Below, one piece after another: positions 1 through 64,000 of a DNA stretch of 64,000 bases. A model generated the notes under the pieces. It saw only the letters and a list, made by a program, of their open reading frames with translations. It was not told the DNA's origin and made no database searches. The translations under genes were made by a program, and so were the position numbers. Source of the stretch: Paraburkholderia sp. Tr-20389 (lineage in GTDB: Bacteria > Pseudomonadota > Gammaproteobacteria > Burkholderiales > Burkholderiaceae); assembly GCF_017104565.1 (NCBI RefSeq), contig NZ_JAAGPD010000018.1:1-64000 (forward strand). The letters run 5' to 3'. The stretch's first letter is position 1. Every line of letters starts with the position of its first letter.

Positions 1-1
1 T

Positions 2-100
2 TCCGCGCTCGGCGGCAACATTTCGCGCTCGAACTCGTACGCCGACGACTATTCGCGCGGCTACCACCACAAGCACAAGCGTCACCATCACGACGACTGA
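2..100 (+). CDS. C-terminal fragment of an unknown protein
   Basis: An open frame enters from the left edge and stops at TGA 98-100. The visible 32 residues are Ser/Gly/Asn/Tyr-rich and end in a strongly basic, histidine-rich tail (HHKHKRHHHDD). Such tails occur in small secreted or metal-binding hypothetical proteins, but no family can be named from this piece. The terminator-like hairpin at 166-200 just downstream fits a transcription unit ending here. The frame could also be chance read-through, since no start is visible. Confidence 0.5.
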   Translation, partial: SALGGNISRSNSYADDYSRGYHHKHKRHHHDD

Positions 101-165
101 TCGCTGGGCTGGACGCTCGCGGGTTCGCCAAAGCGCGAACTCGCGGGCCTGACGGGCCGGGTCTG

Positions 166-200
166 ACAGGGGTCTGCGACAAATCATCGCAGGCCCCTGT
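166..200 (+). terminator. terminator-like hairpin
   Basis: ACAGGGGTCTGCGA (166-179) pairs with TCGCAGGCCCCTGT (187-200) around a 7-base loop, with one G-U wobble in a 14-bp stem. It lies between the partial gene ending at 100 and the DUF1275 gene starting at 273. No long T-run follows, so it may act weakly or through Rho. Confidence 0.55.
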
Positions 201-272
201 GGCCGATCAAAATGAGATAAGCGCGATTTGAAGGTACGATTGACGTAATTCCCTTCTTTTGCAGGCATCATC

Positions 273-1031
273 GTGCCCGTCAACTACCTGCGCGGCTTCA
301 CCTCGGCCGCTCGCACCGATGCCGCCAACCGGCGGCTGGGCCTGGCGCTCGCGGGTATCGCGGGCGCCGCGAACGCCGGCGGCTTTCTGGCGATCGGCCA
401 GTACACGTCGCACATGTCGGGCATGGTGTCGTCGCTGGCCGACAACCTCGCGCTCGGCAACCTCGCGTTCGTGCTGTCGGCGGCGAGTTCGATCGTCGCG
501 TTTCTCGCGGGCGCCGCCAGCTCGGCCATTCTGATCAACTGGGGCAGGCGCAGAGGCACGCACAGCGTGTACGCGATGCCGCTCGTGCTCGAAGGGCTGT
601 TGCTGCTGTGTTTCGGCGTGCTCGGCGCGAATCTCGAGCAACATCGTCTGCTGTTCGTACCGGCCACGGTCACGTTGCTCTGTTACGTGATGGGCCTGCA
701 GAACGCGATGATCACCAAGATCTCCAAGGCGGAAATCCGCACCACGCACGTCACAGGTCTCGTGACGGACCTCGGCATCGAAATCGGCAAGGGCCTGTAC
801 TGGAACCGGGGCGTCGCGGCGACGGACGCGGGTTATGTCGGCGCCGACATGCGCCGGCTCGGCTTGCTCGCGTCGTTGCTGGGGATGTTTCTCGCTGGCG
901 GACTGGCTGGCGCGATCGCGTTCAAGCAGGTCGGCTTCGTTGCGACCGTGCCGATGGCAGCGCTGCTGCTCGTGCTGGCCGTCGTGCCCGTCGCGGACGA
1001 TCTGTTGAGGTATCCGCGGCGCGGGCGGTGA
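273..1031 (+). CDS. DUF1275 (YoaK-family) integral membrane protein
   Basis: This 252-residue protein is of typical size for the YoaK/DUF1275 family, a group of six-helix inner-membrane proteins of unknown biochemical role. Features visible include an early GIAGAANAGGFLAIGQYTSH segment (the family's GxxNaGGf...TsHmSG signature), long hydrophobic stretches around residues 22-45, 65-85, 95-125, 130-145 and 200-245, and the polar loop THVTGLVTDLG. The start is GTG 273 after a weak GCAGG; no in-frame ATG lies upstream before a stop. It appears monocistronic. Function beyond membrane location is not inferable from sequence. Confidence 0.85.
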   Translation: MPVNYLRGFTSAARTDAANRRLGLALAGIAGAANAGGFLAIGQYTSHMSGMVSSLADNLALGNLAFVLSAASSIVAFLAGAASSAILINWGRRRGTHSVYAMPLVLEGLLLLCFGVLGANLEQHRLLFVPATVTLLCYVMGLQNAMITKISKAEIRTTHVTGLVTDLGIEIGKGLYWNRGVAATDAGYVGADMRRLGLLASLLGMFLAGGLAGAIAFKQVGFVATVPMAALLLVLAVVPVADDLLRYPRRGR

Positions 1032-1377
1032 GTTACGCGCGCCGCCTCCGATCGCCCGCGGCATCGATTTCGTCCTGATCCTCGATTCCCGTTTCTTCTC
1101 CGCTTTTCCGCGCAGGCAGGTGTAGACGCTCGTCGCACCCGGATCGCGTCCCGACGTTTCGCTGTCTCTTTCTACGGGACACGATTTGTCCCAATACCCG
1201 CCTATATTCCCCTCAGCCCGTAGCCACGCGCTAACGCCGATTTGGCTTGTCAGCAAGGCGTTTAAAGAAGACCGGTTGATGTGCCGTAATCGCGCTGGTG
1301 CAGCCAGCGAATGATGGAAGCGAGACGCAGGCAATCGCGACGCAGCATGCAACCTCAGCCTGGAAGAGATCAACACG
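1032..1377. promoter_or_regulatory. intergenic region with inverted repeat 1176-1192
   Basis: About 350 bases without a convincing gene. The only structured element seen is GGGACA-CGATT-TGTCCC (1176-1192), a 6-bp inverted repeat that could be an operator or the base of a small hairpin. A TATATT hexamer follows at about 1202-1207 and could be a -10 element for the small gene at 1378, but no convincing -35 at the right distance was found. Confidence 0.3.
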
Positions 1378-1518
1378 ATGAATAACAATTCTCCACTTGA
1401 AAGTCTCACAGCGTTTGCCATCGTTTTCGCCACCGGCGTCCTGTCGACACTCGCGCTCGGCAAGTACATCGACGAGGTTCGCCGCGACGCATACGACGCT
1501 GCGTCGAACGCGGCCTGA
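1378..1518 (+). CDS. 46-residue single-span membrane miniprotein
   Basis: This short frame starts at ATG 1378 with a good ribosome binding site (GGAAGAG, 1362-1368, spacing 9) and stops at TGA 1516-1518. The protein has a short polar N-terminus, a hydrophobic helix (about residues 9-27, LTAFAIVFATGVLSTLALG) and a charged C-terminal tail (KYIDEVRRDAYDAASNAA). The design suggests a one-pass inner-membrane peptide. Family and role are unknown. It has no same-strand partner: the next gene, recC, begins 214 bp downstream after unremarkable sequence. Confidence 0.6.
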   Translation: MNNNSPLESLTAFAIVFATGVLSTLALGKYIDEVRRDAYDAASNAA

Positions 1519-1732
1519 GCAGCGGCACGCGGCCTTCGTCATCAGCGAGCGCTCGCCCGTCCCGAACGCCACCGGCACGTGCAACCCTGACCCGCGCCTG
1601 CATCGCCCAGTACCACAACCGCGCATCAACAGGTAGCATGCGCAACCTCATTCCACTCAGGACGATTCGCGACTGCGCGCCCACGCGACGCGCATACGCT
1701 CAGTCCGTCCATCCGCGTTTTCGGAGCCTTTC

Positions 1733-4700
1733 TTGACCTCGAACTCCATCTCACCCGGCCTGATGCTGATTCACGGCAACCGGTCCGAGCGGCTTCGCGA
1801 TCTGCTGGTCGAATGGATGAAGCGTTATCCGCTCGCGCCGCTCGAAAACGAGACGATCCTCGTGCAGAGTAACGGCATCGCGCAGTGGCTGAAGCTCGCG
1901 CTGGCCGCCGATCGTGATCCAGAGACGGGCGCGGGCGGCTGCGGCATTGCTGCCGCGCTGGAAATCACGCTGCCGTCGCGCTTCATCTGGCAGGCGTATC
2001 GCGCGGTGCTGGGTGGGTCGTCGGTGGCCGAGGTGTCGCCGTTCGACAAGTCGCGTCTCGTATGGCGCCTGATGCGCGTGTTGCCGGCGTTGATCGGGCT
2101 TCCCGCCTTCGAGCCGCTGCGCCGTTTCATCAGCCGCGACGACGACCTCCGCAAGCGGTTTCAGCTTGCCGAGCGCATCGCCGATCTGTTCGACCAGTAC
2201 CAGATGTATCGCTCCGACTGGCTCGCGAGCTGGGCGCAGGGTGACGACATCGTGCTCGACGCGCGGGGCGAGCCGCAGCCGCTGCCCGACGAACAGCGCT
2301 GGCAGGCCGCGCTGTGGCGCGAACTGATTGCCGATGTGGAGCGCACGACGCGCGGCGGGTCGGCGCAGGAAGCGATGTCGAACAGCGGGCGCGCGGCCGT
2401 CCACGAGGCGTTCCTGAAGCGTATCGACGGATGGGATAGCGAAGCGCGTCCGGCAGGCCTGCCGCGGCGCATCGTCGTGTTCGGCATTTCGAGCCTGCCG
2501 CGCCAGTCGCTCGAAGCGTTGGCCGCGCTCGCGCGCTGGAGCCAGGTGCTGCTGTGCGTGCCGAATCCGTGCGCGCACTACTGGGCCGACATCGTGCCCG
2601 ACAAGGAACTGCTGCGCGCGCAACATTCGCGGCAGCAGCGCCGCGAGGGCGCGCCCGCCGAATTGCATGCCGACGAACTGCATCTGCACGCGCATCCGTT
2701 GCTGGCGTCGTGGGGCAAGCAGGGCCGCGACTTCATCGGCCTGCTCGACGAGTTCGACAGCGCCGAGGCGCGCGAGCAGTATCGTCCGCAGTTTGCGGGT
2801 ATTGGTCAGCGCATCGACCTGTTCGACGAGCGCGACGCGGAGACGCTGCTGCAACAGCTGCAGGACGACATCCGCGATCTGCGTCCGCTGCGCGAAACAC
2901 AAACCGAATGGCCCGAAGTCGATCCGGAGTTCGACGACTCGATCCGCTTTCACGTCGCGCACAGCGCGCAACGCGAGGTCGAAATCCTGCACGACCAGTT
3001 GCTCGACGCGTTCAACGCGGACGCGAGCTTGCGTCCGCGCGACATCATCGTGATGGTGCCGGATATCGAAGCCTACGCTCCGCATATCCAGGCCGTGTTC
3101 GGCATGCTCGACCGCGACGACCCGCGCTACATCCCGTTCAGCGTCGCCGATCGCGGACAGCGCCAGGCTGACCCGCTGGTGGGCGCGTTCGAGACACTGC
3201 TCGGCTTGCAGCATTCACGCATGACGGTCAGCGATCTGCTCGACCTGCTCGACGTTCCCGCGCTGCGCCAGCGCTTCGGCATCGACGAAAGCGATCTGCC
3301 CAAGCTGCGTGCGTGGATGCGCGGTGCGAACGTGCGCTGGGGTCTGCATGCGGAGCATCGCGAGCGGCTCGGCCTGCCGCGCGACGCGAACGCAGCGGCG
3401 CCGCATACGTGGATGTTCGGCCTGCGGCGGATGCTGCTCGGCTACGCAGTCGGCGGCGACGCGCAGGCGTGGTGCGACATCGAACCGTTCGGCGAAGTGG
3501 GCGGGCTGGACGCGGCGCTGCTCGGTCCGCTCGTCAGGCTGATCGACGAACTCGACCATGCGTGGCGCACGATGAGCGAGCCCGCGCTGCCCGCCGAGTG
3601 GTGCGAACGCCTGCGCGCGCTGAAGCAGGCATTCTTCAGCACCGACGACGGCAACGACGGCAACGACGCGTACACGCTCGCGCGCCTCGACAACATCCTG
3701 CAAACGTGGCTCGACGCGTGCACGGAAGCGAATCTCACCGACACGTTGCCACTCTCCGTGGTCGCCGATTACTGGCTGAGCCAGCTCGACGAAACCGGCT
3801 TGTCGCAGCGCTTCTTCGCGGGCGCGGTGACCTTCGCGACGCTGATGCCGATGCGCGCGATTCCGTTCCGCCGCGTGTGCCTGCTCGGCATGAACGACGG
3901 CGACTATCCGCGCACGCGCGTGCCGATGGATTTCGACCTGATGCGCGGCCACTACCGGCCGGGCGACCGTTCGCGTCGCGAGGACGATCGTTATCTGCTG
4001 CTCGAAGCCGTGTTGTCGGCGCGCGATCATCTGCATGTGTCGTGGGTCGGGCGCAGCATCAACGACAACACCGAGCGCCCGCCGTCCGTGCTGATCGGCC
4101 AGCTTCGCGATCACCTCGCGAAAGGCTGGAAGCTCGCCGATGCGGAAGACGACGATAGCGCCGCGCTCGTCGATGCGTTGACGATCGGGCATCGCTTGCA
4201 GCCGTTCAGCATCGAGTACTTCCCCGTCGATGCCGACGCTTCGACGCTCTTCACGTACGCGGCGGAGTGGCGCACGGCGCCGCGCGAAACGGGCAAGCCG
4301 CCGGCGGATGCCCAACTGCCCGCGCTCGTGCGCGATGAGCCTTTGTCGTTGCGCGAACTCGCCGACTTTCTGAAGAACCCCGTCAAGGCCTTTTTCGGCC
4401 AGCGCCTGCGCGTCGCACTCGACGCCGAGGAAGCGGTTAGCGACGACCAGGAGCCGTTCGAACTCGACGGGCTCGCCAGATGGAAGCTGCAAGACGAGCT
4501 GATCCATGCGCAGGCCGCCGATCTCGACGATGCGAACCAGGACGATGCGTTGATCGTGGCCGCGCGTGAAGCGCGCCTTGCGGTGATCCGCCGACGCGGC
4601 GACGTGGTGGCGGGCGGCTTCGGCGATATCGCGAGCGGCGAGCTGGTCGAGCCGATGGACGCGTTTCTCGTGGCGTGCCGCAAGCAGCTGGAACGCTGGC

Positions 4701-5386
4701 CGACGGCCATTGCGCGCGAACAGGAGATCGGCTACGAGGCACAGGGCGAACCTGGGCTGCTGGCCGTCGCGGACTGGCTCGGCAAGTGGCGCACCGATGC
4801 GGACGGGCGGCTCGCGCGCGTGTTGATCGAGACGAGCGAACTCGTCGAAGGAGCGGCGCAGCGCTATCGCTATCCGAAGCTCGTCGGACCGTGGGTGCAG
4901 CATCTCGCGGCCAATCTCGCGGGCCGCGCCGTGACGACGGTGATCGTCAGCAAAAAAGGCACGATCGAGTTCTCTCCATTGAACGCGGGCGACGCCGAGA
5001 CGCATCTCGGCACGCTGCTGCGCATGTGGGAAGAAGGGATGCGCCGGCCGTTGCCGCTCGCTGTTGCAACGGGCTTCGAATGGCTGTTCGCGAGTGGCGC
5101 CATTCAGGGCAATGGCCCGAAACAGCACGCCGAACCGCAGGCGGTCTCGCGCAAAAAGTATGAAGGCGATGGCAGCGACTACGCGAAGGGCGAAATGGAA
5201 ACGAGCGCGAGCTTGCGACGTGCGTATCCCGACTTCGATGCACTGACCGCGAGCGGCGAGTTCGAGTCGCTTGCCAAAACGCTGCTCTTGCCGCTCGAGC
5301 GGGCGGTGAAGAAAGATGAGAAGGACGCCAGGAAGACCACGAAGAGCAGGAAGACGGCAACCGCCGCCGCAGGAGCAGAAGAATGA
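1733..5386 (+). CDS. recC: exodeoxyribonuclease V subunit gamma (RecC)
   Basis: RecC is the Chi-recognition and strand-splitting subunit of the RecBCD helicase-nuclease, which processes double-strand ends and loads RecA. The frame gives 1217 residues (E. coli RecC is about 1120). The N-terminus has the family's IHGNRSERLRDLL and QSNGIAQWLK segments, and the middle has DIIVMVPDIEAYAPHI and the inactive helicase-like GMNDGDYPR region. Like other RecC proteins it has no Walker A site. TTG 1733 with GGAG at 1723-1726 is preferred; ATG 1763, closer to the E. coli start, is an alternative. The C-terminus is Lys/Thr/Ala-rich. Its TGA overlaps the recB ATG (ATGA), so the three subunits are probably translationally coupled. 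Confidence 0.96.
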   Translation: MTSNSISPGLMLIHGNRSERLRDLLVEWMKRYPLAPLENETILVQSNGIAQWLKLALAADRDPETGAGGCGIAAALEITLPSRFIWQAYRAVLGGSSVAEVSPFDKSRLVWRLMRVLPALIGLPAFEPLRRFISRDDDLRKRFQLAERIADLFDQYQMYRSDWLASWAQGDDIVLDARGEPQPLPDEQRWQAALWRELIADVERTTRGGSAQEAMSNSGRAAVHEAFLKRIDGWDSEARPAGLPRRIVVFGISSLPRQSLEALAALARWSQVLLCVPNPCAHYWADIVPDKELLRAQHSRQQRREGAPAELHADELHLHAHPLLASWGKQGRDFIGLLDEFDSAEAREQYRPQFAGIGQRIDLFDERDAETLLQQLQDDIRDLRPLRETQTEWPEVDPEFDDSIRFHVAHSAQREVEILHDQLLDAFNADASLRPRDIIVMVPDIEAYAPHIQAVFGMLDRDDPRYIPFSVADRGQRQADPLVGAFETLLGLQHSRMTVSDLLDLLDVPALRQRFGIDESDLPKLRAWMRGANVRWGLHAEHRERLGLPRDANAAAPHTWMFGLRRMLLGYAVGGDAQAWCDIEPFGEVGGLDAALLGPLVRLIDELDHAWRTMSEPALPAEWCERLRALKQAFFSTDDGNDGNDAYTLARLDNILQTWLDACTEANLTDTLPLSVVADYWLSQLDETGLSQRFFAGAVTFATLMPMRAIPFRRVCLLGMNDGDYPRTRVPMDFDLMRGHYRPGDRSRREDDRYLLLEAVLSARDHLHVSWVGRSINDNTERPPSVLIGQLRDHLAKGWKLADAEDDDSAALVDALTIGHRLQPFSIEYFPVDADASTLFTYAAEWRTAPRETGKPPADAQLPALVRDEPLSLRELADFLKNPVKAFFGQRLRVALDAEEAVSDDQEPFELDGLARWKLQDELIHAQAADLDDANQDDALIVAAREARLAVIRRRGDVVAGGFGDIASGELVEPMDAFLVACRKQLERWPTAIAREQEIGYEAQGEPGLLAVADWLGKWRTDADGRLARVLIETSELVEGAAQRYRYPKLVGPWVQHLAANLAGRAVTTVIVSKKGTIEFSPLNAGDAETHLGTLLRMWEEGMRRPLPLAVATGFEWLFASGAIQGNGPKQHAEPQAVSRKKYEGDGSDYAKGEMETSASLRRAYPDFDALTASGEFESLAKTLLLPLERAVKKDEKDARKTTKSRKTATAAAGAEE

Positions 5387-8300
5387 ACGCGCCCATCACT
5401 CCCATTCACTCGATGCACTCGCCGCAGCCGCTCGATCCGCTGCGCTTTCCGCTCTCCGGCCGCAGCCTGATCGAAGCCAGCGCCGGCACGGGCAAGACCT
5501 TTACGATCGCGATGCTCTATGTGCGGCTTGTGCTCGGACACGATCCGTCGAATCAACGCGCGCGGCCGCTCACGCCGCCCGAAATTCTCGTCGTGACGTT
5601 CACGGATGCCGCGACCAAGGAACTGCGCGACCGCATCCGTGCGCGGCTGACGGAAGCGGCCGCGTATTTCCAGGCCGATCCCGACGACGTGATGGATCTC
5701 GAACCCGGCGAGACCGATCTCCTGCACGCATTGCGCGGCGACTATCCGCCGCAACAGTGGGCCGCGTGCGCGCGCCGCCTGCAACTCGCGGCAGAATGGA
5801 TGGACGAGGCGGCCGTCTCGACGATTCACGGCTGGTGCAACCGCATGCTGCGCGAGCATGCGTTCGACAGCGACAGCCTGTTCACGCAGACGCTCGAAAC
5901 CGACCAGTCCGATTTGCTCGCCGAGGTGGTGCGCGACTACTGGCGCACCTTCATGGCGCCGCTCGATGCGGCCGACGCAACCGAGGTCGCCCGGTGGTTG
6001 AAAGGGCCGAACGATCTGCGCAAGAAGCTGGGCAACCTGATCGACATCGCGCCGTTGCTGAACGATGCCGCAGCGCCCGCCGATGCATTGCGCGTAAGCC
6101 GAGATGAATGCGTGCGCCGGCTAGACGCACTCAAGGCGCCGTGGAAGACGTGGCCTGCGGAGATGATCGGCGTGCTGGATGTCGCGCGCGAGGCCGGTCA
6201 ATTGGGCCGGCCGTTCGCGAAGGGCAACTGCGACCGCTGGCTGAACGAACTGGCAGCGTGGGCGCACGATCCTGAGAAGCGCCAGCCGGATCTGACCGAG
6301 ACAGCATGGAGCAGGCTGACGCCCAAGGCGATCGTGGACGAGTGCCAGCACGGCACGCCGCCTTCGCACGCCGGCTTCGACGCGCTCGTGACGTTGCCCG
6401 CCGAACTCGCCGCGCTTCCCGACGCGCACAGCGACCTGTTGTCGCACGCGGCGCGCTGGGTCGCAGACCGCTTCGCCGGCGAGCAGTCACGCCGCGCGCA
6501 GATGGGCTTCGACGATCTGTTGACGCGTCTCGACGAAGCGCTGCGCGGTCCCAATGGCGAGCGTCTCGCCGAGATCGTGCGCAAGCAGTTTCCCGTCGCG
6601 CTGATCGACGAGTTCCAGGACACGGACCCGCTCCAGTACCGCATCTTCGATACCGTCTATCAGCCAGGCGGCGTCGACATGCCGGGCAACGCGCTGATCC
6701 TGATCGGCGATCCGAAGCAGGCCATCTACGCGTTTCGCGGCGCGGACATCTACACGTACCTCGCTGCACGGCGCTCGTGCGGTGCGCAGTTGCACACGCT
6801 CGCGACGAACTTCCGCTCGACGCACGCGATGGTCGACGCGACCAATCACTGCTTCAACGCCGCCGAGCAGCGCGACGAAGGCGACGGCGCTTTTCTGTTT
6901 CGCAGCGGCGACGGCAATCCTGTGCCGTTCGTCCATGTCGACGCGAAGGGCCGCAGCGATGTGTTCGTCGTCGATGGCGAAGCGCCGCGTGCGCTGACGG
7001 TCTGGTGGCTTCAGCCTTCCGGCGATGGCAAGCCGATCGCGAGAACGCCGTATATCGAGCGCATGGCGCAATGCTGCGCGACGGAGATGGTGCGCCTGCT
7101 CGATCTCGGACAGCGCGGCAGCGCCGGATTTGCCGCCACGGACGGCGCAAGCGCGTTTCGGCCGCTGCGCCCCGCCGATATGGCCGTGCTCGTCAACAAC
7201 CGGAAGGAAGCCGACGCAATTCGTGCGGCGCTCGCGCGGCGCAATGTGCGCACGGTCTATCTGTCCGATAAGGATTCCGTGTTCCAGAGTCCGCAGGCCG
7301 CCGAACTGCAGCATTGGCTCGCGGCCTGCGCCGATCCGGACGACGGACGGCTGGTTCGCACCGCGCTCGCCACCGCGACGCTCGGCCTCGGCTGGGCGCA
7401 ACTCGATGCGCTCTACAGCAATGAAATGAAGTGGGAAGCATGCGTGCTGCAATTCCGTGGCTATCGCGAATGCTGGCGCCGCCAGGGCGTGCTGCCGATG
7501 CTGCGCCGCCTGCTCAACGACTTCGGCGTACCTGCGCGTCTGCTCGGTCTGCACCCGCAAGAGAAGCAACCTATGCAAGCGCCGCAGGCCATGCAGGACG
7601 GCGAGCGGACCATGACGGATCTGCTGCATTTGGCCGAACTGCTGCAACAGGCGAGCACGATGATCGAAGGCGAACATGGCTTGATCCGCCATCTCGCCGA
7701 ACAGCGCCAGGCGGCGGAAGACGGCAATGGCGCTGGTGACGCGCCGCAGATCCGGCTGGAAAGCGACGGCGATCTCGTGAAGGTGGTGACGATCCACAAG
7801 TCGAAAGGGCTAGAGTATCCGCTCGTGTTCCTGCCGTTCGTCTGCGCGCATCGGCCCGCCGACGCAAAGGACGTGCCGCTCAAATGGCACGACGCAAACG
7901 GCGACTTGCAGGTCGCGCTCGCCGATACGGGCGGCGTGCTCGCCAAGGTCGACCGCGAGCGGCTCGGCGAAGACCTGCGCAAGCTCTACGTGGCGCTCAC
8001 GCGCGCGCGCTACGCGACGTGGATCGGCCTCGCGGAAATGAAGGAACTCGAACGCAGCGCGATTGGCTATCTGCTCAACGGCGGAAACGTGGTGGCGGCG
8101 GGCGGTCTCGAATCCTGTCTGCAGGACGCGTTCGGCGCATCGCCCAACATCGCGATTGCACCGGCGCCCGAAGCCGGCGACCAAAAGCTTCCGCGCCAAA
8201 ACGAAACGTCACGGCAAGGCGCGGCGCGCAAATCGGCGCGCGTGATGCGCGAGCCGTGGTCGGTCTCGAGCTATTCGAGCCTCAAGAAGATGAGCTACGG

Positions 8301-9216
8301 CACCCTGAATCAGGGTGTGCCCGTTGCGCCGGACACATCGAGCGAAGAGGACTTCATCGAGGCGCGCGACGCGCAGACGGAAATCGCCGAAGCCGACGCG
8401 CCGCTTCTCACGCAGGCGCCGCGCATCGCCGCGACGCAACCCGGCGCACGCGTGTTGCACGATTTTCCGCGTGGCTCCGACGAGGGAAGCTTCCTCCACG
8501 ATCTGCTCGAATGGGCCGCGCAGCATGGCTTCGCGCAGGTCGCGGCAGACGCCGCGCCGCTGCGCGAGGTGGTTGCGCGCCGTTGCAGCGTGCGCGGCTG
8601 GGAGCGCTGGATCGATCCGTTGACGCAATGGATCCAGCAGATCGTGTCGACGCCGCTCGCGCTGAAAGCAGGCGGCGGCATCGAAGCGACGACGGTCGCG
8701 CTGTCGGGGCTGCGGACGTCGATTGCCGAAATGGAGTTCTGGCTGACGGCGCATCGCGTCGACACGGCCGCTATCGACAGGCTCGTCAGCGAATACACGA
8801 TGGACAAGGCAGAACGCCAGGCGATCGAGCCGACGCAGTTGAACGGCATGCTCAAGGGCTTCATGGATCTCGTGTTCGAGCACGAGGGCCGTTACTACGT
8901 CGCCGACTACAAGTCGAACTGGCTGGGCAACGACGACGCCGCCTACACGGACGACCGGATTCGCGCGCAAATCTTGCGCTCGCGCTATGACCTGCAATAC
9001 GTGCTGTATCTGCTGGCGCTGCATCGGCTGCTGAAGGCGCGTCAGCCGGATTACGACTACGACACGCACATCGGCGGAGCGGTCTATCTGTTCCTGCGCG
9101 GTCTGAACGCGTCGACGCAGGGCGTGTTTGCAGAGCGTCCGCCGCGCGAGCTGATCGAACGGCTCGACGCACTTTTTACGGGCGAGCTTTCGTTCGATGA
9201 CCTGGAGGCAGCATGA
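5383..9216 (+). CDS. recB: exodeoxyribonuclease V subunit beta (RecB)
   Basis: RecB is the 3'-5' helicase and the only nuclease of RecBCD. The 1277-residue protein shows a superfamily-1A helicase: Walker A EASAGTGKT (residues 31-39), the TFTDAATKELRDRI motif Ia, the DEFQDTDPLQY Walker B/motif II, GDPKQAIYAFRGAD (motif III), the HKSKGLEYPLVFLP motif and the ALTRAR motif VI. A C-terminal RecB nuclease domain follows, with the conserved YYVADYKSNWLG catalytic Asp/Lys segment. ATG 5383 overlaps the recC stop and has AGGAG at 5371-5375. All catalytic motifs are intact, so the enzyme should be active. Confidence 0.97.
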   Translation: MNAPITPIHSMHSPQPLDPLRFPLSGRSLIEASAGTGKTFTIAMLYVRLVLGHDPSNQRARPLTPPEILVVTFTDAATKELRDRIRARLTEAAAYFQADPDDVMDLEPGETDLLHALRGDYPPQQWAACARRLQLAAEWMDEAAVSTIHGWCNRMLREHAFDSDSLFTQTLETDQSDLLAEVVRDYWRTFMAPLDAADATEVARWLKGPNDLRKKLGNLIDIAPLLNDAAAPADALRVSRDECVRRLDALKAPWKTWPAEMIGVLDVAREAGQLGRPFAKGNCDRWLNELAAWAHDPEKRQPDLTETAWSRLTPKAIVDECQHGTPPSHAGFDALVTLPAELAALPDAHSDLLSHAARWVADRFAGEQSRRAQMGFDDLLTRLDEALRGPNGERLAEIVRKQFPVALIDEFQDTDPLQYRIFDTVYQPGGVDMPGNALILIGDPKQAIYAFRGADIYTYLAARRSCGAQLHTLATNFRSTHAMVDATNHCFNAAEQRDEGDGAFLFRSGDGNPVPFVHVDAKGRSDVFVVDGEAPRALTVWWLQPSGDGKPIARTPYIERMAQCCATEMVRLLDLGQRGSAGFAATDGASAFRPLRPADMAVLVNNRKEADAIRAALARRNVRTVYLSDKDSVFQSPQAAELQHWLAACADPDDGRLVRTALATATLGLGWAQLDALYSNEMKWEACVLQFRGYRECWRRQGVLPMLRRLLNDFGVPARLLGLHPQEKQPMQAPQAMQDGERTMTDLLHLAELLQQASTMIEGEHGLIRHLAEQRQAAEDGNGAGDAPQIRLESDGDLVKVVTIHKSKGLEYPLVFLPFVCAHRPADAKDVPLKWHDANGDLQVALADTGGVLAKVDRERLGEDLRKLYVALTRARYATWIGLAEMKELERSAIGYLLNGGNVVAAGGLESCLQDAFGASPNIAIAPAPEAGDQKLPRQNETSRQGAARKSARVMREPWSVSSYSSLKKMSYGTLNQGVPVAPDTSSEEDFIEARDAQTEIAEADAPLLTQAPRIAATQPGARVLHDFPRGSDEGSFLHDLLEWAAQHGFAQVAADAAPLREVVARRCSVRGWERWIDPLTQWIQQIVSTPLALKAGGGIEATTVALSGLRTSIAEMEFWLTAHRVDTAAIDRLVSEYTMDKAERQAIEPTQLNGMLKGFMDLVFEHEGRYYVADYKSNWLGNDDAAYTDDRIRAQILRSRYDLQYVLYLLALHRLLKARQPDYDYDTHIGGAVYLFLRGLNASTQGVFAERPPRELIERLDALFTGELSFDDLEAA

Positions 9217-11324
9217 GCGCGATTCTTTCAGACACCGGCGTTGCGATGGCGGATGACTTCACATCGCGCGAGCGCATCGAGCGGCTGCTTGCGGGCTGGG
9301 TCGAGCGCGGCTGGCTGCGCGAGGTCGACGCGGCGTTCGCGCGTTTCCTCGGGCGCGAAGTGCCCGACGCACAAGCGCTGCTGATTCTCGCTGCCGCGCT
9401 CGCGAGCCATCAGCTCGGGCGCGGCCACGCCTGTCTCGATCTCGACGCGACGCTCGACGATCCGACCTCGGTGCTCTCGCTGCCGCCCGATGGCGTCGCG
9501 ATGCGCGACATCGACGACGCCGAAGAAGTGATGCTGCCGTCGAAGGTGCTCGCGGACGTCACGCTGGCGCGCTGGCTGTCGGCGCTCGATCACGCCGCGC
9601 TCGTCGGCGGCGGCGCGGGCAACACGCCGCTCGTGCTTGTCGGCATGCGGCTCTATTTGCGCCGCTACTGGCAGTACGAACAGAACGTCTGCCGCGCGGT
9701 CGGCGAGCGCCTCGAAGCGGGCGTGCGACTCGAAAGCGCGTTGCCCGTCGACGGCTTGCGCCGCGCACTCGATACGCTTTTCCCTCCCCGGCCGGTTCGT
9801 GACGACGCACACGCCGACTGGCAGAAGCTCGCCTGTGCGCTCGCCGCGCGCAGCGGGTTCAGCATCGTCACGGGCGGTCCGGGCACCGGCAAGACGACGA
9901 CGGTCGTGAAGCTGCTCGCGTTGTTGCAGTCGCTGGCGCTCACGGGCGACGAAGCCCGCCCGCTGCGCATCCGTCTCGCCGCACCGACGGGCAAGGCGGC
10001 GGCGCGGCTGAACGAATCGATCGCGGGCGCCGTCGCGCGTTTGCCGTTGAGCGATTTCGCGCAGGGCGAGGCGATCCGCGACGCGATCCCCGTCGCCGTC
10101 ACGACGCTGCACCGGCTGCTCGGCACGCGGCCCGACACACGTCGCTTCCGGCATCACGCAGGCAACCCGTTGGCGCTCGACGTGCTGGTGATCGACGAGG
10201 CGTCGATGGTCGATCTGGAGATGATGAACGCGGTGCTCGATGCGCTGCCCGCACAGGCGCGGCTGATTCTGCTCGGCGACAAGGATCAGCTCGCTTCCGT
10301 CGAAGCGGGCGCCGTGCTGGGCGAGTTGTGCCAGCGCGCCAACGAAGGCCACTACACGCACGCGACGCAGGCGTGGCTGCAGGCGGCGACGGGCGAGCAG
10401 ATCGAGGCGGAACTGGTCGACGCGGCGGGCAGCGCGCTCGATCAGTCGATCGCGATGCTGCGCTTCAGCCATCGCTTTTCGAAGGAGAGCGGTATCGGCC
10501 AGTTGGCGGAAGCTGTCAACAGCGGCAAGCCGACGGAGGTCGCGAAAGTGTGGGCGTACCGTCACGCCGATCTCGCACTGCTCGAATGCGCGGAACAGGG
10601 CGATGCGGCGTTCAAGGCGCTCGTCGTGGACGGTGTCGTGCGCGGTGCGGTGCATGACGAGGGAGCTATTCACGCGCGGCGCGGCTATCGCCACTATCTG
10701 CAAACCTTGCGCGATGGGCAGCCGCCGCACGATGCCGACCAGGACTCGTTCGATGCATGGGCCGACGGCGTGCTCGATGCTCACGGCGAGTTTCAGTTGC
10801 TGTGCGCGCTGCGGCGCGGTGCGTGGGGTGTCGAAGGCTTGAACCGGCGTGTCGCGCATCTGTTGCAGGACGAGCATCTGATCGCGGCGACGGGCGAATG
10901 GTATCTGGGGCGGCCCGTCCTCGTGACGCGCAACGATTACGAACTGGGGTTGATGAACGGCGACATCGGCATCACGCTCGCGCTGCCCGTGGAAGGCGAC
11001 GGGTGGAGTCTGCGCGTCGCGTTCCCGGCAGGCGACGGATCGCGCCGCATCAAGTGGGTGCTGCCGAGCCGCCTCCAAGCCGTCGAAACCGTGTTCGCGC
11101 TGACGGTTCACAAGTCGCAAGGCTCGGAGTTCACGCATGCGGCCCTGGTCTTGCCCGACACGCTCAGTCCTGTGTTGACGCGCGAACTCGTCTACACGGG
11201 CATCACGCGCGCGCGCAGCTTTCTGACGATCGCGAGCGCGGGCGGCGCGGCGATCGTCGAGCGTGCCGTCGAAGCTCAGGTGCAGCGTGCGAGCGGACTT
11301 TCTGCGGGGTTCGCGTTTCAGTGA
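9213..11324 (+). CDS. recD: exodeoxyribonuclease V subunit alpha (RecD)
   Basis: RecD is the 5'-3' helicase subunit of RecBCD. The 703-residue protein (E. coli: 608) has Walker A GGPGTGKT at residues 221-228, the DEASMVD motif II, the GDKDQLASVEAG motif III, and the C-terminal TVHKSQGSEF and TGITRAR motifs of SF1B helicases. The extra length is an insertion of about 60-80 residues between motif III and the later motifs (roughly residues 375-460). ATG 9213 overlaps the recB stop by 4 bp. With recC and recB immediately upstream, the complete holoenzyme is encoded in one operon. Confidence 0.96.
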   Translation: MSAILSDTGVAMADDFTSRERIERLLAGWVERGWLREVDAAFARFLGREVPDAQALLILAAALASHQLGRGHACLDLDATLDDPTSVLSLPPDGVAMRDIDDAEEVMLPSKVLADVTLARWLSALDHAALVGGGAGNTPLVLVGMRLYLRRYWQYEQNVCRAVGERLEAGVRLESALPVDGLRRALDTLFPPRPVRDDAHADWQKLACALAARSGFSIVTGGPGTGKTTTVVKLLALLQSLALTGDEARPLRIRLAAPTGKAAARLNESIAGAVARLPLSDFAQGEAIRDAIPVAVTTLHRLLGTRPDTRRFRHHAGNPLALDVLVIDEASMVDLEMMNAVLDALPAQARLILLGDKDQLASVEAGAVLGELCQRANEGHYTHATQAWLQAATGEQIEAELVDAAGSALDQSIAMLRFSHRFSKESGIGQLAEAVNSGKPTEVAKVWAYRHADLALLECAEQGDAAFKALVVDGVVRGAVHDEGAIHARRGYRHYLQTLRDGQPPHDADQDSFDAWADGVLDAHGEFQLLCALRRGAWGVEGLNRRVAHLLQDEHLIAATGEWYLGRPVLVTRNDYELGLMNGDIGITLALPVEGDGWSLRVAFPAGDGSRRIKWVLPSRLQAVETVFALTVHKSQGSEFTHAALVLPDTLSPVLTRELVYTGITRARSFLTIASAGGAAIVERAVEAQVQRASGLSAGFAFQ

Positions 11325-11442
11325 CGCTTTACGTCCTTGATTGAAGGGGGCTGCAGGGATGGAACGCAGTGCCCCGATCTCAAGAAACATGCATAGGTGC
11401 CGATAAATTCGGGATCATCCATTCAGGCGACACCATCGTTCA

Positions 11443-12462
11443 ATGTCCGATATCGATCGCGAAATCATGCGTGTGCTTCCCGACGCGGCCACGCAAAGCG
11501 CCTATCTCAGCACGCCGGATATCCACCGGCGGTTGACGGGCACGGTGCAGAACATGCCCTCGTCGAAGACGATTCACCGGCATCTCGCGAGGCTCGAAGA
11601 AGAAGGCCTCGTCGAAATGGAGCAACGCGGCACGGCTTCCGTATGGCGCAAGAAGGCCGGCGCAAGCGGCATGGCGGCGAAGGCGGGCGCGATGATGAAT
11701 TTCGACGAGGCACTGGCGCTGCAAACGCTCAAGCGCTTCTCGTCGCGGCAGATTCCCGACCTGGTGGCGGAGTCGCTATTGCCGCTGTTCCAGATCGCGG
11801 ACACCCGGCTGCAGAAGACCAACAACGAAACCGAGCGCAAGTATTCGCGCTGGGCGAGCAAGGTGGCCGTGGAGAGCGGCGGCTTTGCGCTGCACTATCC
11901 CGTGATCGATCGCGAGCTGTTCTCCACCGTGTCGCGCGCGCTGTTCGAGGAGCGTCAGCTGGAGATCGTCTATCGTCCGCGTCACAACACCGAAAACGAT
12001 CGGCCGAAAGTCGTTCTTCCTTATGGTCTCGTCGAGGTGGGCGGCCTCGTGTATCTGGTGGCGGGCATGGAAGGCAAGCCGCATCCGACCATGTACCGCA
12101 TGGACCGCCTCACGAGCGCGAAGGCGCTGCTCGAACCGTTCGCGTATCCGGCTTCGTTTTCGCTCGATGCGTACGTGCGTCAGCAGCGCAGCTTCGACTT
12201 CATGGTCGAGAAAGAGGTGCTGCTCAAGCTGAAGTTTTTTAGCAGTGCGGGCGAGCATCTGCTCGAAGCGCCGATGTCGAAAGACCAGAAGTACTCGCGC
12301 AAGGACGATGCGTTGCACGTGCAAGGCACGGTGATGCTCAGCCAGCGGCTGCGCTGGTGGTTGCGCTCGTTCGGCCCGAATGTCGAAGTGCTCGGTCCGG
12401 CGAGCTTGCGTGCCGAGCTTGCCGCGGAAGCGGCTGAGCTTGCGAAGATGTACGGCAAGTAA
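11443..12462 (+). CDS. WYL-domain transcriptional regulator
   Basis: A 339-residue cytoplasmic regulator. Residues 1-65 form a winged-helix DNA-binding region with a DeoR-like recognition segment (SSKTIHRHLARLEEEGLVE). A WYL-type ligand-sensing domain follows (roughly residues 155-240, with EIVYRP...VLPYGLVEVGGLVYLVAG), then a WCX-like C-terminal part. WYL proteins sense nucleic-acid or nucleotide ligands and often control DNA-damage, CRISPR or phage-defence genes (family knowledge). It lies 118 bp downstream of recD on the same strand, so either co-transcription or its own promoter is possible. No clear Shine-Dalgarno precedes ATG 11443. Its target is not identifiable here. Confidence 0.85.
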   Translation: MSDIDREIMRVLPDAATQSAYLSTPDIHRRLTGTVQNMPSSKTIHRHLARLEEEGLVEMEQRGTASVWRKKAGASGMAAKAGAMMNFDEALALQTLKRFSSRQIPDLVAESLLPLFQIADTRLQKTNNETERKYSRWASKVAVESGGFALHYPVIDRELFSTVSRALFEERQLEIVYRPRHNTENDRPKVVLPYGLVEVGGLVYLVAGMEGKPHPTMYRMDRLTSAKALLEPFAYPASFSLDAYVRQQRSFDFMVEKEVLLKLKFFSSAGEHLLEAPMSKDQKYSRKDDALHVQGTVMLSQRLRWWLRSFGPNVEVLGPASLRAELAAEAAELAKMYGK

Positions 12463-12564
12463 CGGCTCGCGGCCTGGATCTATCCACGGCTGGAACACAC
12501 CACATGTGAGGGGCGCCGCGCGGCGCGGGATCGAAACGCTCACGCGCGGGCCATGTTCATCCGC

Positions 12565-13275
12565 TTACTTGTCCCAAAGTGTGCGGCCGAAGAACGTCAG
12601 CGTGCGGTCCCAGGCCATTTGCGACCAGACGGGGTCGTACTGCGTGCCGGCGATGCGGCTATGACCGACGGCCGTTTCGTTAGCAAATGCATGATGCGCG
12701 AGATAGCGATGAAACTCGGCGTCGACCTTCGCTTCGCGCAGTTTCGACTCCAGCGAATCGACCGTCGCGGCAGCGAAGAACACATCCTGCGTGCCCCAAT
12801 GCGCGAGCACGGGAGCCTTGATCTTCGACGCGTCGATGTATTCGAGCGGAGGGAAGCCGTAGAACACGACGCCCGCCGACACCTCGGGGCTTTGACATAG
12901 CGTGAGGAAGGTCAACGCGCCGCCCATGCAGTAGCCCATCACGGCGACGCGGCCGGAGCGCTGCTTGAGGTACTGCACGGCGCCGCGAACGTCTTGCGAT
13001 GCGGCATCGCCGAAGTCGAGACCATCCATCAGATGATGAGCCTCTTCTTCTTCGACCGTCGATTTGCCGCGATACAGATCGGGCACGAGCGCGAAGTAGC
13101 CGGCAGCCGCAAGACGATCCGCGACACCGCGAATCTGATCGTTCAAGCCCCACCATTCCTGAATGACGACCACTGCGGGCGCGCCTTCCGTTTTCTCGGG
13201 CGCCGCGAGATAACCTTGCAATTCTTTGCCGTCCGGGCGGCTAAAAGTGATCGTCGATCCCGTCGTCGTGTTCAT
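12565..13275 (-). CDS. dienelactone hydrolase family protein
   Basis: A 236-residue alpha/beta hydrolase of the carboxymethylenebutenolidase family. The family opens dienelactones in chloroaromatic degradation, and many members act on other esters or lactones. The triad is visible: nucleophile Cys116 in GYCMGGAL, Asp164 in WGTQDVFF and His195 in YLAHHAF. The conserved VVVIQEWWGLN segment is at residues 36-46. The start at 13275 is chosen over a longer frame to 13425 because an AGGAAC ribosome site lies about 6 bp upstream and the family consensus begins here. It converges with the WYL regulator (102-bp gap containing the palindrome GCGCCGCGCGGCGC at 12513-12526). There is no catabolic operon around it, so the substrate is unknown. 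Confidence 0.9.
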   Translation of the reverse strand: MNTTTGSTITFSRPDGKELQGYLAAPEKTEGAPAVVVIQEWWGLNDQIRGVADRLAAAGYFALVPDLYRGKSTVEEEEAHHLMDGLDFGDAASQDVRGAVQYLKQRSGRVAVMGYCMGGALTFLTLCQSPEVSAGVVFYGFPPLEYIDASKIKAPVLAHWGTQDVFFAAATVDSLESKLREAKVDAEFHRYLAHHAFANETAVGHSRIAGTQYDPVWSQMAWDRTLTFFGRTLWDK

Positions 13276-13414
13276 GGTTGTGTTCCTGTTGAATGGACCC
13301 ACTAGCATAGCGCCAACGTGCGCGACATGCAGGTTCGCGGACTCACAGGAAATGAAAGCGCACTGCAAGCGGCTTCGTGCGTCCGACTGCGGCGCGCCGG
13401 CTTCGAAAACAAAA

Positions 13415-13435
13415 AAAGCGGGCACTGCCCGCTTT
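13415..13435 (-). terminator. intrinsic terminator for the AhpD-like gene
   Basis: AAAGCGGGC-ACT-GCCCGCTTT forms a 9-bp stem. Read on the minus strand it is followed by a run of seven T, the classical Rho-independent layout. It lies 34 bp after the stop of the minus-strand gene 13469-13906. Confidence 0.85.
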
Positions 13436-13468
13436 CTTCACACAGCACGTACTACGTGAACGTCTGCA

Positions 13469-13906
13469 TTACGCCGGCATTTTCCGGAACGAAATCGCCA
13501 GGCGGTTCCATGCGTTGATCGCCGAGACCAGCAGGGTGAGGTCGACCAGTTCGGCCTCGCTGAAATGCGGCTTGACGGCTTCCCACACGGCATCGGGCAC
13601 ATGATCCTGAGAGATCAGCGTCACGGCTTCCGTCCATTCCAGCGCCGCGCGCTCGCGTGCCGTGAAGAACGGTGTTTCGCGCCATACGACGACCGTCGCC
13701 AGACGCCGCTCGGTTTCGCCGCCCTTGCGCGCATCGGCGGTGTGCATGTCGACGCAGAACGCGCAACCGTTGATCTGCGATGCGCGCAGGCGCACCAGTT
13801 CCGTCAGCGACTTTTCGAGGTCGCTCTTGTTGATGCGCTCTTCGAGCGCGAGCAGCGCCTTGATCGCATGCGGGTTGGCTTTGTAGAAGTCGAGACGTTG
13901 TTCCAT
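13469..13906 (-). CDS. AhpD-like carboxymuconolactone decarboxylase family protein
   Basis: A 145-residue alkylhydroperoxidase-core protein. The E-x11-CxxC-x3-H arrangement of AhpD-type peroxidases is present: Glu36, Cys48-A-F-Cys51 and His55. It is therefore probably a small thiol peroxidase or antioxidant protein rather than a true decarboxylase. The start at 13906 has GAGGAACC 6-7 bp upstream; a longer reading to 13975 lacks such support. It is monocistronic, with the terminator at 13415-13435. Physiological substrate and electron donor are not evident. Confidence 0.9.
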   Translation of the reverse strand: MEQRLDFYKANPHAIKALLALEERINKSDLEKSLTELVRLRASQINGCAFCVDMHTADARKGGETERRLATVVVWRETPFFTARERAALEWTEAVTLISQDHVPDAVWEAVKPHFSEAELVDLTLLVSAINAWNRLAISFRKMPA

Positions 13907-14114
13907 GATCGGTTCCTCAGTGAGAGTACGCATTGGCTTGCGCGACACATGAAGATTAGGCGTGAAACTGGCCATATGAAATGGCCAATTATCGGTAATT
14001 TCAGGTAACCACTTTGGGAGCGAGGCGCCTGCGTATCCGCTTCTTCTTCTTATGAATGGCAGAGCGTGTCTAGCGGAACGACTCTACAAGGCGCCGGGAG
14101 AAAGTGCAGACGAA

Positions 14115-14137
14115 GGACCGCCGTTCACGGGCGGCCC
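14115..14137 (-). terminator. terminator-like hairpin after the importer operon
   Basis: GGGCCGCCC / GGCGGTCC arms around a 6-base loop (minus-strand reading). The single mismatch seen on the plus strand becomes a G-U pair in minus-strand RNA, which favours use by the minus-strand permease operon ending at 14159. No long T-run follows. Confidence 0.55.
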
Positions 14138-14158
14138 TTGTGTGACAGCAAGAAGACG

Positions 14159-15004
14159 CTACTTGACCGCGCCGAGCGCGAGGCCTTTCACCAGATAGCG
14201 CTGCAGCCACGCGAACACGATGGACACGGGCAACGTCGCGCACAGCGTCGCGGCCATCACCAGATGCCATTCGACGACATACTTGCCCGCCACCATATCG
14301 GTGACCTGCACGGTCAGCGTCTTGTTTTCGGGCGAGCGGATCAGCGTATAGACGACGGCGAACTCATTCCACGCGTTGATGAACGTGAAAATGGCCGTGA
14401 CGACGATGGCAGGCACGGCGAGCGGCAGGAACACCTTGAACACGGCGCGCGTGCGGCTGCATCCTTCGAGCCATGCCGACTCTTCCAGATCGCGCGGCAC
14501 GGTCTGGAAATACGACGACAGCATCCACACCGCGAATGCGATATTGAACGCCGCATAGGACACGATCACACCGATCTTCGAATCGACGAGATTGCCGTCG
14601 CCGTACGGAATCATCGCGGCGAGACGGAACAGGCCGACCACCAGCAGGATCGGCGACAGCATCTGCGTGACAAGCAGGAACTGTCGATACAACCCGCGTC
14701 CGCGAAACGGAAAGCGTGCGAGCGCATACGCGGCAGGCAGGCTGACGGCAAGCGCGAGCGCTGTCGAGAGCAGGCTGATGACCGTGCTGTTGCGCAGCGC
14801 GACGCCGAAGTTCGCGGCCGTCCACATGTCGGCGAAGTTCTGCCATTGCCAGTGCACGGGGAGCCAGCGCGCGGGATAAATGAACACTTCCTGCGCGGGT
14901 TTCAACGCGGTGAACAGCATCACGGCAAACGGAAACAGCACGACCACGACCAGCGGCGACAGCGCGAGCCAGCACCACACGGTGCGTTTCATCTTCGCGT
15001 TCAT
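14159..15004 (-). CDS. carbohydrate ABC transporter permease (MalG/UgpE type)
   Basis: A 281-residue inner-membrane permease of the CUT1 family with six predicted helices. The EAA loop that contacts the ATPase is present (LEESAWLEGCSRTRAVFKVF). It pairs with the permease encoded just upstream: ATG 15004 overlaps that gene's TGA by 4 bp, indicating translational coupling. The C-terminus LVKGLALGAVK is typical of MalG-like permeases. The family imports sugars, polyols or glycerol phosphate; the exact substrate cannot be read from the permease. Confidence 0.93.
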   Translation of the reverse strand: MNAKMKRTVWCWLALSPLVVVVLFPFAVMLFTALKPAQEVFIYPARWLPVHWQWQNFADMWTAANFGVALRNSTVISLLSTALALAVSLPAAYALARFPFRGRGLYRQFLLVTQMLSPILLVVGLFRLAAMIPYGDGNLVDSKIGVIVSYAAFNIAFAVWMLSSYFQTVPRDLEESAWLEGCSRTRAVFKVFLPLAVPAIVVTAIFTFINAWNEFAVVYTLIRSPENKTLTVQVTDMVAGKYVVEWHLVMAATLCATLPVSIVFAWLQRYLVKGLALGAVK

Positions 15005-15930
15005 GCGGGCTCTCCTTCCTTCGACGGCTGCACGCGCAGGTACAGCACCGAGAACACGAACAGCATGATGAGCATCACGAGCGACACGGCCGCGGCCTGA
15101 CCGGGACGTCCGAGTCTGAAGCCGAGTTCGTACAGATAGGTCACGAGAATATGCGTGCCGTTGTCCGGTCCGCCTTGCGTCATCACCCAGATGATCGGAA
15201 ACGAGTTGAACACGTAGATCACGTTGAGCAGGATCGCCATATTGACGAACGGGCGCAGCAAGGGCAGCGTGAGCTGGCGGAACTGCTGCCACGCACTCGC
15301 GCCGTCGATGCGCGCGGCCTCGTAGATATCGCCGGGCACGGACGACAGGCCGCCCAGCAGGATCGTCACCGTGAACGGAATCGACACCAGGATGCCGACT
15401 GCGATCTCGACGGGGAACGCGAGTTCGGGCGTCGCGAGCCAGTGGATCGGACCGCCGATCAGACCGAGCCGCTGCAACGTGACGTTGACCATGCCGTAGT
15501 CGTCGTTGAACGCCCAGCGCCATACGACGGCCGTCATCGTCAGTGACACGGACCACGGCAGCATAATGATCGTCCGTGCAATGCCGCGGCCGTGAAAGTC
15601 CTGATTCAGCACGAGCGCGACGGGCACGGAAATGACCACGGTGCCGCCCACCACGCACGCGGTCCAGACGACGGTCCGGCGCAGCGAATCGAGAAACACC
15701 GGGTCGGCGAACACCGTGAAGAAGTTCTTCAGTCCGGTGAAATCGCGAATCGCACCGAAGCGCGATACCTCGTGAAGCGACTGCCACACGATGTTGAAGA
15801 TCGGATAGCTGATGATGAACAGCGCGAGGATCAGACTCGGCGCGATCAGCCACCACGGCGCGGCGGCGCGTGGTGCGATGGAACGGCTCATGCCTGCTCG
15901 ATCGGCGGATGCTTGGGCGTTGGAACTCAT
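15001..15930 (-). CDS. sugar ABC transporter permease (MalF/UgpA type)
   Basis: A 309-residue CUT1 permease: a short cytoplasmic N-terminus, a first helix at about residues 26-47 (WWLIAPSLILALFIISYPI), and an EAA loop IYEAARIDGASAWQQFRQL near residues 210-228. It is the second membrane subunit of the importer and lies between the binding-protein gene and the other permease. ATG 15930 has GAGGG upstream. The 139-bp gap to the binding-protein gene contains a perfect 13-bp hairpin (16003-16035), probably controlling relative expression. Confidence 0.93.
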   Translation of the reverse strand: MSSNAQASADRAGMSRSIAPRAAAPWWLIAPSLILALFIISYPIFNIVWQSLHEVSRFGAIRDFTGLKNFFTVFADPVFLDSLRRTVVWTACVVGGTVVISVPVALVLNQDFHGRGIARTIIMLPWSVSLTMTAVVWRWAFNDDYGMVNVTLQRLGLIGGPIHWLATPELAFPVEIAVGILVSIPFTVTILLGGLSSVPGDIYEAARIDGASAWQQFRQLTLPLLRPFVNMAILLNVIYVFNSFPIIWVMTQGGPDNGTHILVTYLYELGFRLGRPGQAAAVSLVMLIMLFVFSVLYLRVQPSKEGEPA

Positions 15931-16002
15931 GAAGCCCTCAGGACGGAATGGGCCGGATGCAACACAGCGCTTCGCTTGAAAAGAAGCGCGCTCATCGAAT
16001 AT

Positions 16003-16035
16003 GAAGCCGCATCGACGTCGAATCGATGCGGCTTC
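16003..16035 (-). promoter_or_regulatory. intercistronic hairpin between binding protein and permease genes
   Basis: GAAGCCGCATCGA (16003-16015) and TCGATGCGGCTTC (16023-16035) form a perfect 13-bp stem with loop CGTCGAA. There is no T-run on either side. The position, right after the binding-protein stop and before the permeases, is where ABC importer operons often carry mRNA-stabilising or attenuating hairpins that keep binding protein in excess over membrane subunits. Confidence 0.6.
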
Positions 16036-16069
16036 CGGTGCTGCGCTAACGGATCGTCAAGGCAAGGGC

Positions 16070-17302
16070 TCAGTGACCGAGCGCCTGGTTCGCCTGATTC
16101 GCGGCCTGCTTCAGCGCATCGTCAGGCTTGGCCTTGCCGAGGTACACGGCCTGCATCGCGTTCGTCACGGCCTTCGCGGTGTCTTCCCAGCCCGTCACCG
16201 TCGGCGCGAAACGCGCTTGCGGCAGCAATGCGATGAACGCCTTCGTGTCGGCATCGTTGAACGCCGGGTCGGCTGCTTCCGCCTTCGTCGTCGGCAGGAA
16301 GCCTTCCGTGCTCGTGAACTCGACGCGCGGCTCCTTCGTGAACAGATAGTCGAGGAACTTCCACGCGTCCTTCTTCACCTTCGAGTTCTTGAACATCACG
16401 ATCGAATCGGTGACGGCATACGTCGCGCCGTTCGTGCCGACAGGCAGCGGATCGATGCCGTATTTCAGGTTCGGCGCTTCCTTCTTGATCTGCTTCGCGA
16501 GGAACGGCGCGGAGATCATCATCGCGACGCGGCCTTGCTTGAAGAGGTTCTGCACGTCTTCGCGGCTGTAGCCCGTCACGCCCTGTTGCGTCAGACCCTG
16601 ATCGATCATCGACTTGTACAGCGTCGCCGCCTTGATGCCCGCGGGCGAATCGAAGCCGGCCTTGCCTTCCTTGTTCAGCACGTCGCCGCCGTTGGTCCAC
16701 AGCGCGTAGTAGTAGTACACGTCGGTTTCGATTTCCTTGCCTTGCAGGCCGAAACCGGCGACGCCCTTCGCCTTCAGCTTCTTCGACGCGTCGATCACGT
16801 CATTCCACGTCTTCGGGCCGTTCGGATAGCCGACGCTCGCGAGCAGGTCCTTGTTGTAGTAGAGCGCGCGTGCGGACGCGGCGATCGGCAGGCCGTACGT
16901 CTTGCCGTTGATCTGGCCAGGCGCGAGGAACGGACCGATGAAGCGGTTCTTGAAGTTCGCGTCCATGTAGCCGTCGAGCGGCTCGGCCACGTCGTCCTTC
17001 ACGAAATCGAGCAGCCAGCGCGTGCCGACGATCGCGAGGTCGGCGTTGGCGTTGCCCGAGATATCCGTTTGCAGCTTCTGTTGCAGCGTGTCCCAGTTCA
17101 CGTCTTCGATCTTGATCGTGGTGCCGGGATTGGCCTTCTCGAACTGGCGGGCCATTTTCTCGAAGTACGGCGCCGTCGCATCGCTGTAGTGAGCGACCGT
17201 CACACGCACCGTGTCGGCGTGCGCCGAAAGGGCTAGACCTGCAAACGCGAGCGCTGCGGCGACTTTGCCGAGCGTAAGGGAAGCACGTGCATGCAACGAC
17301 AT
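16070..17302 (-). CDS. extracellular sugar-binding protein of ABC importer
   Basis: A 410-residue periplasmic solute-binding protein of family 1 (MalE/UgpB-like). A Sec signal peptide is evident (basic start, hydrophobic residues 12-26, AHA cleavage before Asp30). The mature part starts VRVTVAHYSDATAPYFEKM and contains family landmarks such as YGLPIAASARALYYNKDL and FTSTEGFLPTT. ATG 17302 has GGAGAG close upstream. It is the first gene of the minus-strand importer arm. The ATPase lies on the opposite arm, so the two divergent units should be co-regulated, probably by the RpiR protein at 19555. The substrate is likely a sugar or sugar alcohol, judging from the adjacent SDR dehydrogenase. Confidence 0.93.
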   Translation of the reverse strand: MSLHARASLTLGKVAAALAFAGLALSAHADTVRVTVAHYSDATAPYFEKMARQFEKANPGTTIKIEDVNWDTLQQKLQTDISGNANADLAIVGTRWLLDFVKDDVAEPLDGYMDANFKNRFIGPFLAPGQINGKTYGLPIAASARALYYNKDLLASVGYPNGPKTWNDVIDASKKLKAKGVAGFGLQGKEIETDVYYYYALWTNGGDVLNKEGKAGFDSPAGIKAATLYKSMIDQGLTQQGVTGYSREDVQNLFKQGRVAMMISAPFLAKQIKKEAPNLKYGIDPLPVGTNGATYAVTDSIVMFKNSKVKKDAWKFLDYLFTKEPRVEFTSTEGFLPTTKAEAADPAFNDADTKAFIALLPQARFAPTVTGWEDTAKAVTNAMQAVYLGKAKPDDALKQAANQANQALGH

Positions 17303-17358
17303 TTCGTCTCTCCTGGGGTGGTCCGCCGCCGTAGCCGGCTGCTTGGGTTGAATTGTTT

Positions 17359-17372
17359 GAAAAAATCCTACA
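17359..17372 (-). promoter_or_regulatory. candidate operator TGTAGGATTTTTTC (minus-strand copy)
   Basis: Read on the minus strand this 14-mer differs at only two central positions from the plus-strand copy at 17526-17539. It lies 57 bp in front of the binding-protein start. The pair sits symmetrically in the 299-bp divergent promoter region, so a shared regulator (the RpiR protein at 19555 is the obvious candidate) could control both arms. A nearby CCTAC...GTAGG inverted pair (17367-17371 / 17394-17398) may belong to the same site. Confidence 0.4.
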
Positions 17373-17525
17373 CACGAAAAAAAATGTTGTCACGTAGGGC
17401 TGACGATATTTTTTGTTCGGCCGTTTTTTGCATAACATGCTGTAAATGATGGCCTTTTTGTGCGGTGCAGGGTACGTCGTGTCTGGAGCGGATGCATGCT
17501 TCGCCTGGCCTGAAAATGTGCAATA

Positions 17526-17539
17526 TGTAGGAAATTTTC
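17526..17539 (+). promoter_or_regulatory. candidate operator TGTAGGAAATTTTC (plus-strand copy)
   Basis: The second of two divergently oriented 14-mers, 62 bp upstream of the SDR start (12 of 14 positions match the copy at 17359-17372). The assignment rests on repeat symmetry and position only. Confidence 0.4.
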
Positions 17540-17601
17540 ATGATTGAACGCGGCGGCGTGGCTTGCGCGCCGGCTGTCGGGAAACGCGGAGAGGACAACC
17601 C

Positions 17602-18375
17602 ATGAAGCGTGTCGTGCTGGTGACGGGAGCGTGCGGCGGGATCGGCAGCGTGTTGTGCCGGCGTTTCGTCGAGGACGGCGCGACGGTGCTCGCGCTCGAC
17701 GTCGATGCGGGCGCGCTCGATCAACTGGTTGCGGAACTGGGCGCCGAAAGCGTGACGCCTGTCGCCGTCGATCTCGGCGACGCCGACGCCGTGCGCGAAT
17801 GCGTCGCGCAGGCGGTCGCGGCGCGCGGCCCGGTCGACGTGCTGGTGGCGAACGCGGGTGCAGCTGAGGCGATGACGCTCGCGAAGACGGACGCTGCGAG
17901 CTGGCAGCGCGATGTGCACCTGAACCTGAACGGCGCGTACCACACGGTCGAGGCGGTGCGTGCGTCGATGATCGGGCGGCAGACGGGATCGATCGTGCTG
18001 ATCGGCTCGGTGAACGGCATGACGGCGCTCGGCCATCCCGCGTACAGCGCGGCCAAGGCGGGACTCATCAGTTATACGAAATCGCTCGCGATCGAGCTTG
18101 GCCGCTACGGCATACGCGCGAACATCGTGTGTCCGGGGACGGTGAAAACGAAGGCGTGGCAGGCGCGTGTCGACAAGAACCCGCAAGTGTTCGAAGACCT
18201 CAGGAAGTGGTATCCGCTGCGCGACTTCGCGACGCCCGACGATATCGCCGACTCGGTGCTCTTTCTCGCGTCGCCGATGGCGCGCGTGATCACAGGAGTC
18301 GTGTTGCCCGTCGATGGCGGCCTGATGGCCGGCAACCGGCTGATGGCGGAAGACTTGACGCTCGAATCGCTTTAG
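17602..18375 (+). CDS. SDR-family NAD(P)-dependent oxidoreductase
   Basis: A 257-residue classical short-chain dehydrogenase. The cofactor motif TGACGGIG spans residues 8-15, an NAG segment follows strand 4, and the catalytic residues are Ser136, Tyr148 and Lys152 (YSAAK). Asp at the end of strand 2 (LALDVDAG) favours NAD(H). ATG 17602 has GGAGAGGA upstream; the frame continues to 17563 but without support. It is the first gene of the plus arm SDR-ATPase-RpiR and faces the importer genes. Most likely it oxidises the imported sugar alcohol or sugar; the substrate is not determined. Confidence 0.9.
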   Translation: MKRVVLVTGACGGIGSVLCRRFVEDGATVLALDVDAGALDQLVAELGAESVTPVAVDLGDADAVRECVAQAVAARGPVDVLVANAGAAEAMTLAKTDAASWQRDVHLNLNGAYHTVEAVRASMIGRQTGSIVLIGSVNGMTALGHPAYSAAKAGLISYTKSLAIELGRYGIRANIVCPGTVKTKAWQARVDKNPQVFEDLRKWYPLRDFATPDDIADSVLFLASPMARVITGVVLPVDGGLMAGNRLMAEDLTLESL

Positions 18376-18432
18376 TACCTGAAACCGGGCTCAAAAGAGA
18401 ACGCGAGAACACGCAACGACGGTGAGGAAAGC

Positions 18433-19497
18433 ATGGCAGCAGTGCAACTGAGCGGCATCTACAAGCGTTACGGCGACACGCAGGTCGTGCACGGCATCGA
18501 CCTGCATATCGACGACGGCGAGTTCGTCGTGCTGGTCGGCCCGTCGGGTTGCGGCAAGAGCACGCTGATGCGGATGGTCGCGGGCCTCGAGGAAATCAGT
18601 GGTGGCGAACTGACGATCGGCGGTACGCGCGCGAATAGTTTGCCGCCGCAGCAGCGCAATATCTCGATGGTGTTCCAGAGCTATGCGCTCTATCCGCACC
18701 TGTCCGTCTACGACAACATCGCGTTCGGACCGCGCATCCGCAAGGAAGCATCGACGAGTTTCAAGCCGCGCATCGAGGCCGCCGCGAAGATGCTGAACCT
18801 GAGCGGCTATCTCGACCGTTTGCCGCGCGCGCTGTCGGGCGGTCAGCGGCAGCGCGTCGCGATGGGGCGCGCGGTGGTGCGCGAGCCGTCGCTGTTCCTG
18901 TTCGACGAGCCGCTGTCGAATCTCGATGCGAAGCTGCGCGTGCAGATGCGCACGGAGATCAAGGCGCTGCATCAGCGGCTGAAGAACACGGTGATTTACG
19001 TCACGCACGATCAGATCGAAGCGATGACGATGGCCGATCGCATCGTCGTGATGAACGCGGGGCGCATCGAGCAGATTGGGCGACCGCTGGAGCTTTACGA
19101 CAGGCCGGCCAATCTGTTCGTCGCGAGTTTTCTCGGCTCGCCGTCGATGAATTTTTCCGCAGGGGAAGTGGTGAGCGCACCAGCCGGCGTCGCGTTGAAG
19201 CTCGGTGATGGCGTGCAGATTCCGCTGCCCGGCGCAGCGGTGACGCCTGGCGCGAAAGTGACGCTCGGCGTGCGGCCGGAGCACATCGAAACCTCGACTG
19301 AAGGCATCCCGATGGATGTGGAGGTGATCGAGCCGACGGGTGCGGAAACGCATCTGTACGGCAAGATCGGCGGCGCGGCGTGGTGCGTGACGACGCGCCA
19401 GCGCGCGTCGATCGAGCCGGGCCAGCGCGTGACGGTGCGCTTTCCCGAGCAGCACATGCATCTGTTCGATACGGAGAGTGGGAGCAGATTGGGTTGA
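18433..19497 (+). CDS. ABC transporter ATP-binding protein (MalK/UgpC type)
   Basis: A 354-residue ATPase that powers the CUT1 importer encoded on the opposite arm. Walker A GPSGCGKST (about residues 37-45), the Q-loop FQSYALYPHLSVYDN, signature LSGGQRQRVAMGRA, Walker B LFLFDEPLSNLD and the H-loop VTHDQ are all present. The C-terminal 110 residues form a TOBE/OB regulatory domain, as in MalK, UgpC and MsmK. ATG 18433 has GAGGAAAGC upstream and lies 57 bp after the SDR gene. No other ATPase gene is near the permeases, supporting this pairing. Confidence 0.95.
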   Translation: MAAVQLSGIYKRYGDTQVVHGIDLHIDDGEFVVLVGPSGCGKSTLMRMVAGLEEISGGELTIGGTRANSLPPQQRNISMVFQSYALYPHLSVYDNIAFGPRIRKEASTSFKPRIEAAAKMLNLSGYLDRLPRALSGGQRQRVAMGRAVVREPSLFLFDEPLSNLDAKLRVQMRTEIKALHQRLKNTVIYVTHDQIEAMTMADRIVVMNAGRIEQIGRPLELYDRPANLFVASFLGSPSMNFSAGEVVSAPAGVALKLGDGVQIPLPGAAVTPGAKVTLGVRPEHIETSTEGIPMDVEVIEPTGAETHLYGKIGGAAWCVTTRQRASIEPGQRVTVRFPEQHMHLFDTESGSRLG

Positions 19498-19554
19498 CGG
19501 CAAGCGACGGGATCGCACGACGCTGATTCACCTTCCATCGAAAGGAACGCACGG

Positions 19555-20421
19555 GTGTCCGCACCGAACCTGATTCCTCACATCCGCAGCGCGCTTGAAT
19601 CGCTGCGGCCGGCCGAGCGCAAGGTCGCCGACATGGTGTTGTCCGATGTCGACTTCGCGATGCGCGCGAGCATCACTGAGCTTGCGCAGCGCGCGGACGT
19701 GTCGGAGCCGTCCGTGACGCGTTTTTGCCGCGCGGTGGGCGCGCACGGCTTGCGCGACTTCAAGATGCAGTTGGCGCAGAGCGTCGCGGGCGGGATGCCG
19801 TATGCGTCGACGGCGGTCGCGCGCGACGACGACACGCAGACGTTATTCGACAAGGTCGGCGAATCGGCCGTCGAGGGCATCACGCAGGCGCGTGGTGCGA
19901 TCGATCCTGTAGCGGTTAATGCTGCGCTGGCTGCTTTGACTGGGGCGCGGCGTGTGTATTTTTTTGGTGTCGGCTCTGGATCGGGGCTTGTTGCTCAGGA
20001 TGCTGCATTACGGTTTTTGCGGCTTGATATTGCCGCGGCTGCTTTTACGGATGCTCATTTGCAGCGGCTTTATGCAGGCTTGCTGGAGCCTGGCGATGTT
20101 GCGTTTGCTATTTCTCATTCGGGTCGTAGTGTCGAGGTGAATGAGAGTATGCAGATCGCTAAAGAGCGCGGTGCGACGACGATTGCTTTGACTAATGTCG
20201 GCTCGCGGCTTGCCTGGCTTGTGGATATTCCTTTGCTGCTGCGCGTGCCGAGTCCCATCGATCCTAATACGCCGGGTGTTTCCCGGCTTGTCCATCTTTG
20301 CGTGATGGATGCGCTCGCTATTGGTGTTGCGCTTAGGGTCGAGCCTTCTACGCTCGAGAAGATGCGGAATGCTAAAGCACGATTAGGGGATGTGGCGGCT
20401 GAGGGGGAGCCGCCGGTTTAA
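19555..20421 (+). CDS. RpiR/MurR-family transcriptional regulator
   Basis: A 288-residue regulator with an N-terminal HTH_6 domain (about residues 1-77, with RPAERKVADMVL and SEPSVTRFCRAVG) and a C-terminal SIS domain for phosphosugar binding (about residues 120-255, RRVYFFGVGSGSGLVA and ISHSGRSVEV). GTG 19555 follows AAAGGAACG. It likely controls the divergent importer/SDR units in response to a sugar phosphate. Oddity: from about position 19905 to the stop, the codons change abruptly from GC-rich third positions to T-ending codons (GCT, GTT, TTG, GAT, long T runs), while the protein remains a normal SIS domain. The stop abuts a large inverted repeat. Confidence 0.92.
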   Translation: MSAPNLIPHIRSALESLRPAERKVADMVLSDVDFAMRASITELAQRADVSEPSVTRFCRAVGAHGLRDFKMQLAQSVAGGMPYASTAVARDDDTQTLFDKVGESAVEGITQARGAIDPVAVNAALAALTGARRVYFFGVGSGSGLVAQDAALRFLRLDIAAAAFTDAHLQRLYAGLLEPGDVAFAISHSGRSVEVNESMQIAKERGATTIALTNVGSRLAWLVDIPLLLRVPSPIDPNTPGVSRLVHLCVMDALAIGVALRVEPSTLEKMRNAKARLGDVAAEGEPPV

Positions 20422-20547
20422 CGATTGGTTTTTTTGTCTGCGACGCAGTCGCCATCCGGGTTTTTTTGCTGGCGCGCGTCTTTTTTTTTCGCTGGCATCC
20501 GCGATTTGCCTTCGTAGTTCATGCGTTGCCCCTGTGCGGGGCGGCAC

Positions 20548-20577
20548 TTACTTTCTTTGCCGCCGCAAAGAAAGTAA
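20548..20577. terminator. repeat hairpin, left copy
   Basis: TTACTTTCTTTGC-CGCC-GCAAAGAAAGTAA is a perfect 13-bp stem with a 4-base loop, 127 bp after the rpiR-like stop. A T-poor 3' side argues against a classical intrinsic terminator, but its position between convergent genes suits a bidirectional transcription barrier. Confidence 0.45.
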
Positions 20578-21051
20578 GCAAAGAAAGCGGGCTCACACCG
20601 CCAGTGCTAGTGATTGCCTGCGGGCCCCCAACAGTTCTTACACTTCACGCGGCAACGTGCTTGTTCGCGCCCGTTGCCAGCGTGCTCACTCACGCATCAC
20701 CCGCTTCACACTCACGCGTCACAGACTGCGTTACCAGACGTCCACCGCCGCCCAGGTGGCAAACGGTGTGTAGGCCATCGCGACGGAAGGGCACCACTCC
20801 GGACCGAAAAGCGGGATCGGTGTCGTAGAAGCGCGAACGCATGCGTTGCGACAACCTACACATAGTTTGCCACCTGGGCGGCGCCGACGAGTCGCTGCCG
20901 CTGGCTGCCTGCGGGTGACTGGAGCGGGTGATGCGCCTGTTCAGGGCGCTGGCAACGGGCGCAGAACAATGTGTTGCCGTGTGGAGTGCGGGACCCGTTG
21001 GGGGCCCGCAGGCAAGAACACGGGCTGGCGGTGTGAGCCCGCTTTCTTTGC

Positions 21052-21081
21052 TTACTTTCTTTGCGGCGGCAAAGAAAGTAA
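21052..21081. terminator. repeat hairpin, right copy
   Basis: The same 13-bp stem in the opposite repeat arm (21052-21064 with 21069-21081, loop GGCG), 158 bp beyond the stop of the minus-strand IclR gene. Both copies preserve the stem exactly, suggesting selection or recent duplication. Confidence 0.45.
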
Positions 21082-21239
21082 GTGCCGCCCCGCACAGGGG
21101 CAACGCCAGCAAACCAGAAACATCGAGCGGATGCCAGCGAAAGCGAAAGCGAAAGCGCAGAACCAAAACCAAAAGGCGAAGCCCGCGCCGAGAAGGCAAG
21201 AATGGCGACTGCGTCGCAGACAACAAAAAACCGGACACA

Positions 21240-22049
21240 TCAAACCACAAACCCAAACCTCCGCGACAACCGCTGCGTCGCAGCAACCAACACCTGCGCT
21301 GCGCCGCCCCGCGTATCGCTATCAAAGCTCCCAGCCGTACCCATCACGGCGACAACAAGCACGATGCTACCCGTGTGATCGAACACAGGCGCCGCCAGCG
21401 TATTGATCCCAGGAATCGGCTTGTTGAGCGCAGTATCGATGCCCTGCTCGCAAATCAGAGCGAGCCGCTCATCGTAACCAGCATCAGCAACATCGCCAGG
21501 CCCAACACCAGCGAGCCGCAACGAATCCTGCAAAAGCAGACCTTGCCGCACATCGTCGGCAACAAAAGCAGCAAAAACGCGCCCAATCGCAGTATTGACG
21601 AGAGACATCACCGTACCCACCCGCAAACTCACATGCAGCGGCCGCGCCGATTCCTCCAGCCTCACGACCGTCGGCCCCAGCGGCCCCAACACCGCCATCG
21701 CGACGCTCATGCCCGTCGTCACCGCGAGATCGACGATCTCCGGCTCCGCTTCGCGCGTCGGCGACAGGCGCTGTAGACCGATCAGCCCCAGTTCGAACGC
21801 GAGTGGCCCCGCCTCGAAGCAACCCGACGCATCGCGGCCCAGCAAGCCAATCTTCTGCAGGCTCACCAGATGAGGAAACGCCTTCGCGGGCGGCATGCCG
21901 GCCGCCGCCGCGAGATCGCGCAACGATAACGGCTTGCCCGCTGAGACAAGGGCAGTCAGAAGTTCACCCGTGCTGTCGAGCGACTGGATGCCACGTTGCT
22001 GTTTCGCGTCGCCGCCGGCGGCCAATGACGTATTCAATGCTTCGCTCAT
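21240..22049 (-). CDS. IclR-family transcriptional regulator (downstream copy)
   Basis: A 269-residue IclR-type regulator: an N-terminal winged helix (about residues 22-85, RGIQSLDSTGELLTALVSAGKPLSLRDLA) and a C-terminal effector-binding domain (about 95-265) with LHVSLRVGTVMSLVNTAIGR and IPGINTLAAPVFD. The start at 22049 lies 2 bp after the stop of the other IclR gene, so the two are co-transcribed. IclR proteins typically control aromatic or short-acid catabolism; the divergent monooxygenase operon is the likely target. The last approximately 340 coding bases next to the repeat show the same T-rich codon shift as the convergent rpiR gene. Confidence 0.9.
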   Translation of the reverse strand: MSEALNTSLAAGGDAKQQRGIQSLDSTGELLTALVSAGKPLSLRDLAAAAGMPPAKAFPHLVSLQKIGLLGRDASGCFEAGPLAFELGLIGLQRLSPTREAEPEIVDLAVTTGMSVAMAVLGPLGPTVVRLEESARPLHVSLRVGTVMSLVNTAIGRVFAAFVADDVRQGLLLQDSLRLAGVGPGDVADAGYDERLALICEQGIDTALNKPIPGINTLAAPVFDHTGSIVLVVAVMGTAGSFDSDTRGGAAQVLVAATQRLSRRFGFVV

Positions 22050-22051
22050 GT

Positions 22052-22891
22052 TCAGTGCGACGCGATGTCCGCGCCGATTGCACGCGCCGTATCCCGCAGC
22101 GCGCGCGCAATGGGTCCGTCCCAGTCGACATCGATCGCGCCGCTCGGCCCGATGACCGTCAACGCGAGGCACAACTGCCCTTCGACATCGAACACGGGCG
22201 CAGCAAGACTGCTGATGCCGGGACTCGGCGCATCGATGCCACGTTCGATGCCGCGCTCGCGAATCGCAGCAAGCGTCGCATCGAACGACGCGCGATTCGC
22301 AGCCGTCACCATATCGTCCGTGCCGCCCGACTGGTTCGTCCACATCGTCTGCAATGCGTCGGGCGAAAGGAACGCACAAAACAAGCGTCCCGTCGACGTG
22401 GCGGGCAGCGACATCACCGTGCCCACATGCAAGTTCACATGCAGCGGAAAACCCGCGTGCTCATAACGGACGATGGTCGGACCTTGCGGCCCCCTCGTGC
22501 AGATCGCGACGCTGAAGCCGATCGCCTCGGCCAGCGCGCCGACGCGCGGCACGGCCGCGCGAAACGCAGGCTGGTTCGCCAACTGCATCAGGCCGAGCCG
22601 CAGCGACAACGGACCGGGTTCGTAACGCCCCGATAACTCGTCGCGCTTGATCAGTCCGAGCCGCGTCAGGCTCACCAGATACGCATGCGCCTGGCCCGGC
22701 GCGATGTCGGCGCCCGCGGCCAGGTCGGACAGCGCGAGCGGCACGCGGGCCTTTGCGAGCGCATGCAGCACCCGTCCGCCGACCTCGACGCTCTGGATGC
22801 CACGCTGCGGCTTGCCCGCGCCCGTTTCGCCGTCTTTCGCCGTCTTCGCCATGCCGTTTGCGCCGCCCATCCGTGCCGAAAAAAGATCCAT
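22052..22891 (-). CDS. IclR-family transcriptional regulator (upstream copy)
   Basis: A 279-residue regulator with the IclR layout: HTH at about residues 30-95 (RGIQSVEVGGRVLHALAKA, LSDLAAGADIAPGQAHAYL), then an effector domain with LHVNLHVGTVMSLPATSTGR and SPGISSLAAPVFD. It is paralogous to the downstream IclR protein. The start is uncertain: ATG 22891, 22870 and 22852 are all in frame and none has a strong ribosome site; 22891 is listed. It is divergent from the MBL/monooxygenase operon across about 250 bp, the usual arrangement for an IclR regulator and its target. Confidence 0.88.
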   Translation of the reverse strand: MDLFSARMGGANGMAKTAKDGETGAGKPQRGIQSVEVGGRVLHALAKARVPLALSDLAAGADIAPGQAHAYLVSLTRLGLIKRDELSGRYEPGPLSLRLGLMQLANQPAFRAAVPRVGALAEAIGFSVAICTRGPQGPTIVRYEHAGFPLHVNLHVGTVMSLPATSTGRLFCAFLSPDALQTMWTNQSGGTDDMVTAANRASFDATLAAIRERGIERGIDAPSPGISSLAAPVFDVEGQLCLALTVIGPSGAIDVDWDGPIARALRDTARAIGADIASH

Positions 22892-23140
22892 GTTAAACGA
22901 ACGCCCGCCTTGGACCGCGATCCAGGCGCTGCCGATCACTCCGTCGCCAGGGTTAACTCTAGATTAGCGTATAACAACACGATTAGCCATTGACAAATAA
23001 TCGGCAGAGTCTAAGATGAAATCACGCCGGCCCGACAGGCGTCGGACATGATTCCAACCAGACAGAGCGAGACAACTCATCAACGCCGCGCACGCGTGCG
23101 CCGTCTCGCCCTGCACCCCCTCAATTTGATGGAGACGAGC

Positions 23141-24100
23141 ATGGCCAAGGCATTTGCATCGCAAGCCGACGTCGAAGAAAAGAAGATCACGTGGACGCAA
23201 CTGTCCGAGAACGCATACGCGTACACGGCTGAAGGCGACCCGAACTCGGGCGTGATCATCGGCGACGATGGCGTGCTGATCGTCGACACCACCGCGACGC
23301 CCGCGATGGCGCAAGACCTGATCGCGAAGATCCGCAGCGTCACCGACAAGCCGATCAAATACGTCGTGCTGTCGCACTACCACGCGGTGCGCGTGCTCGG
23401 CGCATCGGCGTATTTCAAGGAAGGCGCGCAGCAGGTCATCGCCAGTCGCGGCACGTATGAAATGATCGTCGAGCGCGGTGAAGCCGACATGAAGTCGGAA
23501 ATCGAGCGCTTTCCGCGTTTGTTCGCCGGCGTCGAAACGGTGCCGGGACTCACGTGGCCGACGCTCGTGTTCGAGAAAGAAATCACGCTGTTCCTCGGCA
23601 AGCTCGAAGTGAAAATCGCGCATCTGGGCGCGGGTCATACGAAGGGCGACACCATCGTGTGGCTGCCTTCGCAGAAGGTACTGTTCTCCGGCGACCTCGT
23701 CGAATACGAAGCCGCCTGCTATTGCGGCGACGCGCAACTCGAACAGTGGCCCGCTACGCTCGAAGCGCTGCGCGCGCTCAACGCCGAGAAGCTCGTGCCG
23801 GGCCGCGGCCCCGCGCTGACGACGCCCGAAGACGTGCACAAGGGTCTCGACTACACGAAGGACTTCGTCACGACGCTGTTGCAAAGCGGCCGCGAAGCCT
23901 TCGCTGACAAGCTCGATCTGAAGGCCGCAATGGCGCACACGCGCAAAGCGATGGATCCGAAGTTCGGCCATGTCTTCATCTACGAACATTGCCTGCCGTT
24001 CGACGTGTCGCGCGCATTCGACGAAGCGAGCGGCATCACGCATCCGCGCATCTGGACCGCGCAGCGCGACAAGGACATGTGGGACGCGCTGCAGGCCTGA
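23141..24100 (+). CDS. MBL-fold hydrolase with altered metal motif
   Basis: A 319-residue metallo-beta-lactamase-fold protein. The family's HxHxDH motif reads H-Y-H-A-V-R (in LSHYHAVRVLGAS), so the Asp and the third His that hold the second metal are replaced by Val and Arg. Downstream ligands look kept: His in GAGHTKGDT, Asp in LFSGDLVEYE and a late His in YEHCLPF. One metal site may therefore remain. ATG 23141 follows GGAGACGAGC; the frame extends upstream to 23048 without support. It is the first gene of an operon with the FAD monooxygenase and DUF2783 protein, 43 bp before the former. A catabolic ester or lactone hydrolase role is plausible but unproven. Confidence 0.85.
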   Translation: MAKAFASQADVEEKKITWTQLSENAYAYTAEGDPNSGVIIGDDGVLIVDTTATPAMAQDLIAKIRSVTDKPIKYVVLSHYHAVRVLGASAYFKEGAQQVIASRGTYEMIVERGEADMKSEIERFPRLFAGVETVPGLTWPTLVFEKEITLFLGKLEVKIAHLGAGHTKGDTIVWLPSQKVLFSGDLVEYEAACYCGDAQLEQWPATLEALRALNAEKLVPGRGPALTTPEDVHKGLDYTKDFVTTLLQSGREAFADKLDLKAAMAHTRKAMDPKFGHVFIYEHCLPFDVSRAFDEASGITHPRIWTAQRDKDMWDALQA

Positions 24101-24143
24101 TCACGCAGCACACAACACAACGCAGATGGATGGAGACAGCAGA

Positions 24144-25859
24144 ATGAGCAGCATCAACTACCAGACCTTGTCGTTCGAATACAAACGCTGCGCCGAACAG
24201 GATGCAGCGGCGGCAGACGCGGCGCGGCATCCTGTGATCGTGGTCGGCGCGGGACCCGTCGGCCTCGCGACGGCAATCGATCTCGCGCAGCATGGTGTGC
24301 GCGTCGTGCTCGTCGACGACGATTGTTCGCTTGCAACAGGTTCGCGTGCAATCTGTTTTTCGAAGCGTTCACTCGATATCTTCGATCGCCTCGGCTGCGG
24401 CGACCGCATGGTCGACAAGGGCATCAGCTGGAACGTCGGCAAGGTGTTCCTGCAAAACGAACTGGTGTACACGTTCAATCTGCTGCCCGAGGCGGGGCAT
24501 CATCGGCCGGCGTTCATCAATCTCCAGCAGTATTACGTCGAAGGCTTTCTGCTCGAACGTGCGCAGGCGCTGCCGAATATCGACATCCGCTGGAAGAGCA
24601 AGGTGGTCGGTCTGCAACAACACGGCGAGCCGGGTTCGGCCAATGCATCGGTCACGCTGACCATCGAAACACCCGACGGCGAGTATCCATTGTGCGGCCG
24701 TTATGTGGTCGCGGCAGACGGGTCGCGCAGTCCCGTGCGCAACATGATGGGCCTCGACAGCAAGGGCCGCGTGTTCAAGGACCGCTTCCTGATCGCGGAT
24801 GTGAAGATGGAAGCGGAGTTTCCGAGCGAGCGCTGGTTCTGGTTCGATCCGCCGTTCCATCCGAACCAGTCGGTGTTGCTGCATCGACAGCCGGACAATG
24901 TGTGGCGCATCGACTTCCAGCTAGGCTGGGACGCGGATCCTGCACTGGAGAAAACGCCGGAACGTGTGCTGCCGCGCGTGCGCGCGCTGCTCGGGCCGGA
25001 CGTCAAGTTCGAGCTCGAATGGGTCAGCGTCTATACGTTCTCGTGCCTGCGCATGGAGCGTTTCCGGCACGGCAACGTGCTGTTCGTCGGCGACGCGGCG
25101 CATCTGGTTTCGCCGTTCGGCGCGCGCGGTGCGAACAGTGGCTTCCAGGACGCGGAGAATGTTGCATGGAAGCTCGCGATGGTGCTGGGCGGCCGTGCAC
25201 CGGATGGATTGCTCGACACGTATGCGAGCGAACGCGAGTACGCCGCCGACGAAAACATCCGCAACTCAACGCGTTCCACCGATTTCATCACGCCGAAGTC
25301 GCCCGTCAGCCGTACGTTCCGCGATGCCGTGTTGAAGCTTGCACGCAAGCATTCCTTTGCACGTTCGCTTGCAAACAGCGGGCGGCTTTCGGTGCCCGCC
25401 GTGCTGCACGACTCGGCGCTCAATACCGCCGATCACGACAGTTTCGAAGGCAAGATGGTGCCGGGCGCTTCGTGCGTCGATGCACCCGTTGCATTGCATG
25501 GCGCCCCTGCGTGGCTGCTCGCCCAACTCGGCGACGCTTTCACGGGCGTCCTGTTCTGCGGGAAAAATAGCCTCGACGCGGCCAGGCTACGCACGCTGAA
25601 GACGCTGCAAACGGGCGCGATTCCGTTGAAGCTGGTCATCGTCACGCCGCATGGCGTCGGCGACATCGCACATGAGTTGAGCGATACCGTCGTGCTCGAA
25701 GATGCCGAAGGGCTTGCTGCCTCGCGCTATGACGCGAAGCCCGGCACGTTCTATCTGATTCGTCCGGATCAGCATGTGTGCGCGCGCTGGCGCACGCTCG
25801 ATGCCGCACATGTCGACGCTGCGTTGAAACGGGCACTATGTGTCGAAGGCGTTGCCTGA
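24144..25859 (+). CDS. FAD-dependent aromatic monooxygenase (MhpA/PHBH-like)
   Basis: A 571-residue flavoprotein hydroxylase. The Rossmann motif GAGPVG is at residues 35-40, the middle DG motif is in VAADGSRSPVRNMMG, and the second FAD motif is VGDAAHLVSPFGARGANSGFQ. Residues beyond about 400 form the thioredoxin-like C-terminal domain found in MhpA-type 3-(3-hydroxyphenyl)propionate hydroxylases and related enzymes. Expected reaction: NAD(P)H- and O2-dependent ring hydroxylation of a phenolic substrate. ATG 24144 has GGAGAC upstream. It lies between the MBL protein and DUF2783 genes with short gaps (43 and 37 bp). The substrate is unknown; no ring-cleavage dioxygenase is in the window. Confidence 0.9.
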   Translation: MSSINYQTLSFEYKRCAEQDAAAADAARHPVIVVGAGPVGLATAIDLAQHGVRVVLVDDDCSLATGSRAICFSKRSLDIFDRLGCGDRMVDKGISWNVGKVFLQNELVYTFNLLPEAGHHRPAFINLQQYYVEGFLLERAQALPNIDIRWKSKVVGLQQHGEPGSANASVTLTIETPDGEYPLCGRYVVAADGSRSPVRNMMGLDSKGRVFKDRFLIADVKMEAEFPSERWFWFDPPFHPNQSVLLHRQPDNVWRIDFQLGWDADPALEKTPERVLPRVRALLGPDVKFELEWVSVYTFSCLRMERFRHGNVLFVGDAAHLVSPFGARGANSGFQDAENVAWKLAMVLGGRAPDGLLDTYASEREYAADENIRNSTRSTDFITPKSPVSRTFRDAVLKLARKHSFARSLANSGRLSVPAVLHDSALNTADHDSFEGKMVPGASCVDAPVALHGAPAWLLAQLGDAFTGVLFCGKNSLDAARLRTLKTLQTGAIPLKLVIVTPHGVGDIAHELSDTVVLEDAEGLAASRYDAKPGTFYLIRPDQHVCARWRTLDAAHVDAALKRALCVEGVA

Positions 25860-25896
25860 ACGAACGGCACAGACAGACAAGACACAGGAGACAACC

Positions 25897-26145
25897 GTGG
25901 CACTCATCACCCAACTCAATCTGACGCAGCCCGACGACTTCTACGAAGCGCTGATCGACATGCATCGCGATTTCGACGAAGCGCAAAGCCAGGCTGCGAA
26001 CGCGCAACTGATTCTGTTGCTCGCGAATCATATCGGCGATTACGCGACGCTGATGGAAGCGATCCGATACGCGCGCGAAGGCGTCGATCAACCGGGCGCA
26101 AGCGCTGCACAGCATACGGCCGACGCTCCGCGCGTCGCGGCCTGA
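25897..26145 (+). CDS. DUF2783-like small protein
   Basis: An 82-residue acidic helical protein starting at GTG 25897 with ACAGGAG at 25884-25890. The core (DDFYEALIDMHRDFDEAQ ... LILLLANHIGDYATLMEAI) resembles DUF2783, a short family I recall being encoded next to FAD monooxygenases and MBL-fold proteins in Burkholderia relatives. Its conserved placement suggests an accessory or regulatory partner of the monooxygenase. A longer frame from 25840 overlaps the upstream gene and is less likely. Function is unknown. Confidence 0.75.
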   Translation: MALITQLNLTQPDDFYEALIDMHRDFDEAQSQAANAQLILLLANHIGDYATLMEAIRYAREGVDQPGASAAQHTADAPRVAA

Positions 26146-26151
26146 TCCTGC

Positions 26152-26183
26152 ACGGCTCGCCCGCCAAGCGAAGCGCGAGCCGT
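26152..26183 (+). terminator. hairpin after the monooxygenase operon
   Basis: ACGGCTCGC (26152-26160) and GCGAGCCGT (26175-26183) form a 9-bp stem just after the DUF2783 stop and before the MFS gene. No T-run follows, so partial read-through into the transporter is possible. Confidence 0.5.
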
Positions 26184-26213
26184 CTTACCTGACAACACGG
26201 CGCAACAGACGCC

Positions 26214-26228
26214 GGACCCAATGGGTCC
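26214..26228. promoter_or_regulatory. palindrome GGACCC-AAT-GGGTCC upstream of MFS gene
   Basis: A perfect 6-bp inverted repeat with a 3-base centre, followed by a further GGACCC half at 26231, lies 30-45 bp before the MFS start. It could be an operator for one of the IclR proteins or a small hairpin in the leader. Confidence 0.35.
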
Positions 26229-26257
26229 GTTGGACCCGCATTGCCTGGAGATCTTCG

Positions 26258-27589
26258 ATGAGTCAGTCAATCACGCATGCCTACGAGCCTGGCGGGTCCG
26301 CCGCCTCGCATCAGGACGACACCGCGCTGTATCGCAAGGTCACGTTGCGTATCGTGCCGTTTCTGTTTCTCTGCTACGTCATTTCGTTTCTGGATCGCAT
26401 CAACATCGGCTTCGCGCAGTTGCAGATGAAGCACGACCTCGGTTTCAGCGACGCGATGTATGGACTCGGCGCGGCGGTCTTCTATATCGGCTACGTGCTG
26501 TGCGAAGTGCCGAGCAACATGCTGCTCGCACGCTTCGGCGCGCGCCGCACGTTCACGCGGATCATGCTGCTGTGGGGCGCCGCGTCGGTATGCATGATGT
26601 TCGTCTCGCAACCCTCGCATTTCTATCTGCTGCGCTTCATGCTCGGCGTGTTCGAAGCGGGCTTCTTTCCCGGCATCGTGTTGTATCTGACGTACTGGTA
26701 TCCGGCGCGAAGGCGCGCTGTGATCCTGTCGATCTTCTTCGCAGGCGTTGCGGTGGCGGGCGTGCTCGGTGGTCTCGTCTCAGGCTGGATCATGCGCGAC
26801 ATGGCCGGCGTGATGGGCCTGTACGGCTGGCAATGGATGTTCGCGATCGAAGGCGCGCCCGCTCTCGTGTGCGGACTGGTGGCGGCATTCTGGCTCGTCG
26901 ACGGCCCGCAGGAAGCAAAGTGGCTCACGCAGGAGGAGAGGGTGCATCTCGTCGCGCAACGCGACGCGGAACATCGTCCTGCCAGTTCGCATTCGTCGCG
27001 CGCGTTCGTCGATGCCTTGCGCAATCCGCGCGTCTACCTGTTCGCGTTCATTTACTTCTCGCTGACGTGCGCGTCGTTGACGCTCAACTTCTGGATGCCG
27101 CTGATGATCCGCGATTTCGGCGTGCACGACGTGCTGTGGATCAGCCTGTACACGGTGATCCCCAACGCGATCGGCGCGGTTGGACTGATTCTGATCGCGC
27201 GTCATTCGGACCGTCACGGCGAGCGGCGCAAGCACTTCGCGGCCTGTACGATCGGCGGCGGGGTCGCGCTTTCTCTGTTGACGCTGCATTTGAGCAGCTT
27301 TGCCGCGATGCTCGGTATTCTGTCGATCGCCGCCGTGCTGATTTTCGCTGCGCTGCCGATCTTCTGGACGGTGCCGTCGGGTTATCTGTCGGGCAAGGCG
27401 GCTGCGGCGGGCATCGGGCTGATCAGCAGCATCGGTATTACGAGCGGCATCGTGAGCCCTTGGGTGATCGGAATCATCAAGACGCGCACGGGCAGCATGG
27501 ATAATGCGTTGTATCTGTTGACGGCCTTGCTGTTCATGAGCGGCATCGCGTTGTTGCGCGGGGTGCCGAAGCAGCGGGCGGCGGGGTAA
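26258..27589 (+). CDS. MFS transporter, anion:cation symporter type
   Basis: A 443-residue, 12-helix major facilitator with the ACS-family hallmarks: an N-terminal YRKVTLRIVPFLFLCYVISF segment, LDRINIGFAQLQM after helix 1, and GARRTFTRIM in the helix 2-3 loop. ACS members take up phthalate, tartrate, glucarate, hydroxyphenylacetate and similar organic acids by proton symport. Standing behind the monooxygenase operon, it probably imports that pathway's aromatic or hydroxy-acid substrate. ATG 26258 follows CTGGAG. Confidence 0.92.
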   Translation: MSQSITHAYEPGGSAASHQDDTALYRKVTLRIVPFLFLCYVISFLDRINIGFAQLQMKHDLGFSDAMYGLGAAVFYIGYVLCEVPSNMLLARFGARRTFTRIMLLWGAASVCMMFVSQPSHFYLLRFMLGVFEAGFFPGIVLYLTYWYPARRRAVILSIFFAGVAVAGVLGGLVSGWIMRDMAGVMGLYGWQWMFAIEGAPALVCGLVAAFWLVDGPQEAKWLTQEERVHLVAQRDAEHRPASSHSSRAFVDALRNPRVYLFAFIYFSLTCASLTLNFWMPLMIRDFGVHDVLWISLYTVIPNAIGAVGLILIARHSDRHGERRKHFAACTIGGGVALSLLTLHLSSFAAMLGILSIAAVLIFAALPIFWTVPSGYLSGKAAAAGIGLISSIGITSGIVSPWVIGIIKTRTGSMDNALYLLTALLFMSGIALLRGVPKQRAAG

Positions 27590-27654
27590 AAAAGCGCGCC
27601 GCTCGTTCGTCAATGCTCATGCAGCGTTGGGCTGTGTGAGCGTTTTGTTATCGC

Positions 27655-28368
27655 ATGAACCTTGTTGACTGTATTCCTCTGCCGCATCCCGGCCCGCACG
27701 ACGTTGCGTTGTGGCGGGTCGATTTCGCTTTTGACCGGACTCTCGCCGCACCCGCATTCGACACGTTATCTGTCGAAGAACGCGAGCGCGCGGCCCGATT
27801 CCACCGTCATCAGGACGCGATCCGCTTCGCGAGCGTGCGTGCCGCGTTGCGCGCAGTGCTGTCCCACACGACGAAGATCGACGCTGGGCGCATTCGCATC
27901 GCAGCGGACGAAGCGGGGCGTCCGTGCATGCTCGATTCGCCCGTGTCCGTCGACTTCAACGTGTCGCACTCGGGCGCGCACGGCTTGATCGCATTGTCGA
28001 CGCGGCGACGCGTGGGCGTCGATATCGAAACGCGCGCGCCCGGCTTCGACTGGCGCAGCATCGCCAGATCGACGCTGACGGCCGACGAACTCGCGTGGCT
28101 GCAAGGTCTCGACGCAGCGCAATCCCAGCATGCGTTCTTCGACGCGTGGGTTGCAAAAGAGGCGCTGCTGAAGGCGGTGGGCGTCGGAATATCGGAGCAT
28201 CTCACGCAACTAACCGTCCTTCCGTCGTGCATCGGCGGGTTCGTGCCGCGGAAGCAGCGGCCTCTTGCTGTCCGAACCTTTCTGGCCGCCTGGACCCAAG
28301 CCCCGCAAGGCTATGCGGCCTGCATCGCCTGGTCGGAAAGTCCCGCCGAAGTCACTCAGAACGCGTGA
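27655..28368 (+). CDS. Sfp-type 4'-phosphopantetheinyl transferase
   Basis: A 237-residue PPTase that converts apo carrier domains to the holo form using CoA. The three family motifs are visible: VSVDFNVSHSGAHGLIALS, VGVDIE (Mg-binding Asp/Glu) and FFDAWVAKEALLKAVGVG. Size and motif spacing match Sfp/Gsp rather than AcpS. It lies 106 bp upstream of the siderophore sigma-factor gene, so its natural clients are most likely the five carrier domains of the two NRPSs here. In Burkholderia cenocepacia the comparable enzyme (PobA) is, as I recall, encoded apart from the orb cluster. It precedes the Fur-type promoter, so its own control may differ. Confidence 0.93.
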   Translation: MNLVDCIPLPHPGPHDVALWRVDFAFDRTLAAPAFDTLSVEERERAARFHRHQDAIRFASVRAALRAVLSHTTKIDAGRIRIAADEAGRPCMLDSPVSVDFNVSHSGAHGLIALSTRRRVGVDIETRAPGFDWRSIARSTLTADELAWLQGLDAAQSQHAFFDAWVAKEALLKAVGVGISEHLTQLTVLPSCIGGFVPRKQRPLAVRTFLAAWTQAPQGYAACIAWSESPAEVTQNA

Positions 28369-28401
28369 ATGTCACCAAAAAATAATAAGAATAGTCGGTG
28401 A

Positions 28402-28435
28402 CAATATTGAGAATGATTCGCGTTTACGTTAGATT
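28402..28435 (+). promoter_or_regulatory. Fur-controlled sigma-70 promoter of the ECF sigma gene
   Basis: TTGAGA (28407-28412) and TAGATT (28430-28435) are spaced by exactly 17 bp, a good sigma-70 promoter. An AT-rich Fur-like sequence (TATTGAGAATGATTCGC, 28405-28421) overlaps the -35 and spacer, so iron-loaded Fur would block polymerase. This is the expected logic for OrbS/PvdS-type sigma genes: iron shortage lifts Fur and switches on the whole cluster. Confidence 0.75.
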
Positions 28436-28474
28436 CGCTTCCATCTGATCGAAAGGCAAGATGGAGACGAGTCG

Positions 28475-29209
28475 ATGGCTGAATCAATGGCGGGATTTGC
28501 GGCGCGTGTCGAACGTCATCCGGCGGCGTTCGCACCTGGCGTACTGGACGACATGGAGTGCGAGCCGCCGATGTGCGCAACACGCACGTCAGCAGAGCCG
28601 CGCGCAGCGCGCTCGTGCAGCCAACCCGGCTGTGAAGGATTGCTGCTCGATGTGCTGATCGAAAACCGGCGCTCGCTGATCCAGCTGGCGCGCTCGTTCG
28701 TCGGATGTTCGAGCCGTGCCGAGGACGTCGTGCATGACGTGTTCATCAAACTCACAGGCTTTCCGAATCAGGACGACGTGCGTCAACCGCTCGCCTATGT
28801 CGCGCGCATGGTGCGCAACGCATCGATCGACGCGTGCCGCCGCCAGTCCCTCGAAAACACGTGGCACGCGTGCGAGGAAGACGGGCTCGATGTGCCGTCG
28901 CCGGAACCTACGCCCGAGTCCGCGCTTGTCACGCGCGACACCTTGCGTCACGCATTCGATGCACTCGCGCAGTTGCCCGAACGCACGCGCAGTGCGTTCG
29001 AGCGCGTGCGTCTGCGCGAAGAGACCTTGCAGGAGACCGCGCGTGCATTGAACGTTTCGCAGACGCTCGTGCACTTCATGGTCCGCGACGCCGCGAAGCA
29101 TTGCGCGGAGTGCATGCACGCAGGCGCGAAAAACGTCGCGTATGCGAAGACGGCGGGGCGCAGTAAAAAAACCTGCGCGTCGAACGTCAAGCAGATGACG
29201 GCCTCGTAA
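28475..29209 (+). CDS. orbS: iron-starvation ECF sigma factor (OrbS-like)
   Basis: A 244-residue ECF sigma factor. Region 2 is at about residues 58-125 ([28 protein letters not shown] split across 2.1-2.3) and region 4 at about 150-210 ([33 protein letters not shown]). Both ends are longer than a minimal ECF factor: an approximately 55-residue N-terminal extension with Cys29, 34, 48 and 53, and a C-terminal tail with Cys210, Cys213 and Cys234. In B. cenocepacia OrbS, cysteines are reported to form an on-board iron sensor; the same may hold here. No anti-sigma gene is present. ATG 28475 follows GGAGACGAG. It should direct transcription from the three TAAA-N16-CGTC promoters in this cluster. 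Confidence 0.9.
29164..29188 (+). promoter_or_regulatory. OrbS-type promoter inside the end of the sigma gene
   Basis: TAAAA (29164-29168), 16 bases, then CGTC (29185-29188). This is the TAAAT-N16/17-CGT architecture of PvdS/OrbS iron-starvation promoters. It lies within the last codons of the sigma gene and 76 bp before the mbtH start, so it would drive mbtH, the hydroxylase and the uptake genes independently of the Fur promoter. Confidence 0.75.
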
Positions 29210-29264
29210 TCCGACGAAGGCAAACGTTCAACTGCATCTCATCCGATACGCAAGCAGACACGAT

Positions 29265-29498
29265 ATGACCCAGAACACGCATCAAGACGCACAGGACGAC
29301 GTTCAATACACGGTCGTCATCAATGACGAAGAACAGTACTCGATCTGGCCGACCTTTCGCGACGTGCCCGCCGGCTGGCGCGAGGTCGGTGTGCGCGGGC
29401 CGAAGGCCGCGTGCCTCGAACATATCGAAGCGGTGTGGACGGACATGCGTCCCGCGAGCCTGCGCCGACACATGGACGCCGCGCCGAACACGCGCTGA
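29265..29498 (+). CDS. orbH: MbtH-like NRPS accessory protein
   Basis: A 77-residue MbtH-family protein; these bind NRPS adenylation domains and stimulate their activity or solubility. The signature is intact: [10 protein letters not shown], then GWREVG and a late TDMRPASLR segment containing the conserved tryptophans. ATG 29265 is the only sensible start. It is the first gene of the sigma-dependent unit. One copy serves two NRPSs with four A domains. The symbol follows the B. cenocepacia orb cluster by position and family. Confidence 0.95.
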
Positions 29499-29636
29499 GC
29501 CGCGCGCGGCCATGCGGATGGCCGAACGCGACACATACCTTCTCGCGCGCCACGAGAGCGCCGCGCGGGACCGTTGTTCGAGCCGCGTCCACGCATGCAG
29601 TGCGTGATCGACGCGGCTTGCCACTGAGGACACGTC

Positions 29637-30662
29637 ATGACAGCGACTCTCCCGACACTCGACGATCTGCGCATCGAGCCCGGCCTGCCAACCATCGTTT
29701 CGCCACGCGGCGACAGCACGCTGACGCTCGAAGCCGCCGCGCCGCTGCTGCGGGACATCGCGAACAACTGCATCGAGCGTGCGGGCGGCGTGCTGTTCAC
29801 TGGCTTCGCCGTGCCGTCGATCGATGCGTTCCAGCAATTCGCTGCGTCGTTCGGTTCGCCGCTGATCGGCTATGAGTTTGCGTCGACGCCGCGCAGCCAG
29901 GTCGAAGGCGCTGTGTATACGTCGACGGAATATCCGCCGCATCGCTCGATTCCGCTGCATAACGAGCAGTCGTATACGCGCGAGTGGCCGATGCGTATCT
30001 GGTTCCACTGCGCGCTTGCCGCGCGGACGGGCGGCGCGACGCCGATTGCCGACAGCCGTGCGATCTATCGCGCGCTCGATCCTGCATTGATCGAACGCTT
30101 CGCGCGGCGCGAACTGCTGTACGTGCGCAACTTCGGGCAGGGCCTCGATCTGCCCTGGCAGCACGCGTTCGGCACCGATCAGCCGCGCGCCGTCGATGCG
30201 ATGTGCGCGGCGCGCGGCATCGAATGCGAATGGCGCGAGGGCGATGACGGCGACATGCTGCTGCGTACCCGCGAACGGTGCCAGGCGGTGGCGATGCATC
30301 CGCGCACGGGGGATCGCGTGTGGTTCAACCAGGCGCATCTGTTCCATCTGTCCGCGCTCGACGAAGACATGCAGGAAGCGCTCGTCGATGCGGTCGGAAT
30401 AGAGAACGTGCCGCGCAACGTGTATTACGGCGACGGCGCACCGCTCGAAGCCGATGCGCTCGCAGAGATTCGCGGCGTGCTCGATCAGCAGCGCGTCGTG
30501 TTTCCGTGGGTAGGCGGCGACGTGCTGATGCTCGACAACATGCTGACCGCGCATGCACGCGATCCGTTCGAAGGCCCGCGCAAGGTCGTGGTCGCGATGG
30601 CGGAGAGCTATCGTGTGCCGGCGAACGCGCAACAACCGAAGACATTCGCTACCACCACCTGA
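29637..30662 (+). CDS. orbG: TauD/SyrP-like Fe(II)/2-oxoglutarate hydroxylase (aspartate beta-hydroxylase)
   Basis: A 341-residue 2-oxoglutarate-dependent dioxygenase. The iron triad is visible: His108-x-Glu110 in PLHNEQSY and distal His306 in LTAHARDP, with a probable 2-oxoglutarate Arg at 315. SyrP/OrbG-type relatives use H-x-E rather than H-x-D and hydroxylate carrier-bound aspartate. This matches the Asp-specific second module of the NRPS and predicts a beta-hydroxyaspartate iron ligand. ATG 29637 has TGAGGA 6 bp upstream; the 138-bp gap after mbtH shows no other gene. It runs 2 bp into the ABC ATPase start. Confidence 0.9.
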   Translation: MTATLPTLDDLRIEPGLPTIVSPRGDSTLTLEAAAPLLRDIANNCIERAGGVLFTGFAVPSIDAFQQFAASFGSPLIGYEFASTPRSQVEGAVYTSTEYPPHRSIPLHNEQSYTREWPMRIWFHCALAARTGGATPIADSRAIYRALDPALIERFARRELLYVRNFGQGLDLPWQHAFGTDQPRAVDAMCAARGIECEWREGDDGDMLLRTRERCQAVAMHPRTGDRVWFNQAHLFHLSALDEDMQEALVDAVGIENVPRNVYYGDGAPLEADALAEIRGVLDQQRVVFPWVGGDVLMLDNMLTAHARDPFEGPRKVVVAMAESYRVPANAQQPKTFATTT

Positions 30663-30664
30663 CG

Positions 30665-31510
30665 ATGAAGAGCAGTTCCAACATGGCACTGTCGGCGAGT
30701 TCGCTGACAGTGGGGTATCGTGATCACATCGTGATCGATTCGCTCGACATCGACGTTCGCGCGCATCGCGTGACGGCGCTGTGCGGGCCGAACGGCTGCG
30801 GCAAGAGTACGCTGCTGCGTACGCTCGCCGGTTTGCAGCCGGCGCTTGCAGGCGAAGTGACGGTGGCGGACAAAGCGCTCGCGTCGTATCGGCGGCGCGA
30901 TCTTGCGCGCACGCTGACGATGCTCTCCCAGTTCAACCAGATTCCCGCCGGGCTCTCGGTGCGCGAACTGGTCGCTTATGGACGCTACGCGCATGGCGGC
31001 TGGATGCGCGGCTTGTCGAAAGAGGATCACGCTGCCATCGACGACGCGCTCGCTGCAAGCGGTATCGCCGACGATGCCGCACGCGACGTCGCGGCACTGT
31101 CCGGCGGCGAGCGTCAGCGCGCGTGGATTGCGATGGCGCTCGCACAACGCGCGCCCATCGTGCTGCTGGATGAACCGACCACCTATCTCGACATTCATCA
31201 TCAACTCGACATTCTCGGCGAATTGCGCAGGCTGAATCGCGAGCGCGGCCTGACGATCGTGTGGGTGCTGCACGATCTGAATCAGGCCGCCGCCTACAGC
31301 GACGAAATCGTGCTGATGCGCGACGGCCGCATCGTCGCGCAAGGCACGCCCGATGCGATCATCGACCCGCAGCATCTCGAAGCGACGTTCGGCGTGCCGA
31401 TGCTGCGCATCGCGCATCCGCAAACGGGCGCGCCCATGTGCGTGCCCGCGCATCCCGAAAGCGACGCAGTGACGACCGAGTCCGCCGACGACAAGGATCT
31501 CGCCGCATGA
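30665..31510 (+). CDS. orbC: ferric-siderophore ABC importer ATPase (FhuC-like)
   Basis: A 281-residue FepC/FhuC-type ATPase energising ferric-hydroxamate uptake across the inner membrane. Walker A GPNGCGKST, the Q-loop LSQFNQIPAG, signature LSGGERQRAWIAMALAQ, Walker B VLLDEPTTYLD and the H-loop VLHDLNQAA are all present. ATG 30665 is 2 bp after the hydroxylase stop, suggesting coupling; ATG 30683 is an alternative. The stop overlaps the permease start (ATGA). Its permease is the fused FhuB-like protein and its binding protein is at 34430. Confidence 0.94.
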   Translation: MKSSSNMALSASSLTVGYRDHIVIDSLDIDVRAHRVTALCGPNGCGKSTLLRTLAGLQPALAGEVTVADKALASYRRRDLARTLTMLSQFNQIPAGLSVRELVAYGRYAHGGWMRGLSKEDHAAIDDALAASGIADDAARDVAALSGGERQRAWIAMALAQRAPIVLLDEPTTYLDIHHQLDILGELRRLNRERGLTIVWVLHDLNQAAAYSDEIVLMRDGRIVAQGTPDAIIDPQHLEATFGVPMLRIAHPQTGAPMCVPAHPESDAVTTESADDKDLAA

Positions 31511-33633
31511 CCACGCTCGCCGCACGAAAGCGGATGCAGCGCGCTAAACCGCACGCCGCATCGCATTGGCGCGATGCGCAGCGCAGCCGAGTCGGCGTGC
31601 TGGCGGTGTCGCTGACGGCATGGCTCATCATGGTCGCAGCACTGCGCGTCGCTCCCGATCTGTCGATGCTGCTGCAATCCGCAACCTCGAACGCAGCGCA
31701 CGCCGGCGAAGACAACGCGCTCGCGCATGTATTGCTGTTCAACCTGCATGTGCCGCGCGTGCTGGCCGCGCTGGTCGCGGGCGCGTGCCTCGGCGTCGCG
31801 GGTGCGCTGTTTCAGGCGTTGACGCGCAATCCGCTCGCGTCGCCGGATCTGCTCGGCATCACGGGCGGCGCACAACTCGGTCTGCTTGCCGCGATGCTGG
31901 TTCCAGCGCTCGCAGGCACGGCTTCGGTGCCGTTGCTGTTCGGTTGCGGCCTGCTCGCTGCGGCATGCGTCGCTGCGGCGGCGGGCGGCTGGCGCGCGAC
32001 GCCGTTGCGGATGGTGCTCGCGGGCAGCGTCTGCATGCTGCTGTTCTCGGCGATTTCGACGCTCACGCTCGCGTTCTTCGAGCAGAGCATCGCAGGCGTC
32101 GCGTTGTGGGCAAGCGGCAGTCTCTATCAACCGGGCGCGGACGGATTGCTGACTGCCGTTCTCTGGCTGCTGGTGCCGCTTGCTGCGCTGCCCTTCGTCG
32201 TGCGCCCGCTCGATCCGATATCGTTGGGCGACGATGCGGCGCTCGCTGTCGGCGTGCGCGTGGACGCAGCGCGCTTCTATGCGCTGCTCGTCGCAGTCGG
32301 TTTTGCGAGCGTGGCAGTGAGCATCGCGGGACCGATGTCGTATGTCGGATTGATCGCGCCGAATCTGTTGCGCCATGTACGCGGCTCGCGCTCGACGCGT
32401 CTCGTCGCGCTTGCACCATTATCCGCGCTGGTCGGCGCGCTGCTCGTACTCGCGACCGACAGCATGGTGCTTGCGCTCGATCTCGACGGTACGCTGTCGA
32501 CGGGCGTCGCGATTGCCGTCGTCGGCACGCCGTTGATGCTCGCGATGATCCGTCACGGCGGCGCATGGACGTCAGCGCTCGCGCACACCGCCGAAGGCAC
32601 CGCGCAATCGGCGCGTGGCCGTTTTGCCGCATGGATTGCGGGGCTTTCTCCATTTGGCGTCGCGTTGATGGTTGCCGCTGTCGCCGTTGTTTCGATCTAT
32701 GCGGCAGGCACCCTCGGCCCGACCTGGCTCGGTCCGTCGCGCTGGCTCGCTGCATTGAACGGCGACGATGCTGTCGCGCGCATGCTGCTCGATCTGCGTT
32801 CGCCGCGCGTCGTATGTGCGTTGCTCGCGGGCGCCATGCTTGCGGCGAGCGGCGTACTGATGCAAAGCGTCGTGCGCAATCCGCTCGCGGGACCTGAAGT
32901 GCTGGGCGTCACACAAGGCGCATCGCTCGCGACACTCGTCGCGCTGCTGTTCTGGCCGCTCGCTGCACACGCGACCATTGCAGTCTCGTCGTTGATCGGC
33001 GGCGGCGTTACGCTCATCGCGATTCTCGCGTTGAACCGGCGCACACGTTATGCACCGCTCGCGGTCGCGTTGACGGGGTTGGTCGTCGGCACGCTATGGA
33101 CGACGCTCGCGCAGTGGGTGATCGTGCAGGAAAGCGTGCAGCCCGCGCGCTTCGTCGTGTGGCTCGTGGGCGGGACGTATGGGCGCAGCTGGAGCGACGT
33201 GTTCGCGCTGTTGCCGTGGTGTGCGTTGGCGCTGCCTGCGTTCGTGCTGCTCGCACGTCCGCTCGATCTGCTCGCGCTCGGCGACGATCAGGCTGCATCG
33301 CTCGGCTTGCCCGTTGCGCTGTTGCGTCCGCTCGCGCTGACTGTTGCGACGATCGCGGCATGCGCCGCCGTTGCGGCAGTCGGTCCGATCGGCTTCGTCG
33401 GCTTGATGGCGCCGCATCTCGCGGCCATGCTCGGTGCGCGCGCGCATCGCGTGCGCTTGTGGCTCGCAGCGACCTGCGGTGCCGCCATTCTTGCCGCCGC
33501 CGATATCGGCGCACGCACGCTGCTCGCGCCCCGCGAAATTCCGGCGGGCGTGCTGACGGCACTGATCGGCGCGCCGTATCTGCTCGGGTTGCTGATCGTG
33601 CAGGCAAGGCGCGAACGCAGGCGCGGAAGATGA
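31507..33633 (+). CDS. orbD: fused ferric-siderophore ABC permease (FhuB-like)
   Basis: A 708-residue permease made of two FecCD-type halves in one chain, as in FhuB. Each half has about ten helices and a conserved RVLAALVAGACLGVAGALFQ / RVVCALLAGAMLAASGVLMQ segment followed by RNPLA (about residues 85-125 and 430-470). The second half ends with the typical REIPAGVLTALIGAPYLLGLL. Length matches FhuB (about 660) with a longer N-terminus. ATG 31507 overlaps the ATPase stop, and its TGA overlaps the next start. Two halves in one protein means no separate second permease is needed. Confidence 0.94.
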   Translation: MTTLAARKRMQRAKPHAASHWRDAQRSRVGVLAVSLTAWLIMVAALRVAPDLSMLLQSATSNAAHAGEDNALAHVLLFNLHVPRVLAALVAGACLGVAGALFQALTRNPLASPDLLGITGGAQLGLLAAMLVPALAGTASVPLLFGCGLLAAACVAAAAGGWRATPLRMVLAGSVCMLLFSAISTLTLAFFEQSIAGVALWASGSLYQPGADGLLTAVLWLLVPLAALPFVVRPLDPISLGDDAALAVGVRVDAARFYALLVAVGFASVAVSIAGPMSYVGLIAPNLLRHVRGSRSTRLVALAPLSALVGALLVLATDSMVLALDLDGTLSTGVAIAVVGTPLMLAMIRHGGAWTSALAHTAEGTAQSARGRFAAWIAGLSPFGVALMVAAVAVVSIYAAGTLGPTWLGPSRWLAALNGDDAVARMLLDLRSPRVVCALLAGAMLAASGVLMQSVVRNPLAGPEVLGVTQGASLATLVALLFWPLAAHATIAVSSLIGGGVTLIAILALNRRTRYAPLAVALTGLVVGTLWTTLAQWVIVQESVQPARFVVWLVGGTYGRSWSDVFALLPWCALALPAFVLLARPLDLLALGDDQAASLGLPVALLRPLALTVATIAACAAVAAVGPIGFVGLMAPHLAAMLGARAHRVRLWLAATCGAAILAAADIGARTLLAPREIPAGVLTALIGAPYLLGLLIVQARRERRRGR

Positions 33634-34433
33634 CGATGTCCTCGGATGCCAGGCCCTTCGCCGCACTCGCCGCCGATACGCCATTTGCCGCTTACGTCGA
33701 ACGCGTGTGGATCGGCATGCGTGGCAACGCACATGACATCAGCGGCGGCATGCAGGTCCGTGTGCCGCTCACTGAACTCGCGACGCAGCGCGCGGCGATC
33801 CTCGATGCGATGACGTTGCGCTACGGCGGCGATGCCGAGCGCCATGCTCGCGCGCTGCTATCGCAGTGGAGCAAATACTATTTCGCCCTTGCCGTGCCGG
33901 CCGCGCTGGTGTCCGCGCTGGTCTTGCAGCGGCCGCTCGATATGGCGCCCGCGCGCTGCGTGGTGCTGCTGAACGAAGGCATGCCCGAAGCGCTGTATCT
34001 GCCGCACGACGCGCTCGGCGAGCCAGCCGACGATCCTGCGCGACGGTATGCCTCTTTAATCGATGAACATCTGCACGGCGTGATAGACCAGCTCGCGAGC
34101 ATGACGAAGATCGCACCGCGCGTGTTGTGGAGCAACGTCGGCAATCTGCTGGACTCGCTATTCGAACGATGCGCAGCGATGCCGGGCGCGTCGCGTGACG
34201 CCGCGTGGATGTTCGAATCGCGCGTGCTGTTCGGCGGCGACGAGCCGAATCCGCTGCGCACGCCTGTGCGTAACGCGACGCCGCGTTCGAAGCTGTTGCC
34301 CGCGCCGTTCCGCGCGCGCCGTGTCTGCTGCGTGCGTTATGAAATCCCCGGAGAAGATCAACTGTGTGCGAGCTGTCCGCTACTACTCACGATGAGCGAC
34401 GAGAAGCTCGCGCTACAAGAATGCCTGCGATGA
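33630..34433 (+). CDS. orbF: FhuF-like siderophore-iron reductase
   Basis: A 267-residue FhuF-family protein. The C-terminal [2Fe-2S] cluster motif is complete: Cys233-Cys234, then 11 residues, Cys246-x2-Cys249 (E. coli FhuF has 10 in the gap). These reductases release iron in the cytoplasm by reducing the ferric hydroxamate complex after import. ATG 33630 overlaps the permease stop by 4 bp (ATG 33636 is a close alternative), and its TGA overlaps the binding-protein start, so it is translated as part of the uptake block. Confidence 0.9.
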
Positions 34434-35458
34434 AGCGTGCGTTGCGCGCAACCGTCTGCGCTGCTTGCTTTGCGTTTGCCTGTTCTGCGGGAGCAGCGGG
34501 CGTCACGAGCACGCGGGATCGCACGTCTGCATTCGCCTGCACGCCGCTGTCTGCGAATCCCACCGTGACGCAGGCGAGCGACACGCTGCCGGCGCATCCG
34601 AAGCGCATCGTCGTGCTCGAGTTCATGTTTGCCGAAGCGCTGCTTTCGCTCGACATCACACCTGCCGGCATGGTCGACACGGCGTATTACCCTTCGTGGA
34701 TCGGTTATGGCGTCGAGCGCATGCAGTCGGTGCCGGATGTAGGCACGCGCCAGGAGCCGAGCCTCGAAGCGATTGCCGCGCTCAAGCCGGATCTGATCAT
34801 CGGCGTCGGCTTCCGGCATGCGCCTATTTTCGGGGCGCTGAAATCGATTGCGCCGACGGTGCTGTTCCAGTTCAGCCCGGACATGAAGCTCGACGGCGAA
34901 ATGGCGACGCAGCTCGAATGGGCGCGCAGGATCTTCGATACGATCGGTTGCATGACGGGGCGTATGGTTCAGGCACAGGCCGTCGAACGGCAACTCGACG
35001 AGGGGCTCGCGCGCGATGCAAAGCGTCTCGCCGATGCCGGGCGCACACATGCTGATTTCGCGCTGTTGCAGGAACTCGGCTTGCCCGATCGATACTGGGC
35101 CTACACGGGAAACAGCATGGCGGGCGGCGTCGCGAAGCAACTCGGCCTGACGCTGTGGCCCGCGCAACCGACGCGTGAAGGCACACGCTACGTGACCTCC
35201 GAAGACCTGTTGAGGCGACCGCAAACCAGCGTATTGCTGACGAGCGCGACCGGTCCGGAAGTAAAGCTCGACGCGAAACTGGATTCGCCCGTGTGGCGTT
35301 TCGTGCCCGCGCGTCGCGACGGACGCGTGACGCTGGTCGAACGCAACGTATGGGGCTTTGGCGGTCCGATGTCGGCGCTAAAGCTGTCTCACGCGTTGAC
35401 GGATGCGCTGCTCTCGTTGCCTGCCGTTACGCCGTCGCAGGCTTCCGCGTCGCGCTGA
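34430..35458 (+). CDS. orbB: periplasmic ferric-siderophore binding protein
   Basis: A 342-residue class III (FhuD/BtuF-like) binding protein. The N-terminus ([24 protein letters not shown] split over basic and hydrophobic parts) is a Sec signal peptide. The mature protein has the family's [12 protein letters not shown] strand and paired lobes joined by a long helix, with [16 protein letters not shown] 34430 overlaps the reductase stop (ATGA); ATG 34421 is possible. It is last in the uptake unit and is followed by a strong hairpin at 35490-35524. It would hand the ferric siderophore to the fused permease. Confidence 0.92.
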
Positions 35459-35489
35459 GTCGCTTTTACGCATCGGCTCGCTCGAATGC

Positions 35490-35524
35490 AAAGCGCCTCG
35501 GGATGTGTCGTCCCGAAGCGCTTT
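35490..35524. terminator. bidirectional terminator between convergent siderophore genes
   Basis: AAAGCGCCTCGGGA (35490-35503) and TCCCGAAGCGCTTT (35511-35524) form a 14-bp stem with a 7-base loop. The one mismatch on the plus strand is a G-U pair on the minus strand. A-runs and T-runs flank the base. It separates the uptake operon from the convergent exporter gene. Confidence 0.8.
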
Positions 35525-35554
35525 TCACTTCATCGTATTTACAGCTACAAGACT

Positions 35555-37348
35555 TCAGCTTGCATCCAGCTTCGGCTGTTGCACGTCGGCGTGCATCGTC
35601 GTACGCGCTGCGCCATGTCCCGCGACCGCATGCGGCACGCCATGCGTCTCGTTGACGATCGCGCCGTTGTCGAGCTTGAGCACGCGGTCCGCGAGCGGGA
35701 AGTAGCGGTCGTCATGCGTAATCACCACGACGGTCTTGCCACGGCCACGCAGCTCCGGCAGCAGTTGCTCGTAAAACACGGCCTTGAACGAAGGATCCTG
35801 ATCCGCGGCCCATTCGTCGAACAGATAGAACGGCCGATCTTCCAGATACGCGACGACGAGCGCGAGACGCTTGCGCTGGCCAGTCGACAAGGCGCGTGTC
35901 GAGAACGTGCCGTTTTCCACGCTGACCTTGTGATCGAGCGCGAGCTTCGTGAGCAATGCGTTGGCGCGCGCATCGGCGGCGGCGCGGGCATCGCCGTTCG
36001 TATCGTCGGGATCGACGATGCCGAGCAGCGTATCGAACAGATGGAAGTCGTTGAACACTGTCGAGAAGCGCTCACGATAGGCGGGGCGCGTGTCGCGTGT
36101 GACGGGCAAACCATCGACTTCGATCACGCCGCCTTCCGGCTCGTAGAGACCTGTCAGCACTTTCGCGAGCGTCGTCTTGCCGCTGCCGTTGCCGCCGACG
36201 ATGAACACCAGCTCGCCCGGCCTGAAGCTCAGATCGATAGGCCCGATGCGGAACATGCGCTCGTCGCGCTCATGAAAATACGCATGCGTGATGCCGCGCA
36301 GCGTGAGCGTTTCGAAGCCTGAGGACTGTGCGCCCGATGCACCTGCGGGCACTGCTCCGCGATCCGGTTCCTCGAACTCGGCAAGCACGCGCTCGATGCG
36401 ATCCAGCGACACGCGCGCTGCGTTGACGGTCGGCAGATTGTTCAGCAGGCCGTCGAGCGGCACCAGCATGAACAGGAACACGATCACATAGCCCGCTGCC
36501 GCATGCGCGTCGGCGTGCACACCGATCGACGGCAGAAAGGTCGCCGCGCCGAGAAAAACATAGAACAGAAAGATGATCCAGCCGACGCCGACCGCATACG
36601 CAACGAACGCGCGGCGTCGATGGTCGCGCACTTCGGTGATCGCGGAGCCGAGCTGTCCATCGACGAACTGCCGCGCCCGTTCGCGATGCAGCTTCAGTTC
36701 CTTCGCGCCCGCGAACAGCGAGCCCAGATAGTCGAACAGGCGGTCCTGTGCGCGTCCCGCTGCTTCGAGCGATGTAATCGCGCGAATGTCGCCGAAACGG
36801 TAACCGAGCGAGCCGATCACGATCGCAGCAAGCGCCAGCACGCAGACGGGCCACGACAGCCACGCGAGATACGCGAGACAGCCCGCGACGATCGAGCCAT
36901 GCATCACGATGTTGGGCAACGCGAAGAACAGCATCGACACGTTGGTCGCATCGTCCGTGAGGATCGATTGAACGGGTGCTGCGCCGACGCGTTCGACGTC
37001 GCGCAGTTCCGCTGCCGCGACGCGTGCGGATACATGCTCGCGCATGCGGCCCATCGTGTCCTGCGACAACCCGGCGAACAGCACACCCGACACGATGCGC
37101 GCGACCAATGCGACCAGCGCGCAAGCGCCGAAGCGCAGCGCAAGCGGGAGATCCGCGGCGGCGGGCGCACTCAACGCGAGATTGAGCGTCGCGACGAGAA
37201 GCACGCTCGACACGCCGTTCGCAATGCATGCGATCAGCGCGAGCGCGAGCGCGCCGCGCGAACGACGCAATAGCGACAACAGCAGACGGGTGGCGGGTTT
37301 GTTCGGGCGATCCGAACCATTCATGGGCGGTGCGTTGGAAACAGTCAT
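35555..37348 (-). CDS. orbE: cyclic-peptide-type ABC exporter (PvdE/OrbE-like)
   Basis: A 597-residue exporter with an N-terminal six-helix membrane domain (about residues 15-310) fused to an ATPase (about 345-585). Walker A GGNGSGKTTL, the unusual signature LSTGQRKRLAL and Walker B LFDEWAADQDP are those of the PvdE/SyrD subfamily, which moves siderophore peptides or precursors to the periplasm. The listed start is ATG 37348; no candidate (TTG 37399, ATG 37324) has a good ribosome site. It is divergent from the NRPS gene, with its own OrbS-type promoter at 37407-37431. It is predicted to export the siderophore. Confidence 0.9.
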   Translation of the reverse strand: MTVSNAPPMNGSDRPNKPATRLLLSLLRRSRGALALALIACIANGVSSVLLVATLNLALSAPAAADLPLALRFGACALVALVARIVSGVLFAGLSQDTMGRMREHVSARVAAAELRDVERVGAAPVQSILTDDATNVSMLFFALPNIVMHGSIVAGCLAYLAWLSWPVCVLALAAIVIGSLGYRFGDIRAITSLEAAGRAQDRLFDYLGSLFAGAKELKLHRERARQFVDGQLGSAITEVRDHRRRAFVAYAVGVGWIIFLFYVFLGAATFLPSIGVHADAHAAAGYVIVFLFMLVPLDGLLNNLPTVNAARVSLDRIERVLAEFEEPDRGAVPAGASGAQSSGFETLTLRGITHAYFHERDERMFRIGPIDLSFRPGELVFIVGGNGSGKTTLAKVLTGLYEPEGGVIEVDGLPVTRDTRPAYRERFSTVFNDFHLFDTLLGIVDPDDTNGDARAAADARANALLTKLALDHKVSVENGTFSTRALSTGQRKRLALVVAYLEDRPFYLFDEWAADQDPSFKAVFYEQLLPELRGRGKTVVVITHDDRYFPLADRVLKLDNGAIVNETHGVPHAVAGHGAARTTMHADVQQPKLDAS

Positions 37349-37406
37349 CGAAAGCTGGCGTGAGAGTGAATGCGCGGAAAGCGCATGAAAGGGTGTCAAC
37401 GGAATA

Positions 37407-37431
37407 GACGTTTGAGCGGCACAAAACTTTA
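37407..37431 (-). promoter_or_regulatory. OrbS-type promoter of the exporter gene
   Basis: On the minus strand: TAAAG (37431-37427), 16 bases, CGTC (37410-37407). Same architecture and spacing as the other two sites in the cluster. It points at the exporter, about 59 bp before its listed start. Confidence 0.7.
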
Positions 37432-37491
37432 GTCGAACGACGGCGAGCGCGAACCGGTAAGGCGCGCACAGAATTTATTCCGTCAAAGGGG

Positions 37492-37516
37492 TAAATTTTT
37501 TTGCGCGCGATTCGTC
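37492..37516 (+). promoter_or_regulatory. OrbS-type promoter of the NRPS genes
   Basis: TAAAT (37492-37496), 16 bases including a T-run, then CGTC (37513-37516), an exact match to the TAAAT-N16-CGT iron-starvation promoter form. It sits 38 bp before ATG 37555 and rules out the longer NRPS frame beginning at 37501, which would start inside the promoter. Confidence 0.78.
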
Positions 37517-37554
37517 ACCTGTGTGAAGCCGCTGAAACGGGACCAGGACAAACC

Positions 37555-40500
37555 ATGTCCCGATGCGGCGGCATAGCGGCCATGCCGAAGGACTTCACAC
37601 GAATGACGACTTTTCCGACTGCCTTGCATCTTCGACTTCGCGAACTCGCTCGCTGTGCGCCTCATGCGCCTGCGCTCGCTGCGTTTTCGCCGCATACCGT
37701 ACGCATGTCGCGCGGCGAACTCGACGCTCGCGCGTCGCGGGTCGCCGCCGCCTTGCGCACGCGAGGCGTGGGCGCGGAGGTGCGGGTTGGCGTGTGCATC
37801 GACAGGTCGTGTGATCTGTTCGTCGCGTTACTCGCGGTGTTGAAGGCGGGCGGCGTGTTCGTGCCGCTCGATCCGCGACACCCCGCGGAACGGCTTGACT
37901 GGATGGCGCGCGATGCAGGCTTGCGTCACGGTATCGTCACGCGTGATGCGAACGCGGCGATGCGCGCGAGGTTCGAGCATTGCATCGACGTCGATGCGAT
38001 CGACACCGAGGAACCGGTCAAGTCCGACGATGCGCAGGTGCATCCGCGTTCGGCCGCATACATGATCTATACGTCGGGCTCGACGGGCACGCCGAAGGCC
38101 GTCGTCGTCGAACATGGTCCACTTGCCGCGCATTGCGATGCCGTGATCGACGCCTATCCGATGACAGATGCAGACCGTGTGTTGCATTTCGCGTCGGTGA
38201 ACTTCGATCTCGCGCATGAGTATTGGCTCGCGCCGCTTGCTGCGGGCGCGAGCATTGCGATCACCGCGCCCGGAACCGTTGCGCCGGACGATGCGCGTCT
38301 GCTGGTCGAACAGGAGCGCGTGACGATTGCCGCATTCCCGCCTGCCTATCTGCGTGAGTTCGCGCAAGCCGCGCGGCGTCATGGTGTGCCCGATGCGTTG
38401 CGTGTGCTCGCGTTCGGCGGCGAGGCAATGCCGGGCGATGTGTTCGGCGAAATCAGGCAAACGTTTAACAACGTGCGTCTGATCAACGGCTACGGTCCGA
38501 CCGAGACGGTGATCTCGCCGATGCTGTGGCCGCTCGATCCACATGCTGACTATGAGGACGCCTCGTGCGCATCGTTGCCGATCGGCAAGCCGATCGGTTT
38601 GCGCACGGCCCGCGTGACGGACGCCACTTCCGCCGATGGCGCTGCGATCGACGAGGCTTCTTGCGGCGAGTTGCTGCTAGGCGGCGCATGCATCGCGCGC
38701 GGCTATCACGGACGCGCCGCGCAAACGGCCGAACGCTTCATTCCGGATGCCGATGGCGAACCGGGATCGCGCGTGTATCGAACGGGCGACCTTGCGCGAT
38801 TGCGTGCGGACGGTGCTTACGATTACATGGGGCGCGCCGACGATCAGGTGCAGATTCGCGGCGTGCGCGTCGAACCGGGCGAGATCGCGCAGTGTCTGCG
38901 CTTGCATCCGCATGTGCGAGATGCCGCCGTATTCGTTGAACAGATTGCGGGGCGCGTGCAGCTTACGGCTTGTGTCGTCATTACGGATGCCATTGAAGAA
39001 AACGCGTTGCGCGAGCATCTGTCGAAGCGCTTGCCGGACGCGTGGCAGCCGCATCGCTTTGCGTTGCTCGATGCGTTGCCCTATACGTTGAACGGCAAGC
39101 TCGACCGAGAGGCGTTGCGTGTGCGCGTTGCAGCGCAGGCCACGCAAGCATCGATTCGCGAGCCGCAAAGCGAAACCGAACGAACACTGGCCGCAATCTG
39201 GCATGTGATTCTGGGTGACGACCGCGTTGTCGGGCTCGATGACCGGTTTCATGTGCTCGGTGGCGATTCGATTGCGATCATGCGTCTGCAAGCGGCCATT
39301 CGTGAGGAGCTGCATGTGAATCTGCGGCTGGATAAACTGTTCGCCGACCCTACGCTCGAAGCGCTCGCAGCGCTCGTCGATGCGAGCGAGCATGAAGCTG
39401 CCGTGCAGATGTTTCCTTTGAAGACGATCGCTCGCGGCGATGCATCTCTCGCATTCGTCGATCATCGTGCGTCATTCGCGCAACAGCGTTTCTGGGTTCT
39501 CGCGCAAACGCGCGACGCGGGCAATGCTTATCACATCGCCGCGCACTGGAACATTCACGGATCGATCGATACCGCGTTGCTGGAAAGCGCACTTGGGCAC
39601 GTCATCGAACGTCATGAGGCGTGGCGCACCACGCTGCACGAAGATGAGAATGGCATCGTCATGCAGCGCGTTCATGCGCGCATCGCCGTGCCTATGGAGC
39701 AGATCGATCTGCGCGAGCTTCCCTTCGAATCGCGCGACGCACGCGGCACCGAGCTTGCCGACGAACACGCAACGCGGCCGTTCGATCTGCAGAATGGACC
39801 GTTGCTGCGCGCGTCGCTAGTCACGTTCGCTGATGACGAGCATCGTCTGATGCTGACTGCGCATCATGCGATCAGCGACGGATGGTCGTCGCGTTGCGCG
39901 TTTGCGGAACTGGCCGAAATCTATGCGGCGCTGAACGAGCGGCGCGTTACCGGGTTGCCTGCCCTTGCCGCGCAATACGCGGACTTTGCGCAATGGCAGC
40001 GCGATTGGCTGGACGGCGCGGAGCGCGATCGGCAACTCGCCTATTGGCGCGAGGCTTTGAACGACGCGCCCGCGCCGCTCGCATTGCCCGTCGATCGCAG
40101 CGTGACTGCCGATCGCACACTCGTCGGCAAGCGCGCATCGCGTCGACTCGACGCGCGCGCGTCTGCTGCTGTGCGCGACCTGGCAAACGTCGCGCATGCA
40201 TCGACGTTCATCGTTTTGCTTGCCGCATTGCATGCGTGGCTGCATCGCTTGACGGCGGCCACAGACGTGGTCGTCGCTGCGCCGGTCGCGAACCGGCAGC
40301 GCGAGGAAACGGCCAGCATGCTCGGTCTCTTCATCAACACGGTTGCGTTGCGCGCGCGCGTGTCGCCGTATGAGTCCTTTTCTGCTCTGCTCTCGCAAGT
40401 GCGAGACACGACGCTCGGCGCTTACGCAAATCAGGACGTTCCGTTCGATCAGGTGATCGATGCTGTCAAGCCGCCCGTGCGACGCGGCGAGGAATGGCTG

Positions 40501-43500
40501 CGTGTGAAGTTCGCGCAACAGTTCGTGTTCGATGAACCCGTTGCGTTGCCCGGTGCCGTCGCGACCTTGACGCCCGGTCCCGACAATGCAGCGCGTTTCG
40601 ACTTCGCGCTCGATTTCACGGACGATGCGCGCGGCATCGAACTGGTTGCGGCATGGGCGACGGATTGCATCGACGACGCGACCGCACATGCGTGGCTCGA
40701 CAGCTTCATTGGACTGGTGATGGACAGCGTCGCGAATCCTGCATCGCCTGTTAGCTCGCTCGATTGCTCCCGTTCACTGAGCAAGACGCTGCAAGGCCGT
40801 GCGCAAACATTCGAATTCGATCACGTGGTGGCGGCACTTTCACATCACGCAAACGCGACGCCGAATCAGATCGCCGTCACCGACGCGCAATGTCAGCTTA
40901 CGTTCGAAGCGCTCGATGAAGCGTCATCGCGTGCCGCGCATGCGTTGATCGCACAGGGCGCGGGGGCGGAGCGGGCCATTGCGCTATGTATCGATCGCTC
41001 CGTCGATTTCGTTGTCGCGCTGCTGGCGGTGTTGAAGTCTGGCGCGATGGCCGTCCCGCTCGATCCCGCAGCGCCGCGCGAGCGCATTGAAGCATCGATT
41101 GCCGCGTGCAATGCGCGCTGCGTGATCGTGACGAGCAGCGCACCGCACATCGAAACCGACGCACGCGTCGTGTCGCTAGACGCGTTGATCGCAGCGGGCG
41201 ACAGCGGCGCACTCGCAGTCATTGCACCGGATCAGGCTGCGTATCTCATCTACACATCGGGTTCGACGGGCATACCGAAAGGCGTCGTGGTATCGCATCG
41301 CGCGTTGGTCGATTACGTTCAGGGCGTCCTTGACGAATTGAAGTTCGCGCCCGGCGCGAGCATGGCGATGGTCTCGACCGTCGCCGCCGATCTCGGTCAC
41401 ACGACGCTGTTCGGCGCGTTGTGCTCGGGCCGCACTTTGCATCTCCTGTCGAAAGAATCTGCGTTCGATCCCGACCGCTTCGCCGCGTCCATGCGCGAGC
41501 GCGCAGTCGGCGTGCTGAAGATCGTGCCGAGCCATCTGCACGCGCTGCTGGAAGCACAACACCCCGCCGACGTGTTGCCGTCACATGCGCTGGTGCTGGG
41601 CGGCGAGCCGCTGCCGTGGACGCTCGTCGAACGGATCGCGTCGTTGCGGCCCGCGTGCCGCGTGATCAATCACTATGGGCCGACGGAGGCCACGGTCGGC
41701 GCGCTCACATTCGATGCGACGGCGAGCGTTCGCGCTGCAAACGCATCGACGGGTGTACCGACGGGCCGTCCTTTGCCGAACGCGCGCGCTTGCGTGCTGG
41801 ATGCGCATGGCGCGCCGGTGCCTGTCGGGGGAATCGGCGAACTGTATCTGGGCGGACCGGGCGTTGCGCGCGGCTATATGGGTCGTGCTGCAGCGACGGC
41901 GGAGCGTTTCGTGCCCGACGCCAGCGGGCCGAGGGGCGCGCGGCTGTATCGAACGGGCGACCGCGTGCGTTTGCGCGCCGACGGCGCGATCGACTACCTG
42001 GGCCGTCTCGACGATCAGGTGAAGATTCGCGGCTATCGCGTCGAACCGGGCGAAGTGAGCGCGACACTGCGCGCGATCAATGGCGTCAAGCAAGCGGAAA
42101 CGCTCGCAATCGTCGAGGATGGGCGCGCACGTCTTGCGTCATTCGTCGTCGTAGAAGGCTCGCGCGATGAAGCGGCGCTGCATACCACGCTCGCCGCGCG
42201 TTTGCCCGACTACATGGTGCCCGCGACGCTCACGCTGTGCGACGCGTTTCCAGTCACGGCGAACGGCAAGATTGACCGCGCGAAGCTGCGTGAACTTGCA
42301 CAGCAGCCTGTTGTACAGTCGGCAGGCGACGCGCCGCTCGAAGGCGCTGAACGCATTCTCGCGGACGTATGGAAAGAAGTGCTGCGCGCGGAGCGCGTGG
42401 GCCGCGACGACAACTTCTTCGAGTTGGGCGGCGACTCGATTCTCGCGCTGCAGGTGATCGCCCGTTCGCGCAAACGCGGCGTGCGCTTCACGCCGAAGCA
42501 GCTTTTCGACAAGCCGACCGTCGCGCAACTGGCGCAGGTCGCGCAAGCGGTTGCAGCGCCTGAACCAAAAGCGGAAGCGCGTGCACCAGCAGTATCTGCG
42601 GACAATTCGCGCGTCGCCTTGACGCCCGCGCAGCATCGCTTCTTCGAACTGGATGTGCCGAAGCGTCACCACTGGAATCAGGCCATCGAACTGCATGCGC
42701 CGGAGCGCTTCGATCTCGATGCGTTCGCGCAGGCGTTCGACGTGGTGCTCGCCCATCACGACGCATTCCGTTTGCGCTTCACGCAGGACTCGGCTAAATC
42801 ATGGAGCGCGCGATACGCAGACAAGCCGTTCGACACGCTGCCCCTCGTCGCGATCGAAGCGCGCGATGAACACGATGCACTCGCGCAATTCGACGAGTTG
42901 CAACGCGGCTTCGATCTCGCGCGCGGTCCGCTTGCAGGTGCGCTCGTCGCGATGTTGCCCGATGGAACGCCGCGCGTGTGGGTCGCGATTCATCATCTGA
43001 TCGTCGACGGCGTGTCGTGGCGCGTGCTGCTCGAAGACCTCGACACCGCCTATCTCGCGGCGCGCGAACGCCGCTCCGTGCGTCTCGCTGCGCAAGGCGT
43101 ACGCGCGTCTGACTGGGCGCGACGTCTTGGCGCTAGATCGTTTGCGAAGGAATTGCCGTACTGGACGTCGATACAGCGAGCCAGCACCGCGCTGCCTTTC
43201 GATCAGCCGCACGGCACGACAACGAATGCCGATGCGTGCACGGTCGAATGGACGATCGACGCAACGCTCACGCAGACCTTGCTCACGGATGCGAACGGCG
43301 CATGGCGCACGCAGACCATCGACCTGCTCGTCGCCGCGCTCGCGCACACGCTCGGCATGAGCGTCCAGACTGATTCTCTGCTGATCGAACTGGAAGGCCA
43401 CGGACGCGAAGCATTGTTCGAAGACTGCGATGCGAGCCGCTCGATCGGTTGGCTGACGAGTCACTATCCGATGGCGTTGCCCGTACACGAATCGCGCACC

Positions 43501-46500
43501 GACACGCTCTCGGCCGTCAAGGACGCATTGCGCGCTGTGCCGCACAAAGGGCTTGGTTTCGGCGTGCTGCGTTATCTGGCGGACGAATCGACTCGCGCCG
43601 CGCTTGCCGCGTTGCCGCGTCCGCGCGTCACGTTCAATTATCTCGGTCAGTTCGGCGATGCATCGAATGACCGCGCGCTGAATGCACGTTTCGGCGGAGC
43701 AGGCTGCGAGCGCGACCCGGCCGGACCGATGTCGAATGCGCTCGCGATACACGCGCACATCGACGGCGCTCGCAAGCTCAAGGTGCATTGGGTGTACAGC
43801 TCGGCGATGTTCAACGCGGGCACGGTAGAACAGCTTGCGCGTCAATTCGAAACGGCGTTGCGTGACATCGCGGCGCGCTGTATCGAACGCGTGTCGAAGC
43901 GTGGAGCCAGTGCTACACCCGCCGACTTCCCGCTTGCGCGGCGCGCAGGTCTCACGCAACCGATGCTCGAACGTCTCGAACTCGATTTGCGTAGCGTCGA
44001 CGATATCTATCCGCTGTCGCCGATGCAGCAGGGCATTCTGTTTCACTCGTTGTATGCGCCGGATCGCACGACCTATGTGAACCAGTTCGTCGCGACGTTG
44101 ACGTCGCCGGATATTGCGCGTGTGACGGCTGCATTCGAGCGTATCGTGCCGCAGCACGACATCTTGCGCACGAGCTTCTGGCACGACGGCGATGTGCCGC
44201 TGCAAATCGTGCATCGTCAGGCGAAGCTGCCCGTCGCCGTGCTCGACTGGTGCGGTGGTGACGCGCAGACAGTGAGTTTCGAGCAATGGCTGACAGAAGA
44301 CCGCGCGCAAGGCTTCGATCTGAGCCAGGCGCCGTTGATGCGCGTGACGCTGATCCGCCTGAGCGACGATGAATGGCGACTTGTGTGGACGCGCCATCAC
44401 TTGCTGCTCGACGGTTGGAGCACCGCGCGCATGTTCGCCGATGTGCTGCGCGATTACATGAGCGAGCGTCGCGCGTTGTCTTTCGGTCAAGCAGGACGTT
44501 TGCGTTACCGCGATTTCATCGCGTGGCTGGACGCGCGTGATCATGAAGCCGACAAGGCATTCTGGCTCGACCGCCTCGCGCGCTTCGACGAACCTACCCT
44601 CGTTGCGCCGAATATATCGCCGGATAGCGCCGCGACTGCAACGAGCAGTACGTGGCGCGCACAGTTCGATGCCACGACGACCGCGAAGCTGACGACCCTC
44701 GCGCGCAATCTCAAGCTGACCGTGAACACGCTCGTGCAAGGCGCGTGGGCGCTCGCCTTGCAGCGAATGACCCATCACGCGACAGTAGCGTTCGGCGCGA
44801 CGGTTGCAGGCCGACCCGATGCATTGCCCGACGTCGACGATGTGCTCGGTCTTTTCATCAACACGTTGCCCGTCATCGCGACGCCCGCGCCGCAACGGCG
44901 TATCGCCGACTGGCTCGCCGGCCTGCAACGCGACAACGCGGCGAACGCCGAACACGCTCACACGCCGCTGTTCGACATTCAGCGCTGGGCGGGTCAAGGC
45001 GGCGGCGCGATGTTCGACACGCTGGTTGTGTTCGAGAACTATCCCGTCGATCCGGCATGGTCGGCGAACGACGAGCGCGCATTGCGGCTGTCGGAACTTC
45101 GCAACGTCGAATCGACGGATCTCGCCGTCACGCTGATCGTTCAGGCAGGCGATACGCTGACGATCGACTACGGCTACGACACCGCGCGTCTCGATGAAGC
45201 TCGCGTGCGTGCGTTGCATCGCGCGTTCGACGCATGCATCGAAGCGTTCATCGCCGATCCGCACGCGCTGCTTGGCAGTGTGTCGATCGCGACGCAAGAC
45301 GACCGCGTGCAGCTTGCAAGCTGCAACGACACGGCTCACGCGTGGCCGGATGAACTGCAATCGCCGCTTCATCGACAGTTCGAGCGCCATGCGGCCGCCA
45401 CGCCCGATGCGATCGCACTCGATCTCATCGACGCGAACAAGGCTCGCACACGGCTGACCTACGCCGAACTCGACGATCGCGCCATCCGCGTCGCGGGTGC
45501 GTTGCTGAAAGCGGGCGTGAAGGCGGACAGCGTGGTCGCGCTGTGCGTCGAGCGCTCGATTGAAATGGTCGTCGCGCTGTTCGGCGTGTTGAAGGCCGGC
45601 GCTGCATATCTGCCCGTCGATCCCGACTATCCGGCGGAGCGCATCGCGTATCTGCTCGACGATGCACGGCCCGCCGTCGTGCTGACTCAACGTGCGCTTT
45701 ATGCACGGGTTGTCGATTCGATCGGCGACGCGGATGCACGAGTATTGTGTGTCGAAGAACTGGATGCGAGTTCTGCGCTTGAACTGAGCGTCGATGTCGA
45801 ACCCGATCAGCTTGCCTATCTGATCTACACGTCGGGCTCCACTGGCAAGCCGAAGGGCGCGGGCAACACGCATCGCGCGCTTGCGAACCGCATCGCGTGG
45901 ATGCAGAGCGCGTATCGGCTCACGCCGCGCGACGTGGTGCTGCACAAGACGCCGTTCGGCTTCGACGTGTCGGTGTGGGAATTCGTGTGGCCGTTGTCGG
46001 TTGGTGCGACGCTGGCGATTGCAGCGCCCGGAGATCATCGCGACCCCGCACGCCTCGCCGCTGCCATCGACGCATACGGGGTGACGACGCTGCATTTCGT
46101 GCCGTCGATGCTGGGCGCGTTGCTCGGTTATCTGAAGGACTTCGATGCCGCTGCGCAATGCACGAGCATCGCGCGCATCGTGGCGAGCGGCGAGGCGCTT
46201 TCGCCGGAACTCGTGGCGCGCGCGCGTGCTCTGTTGCCGCAAGCGCAACTGCACAACCTGTACGGTCCGACGGAAGCTGCGATCGACGTGTCGCACTGGA
46301 CCTGCACGGACGACGACGCGCGAGCCGTCGCGGTGCCGATCGGCGAGCCGATCGCGAACATTCAGCTGCATGCGCTCGATGCTGCGCTTCATCCGCTTCC
46401 AGCAGGCGCAATGGGTGAACTGTACCTGGGCGGCGTCGGACTCGCGCGCGGGTATCTCGGGCGAGCGGCCTTGACGGCAGAGCGCTTCGTGCCCGATCCG

Positions 46501-47205
46501 TTCACGCCCGGCGCGCGCCTCTATCGTACGGGCGATCTGGTGTGCCGACGCGCGGATGGTGTGCTCGACTATCTCGGCCGCGCCGATCAGCAGGTCAAGC
46601 TGCGCGGCCTGCGCATCGAGCCCGGTGAAATCGAAGCGTTGTTGCGTGCCGCGCCCGGCGTGCACGATGCCGTCGTGATCGTGCGCGACGAGCAGTTGAT
46701 CGGCTATGTCGCGCGACGTGCCGAAGAAGCGTTCGATCAAGCCGCGCTGTTCGCGGCGCTGCATGCGCAATTGCCCGCGTACATGGTGCCCTCGCACGTG
46801 ATCGAACTCGACGCGTTGCCCGTCACGCCCAATGGCAAGTGCGACCGCAACGCGTTGCCTGCGCCGTCGCTGCAATCGGCAGAGATCGTGGAGCCGAACA
46901 CCGACACCGAGCGCGAACTCGCGGCGATCTGGCAGCGCGTGCTGCGCCTTGACGAAAGCCACGCGATGGGCCGCGATGCCGACTTCTTCGCGCTGGGCGG
47001 TCACTCGCTGCTCGCCACACAGGCGAACGCGCAAATCAATCTGCACTGGTCGCTCGCGCTGCCGCTGCGCACGCTGTTCGACGCGCGCACGCTGGCGCGC
47101 TGCGCGGCGGCCATCGACGCGGCGCTCGAAGCGCGCGGCGCCCATGCACTCGACGATGCAGCGCGCGCGATCGACGCGCTGCTCGGCGAACTCGAAGCGC
47201 AATGA
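37555..47205 (+). CDS. orbI: siderophore NRPS, modules 1-3 (A-T-C-A-T-E-C-A-T)
   Basis: A 3216-residue synthetase (numbering from ATG 37555, which has AGGA 6 bp upstream; ATG 37603 with AAGGA is an alternative). A1 has its P-loop-like YTSGSTGTPK near 170; T1 Ser572; C HHAISDG near 770; A2 near 1233; T2 Ser1628; an epimerase with HHLIVDG near 1813; C with HHLLLDG near 2281; A3 near 2758; T3 Ser3151. By alignment to GrsA positions I read pocket residues D-L-E-A-A-G-G-I-S (A1), D-L-T-K-V-G-H-V-G (A2, the Asp code) and D-V-W-H-V-S-L-I-D (A3, the Ser code). The epimerase predicts D-Asp. There is no starter C domain, as in OrbI. A 4-bp overlap with a possible ATG at 47202 links it to the next NRPS. 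Confidence 0.95.
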   Translation: MSRCGGIAAMPKDFTRMTTFPTALHLRLRELARCAPHAPALAAFSPHTVRMSRGELDARASRVAAALRTRGVGAEVRVGVCIDRSCDLFVALLAVLKAGGVFVPLDPRHPAERLDWMARDAGLRHGIVTRDANAAMRARFEHCIDVDAIDTEEPVKSDDAQVHPRSAAYMIYTSGSTGTPKAVVVEHGPLAAHCDAVIDAYPMTDADRVLHFASVNFDLAHEYWLAPLAAGASIAITAPGTVAPDDARLLVEQERVTIAAFPPAYLREFAQAARRHGVPDALRVLAFGGEAMPGDVFGEIRQTFNNVRLINGYGPTETVISPMLWPLDPHADYEDASCASLPIGKPIGLRTARVTDATSADGAAIDEASCGELLLGGACIARGYHGRAAQTAERFIPDADGEPGSRVYRTGDLARLRADGAYDYMGRADDQVQIRGVRVEPGEIAQCLRLHPHVRDAAVFVEQIAGRVQLTACVVITDAIEENALREHLSKRLPDAWQPHRFALLDALPYTLNGKLDREALRVRVAAQATQASIREPQSETERTLAAIWHVILGDDRVVGLDDRFHVLGGDSIAIMRLQAAIREELHVNLRLDKLFADPTLEALAALVDASEHEAAVQMFPLKTIARGDASLAFVDHRASFAQQRFWVLAQTRDAGNAYHIAAHWNIHGSIDTALLESALGHVIERHEAWRTTLHEDENGIVMQRVHARIAVPMEQIDLRELPFESRDARGTELADEHATRPFDLQNGPLLRASLVTFADDEHRLMLTAHHAISDGWSSRCAFAELAEIYAALNERRVTGLPALAAQYADFAQWQRDWLDGAERDRQLAYWREALNDAPAPLALPVDRSVTADRTLVGKRASRRLDARASAAVRDLANVAHASTFIVLLAALHAWLHRLTAATDVVVAAPVANRQREETASMLGLFINTVALRARVSPYESFSALLSQVRDTTLGAYANQDVPFDQVIDAVKPPVRRGEEWLRVKFAQQFVFDEPVALPGAVATLTPGPDNAARFDFALDFTDDARGIELVAAWATDCIDDATAHAWLDSFIGLVMDSVANPASPVSSLDCSRSLSKTLQGRAQTFEFDHVVAALSHHANATPNQIAVTDAQCQLTFEALDEASSRAAHALIAQGAGAERAIALCIDRSVDFVVALLAVLKSGAMAVPLDPAAPRERIEASIAACNARCVIVTSSAPHIETDARVVSLDALIAAGDSGALAVIAPDQAAYLIYTSGSTGIPKGVVVSHRALVDYVQGVLDELKFAPGASMAMVSTVAADLGHTTLFGALCSGRTLHLLSKESAFDPDRFAASMRERAVGVLKIVPSHLHALLEAQHPADVLPSHALVLGGEPLPWTLVERIASLRPACRVINHYGPTEATVGALTFDATASVRAANASTGVPTGRPLPNARACVLDAHGAPVPVGGIGELYLGGPGVARGYMGRAAATAERFVPDASGPRGARLYRTGDRVRLRADGAIDYLGRLDDQVKIRGYRVEPGEVSATLRAINGVKQAETLAIVEDGRARLASFVVVEGSRDEAALHTTLAARLPDYMVPATLTLCDAFPVTANGKIDRAKLRELAQQPVVQSAGDAPLEGAERILADVWKEVLRAERVGRDDNFFELGGDSILALQVIARSRKRGVRFTPKQLFDKPTVAQLAQVAQAVAAPEPKAEARAPAVSADNSRVALTPAQHRFFELDVPKRHHWNQAIELHAPERFDLDAFAQAFDVVLAHHDAFRLRFTQDSAKSWSARYADKPFDTLPLVAIEARDEHDALAQFDELQRGFDLARGPLAGALVAMLPDGTPRVWVAIHHLIVDGVSWRVLLEDLDTAYLAARERRSVRLAAQGVRASDWARRLGARSFAKELPYWTSIQRASTALPFDQPHGTTTNADACTVEWTIDATLTQTLLTDANGAWRTQTIDLLVAALAHTLGMSVQTDSLLIELEGHGREALFEDCDASRSIGWLTSHYPMALPVHESRTDTLSAVKDALRAVPHKGLGFGVLRYLADESTRAALAALPRPRVTFNYLGQFGDASNDRALNARFGGAGCERDPAGPMSNALAIHAHIDGARKLKVHWVYSSAMFNAGTVEQLARQFETALRDIAARCIERVSKRGASATPADFPLARRAGLTQPMLERLELDLRSVDDIYPLSPMQQGILFHSLYAPDRTTYVNQFVATLTSPDIARVTAAFERIVPQHDILRTSFWHDGDVPLQIVHRQAKLPVAVLDWCGGDAQTVSFEQWLTEDRAQGFDLSQAPLMRVTLIRLSDDEWRLVWTRHHLLLDGWSTARMFADVLRDYMSERRALSFGQAGRLRYRDFIAWLDARDHEADKAFWLDRLARFDEPTLVAPNISPDSAATATSSTWRAQFDATTTAKLTTLARNLKLTVNTLVQGAWALALQRMTHHATVAFGATVAGRPDALPDVDDVLGLFINTLPVIATPAPQRRIADWLAGLQRDNAANAEHAHTPLFDIQRWAGQGGGAMFDTLVVFENYPVDPAWSANDERALRLSELRNVESTDLAVTLIVQAGDTLTIDYGYDTARLDEARVRALHRAFDACIEAFIADPHALLGSVSIATQDDRVQLASCNDTAHAWPDELQSPLHRQFERHAAATPDAIALDLIDANKARTRLTYAELDDRAIRVAGALLKAGVKADSVVALCVERSIEMVVALFGVLKAGAAYLPVDPDYPAERIAYLLDDARPAVVLTQRALYARVVDSIGDADARVLCVEELDASSALELSVDVEPDQLAYLIYTSGSTGKPKGAGNTHRALANRIAWMQSAYRLTPRDVVLHKTPFGFDVSVWEFVWPLSVGATLAIAAPGDHRDPARLAAAIDAYGVTTLHFVPSMLGALLGYLKDFDAAAQCTSIARIVASGEALSPELVARARALLPQAQLHNLYGPTEAAIDVSHWTCTDDDARAVAVPIGEPIANIQLHALDAALHPLPAGAMGELYLGGVGLARGYLGRAALTAERFVPDPFTPGARLYRTGDLVCRRADGVLDYLGRADQQVKLRGLRIEPGEIEALLRAAPGVHDAVVIVRDEQLIGYVARRAEEAFDQAALFAALHAQLPAYMVPSHVIELDALPVTPNGKCDRNALPAPSLQSAEIVEPNTDTERELAAIWQRVLRLDESHAMGRDADFFALGGHSLLATQANAQINLHWSLALPLRTLFDARTLARCAAAIDAALEARGAHALDDAARAIDALLGELEAQ

Positions 47206-47216
47206 GGAACGATCGA

Positions 47217-50200
47217 ATGAAATCCACCCCTGATCTGATGGCGCTGGCCGCGCGTTTCGCGCAATTGCCCGATGCACAGCGCAAGCTGTTCATCACGAAG
47301 CTCGGCGAAGCCGGCATCGACTTTCGCATGCTGCCGATTCCGGCGCGCTCGGACCGCTCGTCCGCCATGCCCGCATCGTTCGCACAGACCCGGCTGTGGC
47401 TGCATGCGCGCATGATCGACGAACCGGCCGCATATCACGTCACGAGCCGGCTGCGCCTGGACGGCGAACTGAACCGCGCGGTGCTGCGTCACGCATTTGA
47501 TGCGCTGATCGCACGTCACGAAGCATTGCGCACGACATTCGCAGAATCCGCCGATGGCGGCGTCGAGCAGATCGTGCATGCGCCTTCGCGCTGTCCTTGG
47601 CGCTTCACGGATCTGTCGCGTGTGGCCAAGGCCGATCGCGAGAACATCGCGGCTGACATCGCGGTAAAGGACGAAGACCAGCCCTTCGACCTCGCGAGCG
47701 ACGCGCTCGTGCGCGTGCATCTGATCGCGCTCGACGACACGACACACTGGCTCGTGCTGACGATGCATCACGTCGTGTCGGACGGCTGGTCGATCGACGT
47801 GCTGCTCGATGAACTGGCTGCGTTCTATCGCGCGTATGCAAACGGCGAAACGGTCGTGCTCGCGCCGTTGCCTGTTCAATACGCGGACTTTTCGCTGTGG
47901 CAGCGGCGCTGGCTCGATGCGGGCGAGGCCGAGCGCCAGTTGCAGTTCTGGCGTGAGCAGGTGAAAGCCGATGCGGGCGTGATCGCATTGCCCGGCAGCG
48001 GCGCGCGGCCGATGCAGCGCAGCGCACGCGGCGGGCGGCATTACTTCACGATCGAGGTCCCCATCGCGCAGCGCGTGCGCGCGCTCGCGAAGGCGCGCCG
48101 CGCGACGCCGTTCGCGGTGTTGCTCGCGGCCTTGCACGCATTGCTCGCGCGGGCGAGTGGCGAGACGCATATCCAGATCGGTGTCCCGGCTGCGAATCGC
48201 GAGCGCGCGGAAACCGCCGGGCTGATCGGCTTCTTCGTGAATACGCTGGTGGTCGGCGCACGCGTGGATATGCGCAAGCCGTTCGATGCGCTGATCGATC
48301 AGGTGCAGCGCGCGCTCGTCGATGGGCAATCGCATCAGGACGTGCCGTTCGAGCAGATCGTCGAGGCGCTCGGCGTGCCGCGCAGCGCGAGTCATCATCC
48401 GCTGTTTCAGGTGATGGCGTCGTATGCGGCGCGCCGCGCGTTGCCTATGTTCGATGACGTGCGCGTCACCGATCTTCCGTTCGGCGCGCCGTATGCGAAG
48501 TTCGATCTGACGCTGGGTTTCGAAGATCGCGAAGACGGCGCACTCGACGCCGCGTTCGTCTACTCGGCCGATCTGTTCAACGCGCAGGCCGTACAGCGCA
48601 TTGCGGACGAGTACGCGCAGTTGCTCGATAGCGCGCTGGCTTCATCGCAGGCGCCCGTCGGCGATCTCGAATGGTTGACCGAGGCCGAGCGCGCGCAAAT
48701 CGATGCGTGGAATGTCTACGAACCTGCCGATGCGCCGTTCGTGCCCGTACACGTGAAGCTCGCGCAGCATGCGAAGAATAAGCCCGATGTAAGCGCGGTG
48801 ATGGACGCGGAGCGAACGCTCACGCGTGCCGAACTCGATGCGCGCGCCACGCGTCTCGCGGCTCGCATGATGGCGGCGGGTGTCGGCGCGGAAGTGCGGG
48901 TCGGTATCGCGGTCGGGCGCTCGACGGATCTGTTCGTCGGTCTGCTCGCGATTCTGAAGTCGGGTGGCGCGTTCGTGCCGCTCGATCCGACGCATCCGCG
49001 CGAGAGGCTCGCGCATATCGTCGACGATGCGTCGATCGAGCATGTCGTGACCGAGCGGCGTCACGTGCCCAGGCTGCCGTTACGGCATGGCACGCGAGTA
49101 TGGCTGATCGATGCAGACGACGATGCGCAGCAGGAAGACATCGCGTGGCGCGAACCGGCGATTGCGCCGACGCAAGCTGCGTATCTGATCTACACGTCGG
49201 GCTCGACGGGGAAACCGAAGGGCGTCGTCGTCGATCATGCATCGATTGCGATGCACTGCGCGGCGATCGTCGCGCGTTACGGCATGCGCGAAAAGGACCG
49301 CGTGCTGCATTTCATGTCGATCAACTTCGACGGCGCGCACGAGTGCTGGCTCGCGCCGTTGTCGGCGGGTGTCGATATTCGGATTACCGACGACGCGCTG
49401 TGGCCGCCCGCGCAAACGTGCGAAACCATTGCGCGCGAGCGGGTCACGATAGCCGCGTTTCCGCCGAGCTACGCGTTGCAGATGGCCGAATGGGCGCGCA
49501 CGCATGGCGCGCCGCGTTCGCTGCGCTCGCTCACGGTGGGCGGCGAAGCGACTTCGCGCGAAGCGTTCGCGGCGCTGCGTCAGGCGTTTCCCGAGGTACG
49601 CGTCGTCAACGGTTATGGTCCGACGGAGACGGTCATCACGCCGCTACTGTGGATGATCGACGCGCACGAAGACGCGAGCGATATCGCCGATGCTGCGTAT
49701 CTGCCCATCGGCACGCCTGTCGGCGAGCGTACCGCGCACGTGCTCGATGCGAATCTGCGGCCCTTGCCGATCGGCGTGACGGGTGAACTCTATCTGGGTG
49801 GTACAGGTGTCGCGCGTGGCTATCACGCGCGCGCCGCGCTGACGGCCGAGCGCTTCGTGCCCGATCCGTTCGGCGCGCCCGGTGCGCGTCTTTATCGAAC
49901 GGGAGACCTGGTACGCCGTCGCGCGAATGGTGTGCTGGAGTTCGTGGGACGCATCGATCATCAGGTGAAGGTGCGCGGCTTGCGTATCGAACTCGGTGAA
50001 ATCGAAGCACGTCTGATGGCGCACGGCGATGTGCGCGATGCGGTGGCGGTCGTGCGTGGCAGCGGTGCGGATGCGGCGCTCGCTGCGTACGTCGAGTTGA
50101 GCGAAGAGGCAGGCAAGCGCGGTAAGCGTGCGGACGGCGATGCACTCGCGGACCATCTGCGTCGCACGTTGCCTGACTATATGGTGCCGCCGCATATCGT

Positions 50201-52199
50201 CGTTCTCGTTGCGTTGCCGCGCAATGCGAACCGCAAGATCGATCGCGCGGCATTGCCCGAGCCGGTGCGAGCCGAGCGCGCATTCGATGCGCCTGCACCC
50301 GGCATCGAGACGGCGCTCGCGAAGATCTGGGGTGAGGTGCTGCGCGTCGAGCGCGTGGGCCGTGCCGATCACTTCTTCGAACTGGGCGGTCATTCGCTGG
50401 CAACCGTCAGCGTGGCCACGCGGGTCCGCGAACGCCTCTCGCACGATGTTGCCGTGCGCACGCTGTTCGAAGCACCGACGCTCGCTGCGTACGCGCAGCG
50501 CGTGGCGGAGTCGGCGCGCGTCGATCCGCGCGAGGGCACGCGTCACGTGCAGGAAGAGGGCGATGTCGGTGACCTCGCATTGAGCGATGCGCAACGTGCG
50601 CTGTGGTTTTTGTGGCGCGCGCAGCCGGAGAGCGCCGCGTACAACATTCCCGTCGCATTGCGTTTGCGCGGCGCGTTGGACGTGAGTGCATTGCGGAGCG
50701 CTTTCGATCATGCGGCGCGGAAGCATCCTGCTTTGCGTGTACGTCTCGTCTCGACGAAAGACGTTCCGGAAGTGCGTCAGGTGATCGACGAACATTGCCG
50801 TGCAACGTTGCCTGTTGTCGAGTTGTGCGAGCTTGCGTCGATGGACGATCGGCTCGCGGCCGCTACACGCCTCACGGACGAGGACGCGCTCACACCGTTC
50901 AATCTGGCCGAAGCGCCGTTGTGGCGCGCGCGTCTGATCCGTCTCGCCGACGACGATCACGTGCTGTCGATCGTGATCCATCACATCGTCGCGGATGGCC
51001 GGTCTATCGACGTGTGGCTCGACGACGTGCACAGTGCTTACGTCGCGGGCGCGACGGGCAAGCCGTCGATTGCGTCGGCGATGAAGCCCGCATTCGCTGC
51101 CCGTACGCAGATCCGGCAAGCCGACATGACCTTCTGGCGCGACGCGCTGCGCGGCGTCGATACGCTGCATCTTCCGCAACCTTCAGCGACGCGTCCCGTA
51201 TCGCCCGACTGGAGTGCGGGGCGCATGGCATTCGCACTCGATGCTCGTTCGATTGAACGCGCGAAGGCGTTGGCCCTATCCACTCAAGCGACGTTGCCGA
51301 TGCTCTTGCATGCGGTGCTGAACGTGGCGCTCGCGCGTCAGATTGGCGCGCTCGATCAGGCCGTCGGTGTGCTCGCATCCACGCGCGATGCCGATACCGA
51401 CGACGTGATCGGTCTGTTCATCAACGCAGTCGTCGTCCGCACGTTGATGCGCGAATCGGGCTCGCCACGCGACGTGATCGCCGCTGTGCGCGAAGCCGCA
51501 CTGGGCGCCTATGCGCACGTCGCGGCGCCGTTCGCGCAGATCGTCGACTCGGTTCGCGCACCGCGAACGGCGAACGGCAATCCGCTGTTCCAGGTGATGT
51601 TCAACTATCTGCGTCCCGCACAGAGCGATAGCCGCGAGTGGCACGGTATCGCGGTGGATGAGTTCAACGACGTGCGGCATCGCGTCGTGTTCGATCTCGA
51701 ACTCGACATCGTCGAGCATCACGATGGCCGCGTGACGGGTGCGTTTTCATATGGACGCGAACTGGTCGATGGCGCGTTCGTCGAGCGTCTGTGCGCCGAT
51801 TACCTGGCCACTGTCACGCGTTTTATTGATGCGCCGGATGAAGCGATTGTCATTTCGGGGACGCGCCTCGCGGCTGCCCGTGTCAAGAAAGCCGATGCAT
51901 TTCGTGAGTCGTCGCCGCGCGCCGCGCAACTGATGCAGATACTCGCTCGATTGTGGGCGCGCACATTTGAAGGCGAAGCGCCTGAGGTAAGCGACAACCT
52001 GTTCGAAGCCGGCGCGACATCGTTCGACGTTGTGCGCTTCGTCGATGCGGCGAACGCAGCAGGGTACGGCATCGCGATCGACGACGTGTTCGTGCATCAA
52101 ACGCTGGCAACGCTTGCAGGCGAGTTGGCGCAACGACTCGACATGCACGTCGAACAGGACGCACGCGAAACGGTTACAGAGGTGCGCGATGCACGCTGA
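47217..52199 (+). CDS. orbJ: siderophore NRPS, terminal module (C-A-T-C-T)
   Basis: A 1660-residue synthetase. The start at ATG 47217 has GAGGA 7 bp upstream; ATG 47202 overlapping the previous stop is less well placed. After an approximately 50-residue N-terminal linker come C (HHVVSDG, 184-190), A (YTSGSTGKPK near 659), T (Ser1060 in GGHS), a second C (HHIVADG, 1255-1261) and a final T. The last carrier reads AGATS around Ser1602 rather than GG(D/H)S. The A pocket D-G-E-A-T-G-G-I-T closely resembles A1 of the first NRPS, implying a second hydroxyornithine-type residue. There is no thioesterase; in ornibactin/malleobactin systems the terminal C domain is thought to release the chain onto putrescine. 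Confidence 0.94.
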   Translation: MKSTPDLMALAARFAQLPDAQRKLFITKLGEAGIDFRMLPIPARSDRSSAMPASFAQTRLWLHARMIDEPAAYHVTSRLRLDGELNRAVLRHAFDALIARHEALRTTFAESADGGVEQIVHAPSRCPWRFTDLSRVAKADRENIAADIAVKDEDQPFDLASDALVRVHLIALDDTTHWLVLTMHHVVSDGWSIDVLLDELAAFYRAYANGETVVLAPLPVQYADFSLWQRRWLDAGEAERQLQFWREQVKADAGVIALPGSGARPMQRSARGGRHYFTIEVPIAQRVRALAKARRATPFAVLLAALHALLARASGETHIQIGVPAANRERAETAGLIGFFVNTLVVGARVDMRKPFDALIDQVQRALVDGQSHQDVPFEQIVEALGVPRSASHHPLFQVMASYAARRALPMFDDVRVTDLPFGAPYAKFDLTLGFEDREDGALDAAFVYSADLFNAQAVQRIADEYAQLLDSALASSQAPVGDLEWLTEAERAQIDAWNVYEPADAPFVPVHVKLAQHAKNKPDVSAVMDAERTLTRAELDARATRLAARMMAAGVGAEVRVGIAVGRSTDLFVGLLAILKSGGAFVPLDPTHPRERLAHIVDDASIEHVVTERRHVPRLPLRHGTRVWLIDADDDAQQEDIAWREPAIAPTQAAYLIYTSGSTGKPKGVVVDHASIAMHCAAIVARYGMREKDRVLHFMSINFDGAHECWLAPLSAGVDIRITDDALWPPAQTCETIARERVTIAAFPPSYALQMAEWARTHGAPRSLRSLTVGGEATSREAFAALRQAFPEVRVVNGYGPTETVITPLLWMIDAHEDASDIADAAYLPIGTPVGERTAHVLDANLRPLPIGVTGELYLGGTGVARGYHARAALTAERFVPDPFGAPGARLYRTGDLVRRRANGVLEFVGRIDHQVKVRGLRIELGEIEARLMAHGDVRDAVAVVRGSGADAALAAYVELSEEAGKRGKRADGDALADHLRRTLPDYMVPPHIVVLVALPRNANRKIDRAALPEPVRAERAFDAPAPGIETALAKIWGEVLRVERVGRADHFFELGGHSLATVSVATRVRERLSHDVAVRTLFEAPTLAAYAQRVAESARVDPREGTRHVQEEGDVGDLALSDAQRALWFLWRAQPESAAYNIPVALRLRGALDVSALRSAFDHAARKHPALRVRLVSTKDVPEVRQVIDEHCRATLPVVELCELASMDDRLAAATRLTDEDALTPFNLAEAPLWRARLIRLADDDHVLSIVIHHIVADGRSIDVWLDDVHSAYVAGATGKPSIASAMKPAFAARTQIRQADMTFWRDALRGVDTLHLPQPSATRPVSPDWSAGRMAFALDARSIERAKALALSTQATLPMLLHAVLNVALARQIGALDQAVGVLASTRDADTDDVIGLFINAVVVRTLMRESGSPRDVIAAVREAALGAYAHVAAPFAQIVDSVRAPRTANGNPLFQVMFNYLRPAQSDSREWHGIAVDEFNDVRHRVVFDLELDIVEHHDGRVTGAFSYGRELVDGAFVERLCADYLATVTRFIDAPDEAIVISGTRLAAARVKKADAFRESSPRAAQLMQILARLWARTFEGEAPEVSDNLFEAGATSFDVVRFVDAANAAGYGIAIDDVFVHQTLATLAGELAQRLDMHVEQDARETVTEVRDAR

Positions 52200-53214
52200 A
52201 TTCACACGGGAAGACATGAATACGTTCAAGCAGCCTTCGCTGGCAGCTTATCTGGAAGGCGATGCGATCACCGTGGCGGAAGACGGCCGCGCCGAAGGGA
52301 TCGTGCTGCATGCGAGCTGGACGCGCGCAGACGGTATGCGCATCGTCGAATGGTGCAAGGGCATCTCGCCGCTCGGACAGCGTCGCGCGGTGCTGGCTGC
52401 ATTGCGCGCGGCGTTCGGTGCGAGCCGCGACAGCAAGAGCGTTGCGCTCGATACCGGCAAGCTGCATCGCGATGCGCTCGACGCGCTGCGTTACAGCGGC
52501 GTGCTGACGGCGCAGAACGTCTGCATGCGCGACGCGTGGGCGCAGCAGCCCGATTTGTGGCTCACGCGTGCCGCATCGACACCCATCACGGCGCTGTCTT
52601 ATGCGATGACGGATGGCGCACGGCATCCGCGGCGTGCGCCGTATGGCGACGGGATCGTGTATGCGCGCGACGTGCCGGAGTTTGGGCATCGCTTCACGTT
52701 GCGCACGGCGTCCGTCGCGCAAGACCTCGAACACCTGCATGCATGGATGAACGAGCCGCGCGTCAATGCGTTCTGGGACGAAGCGGGCATGCTCGACGCG
52801 CATCGAGCGTATCTGGAACGCGCGTTGGCGACCCCGCATATGCATCCGTTGATCGGCGCGTTCGATGGCGAGCCGTTCGGCTACTTCGAAGCGTACTGGG
52901 CAAAGGAGGACCGCATTGCGCCGTTCGCGGCATCGACGGATTTCGATCGCGGCCTGCACATGCTGGTGGGCGATACGCGTTGGCGCGGCGCCGAGTGTGT
53001 CGCGGCCTGGCTGCCGTCGCTCGTTCATTACCTCTTTCTCGATGATCCGCGTACTCAGGCCGTCGTCTGCGAGCCGCGCCACGATAACGCACGCATGATC
53101 GATTACCTCAAACGACACGGCTTTTCGAGCATCGCGCATTTCGATTTTCCGCATAAGCGCGCGCTGCTGATGCGTGTCATCCGCGAAGGGTTCTTCGACG
53201 GCAGGCATCTGTGA
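52189..53214 (+). CDS. orbK: IucB-type N-acyltransferase, first copy (OrbK-like)
   Basis: A 341-residue GNAT acyltransferase of the siderophore-biosynthesis group (IucB/PvdY/RhbD-like). The N-terminal third is a degenerate lobe and the C-terminal lobe (about residues 160-335) carries the conserved segments HPLIGAFDGEPFGYFEAYW, AKEDRI and DFDRGLHMLVGD. The expected reaction is acylation of Ndelta-hydroxyornithine with an acyl-CoA. ATG 52189 overlaps the NRPS stop by 11 bp and has AGAGGTG upstream; ATG 52216 is possible but its ribosome site is only 2 bp away. It is clearly paralogous to the protein at 54738 (shared FGYFE/FAYFE, YWAKEDR, DDPRTQ, FDFPHKRA), but longer. Confidence 0.88.
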   Translation: MHAEFTREDMNTFKQPSLAAYLEGDAITVAEDGRAEGIVLHASWTRADGMRIVEWCKGISPLGQRRAVLAALRAAFGASRDSKSVALDTGKLHRDALDALRYSGVLTAQNVCMRDAWAQQPDLWLTRAASTPITALSYAMTDGARHPRRAPYGDGIVYARDVPEFGHRFTLRTASVAQDLEHLHAWMNEPRVNAFWDEAGMLDAHRAYLERALATPHMHPLIGAFDGEPFGYFEAYWAKEDRIAPFAASTDFDRGLHMLVGDTRWRGAECVAAWLPSLVHYLFLDDPRTQAVVCEPRHDNARMIDYLKRHGFSSIAHFDFPHKRALLMRVIREGFFDGRHL

Positions 53215-53278
53215 TGTTCCGCCGCATTCTGGATTGCAACCATAACGTCCGTCGCCACTGGTAGAAGGGAGACATTTG

Positions 53279-54667
53279 ATGACTCATTTGACGACTCAAC
53301 GAGAACACATTCACGATTTGATCGGCGTCGGCTTCGGGCCGTCGAATCTGGCGCTGGCCGTGCGCCTCGCGGAGACCGGCAGTGCGCCGGCCGCGCACTG
53401 CTATATCGAACGGCAGCCGGAATTCGGCTGGCATCGCGGTATGCTGCTCGACGATAGTCGCATGCAGATTTCTTTTCTGAAGGATCTCGTCACGCTGCGC
53501 GATCCGAAGAGCCGCTTCACCTTCATCAACTATCTATTCGAGCGTGGGCGTCTGCAGGATTTCGTCAATCTGAAGAACTTCTATCCGACGCGAATCGAGT
53601 TTCACGACTACCTTCGCTGGGTCGCGAGCGCGTTCGACGATCAGGTGCATTACGGCGAGTCGGTGACGAGGATCGAGCCTGTGATGGACGCCAACGATCC
53701 GCGCACCGTCACGCATCTGCGCGTGCATTCGCGCGATGCGCAAGGCAAGGAACGTCATCGTTTGACGCGCGCGCTGTCGGTTGGGATGGGGGGCGTGCCG
53801 CAGATTCCGGCTGCGTTCGAGGCGTTGCGCGAGGCCGCTGTGATTCACTCGTCCGGCTATCTGACGTCGATCGACGGTCTCGTCGGCGGCGGAACGCGCG
53901 ACATTGCGCAACGCCGACGCGTTGCCGTCGTAGGCAGCGGCCAGAGCGCGGCCGAAGTGTTCATCGATCTGGCGCGCCGTTTCCCGCACGTCGATGCGAC
54001 GCTCATGATGCGCGCGCCGGCATTGAAGCCCGCCGACGACAGTCCGTTCGTCAATGAAATTTTCAATCCGTCGTTCACCGACCTTATTTACTCGCAGCCC
54101 AAAGACGCGCGACGCTCGCTGCTCGATACGTTCCGCGACACCAACTACTCGGTGGTCGACCGGCCATTGATCGAACAGATCTACGAGTTGCTGTACGTGC
54201 AGAACGTGAGCGGTGCATCGCGTCATCGTCTGCTGAACAACTGTGCGATCGAATCGGTACGTGAATTGCAAACCGCAGACGGAAACGAGATCGAAATGCG
54301 CGTGCGCGATCGCATGGACGGCGATGCGGCGATGGAGCGCTTCGATGCCGTTGTGCTCGCGACGGGCTATCGGCGCGATGCGCATCACACGCTGCTCGAT
54401 CCGCTCGCAGAGGCGTTGGGCAAGCCCGTCGAGCAATGCGAAGTCGCGCGCGATTATCTGCTCGCGACGCCCGCGCATTTTCAGCCGCGCATCTATCTGC
54501 AAGGATGCTGCGAGGACAGTCACGGCTTGAGCGACACCCTGCTTTCGGTGCTCGCGCGCCGCGCAGACGAGATCGCCGGCTCGCTAGAAGCGGGCAAGAA
54601 CGAAGGCGGCGTTGCAGTGCAAGCGCGGACGGCGCAGAGCGGCGATCGCGTGGCGTTCGCTCTTTGA
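53279..54667 (+). CDS. pvdA: L-ornithine N5-monooxygenase (PvdA/SidA type)
   Basis: A 462-residue flavin- and NADPH-dependent hydroxylase forming Ndelta-hydroxyornithine, the precursor of both hydroxamate groups. FAD motif GVGFGPSN is at residues 16-23, the substrate loop is MQISFLKDLVTLRDP, NADPH motif VVGSGQSAAE is near 215, and the late ATGYRRD segment is typical of N-hydroxylating monooxygenases. ATG 53279 is preferred over the adjacent TTG 53276; AGAAGGGAG lies upstream. It stands between the two acyltransferase genes, giving a hydroxylate-then-acylate cassette. Confidence 0.96.
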   Translation: MTHLTTQREHIHDLIGVGFGPSNLALAVRLAETGSAPAAHCYIERQPEFGWHRGMLLDDSRMQISFLKDLVTLRDPKSRFTFINYLFERGRLQDFVNLKNFYPTRIEFHDYLRWVASAFDDQVHYGESVTRIEPVMDANDPRTVTHLRVHSRDAQGKERHRLTRALSVGMGGVPQIPAAFEALREAAVIHSSGYLTSIDGLVGGGTRDIAQRRRVAVVGSGQSAAEVFIDLARRFPHVDATLMMRAPALKPADDSPFVNEIFNPSFTDLIYSQPKDARRSLLDTFRDTNYSVVDRPLIEQIYELLYVQNVSGASRHRLLNNCAIESVRELQTADGNEIEMRVRDRMDGDAAMERFDAVVLATGYRRDAHHTLLDPLAEALGKPVEQCEVARDYLLATPAHFQPRIYLQGCCEDSHGLSDTLLSVLARRADEIAGSLEAGKNEGGVAVQARTAQSGDRVAFAL

Positions 54668-54737
54668 AAATAATGCCGACCTGGCAAACCGATCGACTAC
54701 CCGATCAGCTGGATCAATTGAGGAAAGGAAGACAGGC

Positions 54738-55688
54738 ATGAACGCTCGCGTGGGCTTTGAGGAACTTGTTCCGACGCCGGACGGATTTGCATTGACGGCG
54801 TGGCCGCGCGATGCGGCGCCCGAACAGTTGTTGCCCGCGCTCGCGGAGATTTTTTGCCGCGATGCGAAGCGGCAGCTGGTATCGCTGAACGTGCCGTTCG
54901 AACCCGCCGATGACGCGACGCATGCATTCGTCACGCGCGCGATTCGCGAGGGCATCGTCGACACGGCGGAATGCGTGGGTTCGACACTACGGCTGACGGC
55001 ATCGCGCGCGACCTTCTGGCAGCAGCCGTCGTTGTGGCTTACCGCGCCTTCATCGGCGGGCATGCCGGTGCGTTATACGGTCGATCACAAGCGGCGTCAT
55101 CCCGTGCGCGCGCCGAAGCCGGAGGGCGTCGTGTATCGCCGCTTCATGCCGACCGTGGGCATGACGTTCAGCCTGCGCACGGTGGATGTGGAGCGCGATA
55201 CCGATATCTTTCACTATTGGCAGAATCAGGAGCGCGTCGCGCACTTCTGGGACTTCAAGGGCACGCGCGAGGAGCATGCGGCATATTTGACCGAGCAGTG
55301 CGCGGACCCGCACGTGCATCCTCTGATAGGTTGTTTCGACGATGTGCCGTTCGCGTACTTCGAGGTGTATTGGGCGAAAGAAGATCGCGTTGCGCCGTTT
55401 TACGATGCCGGTGATTTCGATCGCGGCCTGCATCTGCTGGTGGGTAACAGCGACTATCAGAGCGCGGGGAAATTGCGCGCGTGGTTCAACGGCATCCTGC
55501 ACTACATGTTCATCGACGATCCGCGCACGCAACGCGTGGTCGGCGAGCCGCGCATCGATCACACGCGGCATATCGCGTGGATGCATCGGCTGGGCGCCTA
55601 TACGCTGAAGGAGTTCGATTTTCCGCACAAGCGCGCGGCGCTCGTCATTGTCGAGCGCGAGGCGTACTTCGGGCAGTTCGGGCCTTGA
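54738..55688 (+). CDS. orbL: IucB-type N-acyltransferase, second copy (OrbL-like)
   Basis: A 316-residue GNAT protein paralogous to the enzyme at 52189. The C-terminal lobe has HPLIGCFDDVPFAYFEVYW, AKEDRV and DFDRGLHLLVGN, then a DDPRTQRVVGEPR segment. The start at ATG 54738 has AAAGGAAG upstream. It is the last recognisable gene of the cluster. Since no PvdF-like formyltransferase is present, this enzyme and its paralogue probably acylate the two hydroxyornithines separately, perhaps with different acyl-CoAs. Which does which cannot be told from sequence. Confidence 0.88.
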   Translation: MNARVGFEELVPTPDGFALTAWPRDAAPEQLLPALAEIFCRDAKRQLVSLNVPFEPADDATHAFVTRAIREGIVDTAECVGSTLRLTASRATFWQQPSLWLTAPSSAGMPVRYTVDHKRRHPVRAPKPEGVVYRRFMPTVGMTFSLRTVDVERDTDIFHYWQNQERVAHFWDFKGTREEHAAYLTEQCADPHVHPLIGCFDDVPFAYFEVYWAKEDRVAPFYDAGDFDRGLHLLVGNSDYQSAGKLRAWFNGILHYMFIDDPRTQRVVGEPRIDHTRHIAWMHRLGAYTLKEFDFPHKRAALVIVEREAYFGQFGP

Positions 55689-55698
55689 AAGCGATGAA

Positions 55699-55947
55699 TC
55701 AGGTCAGGCGCAATTGGCGCTTTACGTCACCGCCTTTGCGCTTTTTCGCCTCGGCCTTTTTGCAAATGTCGAGTAATAACCAGCGCGCGACTGTCTCAGG
55801 ACGGTCCATTCCGCATTGAGCGGAGCGGATATCCCAACCGAAATAGACAATAACGGTTCCGTCGATTACCCGATAGGAGCCCGTGTGTGTGATCCCTGCG
55901 ACCGTAACGGTAAGCGGTCGCCTCTCGTCGTATTGAGCTGAAGCCAC
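55699..55947 (-). CDS. hypothetical small protein
   Basis: An 82-residue frame beginning at GTG 55947. The product has a beta-rich N-terminal half (PLTVTVAGITHTGSYRVIDG, TVIVYFGW) and a basic helical C-terminus (ICKKAEAKKRKGGDVKRQL). The balanced composition suggests a real protein, but no family is recognised and the ribosome site is poor (AT-rich upstream sequence). It converges with the acyltransferase gene. Confidence 0.4.
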   Translation of the reverse strand: MASAQYDERRPLTVTVAGITHTGSYRVIDGTVIVYFGWDIRSAQCGMDRPETVARWLLLDICKKAEAKKRKGGDVKRQLRLT

Positions 55948-56436
55948 TGTTTTTGATTTTTGAATTACAAAGCAAAAACTTATACGGACGATTATCGCCC
56001 GTCAACTGAATATACTTTTGGAAGCGCATTTTGGATTTTCAACAACAGGCGGAAATTGAAAGTGCGATTCCAGCGCAGGCGAAACGCATTTCAATGGAGA
56101 ATTGAGGATTCGTTCGGCGCGCAAGGCCTCCCAAGGGGTTGGGTTCTACTTGAAGACTTGCGATATCGTCTGAAGATATAGCAGGCGTATTGTCATCGCT
56201 AACTCTCGCGGGGACCGCGTTCGGGGCTATCTCCCCTCAAAAATCGGCTGCCAGCCCATTTTTGACGATATCGACAAGCGCTTTTATTACTAGAACAATC
56301 TATATTGCAGAAACAGGACCCTTCATCGCAGCCTGCGATTTCGACCGGGTCTTAATCCGTGCCTTCGCGCTACGTTGCATCGTCATGCCATGGCGGTCTT
56401 CGGGAGACGGCCATGCTTCTTTCAGCAGGGGGAGCC
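55948..56436. other. low-GC intergenic stretch
   Basis: About 490 bases before the NCS1 permease, clearly richer in A+T than the surroundings (notably 55935-56100 and 56265-56330). Short frames exist (for example 55960-56181 plus) but start with TTG and lack ribosome sites. It may hold the permease promoter and remnants of transferred DNA at the siderophore cluster edge. No structured RNA was recognised. Confidence 0.4.
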
Positions 56437-57906
56437 ATGTCCACCTCACCGCTTTTCGATGCACCGCACGGTGTCGGCGATTCCATCGAACAGGCCGATT
56501 CGCGCTTGCACAATCGCGACCTGGCGCCCGTGCCTCATACGCGGCGCACGTGGACGGGCTATAGCATCTTTGCGATGTGGATGTCCGACGTGCATAGCGT
56601 CGGCGGGTATACGTTCGCGGCGAGTCTCTTCCTGCTCGGGATTTCCGGCTGGCAGGTGCTGATCGCGCTGACAGTCGGCATCCTTGTCGTCTACGTGCTG
56701 ATGAACTGGGTCGGCAAGCCGAGCTACATGCACGGCATTCCATTCCCCGTGATGGCGCGGGTGAGCATGGGCGTGATGGGCGCGAACCTCGCCGCCGTGA
56801 TACGCGGCGTGGTGGGCATCGTCTGGTATGGCGTGCAAACCTACTTCGCTTCCAAAGCGGTTGCGACGCTGCTGCTCCTGTTCATTCCGGCTTCGGTCGC
56901 ATTGCGCAACGTCAGTTTCCTGAGCCTGGACGGTTTGGGCTGGGTAAGCTTCCTCTTCATGTGGATCTTCCAGCTGATCATTTTCCAAAGAGGCATGGAG
57001 ACAATCCGCAAGTTCATCGACTTTTGCGGGCCTGCCGTGTACGTCGTGATGTTTGCGCTGATGGCGTGGATTCTTTCGCAGGCCGGGCTTGGCAGCCTGA
57101 GTCTGACGCTTGGCGGCAAAACGCTAACGGGCTCGGAGCAATTCGCGGGCATGGGCAATGCGGTGCTGCTCGTCATCAGCTATTTCGCTGCGCTGCTGCT
57201 CAACTTCGGCGACTTCTCGCGCTTTGCGAAGAGCGAGCAGCAAATGAAGATCGGCAATTTTCTCGGACTGCCCGTCAACTTCATCGTCTTTGCGATCATC
57301 ACGGTGATCGTGACGTCGGGCAGCGCAAGCGTGTTCGGCTCGATGATCATGGACCCCGTCGCGATCGTCGCGCACATTCAGAACAAGGTAGCCGTGGTGA
57401 TCGGCAGCCTCACGTTCATCGTGGCGACAATGGGCATCAATATTGTCGCCAATTTCGTCTCGCCTGCGTATGACGTGGCGAACCTGTTCCCCAAACATGT
57501 CGACTTCAAGCGCGGCGGATTGATCGCGTCGATTCTCGCAGTCGTCGTTTGCCCGTGGATCTTCGTCGACAGTCCCAAGGCCATTACGATTTTCGTCAGC
57601 GTGTTCGGCGCCGTGCTCGCACCGCTATACGGGGTGATGATGGCCGACTTCTACCTGATCAAGAAGCAGCAGGTACAAACTGCCGAGTTGTACACGATGG
57701 CGCCCACGGGCCGCTTCTACTACGACGGCGGCTGGAACCGGGTGGGCGTGGCGGCGCTCGTGCTGTCGGGCTGCATTTCCATTGGCTGGGAATTGTGCAC
57801 GCAACTACTGCACGTGCTGCCTGAAAACAACTTTGGCTGGCTGATGGGCGCCGTGGCGGGTGCGTTGTTGTACGTCGTCATGATGCGAATCGCGCGCAGG
57901 ACGTGA
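56437..57906 (+). CDS. NCS1-family nucleobase/allantoin-type permease
   Basis: A 489-residue, 12-helix permease of the nucleobase-cation-symport-1 family (CodB, PucI, Mhp1 relatives). Family marks include an N-terminal NRDLAPVPHTRRTWTGYSIF segment, WMSDVHSVGGYTFA in helix 1, and IPFPVMARVSMGVMGANL around helix 3. The substrate could be allantoin, uracil, cytosine or a hydantoin. ATG 56437 is listed, with a GGGGGAG just upstream; ATG 56413 with GGGAGA is equally possible. No purine or pyrimidine catabolic genes adjoin it, so the substrate is open. A weak TCACGC-GTTG-GCGTGA hairpin (57958-57973) follows. Confidence 0.9.
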   Translation: MSTSPLFDAPHGVGDSIEQADSRLHNRDLAPVPHTRRTWTGYSIFAMWMSDVHSVGGYTFAASLFLLGISGWQVLIALTVGILVVYVLMNWVGKPSYMHGIPFPVMARVSMGVMGANLAAVIRGVVGIVWYGVQTYFASKAVATLLLLFIPASVALRNVSFLSLDGLGWVSFLFMWIFQLIIFQRGMETIRKFIDFCGPAVYVVMFALMAWILSQAGLGSLSLTLGGKTLTGSEQFAGMGNAVLLVISYFAALLLNFGDFSRFAKSEQQMKIGNFLGLPVNFIVFAIITVIVTSGSASVFGSMIMDPVAIVAHIQNKVAVVIGSLTFIVATMGINIVANFVSPAYDVANLFPKHVDFKRGGLIASILAVVVCPWIFVDSPKAITIFVSVFGAVLAPLYGVMMADFYLIKKQQVQTAELYTMAPTGRFYYDGGWNRVGVAALVLSGCISIGWELCTQLLHVLPENNFGWLMGAVAGALLYVVMMRIARRT

Positions 57907-58148
57907 CCGGCCTGTTTCGTTTGCATTCGCGGACGTCTGCAGCCATAGCACATACGCTCACGCGTTGGCGTGATGGACGGATTTGGGCGCTAGTTTGTCT
58001 TTAGAGACCGATCAAAGTATTCGATACTCAGGAGTCGATTCGTGACGTGCAAGGGCGCGCCACTGCCTTCATATGCGCACGCATATACCAGCAGGGCCGT
58101 CGAATCGAAACAACTCCATATTGCCAGCCCTTTCGAACGGACACGAAG

Positions 58149-59075
58149 ATGGACCGGCTTGACGCGTTGAGGCTGTTTGTCGAAATCGCCGAAGCCGGGA
58201 GCTTTTCCGCGGCTGCGCGGAAGAGCACGGTGTCGACATCGACGGTAACGCTCGCGCTGCAAAAGCTCGAAGAGGAAGTCGGCGCGCGTCTCATCATGCG
58301 CACGACACGACGCCTGGCTTTTACGCACGAAGGTCAGCGCTTTCTCGACGACGCACGCCGTGTGCTTGCCGATTGGGATGCGGCGATTCTCAGTCTGCGC
58401 GAAGACGGTCCATTGAACGGCCCCATCCGGCTGACGGCCAGCACCGATTTCGGCCGCACGCGTGTCGTGCCGCTGCTGGACAAGTTCATGAGCCTGTACC
58501 CGCAAGTGCAGGTGTCGGTGCTGCTGACGGATGGCGTGATCGACCTAGTCGATCAACATCTGGACCTCGCATTGCGCAATGGTCCGCTGATCGATTCGCG
58601 GCTCAAGGCGCGGCTGCTGTTGACGGGGCCGCGCGTGGTGTGCGCCGCGCCGTCTTATTGGGCGACGCATGGCAAGGCGATGCATCCGTCGCAACTGTCG
58701 TCGCATAACTGCCTGATCCTCGCGCGGCCCGATGCGCCGTTCGCGAACTGGCCTTTCGTCGTCGACGGCAAGCAGATCGCCGTCCGGGTATCGGGCAATC
58801 GCGTGGCGAGCGATGGCGGCGTGCTGCGCGAATGGGCCGTGAACGGTTATGGCGTGATACTGAAAAACCGTTGGGACGTCTATCACGAACTGTTGTCGGG
58901 CAGGCTCGAGACGGCGCTGGATCAGTACATCGGCGAGCGCGTCGATCTGTTCGCTGTCTATGCAGGTGCGATGCCGAGCCGGCGGGTGGGTACGCTGATC
59001 GACTTCATTGCGCGTGAGCTGGCCGTCGACGATACGCTCGAACTGCATCCGCTAGACAGTCTTCGTCCGCTTTAG
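58149..59075 (+). CDS. LysR-family transcriptional regulator
   Basis: A 308-residue LysR regulator: a winged HTH in residues 1-62 (MDRLDALRLFVEIAEAGSFS, STSTVTLALQKLEEEVG) and a periplasmic-binding-like effector domain (about 90-295). It belongs to the large group resembling DhcR/AaeR-type regulators with PIRLTAS...GRTRVVPLL at the hinge. ATG 58149 is chosen because the HTH begins there. Its target is not obvious: the upstream permease is on the same strand and no divergent partner exists. Confidence 0.92.
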   Translation: MDRLDALRLFVEIAEAGSFSAAARKSTVSTSTVTLALQKLEEEVGARLIMRTTRRLAFTHEGQRFLDDARRVLADWDAAILSLREDGPLNGPIRLTASTDFGRTRVVPLLDKFMSLYPQVQVSVLLTDGVIDLVDQHLDLALRNGPLIDSRLKARLLLTGPRVVCAAPSYWATHGKAMHPSQLSSHNCLILARPDAPFANWPFVVDGKQIAVRVSGNRVASDGGVLREWAVNGYGVILKNRWDVYHELLSGRLETALDQYIGERVDLFAVYAGAMPSRRVGTLIDFIARELAVDDTLELHPLDSLRPL

Positions 59076-59150
59076 CATCGCTCTCCGTTTCCGATTGTTC
59101 AGACTTTAGCCGTACGACGAGTTGCACCGGCATCCGAAAGCAGGTAGCCT

Positions 59151-59175
59151 AACTGCGATTAACTTTGTCGGAGTG
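59151..59175 (+). promoter_or_regulatory. degenerate Rrf2 operator over the regulator's ribosome site
   Basis: AACTGCGA-N9-TCGGAGTG: the left arm matches the perfect operators at 60491 and 62238 at 7 of 8 positions and the right arm at 6 of 8, with the identical 9-base spacer. It covers the GGAG ribosome site 3-9 bp before ATG 59179, suggesting weak autorepression. Confidence 0.5.
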
Positions 59176-59178
59176 GCT

Positions 59179-59730
59179 ATGTCTCACATCAGCGCAGGTG
59201 TCGAATACGGCTTGCACTGCCTGCTTTATCTCACGGAAACGGCGCCTGGCGGCGTTTCCGAGGCGAGCGTGCGCGATCTGGCCGAGTTGCAGGGCGTGCC
59301 CGCCGACTACGTCGCGAAACTATTTACCAAGCTGCATAAAGCGGGGCTAGTCATTGCGACGGAAGGCGCCAAGGGCGGCTTTGCGCTTGCGCGTCCGGCA
59401 AATCAGATTTCGGTACTCGACGTCGTGACGGCCATTGACGGCGACAAACAGTTGTTCGAATGCAGGGAGGTGCGCACGCGCTGTGCGGTATTCGGTGAAA
59501 CGGCACCGGCATGGGCGTCCAGCGGCGTCTGCTCGATTCACGCCGTGATGCAGAACGCGGAAAAGCGCATGCGTGAAGCACTGGCTTCGCAATCGCTTCA
59601 TGACCTCGCGGTGCGCACGTCCGCGAAGGCGCCGCGCACGTATGGGCCGCAAGTCGTCAAATGGCTGGATGGCCGTGCGACAGGCCGGCGGCGCGATCGC
59701 AGCGGGGCGGCTTCCGGCCAACGCTCCTGA
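59179..59730 (+). CDS. Rrf2-family transcriptional regulator with three cysteines
   Basis: A 183-residue Rrf2-type regulator. The winged helix is at residues 1-75 (SAGVEYGLHCLLYL, YVAKLFTKLHKAGLV, GGFALARP). The cysteine trio Cys95-x6-Cys102 and Cys118 lies in the region where IscR/NsrR bind an Fe-S cluster, but with altered spacing; it could hold a cluster or act as a thiol sensor. ATG 59179 has GGAG 5 bp upstream. The C-terminal approximately 30 residues are Arg/Ser-rich. It neighbours azoR, and both genes plus the cupin share a 25-bp palindrome, so it is the likely repressor of that group. Confidence 0.9.
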   Translation: MSHISAGVEYGLHCLLYLTETAPGGVSEASVRDLAELQGVPADYVAKLFTKLHKAGLVIATEGAKGGFALARPANQISVLDVVTAIDGDKQLFECREVRTRCAVFGETAPAWASSGVCSIHAVMQNAEKRMREALASQSLHDLAVRTSAKAPRTYGPQVVKWLDGRATGRRRDRSGAASGQRS

Positions 59731-59754
59731 GATACAGGCAGTCGATATGACGAA

Positions 59755-59788
59755 GGCCGCAGCCTGAAAAGCTGCGGCCTTTTCTTTT
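59755..59788 (+). terminator. intrinsic terminator of the Rrf2 gene
   Basis: GGCCGCAGC (59755-59763), loop CTGAAAA, GCTGCGGCC (59771-59779), then TTTTCTTTT. A strong Rho-independent terminator between the convergent Rrf2 and azoR genes; on the minus strand the stem may also serve azoR. Confidence 0.9.
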
Positions 59789-59805
59789 CGACTTTGTGCT
59801 GACGA

Positions 59806-60477
59806 TTAAGCCGCTTCGACCAGTGCGTTGCCGACGCGTGCCCGTTCCCACGCGGCCCACTCGGCGGCCACGCCGGCAAGTTCTGCCTTGGCGCGCTTCA
59901 GTGCTTCCGTGCGCGCTTCCTGATCGGAGAACTGCAACGGTTGCGCGTCGACGAAGCACGGCTCGTTGACCCCGATGAAAGAGAATGCGGCCTTGAGCGC
60001 CGGCGTGAGCGCATCCATCGACGAAAACACCGTGCCGGGGCGCAGATCGGCGCCGCGCGTGGTGATGAACAGCGTCTTCTGTCGGTTCAACTGGCCGACG
60101 ATGGTGCCCTCCTCGGAATTCTTGTAGGTCACGCCCGTACGCGTCACGTTGTCGATGAACGCCTTGAACGCCGAAGGCATGGACCAGTTGTACATCGGCA
60201 TCGCGAAGACGAAGGCGTCGGCTTCCAGCAGCCGCTTGCACAGCGCATCGGACGGCGCCAGCGTGCCGCGCATGGCCTCGGTACGTTCGTGCTCCGGGTG
60301 GTAGGTCGCGATGGCGAACGCTTCGGTGACGTGCGCGGGCGTATCGACGGTGACGTCGAGATAGTCGACTTCGACATCCACGCCTTCGGCACGCAGGTTC
60401 TCGATGAACTCGCGCGACAGCGCGCGGGAATTGGATCGCTCGCGCTTGGCGCTCGAATCGACGTGGAAAATCTTCAT
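59806..60477 (-). CDS. azoR: FMN-dependent NADH:quinone oxidoreductase / azoreductase
   Basis: A 223-residue flavodoxin-fold reductase of the AzoR family, which reduces quinones by two electrons and azo bonds incidentally, protecting against electrophilic quinone stress. The FMN phosphate loop is DSSAKRERSNSRALS near the N-terminus, with MPMYNWSMPSAFKAFID and TTRGADLRPG later. The start at 60477 has GGAGA 5-6 bp upstream; four extra residues to 60489 are possible. A perfect operator AACTACGA-N9-TCGTAGTT sits 14 bp before the start, over the expected promoter. Confidence 0.92.
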   Translation of the reverse strand: MKIFHVDSSAKRERSNSRALSREFIENLRAEGVDVEVDYLDVTVDTPAHVTEAFAIATYHPEHERTEAMRGTLAPSDALCKRLLEADAFVFAMPMYNWSMPSAFKAFIDNVTRTGVTYKNSEEGTIVGQLNRQKTLFITTRGADLRPGTVFSSMDALTPALKAAFSFIGVNEPCFVDAQPLQFSDQEARTEALKRAKAELAGVAAEWAAWERARVGNALVEAA

Positions 60478-60490
60478 TTCTTTCTCCATT

Positions 60491-60515
60491 AACTACGACT
60501 ATACGTATCGTAGTT
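60491..60515. promoter_or_regulatory. Rrf2-type operator in front of azoR
   Basis: AACTACGA (60491-60498), spacer CTATACGTA, TCGTAGTT (60508-60515): a perfect 8-bp inverted repeat. The same arms and spacing recur at 62238-62262. The 25-bp size is typical of Rrf2-family sites. Confidence 0.75.
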
Positions 60516-61000
60516 GAGAGGATAGGGAAATTGGCAGAACTCTGCAACTGCCGGGACGCAAGCGATTGACCGTGCGCATGTACTTCGAACACGTGTGAGA
60601 AAGCGCCGCGGCCTTGCGCAATAAGGCTCTCGCGGAAGCTTTAGCATGTAGTGCGACGGATAGGGGAGGAAAACGAGATTCAGTGTTTCGCGTATGCATG
60701 CGGTTGCGACACCACTATGTGGGCCGGTCGCGACCAAGGTGCCACCGTGCTGTCGTCGCTTCGATGTCTAGTCAGACTGGCGGCTATGGACTAGCCAAAA
60801 GTCACGCGTGTGACAAAGACACACAAACCCTGCGGGTCATGCGTGAAGATTCGATGCTGCACCTGCAACGAATGTTGCGCGGCTCGTGCGTCATTTAGCG
60901 ACGTGCAGCACCGATGACAGGAAGCGCCAAAGGCTTTGCCGCCCGTGGCGCTTAAGATTTGTTCAGGCTCTACAGTATGCGAATGACCGTGCGTTCGAAT
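60516..61000. other. intergenic region, no feature seen
   Basis: About 485 bases between the azoR operator and the DUF3331 gene. Short frames are present but none has a ribosome site or protein-like composition. No hairpin with a T-run or repeated motif was found. Confidence 0.5.
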
Positions 61001-61438
61001 TCAATCGAGCACGATACCGCTAGGACAAGACGGTACCGCGGATGCCAGAATCATCCGGTCTCGATTGGCGGGGAAGTAGCTCTCGCATGCTCGCGGGCGA
61101 AACACCGGGTCGCCGCGTCGTATCGGCATGCCTGTCAATACACAGAACGAATCCATGCGTGCGAGACCGATGCGCCACACCTGATCCGCGTAATGACCTG
61201 AGCGCGGATCGCTCCAGCATACGCTCAACGTCTTCGACGACAGTTGTTCGAGGATGGAGATATGCGCCGGCGGCGGCTCGGCGGGAGCAGGTTCGAGTGC
61301 TTCCGGCGGCGGCCGCTTGGTCATGCGGAATTTTTTCTTTGGACCGTATTGTGCTTTCTTGATCGATTCAAGGGGTGTGGGCATCAGGACGCCCACCAAT
61401 GCGCGTCGAACGATATCTTCTTCAACCGGACGAGTCAT
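61001..61438 (-). CDS. DUF3331-like hypothetical protein
   Basis: A 145-residue protein. The C-terminal half (WSDPRSGHYADQVWRIGL, CVLTGMPIRRGDPVFRPR) matches my memory of DUF3331, a family largely confined to Burkholderia relatives, with a probable zinc- or ligand-binding CxLTG turn. The N-terminal part is basic and then Pro/Ala/Glu-rich. Of two adjacent start codons (61441 and 61438) the second is 6 bp from GGAGG and is preferred. It stands alone. Function is unknown. Confidence 0.75.
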   Translation of the reverse strand: MTRPVEEDIVRRALVGVLMPTPLESIKKAQYGPKKKFRMTKRPPPEALEPAPAEPPPAHISILEQLSSKTLSVCWSDPRSGHYADQVWRIGLARMDSFCVLTGMPIRRGDPVFRPRACESYFPANRDRMILASAVPSCPSGIVLD

Positions 61439-61773
61439 CATTCACCTCCGTCACAGAGTTTGGCTGGCGGCACGCTCTGACGCGGCCGAGGTGCTGCTGC
61501 TGACGTGTTGTACGGTGTGGCTCGCAAGGCAGTTCCAGCGACATGCCTGCATGGCGCGCAGTTATGCGCGAAATCGATTCCCGCCATCAACGCGCCGTGA
61601 CTCTATATTGGACGTTCAGGCGGCCATACAGCAAGTTAAGCGTTGTTAACCGGAATGCGCAACGTAATCTTGTCGCGCTTCAGGTCGCTGAACTTCTTAA
61701 GCCCGGCCAAAGCGCGTGCGCTATCTACGCGCATGGCCTGAGGGCTTGATATCGGCATAAATATGCATCGCTA
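61439..61773. other. intergenic region, no feature seen
   Basis: About 335 bases between the cupin stop and the DUF3331 start, both on the minus strand. No convincing gene, terminator or repeat was recognised; it should contain the DUF3331 promoter. Confidence 0.45.
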
Positions 61774-62205
61774 TTACTTCTTGTCCCAGGTAACGAGGTC
61801 CTTATCGTTGTCGTCGGCGACAAAGATCGCGAGCAGCTTGGCGGGTTTGGTCTTGCTCGCGTTCTCGCTGACCATGTGATGCGCGCCGAGGGCTTCCGTC
61901 CAGCTTTCACCTGCGTGATAGACGTGCTCTTCGCCATCGTCGACCTTGCTTCGGATCTCGCCTTGCAGAACGTAGCCGACCACGAATGCCTGCCCATGAC
62001 GATGAGATGGCGACACGCCACCCGGTTTGTAATCGACGACGATGGCCGTCATGGTCTTGCCCGGCACGTTTGCGATTGCCGTCTGGAACGCCGGGCTGAT
62101 GTGCTCGCGCGGGCCATCGACGCCATGCGCGTGCGCCGCGTGTGCTGCGCTCAGCGCGATGCAGGCGGTGGCTGTATATGCAAGAACGGTATGAACAAAT
62201 TTCAC
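61774..62205 (-). CDS. exported cupin-domain protein
   Basis: A 143-residue secreted protein. Residues 1-26 form a Sec signal peptide ending AHA. The mature part is a single cupin: motif 1 contains His68-x-His70 (SPSHRHGQAFVVGYVLQGEI) and motif 2 contains GAHHMVSEN. The metal site suggests a dioxygenase-like or binding function in the periplasm; I recall such small cupins travelling with quinone-stress genes. The start is GTG 62205 with GGAGAG about 5 bp upstream. A perfect copy of the azoR operator lies 33 bp before it. Confidence 0.88.
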   Translation of the reverse strand: MKFVHTVLAYTATACIALSAAHAAHAHGVDGPREHISPAFQTAIANVPGKTMTAIVVDYKPGGVSPSHRHGQAFVVGYVLQGEIRSKVDDGEEHVYHAGESWTEALGAHHMVSENASKTKPAKLLAIFVADDNDKDLVTWDKK

Positions 62206-62237
62206 TTGACTCTCCGATAAAAGATATCGACTGCAGT

Positions 62238-62262
62238 AACTACGACTTGTGTTGTCGTAGTT
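62238..62262. promoter_or_regulatory. Rrf2-type operator between cupin and MFS genes
   Basis: AACTACGA (62238-62245), spacer CTTGTGTTG, TCGTAGTT (62255-62262). Arms are identical to the azoR site and the spacer has the same length but unrelated sequence, showing that the arms are conserved. It lies in the divergent region and could control both the cupin and the MFS gene. Confidence 0.75.
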
Positions 62263-62480
62263 CGGAGAATAATCACTTTTGCGCTTACGTGCAAGGAGGC
62301 GTTCCGTTGGCCATGCCGCAGTCGATCCATTTCACCCTTTCATCGAAATGGATTCTTGTCATCTTTGTCATTGATGTCTAGAATTCGCGAAATTGACAGT
62401 CTTGTCAAAGATGGCGGGCGACTCGTTCCGCTACCGGCAAACCGCCGCGCGTCGCGCGGCTTCACGCGGAAGCTGTTTTC

Positions 62481-63701
62481 ATGTCTACGGATGCATCACG
62501 TTCAACGACCGCCCTCGGCGGTCGAGCTGCCATCTGGCGGCACATCTTTGCGGGCTTCAGCGCAAGCCTTGTCGGAATCGGGCTGGCGCGTTTCGCCTAT
62601 ACACCGCTCATTCCGCCGCTGATTCAGGCGCATTGGTTCGCCGCATCGGATGTCGTGTATCTGGGTGCAGCCAATCTTGCGGGCTATCTGCTCGGCGCGC
62701 TGCTGGGACGTCCTGTTGCGCATCGGTTGACGAACACCTACACACTGCGCGCAATGATGGTGTTGGTCTCGGCGGCGTTTCTCGCCTGCGCGTTCCCGGT
62801 ATCCGTCGCGTGGTTTTTCTTCTGGCGATTGTTGTCGGGTGTCGCGGGCGGAGCGATCATGGTGCTGGTCGCCGCCACGGTTCTGCCGCATGTGCCCGCC
62901 GATCGCAAAGGGCTCGCGAGCGGTTCGATTTTTCTCGGACTTGGCGTCGGCATTGCAGCATCCGGAACCATCGTGCCGCTGCTGCTCAACTTCGGCTTGC
63001 GCAATACGTGGATCGGTATTGCCGTCCTGTCGGCGGCGTTGACGGTCGCGACCTGGTACGGCTGGCCATCCGCAACAAAACATGTACACGCCGGACATGG
63101 GCTGTCGACGGAGAAAACACATGACCCCTCGATCGTTCGCGTGCTGTACGCCGAATACGCATTGATGGCGTTGGGCCTTGTTCCCACTATGGTCTTTCTG
63201 GTCGACTTCATCGCGCGCGGGCTCGGAGCGGGCGCACACGTAGGCGCGTCATACTGGATTCTGTATGGCATAGGCGCAATTTTCGGCGCCCCTGTATATG
63301 GTTTCGTGGCCGATCGTTTCGGCGGAAGCTTCGCGATCCGCGTGCTGTCGCTGCTGCAGGTGTTCGTCGTCGCGGTGTTGGCGGTGTCCGGCAACCAGAT
63401 CGTAATTGGCGTGTTGACGCTCGTCATCGGCAGCTTCCCGCCGGGCGTCGTGCCAATGATGCTTACGCGTGTGCATGAAGTCGTACCGCATGATCATGCC
63501 AGGCAGCAGAGGGTCTGGAGCCGCGTGACGACCACCTTTGCGGCGTTTCAGGCCGTCGCAGGCTATGCATATTCGGCGCTGTTCAATGCGAGCGGCGGCA
63601 ATCACCGGCTGCTGTTTGCGATTGGCGCGGCAGCACTCGTGTTGCTCGTGATCACAGACTTTGCATCGCCGTGGCTCGCACGAGATCGCAACGATGCATA
63701 G
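62481..63701 (+). CDS. YbfB/YjiJ-family MFS transporter
   Basis: A 406-residue, 12-helix major facilitator. The opening GFSASLVGIGLARFAYTPLIPPLI is characteristic of the YbfB/YjiJ group, and GSIFLGLGVGIAASGTIVP lies in the middle of the N-terminal half. Substrates of this group are poorly known; members are often efflux-like. It is divergent from the cupin gene with the shared operator between them, about 219 bp upstream, so it may belong to the same stress regulon and export a quinone or related compound. Confidence 0.88.
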   Translation: MSTDASRSTTALGGRAAIWRHIFAGFSASLVGIGLARFAYTPLIPPLIQAHWFAASDVVYLGAANLAGYLLGALLGRPVAHRLTNTYTLRAMMVLVSAAFLACAFPVSVAWFFFWRLLSGVAGGAIMVLVAATVLPHVPADRKGLASGSIFLGLGVGIAASGTIVPLLLNFGLRNTWIGIAVLSAALTVATWYGWPSATKHVHAGHGLSTEKTHDPSIVRVLYAEYALMALGLVPTMVFLVDFIARGLGAGAHVGASYWILYGIGAIFGAPVYGFVADRFGGSFAIRVLSLLQVFVVAVLAVSGNQIVIGVLTLVIGSFPPGVVPMMLTRVHEVVPHDHARQQRVWSRVTTTFAAFQAVAGYAYSALFNASGGNHRLLFAIGAAALVLLVITDFASPWLARDRNDA

Positions 63702-63872
63702 CACACGCTTCGTTTGAAAAGAACGCTCGATCAGATCGTCTAATGAGGATGAGCGGGCGCTTCACGTTAACAAGGATTAACTACCGACAGCGCCCTCGAC
63801 GGCCGACAATGCCCTCATCCAGTTTTTGGCATGACGTGCGCATGCAGCTGTATCGACGCGGAGGTTTAGAAC

Positions 63873-64000
63873 GTGAAGGCAGGCGTGGACCGTTCGTTCC
63901 GGAATGACACGGACGACGCCGATTCGCGGCGGTCGGCGGCCGTGCCATCGCCGTCGACGCGCCTGGCACTCGTACCGCACCTGCTCATTCTCGGCGTGTG
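63873..64000 (+). CDS. N-terminal part of a probable membrane protein
   Basis: A frame opens at GTG 63873 with GGAGG at 63860-63864 (spacing 8) and runs off the right edge without a stop. The visible 42 residues are polar and Asp/Arg/Ser-rich, then become hydrophobic (LALVPHLLILGV), suggesting the first transmembrane helix of a sensor or membrane enzyme. The family cannot be named. The 171 bp before it show nothing notable. Confidence 0.5.
   Translation, partial: MKAGVDRSFRNDTDDADSRRSAAVPSPSTRLALVPHLLILGV

Follow-up and report, generated by a model that had tools for sequence, protein, structure and literature searches.

The locus considered here raises the question of which protein reads a 25-letter palindrome that recurs around a gene for an Rrf2-family regulator, and what signal this protein conveys. 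It is found in the window, the whole stretch of 64,000 nucleotides from Paraburkholderia sp. Tr-20389 that was analysed, where rrf2 is flanked by a LysR-type regulator on one side and by azoR on the other. The Rrf2-family protein encoded next to the palindrome very probably binds there, and may act as a switch for enzymes that handle quinones and NADH. The features involved are the following:

58128-59075: LysR-type regulator, directly upstream of rrf2
59151..59175: predicted degenerate operator with 3 mismatches; 3 bp separate it from the ATG of rrf2 at 59179
59179..59730, plus strand: rrf2, RsrR-like Rrf2 regulator of 183 aa
59203..59217, plus strand: Glu9-His13 codons, with two residues predicted to hold the [2Fe-2S] cluster, aligned with RsrR Glu8 and His12
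59461..59532, plus strand: Cys95-Cys118 codons, with the remaining pair of predicted ligands, aligned with RsrR Cys90 and Cys110
59752..59782, plus strand: terminator-like hairpin with a 12-pair stem, between the convergent rrf2 and azoR
59806..60477, minus strand: azoR, FMN-dependent azo/quinone reductase homologue (Pfam Flavodoxin_2, E 5.7e-37), candidate target
60491..60515: predicted operator, exact AACTACGA-N9-TCGTAGTT, 13 bp 5' of the azoR start
61774..62205, minus strand: small cupin with a signal-like N-terminus (Pfam Cupin_2, E 6.6e-15), candidate target
62238..62262: predicted operator, exact AACTACGA-N9-TCGTAGTT, between the divergent cupin and MFS genes
62481..63701, plus strand: YbfB-type MFS transporter (Pfam MFS_4, E 9.9e-72), possible target

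The two perfect palindromes and the degenerate copy described in a sequence-only reading of this DNA are present at 60491, 62238, and 59151, respectively. A scan of the window for the pattern, allowing up to three mismatches, returns 3 matches, compared with a mean of 0.12 and a maximum of 1 in 100 shuffles. The start of azoR is probably the second ATG, at 60477, with GGAGAAAG in front, and the distance given above for its operator follows from this choice. The site at 62238 lies 32 bp from the start of the cupin gene, a GTG preceded by GGAGAG, and 218 bp from that of the MFS gene. Thus the transporter is the least certain of the targets proposed earlier, with weak support, while azoR and the cupin are supported as candidates. 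Export of the cupin is suggested by its N-terminus, which looks signal-like as judged by eye. The right half of the 59151 operator, TCGGAGTG, includes GGAG and overlaps the ribosome site of rrf2, where it probably doubles as the Shine-Dalgarno sequence. Such a double role is indicated by the bias towards G at position 21, found in 61% of 65 distinct rrf2-upstream sites versus 8% of symmetrised target sites. Scans for other signals give 2 sigma-70 promoters in the region where 1.0 are expected, and 7 terminator-like sites where 3.9 are expected.

Across the whole source genome (8,997,065 bases), the full pattern with up to three mismatches matches the three window sites and three scattered places with 3 mismatches each. 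A refined core, ACTNCGAY-N7-RTCGNAGT, occurs with zero mismatches at exactly three sites, all at the rrf2-azoR-cupin locus, and with one mismatch at two sites elsewhere. With up to two mismatches there are 87 sites versus 75 for the reversed pattern, which is near background, so that weak sites are not interpretable and no further targets in this genome are claimed. In the loci of the two NDH-2-like relatives encoded in the source genome, every site has at least 5 mismatches.

The link between operator and regulator emerges from the comparison of genomes. At the genus level, sites with at most one mismatch are found in 32/45 genomes with an rrf2 orthologue versus 0/100 without one, and at the family level in 26/45 versus 2/204, with 30 of the 249 family genomes also belonging to the genus test and with Fisher values that ignore shared ancestry. 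The reversed pattern, used as a control in the genus, shows no such link (3/45 with rrf2 versus 9/100 without). These counts support the earlier proposal that the palindrome is the operator of the neighbouring Rrf2 protein, and also contain the check suggested along with it, a search for the operator in genomes lacking the regulator. The two rrf2-less family genomes with a site have one identical match in common. In G223 this match falls inside an open frame of 191 aa on the opposite strand and has the look of a chance occurrence; among the 26 family matches, one (G237) is likewise located inside an open frame. In ten further genomes with rrf2, core matches with at most one mismatch appear in 7/10, although the reversed control behaves similarly in several of them.

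The position of the sites follows the same pattern. A site with up to four mismatches is present within 60 bp before rrf2 in 45/46 genus-level genes and in 74/79 named loci, in support of the autoregulation that had been suggested. In the closest group, both the azoR operator (0-2 mismatches) and the cupin/MFS operator (0-1 mismatch) are kept in 13/13 genomes, with a conservation of 0.96-0.98 in the half-sites and 0.69-0.80 in the spacers. Sites with at most two mismatches are found at the azoR locus in 21/21 cases with rrf2, whereas 0/9 azoR relatives in rrf2-less genomes have a site of fewer than 4 mismatches, in a test that took in 30 of the 62 azoR genomes. Unlinked sites, examined in some of the genomes having sites with at most one mismatch, include those of eight genomes in which the site stands before an NDH-2-like gene, either at a great distance from rrf2 or on a separate contig. 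In G029, a site at azoR/MFS is located ~1.8 Mb away from rrf2. Gene families in the genus loci were counted after dropping LysR, MFS, and AzoR matches below 38% identity, and those in the 79 named loci after dropping LysR matches below 40% and matches of at most 80 aa.

Against the link stand some rrf2 genes with a weak site or none. In 13/45 genus-level genomes with rrf2 only sites of 2-4 mismatches are found, and locus L177 has a 5-mismatch site only. Four Caballeronia loci (L128, L130, L137, and L140) have no site with up to four mismatches, and two of those genomes (G211 and G229), scanned whole, contain no core site with at most one mismatch. The scan showed no site before rrf2 in L236, L237, and L238 (G278, G305, and G259), and in L237 no site at all. 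The operator is also absent from the paralogue L097:6064 of G103.

The product of rrf2 passes the cut-offs of the Rrf2 superfamily (Pfam, 113.7 bits with a cut-off of 30; TIGR00738, 99.8 bits with a cut-off of 73.3). Its best match, both by sequence and by predicted fold, are the structures of RsrR from Streptomyces venezuelae, where the fold search used a monomer model and VIA-align, and a family unlisted there is not thereby excluded. According to PMC9218516, the [2Fe-2S] cluster of RsrR is held by Glu8, His12, Cys90, and Cys110, and these four ligands align with Glu9, His13, Cys95, and Cys118 of the protein studied here. Glu9, Tyr10, and His13 are invariant in 127/127 alignment rows (47 + 80, some genomes being common to both sets), after leaving out a broken gene in G081 (L091), a remnant in G127 (L092), and, from G103, the other Rrf2 protein, which is 25% identical. 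The operators resemble each other as well: the 25-bp 11-3-11 frame, AACT-NN-GAY-N7-RTC-NN-AG, is also that of the probes published for RsrR, although half-site positions 5-6 are usually AC here instead of CG. Compared with the consensus here, the probes have 5 and 6 differences in 16 half-site positions. The earlier statement that no Rrf2 system with this operator and gene set is described is thus not quite right for the operator. As to the gene set, among the open-licence PMC papers searched by title and abstract start none was found to describe an rrf2-azoR-cupin-MFS regulon.

The likely explanation as a whole is an RsrR-like [2Fe-2S] repressor acting on the palindrome as its operator, with redox control of azoR and the cupin, and the whole would then be a variant of the RsrR system in proteobacteria. 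The connection of operator and regulator and the conservation of the ligand residues come from the comparisons above, whereas the cluster, its redox switching, and the sense in which the response runs are taken over from RsrR. In this mechanism, the rrf2 product would be a dimeric repressor that reads the 25-bp, 11-3-11 operator AACTACGAY-N7-RTCGTAGTT at the start region of its own gene and next to both azoR and the cupin gene, from the latter of which the MFS gene diverges. The cluster would probably be bound by Glu9 and His13 from one subunit and by Cys95 and Cys118 from the other. Following the RsrR precedent, the holo-dimer would be on DNA when oxidised, and would come off once its cluster is reduced or lost. 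Release of the operator upon reduction would lead an over-reduced cell to make NAD(P)H-consuming quinone reductases, namely AzoR here and the NDH-2-like enzyme in relatives.

An unlikely alternative keeps the Rrf2 protein as the reader of the operator but has it sense quinones or electrophiles, in a SifR-like manner and without a cluster, through the thiols of Cys95, Cys102, and Cys118, whose modification would free azoR and the cupin. These cysteines, correctly numbered in the sequence-only reading when counted from the ATG at 59179, are invariant together with Cys14 in 127/127 rows, and Cys102, located between the predicted ligands Cys95 and Cys118, is unmatched in the alignment with RsrR. 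Quinones are reduced by AzoR-type enzymes and, according to PMC9218516, SifR from Streptococcus pneumoniae is an earlier example of an Rrf2 protein that senses quinones. However, Glu9 and His13 are equally invariant, though unneeded by a thiol sensor, RsrR stands out clearly as the closest relative of solved structure, and in relatives the principal target encodes an NADH dehydrogenase of NDH-2-like type, not a detoxifying enzyme. The proposal that sensing takes place through the three cysteines is therefore probably wrong, judging from the alignment of two of them, with Glu9 and His13, to cluster ligands. A thiol may nevertheless play a part, since Cys102 is also invariant.

Returning to the RsrR-like repressor, its switch may have changed in this clade. 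The switch residue Trp9 of RsrR is replaced by Tyr10 and His33 by Gln38, both invariant in the clade, which counts against the RsrR-like model, and Cys102 is an addition. As a tentative possibility, the changed protein would integrate the redox state of the cluster with electrophile attack on Cys102 and form a compact switch, by which the supply of NADH:quinone oxidoreductases (NDH-2-like, AzoR) follows the cellular redox state. Lineages would then differ in the target enzyme, whereas the regulator and its operator would remain the same.

It is very improbable that the LysR-type regulator, and not Rrf2, reads the palindrome. Its gene lies directly upstream of rrf2 in the closest group as it does in the window, but the family is present in only 13/48 loci, counted within those 48, and rrf2-linked operators also occur in loci without it, for which reason this candidate was rejected. 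Neither the constant placing of the site ahead of rrf2 nor the unlinked NDH-2-like sites track LysR.

That the palindromes arose by chance, or form a dispersed repeat that is passive and regulates nothing, is hardly credible, for while short palindromes recur and two-mismatch core matches are near background in the source genome, half-sites are conserved as spacers diverge, the distance to rrf2 is constant across genera, zero-mismatch core sites are confined to the rrf2 locus, and the genome-wide co-occurrence with rrf2 and the unlinked sites strongly oppose it.

Among other Rrf2 regulators, SifR is alike in being a repressor tied to flavin/quinone-handling enzymes but, according to PMC9218516, it has a single reactive Cys, falls in a different similarity cluster from RsrR, and binds TGTAA-N9-TTACA, unlike the half-site AACTACGA. 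IscR, NsrR, RirA, CymR, and RisR share the Rrf2 winged-helix fold and palindromic operators, but have other targets, and those of known structure are less similar to the rrf2 product both in sequence and in fold. The NCBIfam equivalog cut-offs are missed for IscR (56/207.55 bits), NsrR (46/182), RirA (44.7/193), and CymR (43.7/195), and RisR binds a GAC-N7-GTC core, as reported in PMC9973013.

The targets of RsrR are also redox enzymes, including NADH and quinone oxidoreductases, according to PMC5015018. In the same paper, a deletion mutant of RsrR has only one clearly affected direct target despite very many bound sites. In contrast to the hundreds of ChIP sites of RsrR, this clade offers a compact and conserved regulon with few strong operators, in which the physiological signal conveyed by an RsrR-type sensor, and the working of its switch without Trp9, become directly testable. 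It is also predicted that, in Burkholderiales, azoR and an NDH-2-like dehydrogenase are under redox control. The divergent nmrA-like target of RsrR is absent beside rrf2 in the window. An epimerase/NmrA-like gene near rrf2 is seen at a single locus, L083 (G029).

The sequence-only reading described a palindrome, AACTACGA-N9-TCGTAGTT, as the likely operator of an Rrf2 regulon, and it is indeed found twice without mismatch, at 60491-60515 and 62238-62262, and once in degenerate form with 3 mismatches, at 59151-59175. These are the 3 matches present in the window at up to 3 mismatches, against a mean of 0.12 in 100 shuffles, while the 9-Mb genome adds three scattered matches, each with 3 mismatches. 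Refining the core on relatives gives ACTNCGAY-N7-RTCGNAGT, which fits the genome without mismatch at three places, every one in this locus; at up to 2 mismatches its count is near background (87 versus 75 with the reversed pattern). The surrounding genes are the following, with rrf2 and azoR convergent and separated by a terminator-like hairpin:

58128-59075, LysR-type regulator
59179-59730, Rrf2 regulator (rrf2)
59806-60477, minus strand, azoR-like flavin reductase
61001-61441, minus strand, DUF3331 protein
61774-62205, minus strand, small cupin whose N-terminus looks signal-like by eye
62481-63701, YbfB-type MFS transporter

Operators in genomes lacking rrf2 would count against the proposed pairing, which held up in the genus. 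Of 145 same-genus genomes, 45 encode an orthologue of rrf2, with best E-values no higher than 1.1e-66, and sites with at most one mismatch occur in 32 of these 45 and in none of the other 100 (Fisher's test, 5e-22, uncorrected for ancestry). The remaining 13 rrf2 genomes hold sites with 2 to 4 mismatches instead, and the reversed control pattern is unlinked to the gene (3/45 with, 9/100 without). At the family level, sites are found in 28 of 249 genomes: 26 of the 45 with rrf2, two of these 45 matches being fragments, and 2 of the 204 without. Both of the latter carry one identical sequence, which in one of them (G223) falls within a 191-aa open frame. One of the 26 sites (genome G237) also lies within an open frame and may be a chance match.

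The regulator gene itself is regularly preceded by a site. With up to 4 mismatches allowed, the 60 bp before rrf2 contain one in 45 of the 46 genus-level genes with upstream DNA, compared with 61 of 9200 random 60-mers from the same loci, a count that includes true sites. A named set of 80 loci, which overlaps the genus-level set in genomes, comes mostly from Paraburkholderia, Caballeronia, Cupriavidus and Burkholderia, and also from Massilia, Thauera and a few alphaproteobacteria; 74 of its 79 loci with upstream DNA have such a site, whose 3' end usually lies 2-8 bp ahead of the start codon. The right half of these autoregulatory sites tends to TCGGAGTG, and position 21 is G in 61% of distinct autoregulatory sites versus 8% of target sites, probably because this half also serves as the Shine-Dalgarno sequence. 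No site within 4 mismatches precedes rrf2 at four Caballeronia loci (L128, L130, L137, L140), and whole-genome scans of two of these genomes (G211, G229) gave zero core sites at up to one mismatch; at a MAG locus (L177) the best site has 5 mismatches. Scans of three loci from other genera or with distant rrf2 copies (L236, L237, L238) found no site before the gene, and at L237 none whatsoever.

Two loci have unusual copies of the regulator. In a same-genus locus (L091; G081:C14, around 550,259-550,621), rrf2 is split across frames and still preceded by a 3-mismatch site; sites with at most one mismatch are absent from the genome. Another locus (L097; G103:C12:33500-53400) holds three rrf2-type copies within about 10 kb, two about 66% and one about 50% identical, the last with no operator ahead of it; a remote Rrf2 in the same stretch adjoins a globin/flavohaemoglobin-like gene.

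The closest group, of 13 genomes including the window, keeps all three sites together with rrf2, azoR, the cupin and the MFS gene, and its half-sites are conserved at 0.96-0.98 versus 0.69-0.80 for the spacers. The DUF3331 gene (61001-61441 in the window) lies between azoR and the cupin in this group, without an operator of its own. An azoR relative is present in 62 genus genomes, and among the 30 of these loci examined a site of at most 2 mismatches accompanies azoR in 21 of 21 with rrf2, and no site under 4 mismatches in 9 of 9 without. The azoR-cupin neighbourhood is preserved in eight of these nine rrf2-less loci (L284-L298), and the pair is therefore older than, or independent of, Rrf2/operator control.

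Beyond the closest group the gene arrangement differs. In one group (L085, L093-L096) a single site lies ahead of codirectional rrf2 and azoR, and in genome G029 about 1.8 Mb separate rrf2 from the azoR/MFS site. A Pyr_redox_2 flavoprotein is the target in another group, with non-electrogenic NADH:quinone reductases among its best solved relatives; it scores under the NCBIfam cut-offs shown, so that 'NDH-2-like' denotes resemblance only. Eight genomes of Caballeronia, Cupriavidus and relatives (G173, G202, G277, G350, G283, G227, G146, G257) carry the operator at this gene, with rrf2 either on another contig or separated from it by hundreds of kilobases. Operators are also found at cupin genes, one of them paired with a CMD gene, and at an HlyD-like gene (L230). 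In locus L231 (G257:C93:8000-14611), two operators stand beside a gene for an 898-aa pyruvate dehydrogenase E1-like protein (positions 701-3600), on a different contig from rrf2, which suggests growth of the regulon into central metabolism.

Literature searches, including Rrf2 with Paraburkholderia, found no paper on this Rrf2/operator regulon. According to two reports (PMC5015018; PMC11138216), the Streptomyces sensor RsrR binds DNA tightly with its cluster oxidised and weakly with it reduced, switching by rotation of Trp9. By analogy, the window protein would repress when oxidised and release DNA when reduced, and NAD(P)H-consuming quinone reductases would therefore be made under reductive overload. 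This redox model, itself argued by analogy, departs from the electrophile response through Cys95/Cys102/Cys118 that had been suggested. The protein resembles RsrR in its operator and predicted ligands, and is not classed as RsrR because neither Trp9 nor, in the window, an nmrA target was found. Because Tyr10 replaces Trp9 and Gln38 replaces His33, its switch must differ in detail from that of RsrR, and Cys102, which is invariant, would allow for a thiol input.
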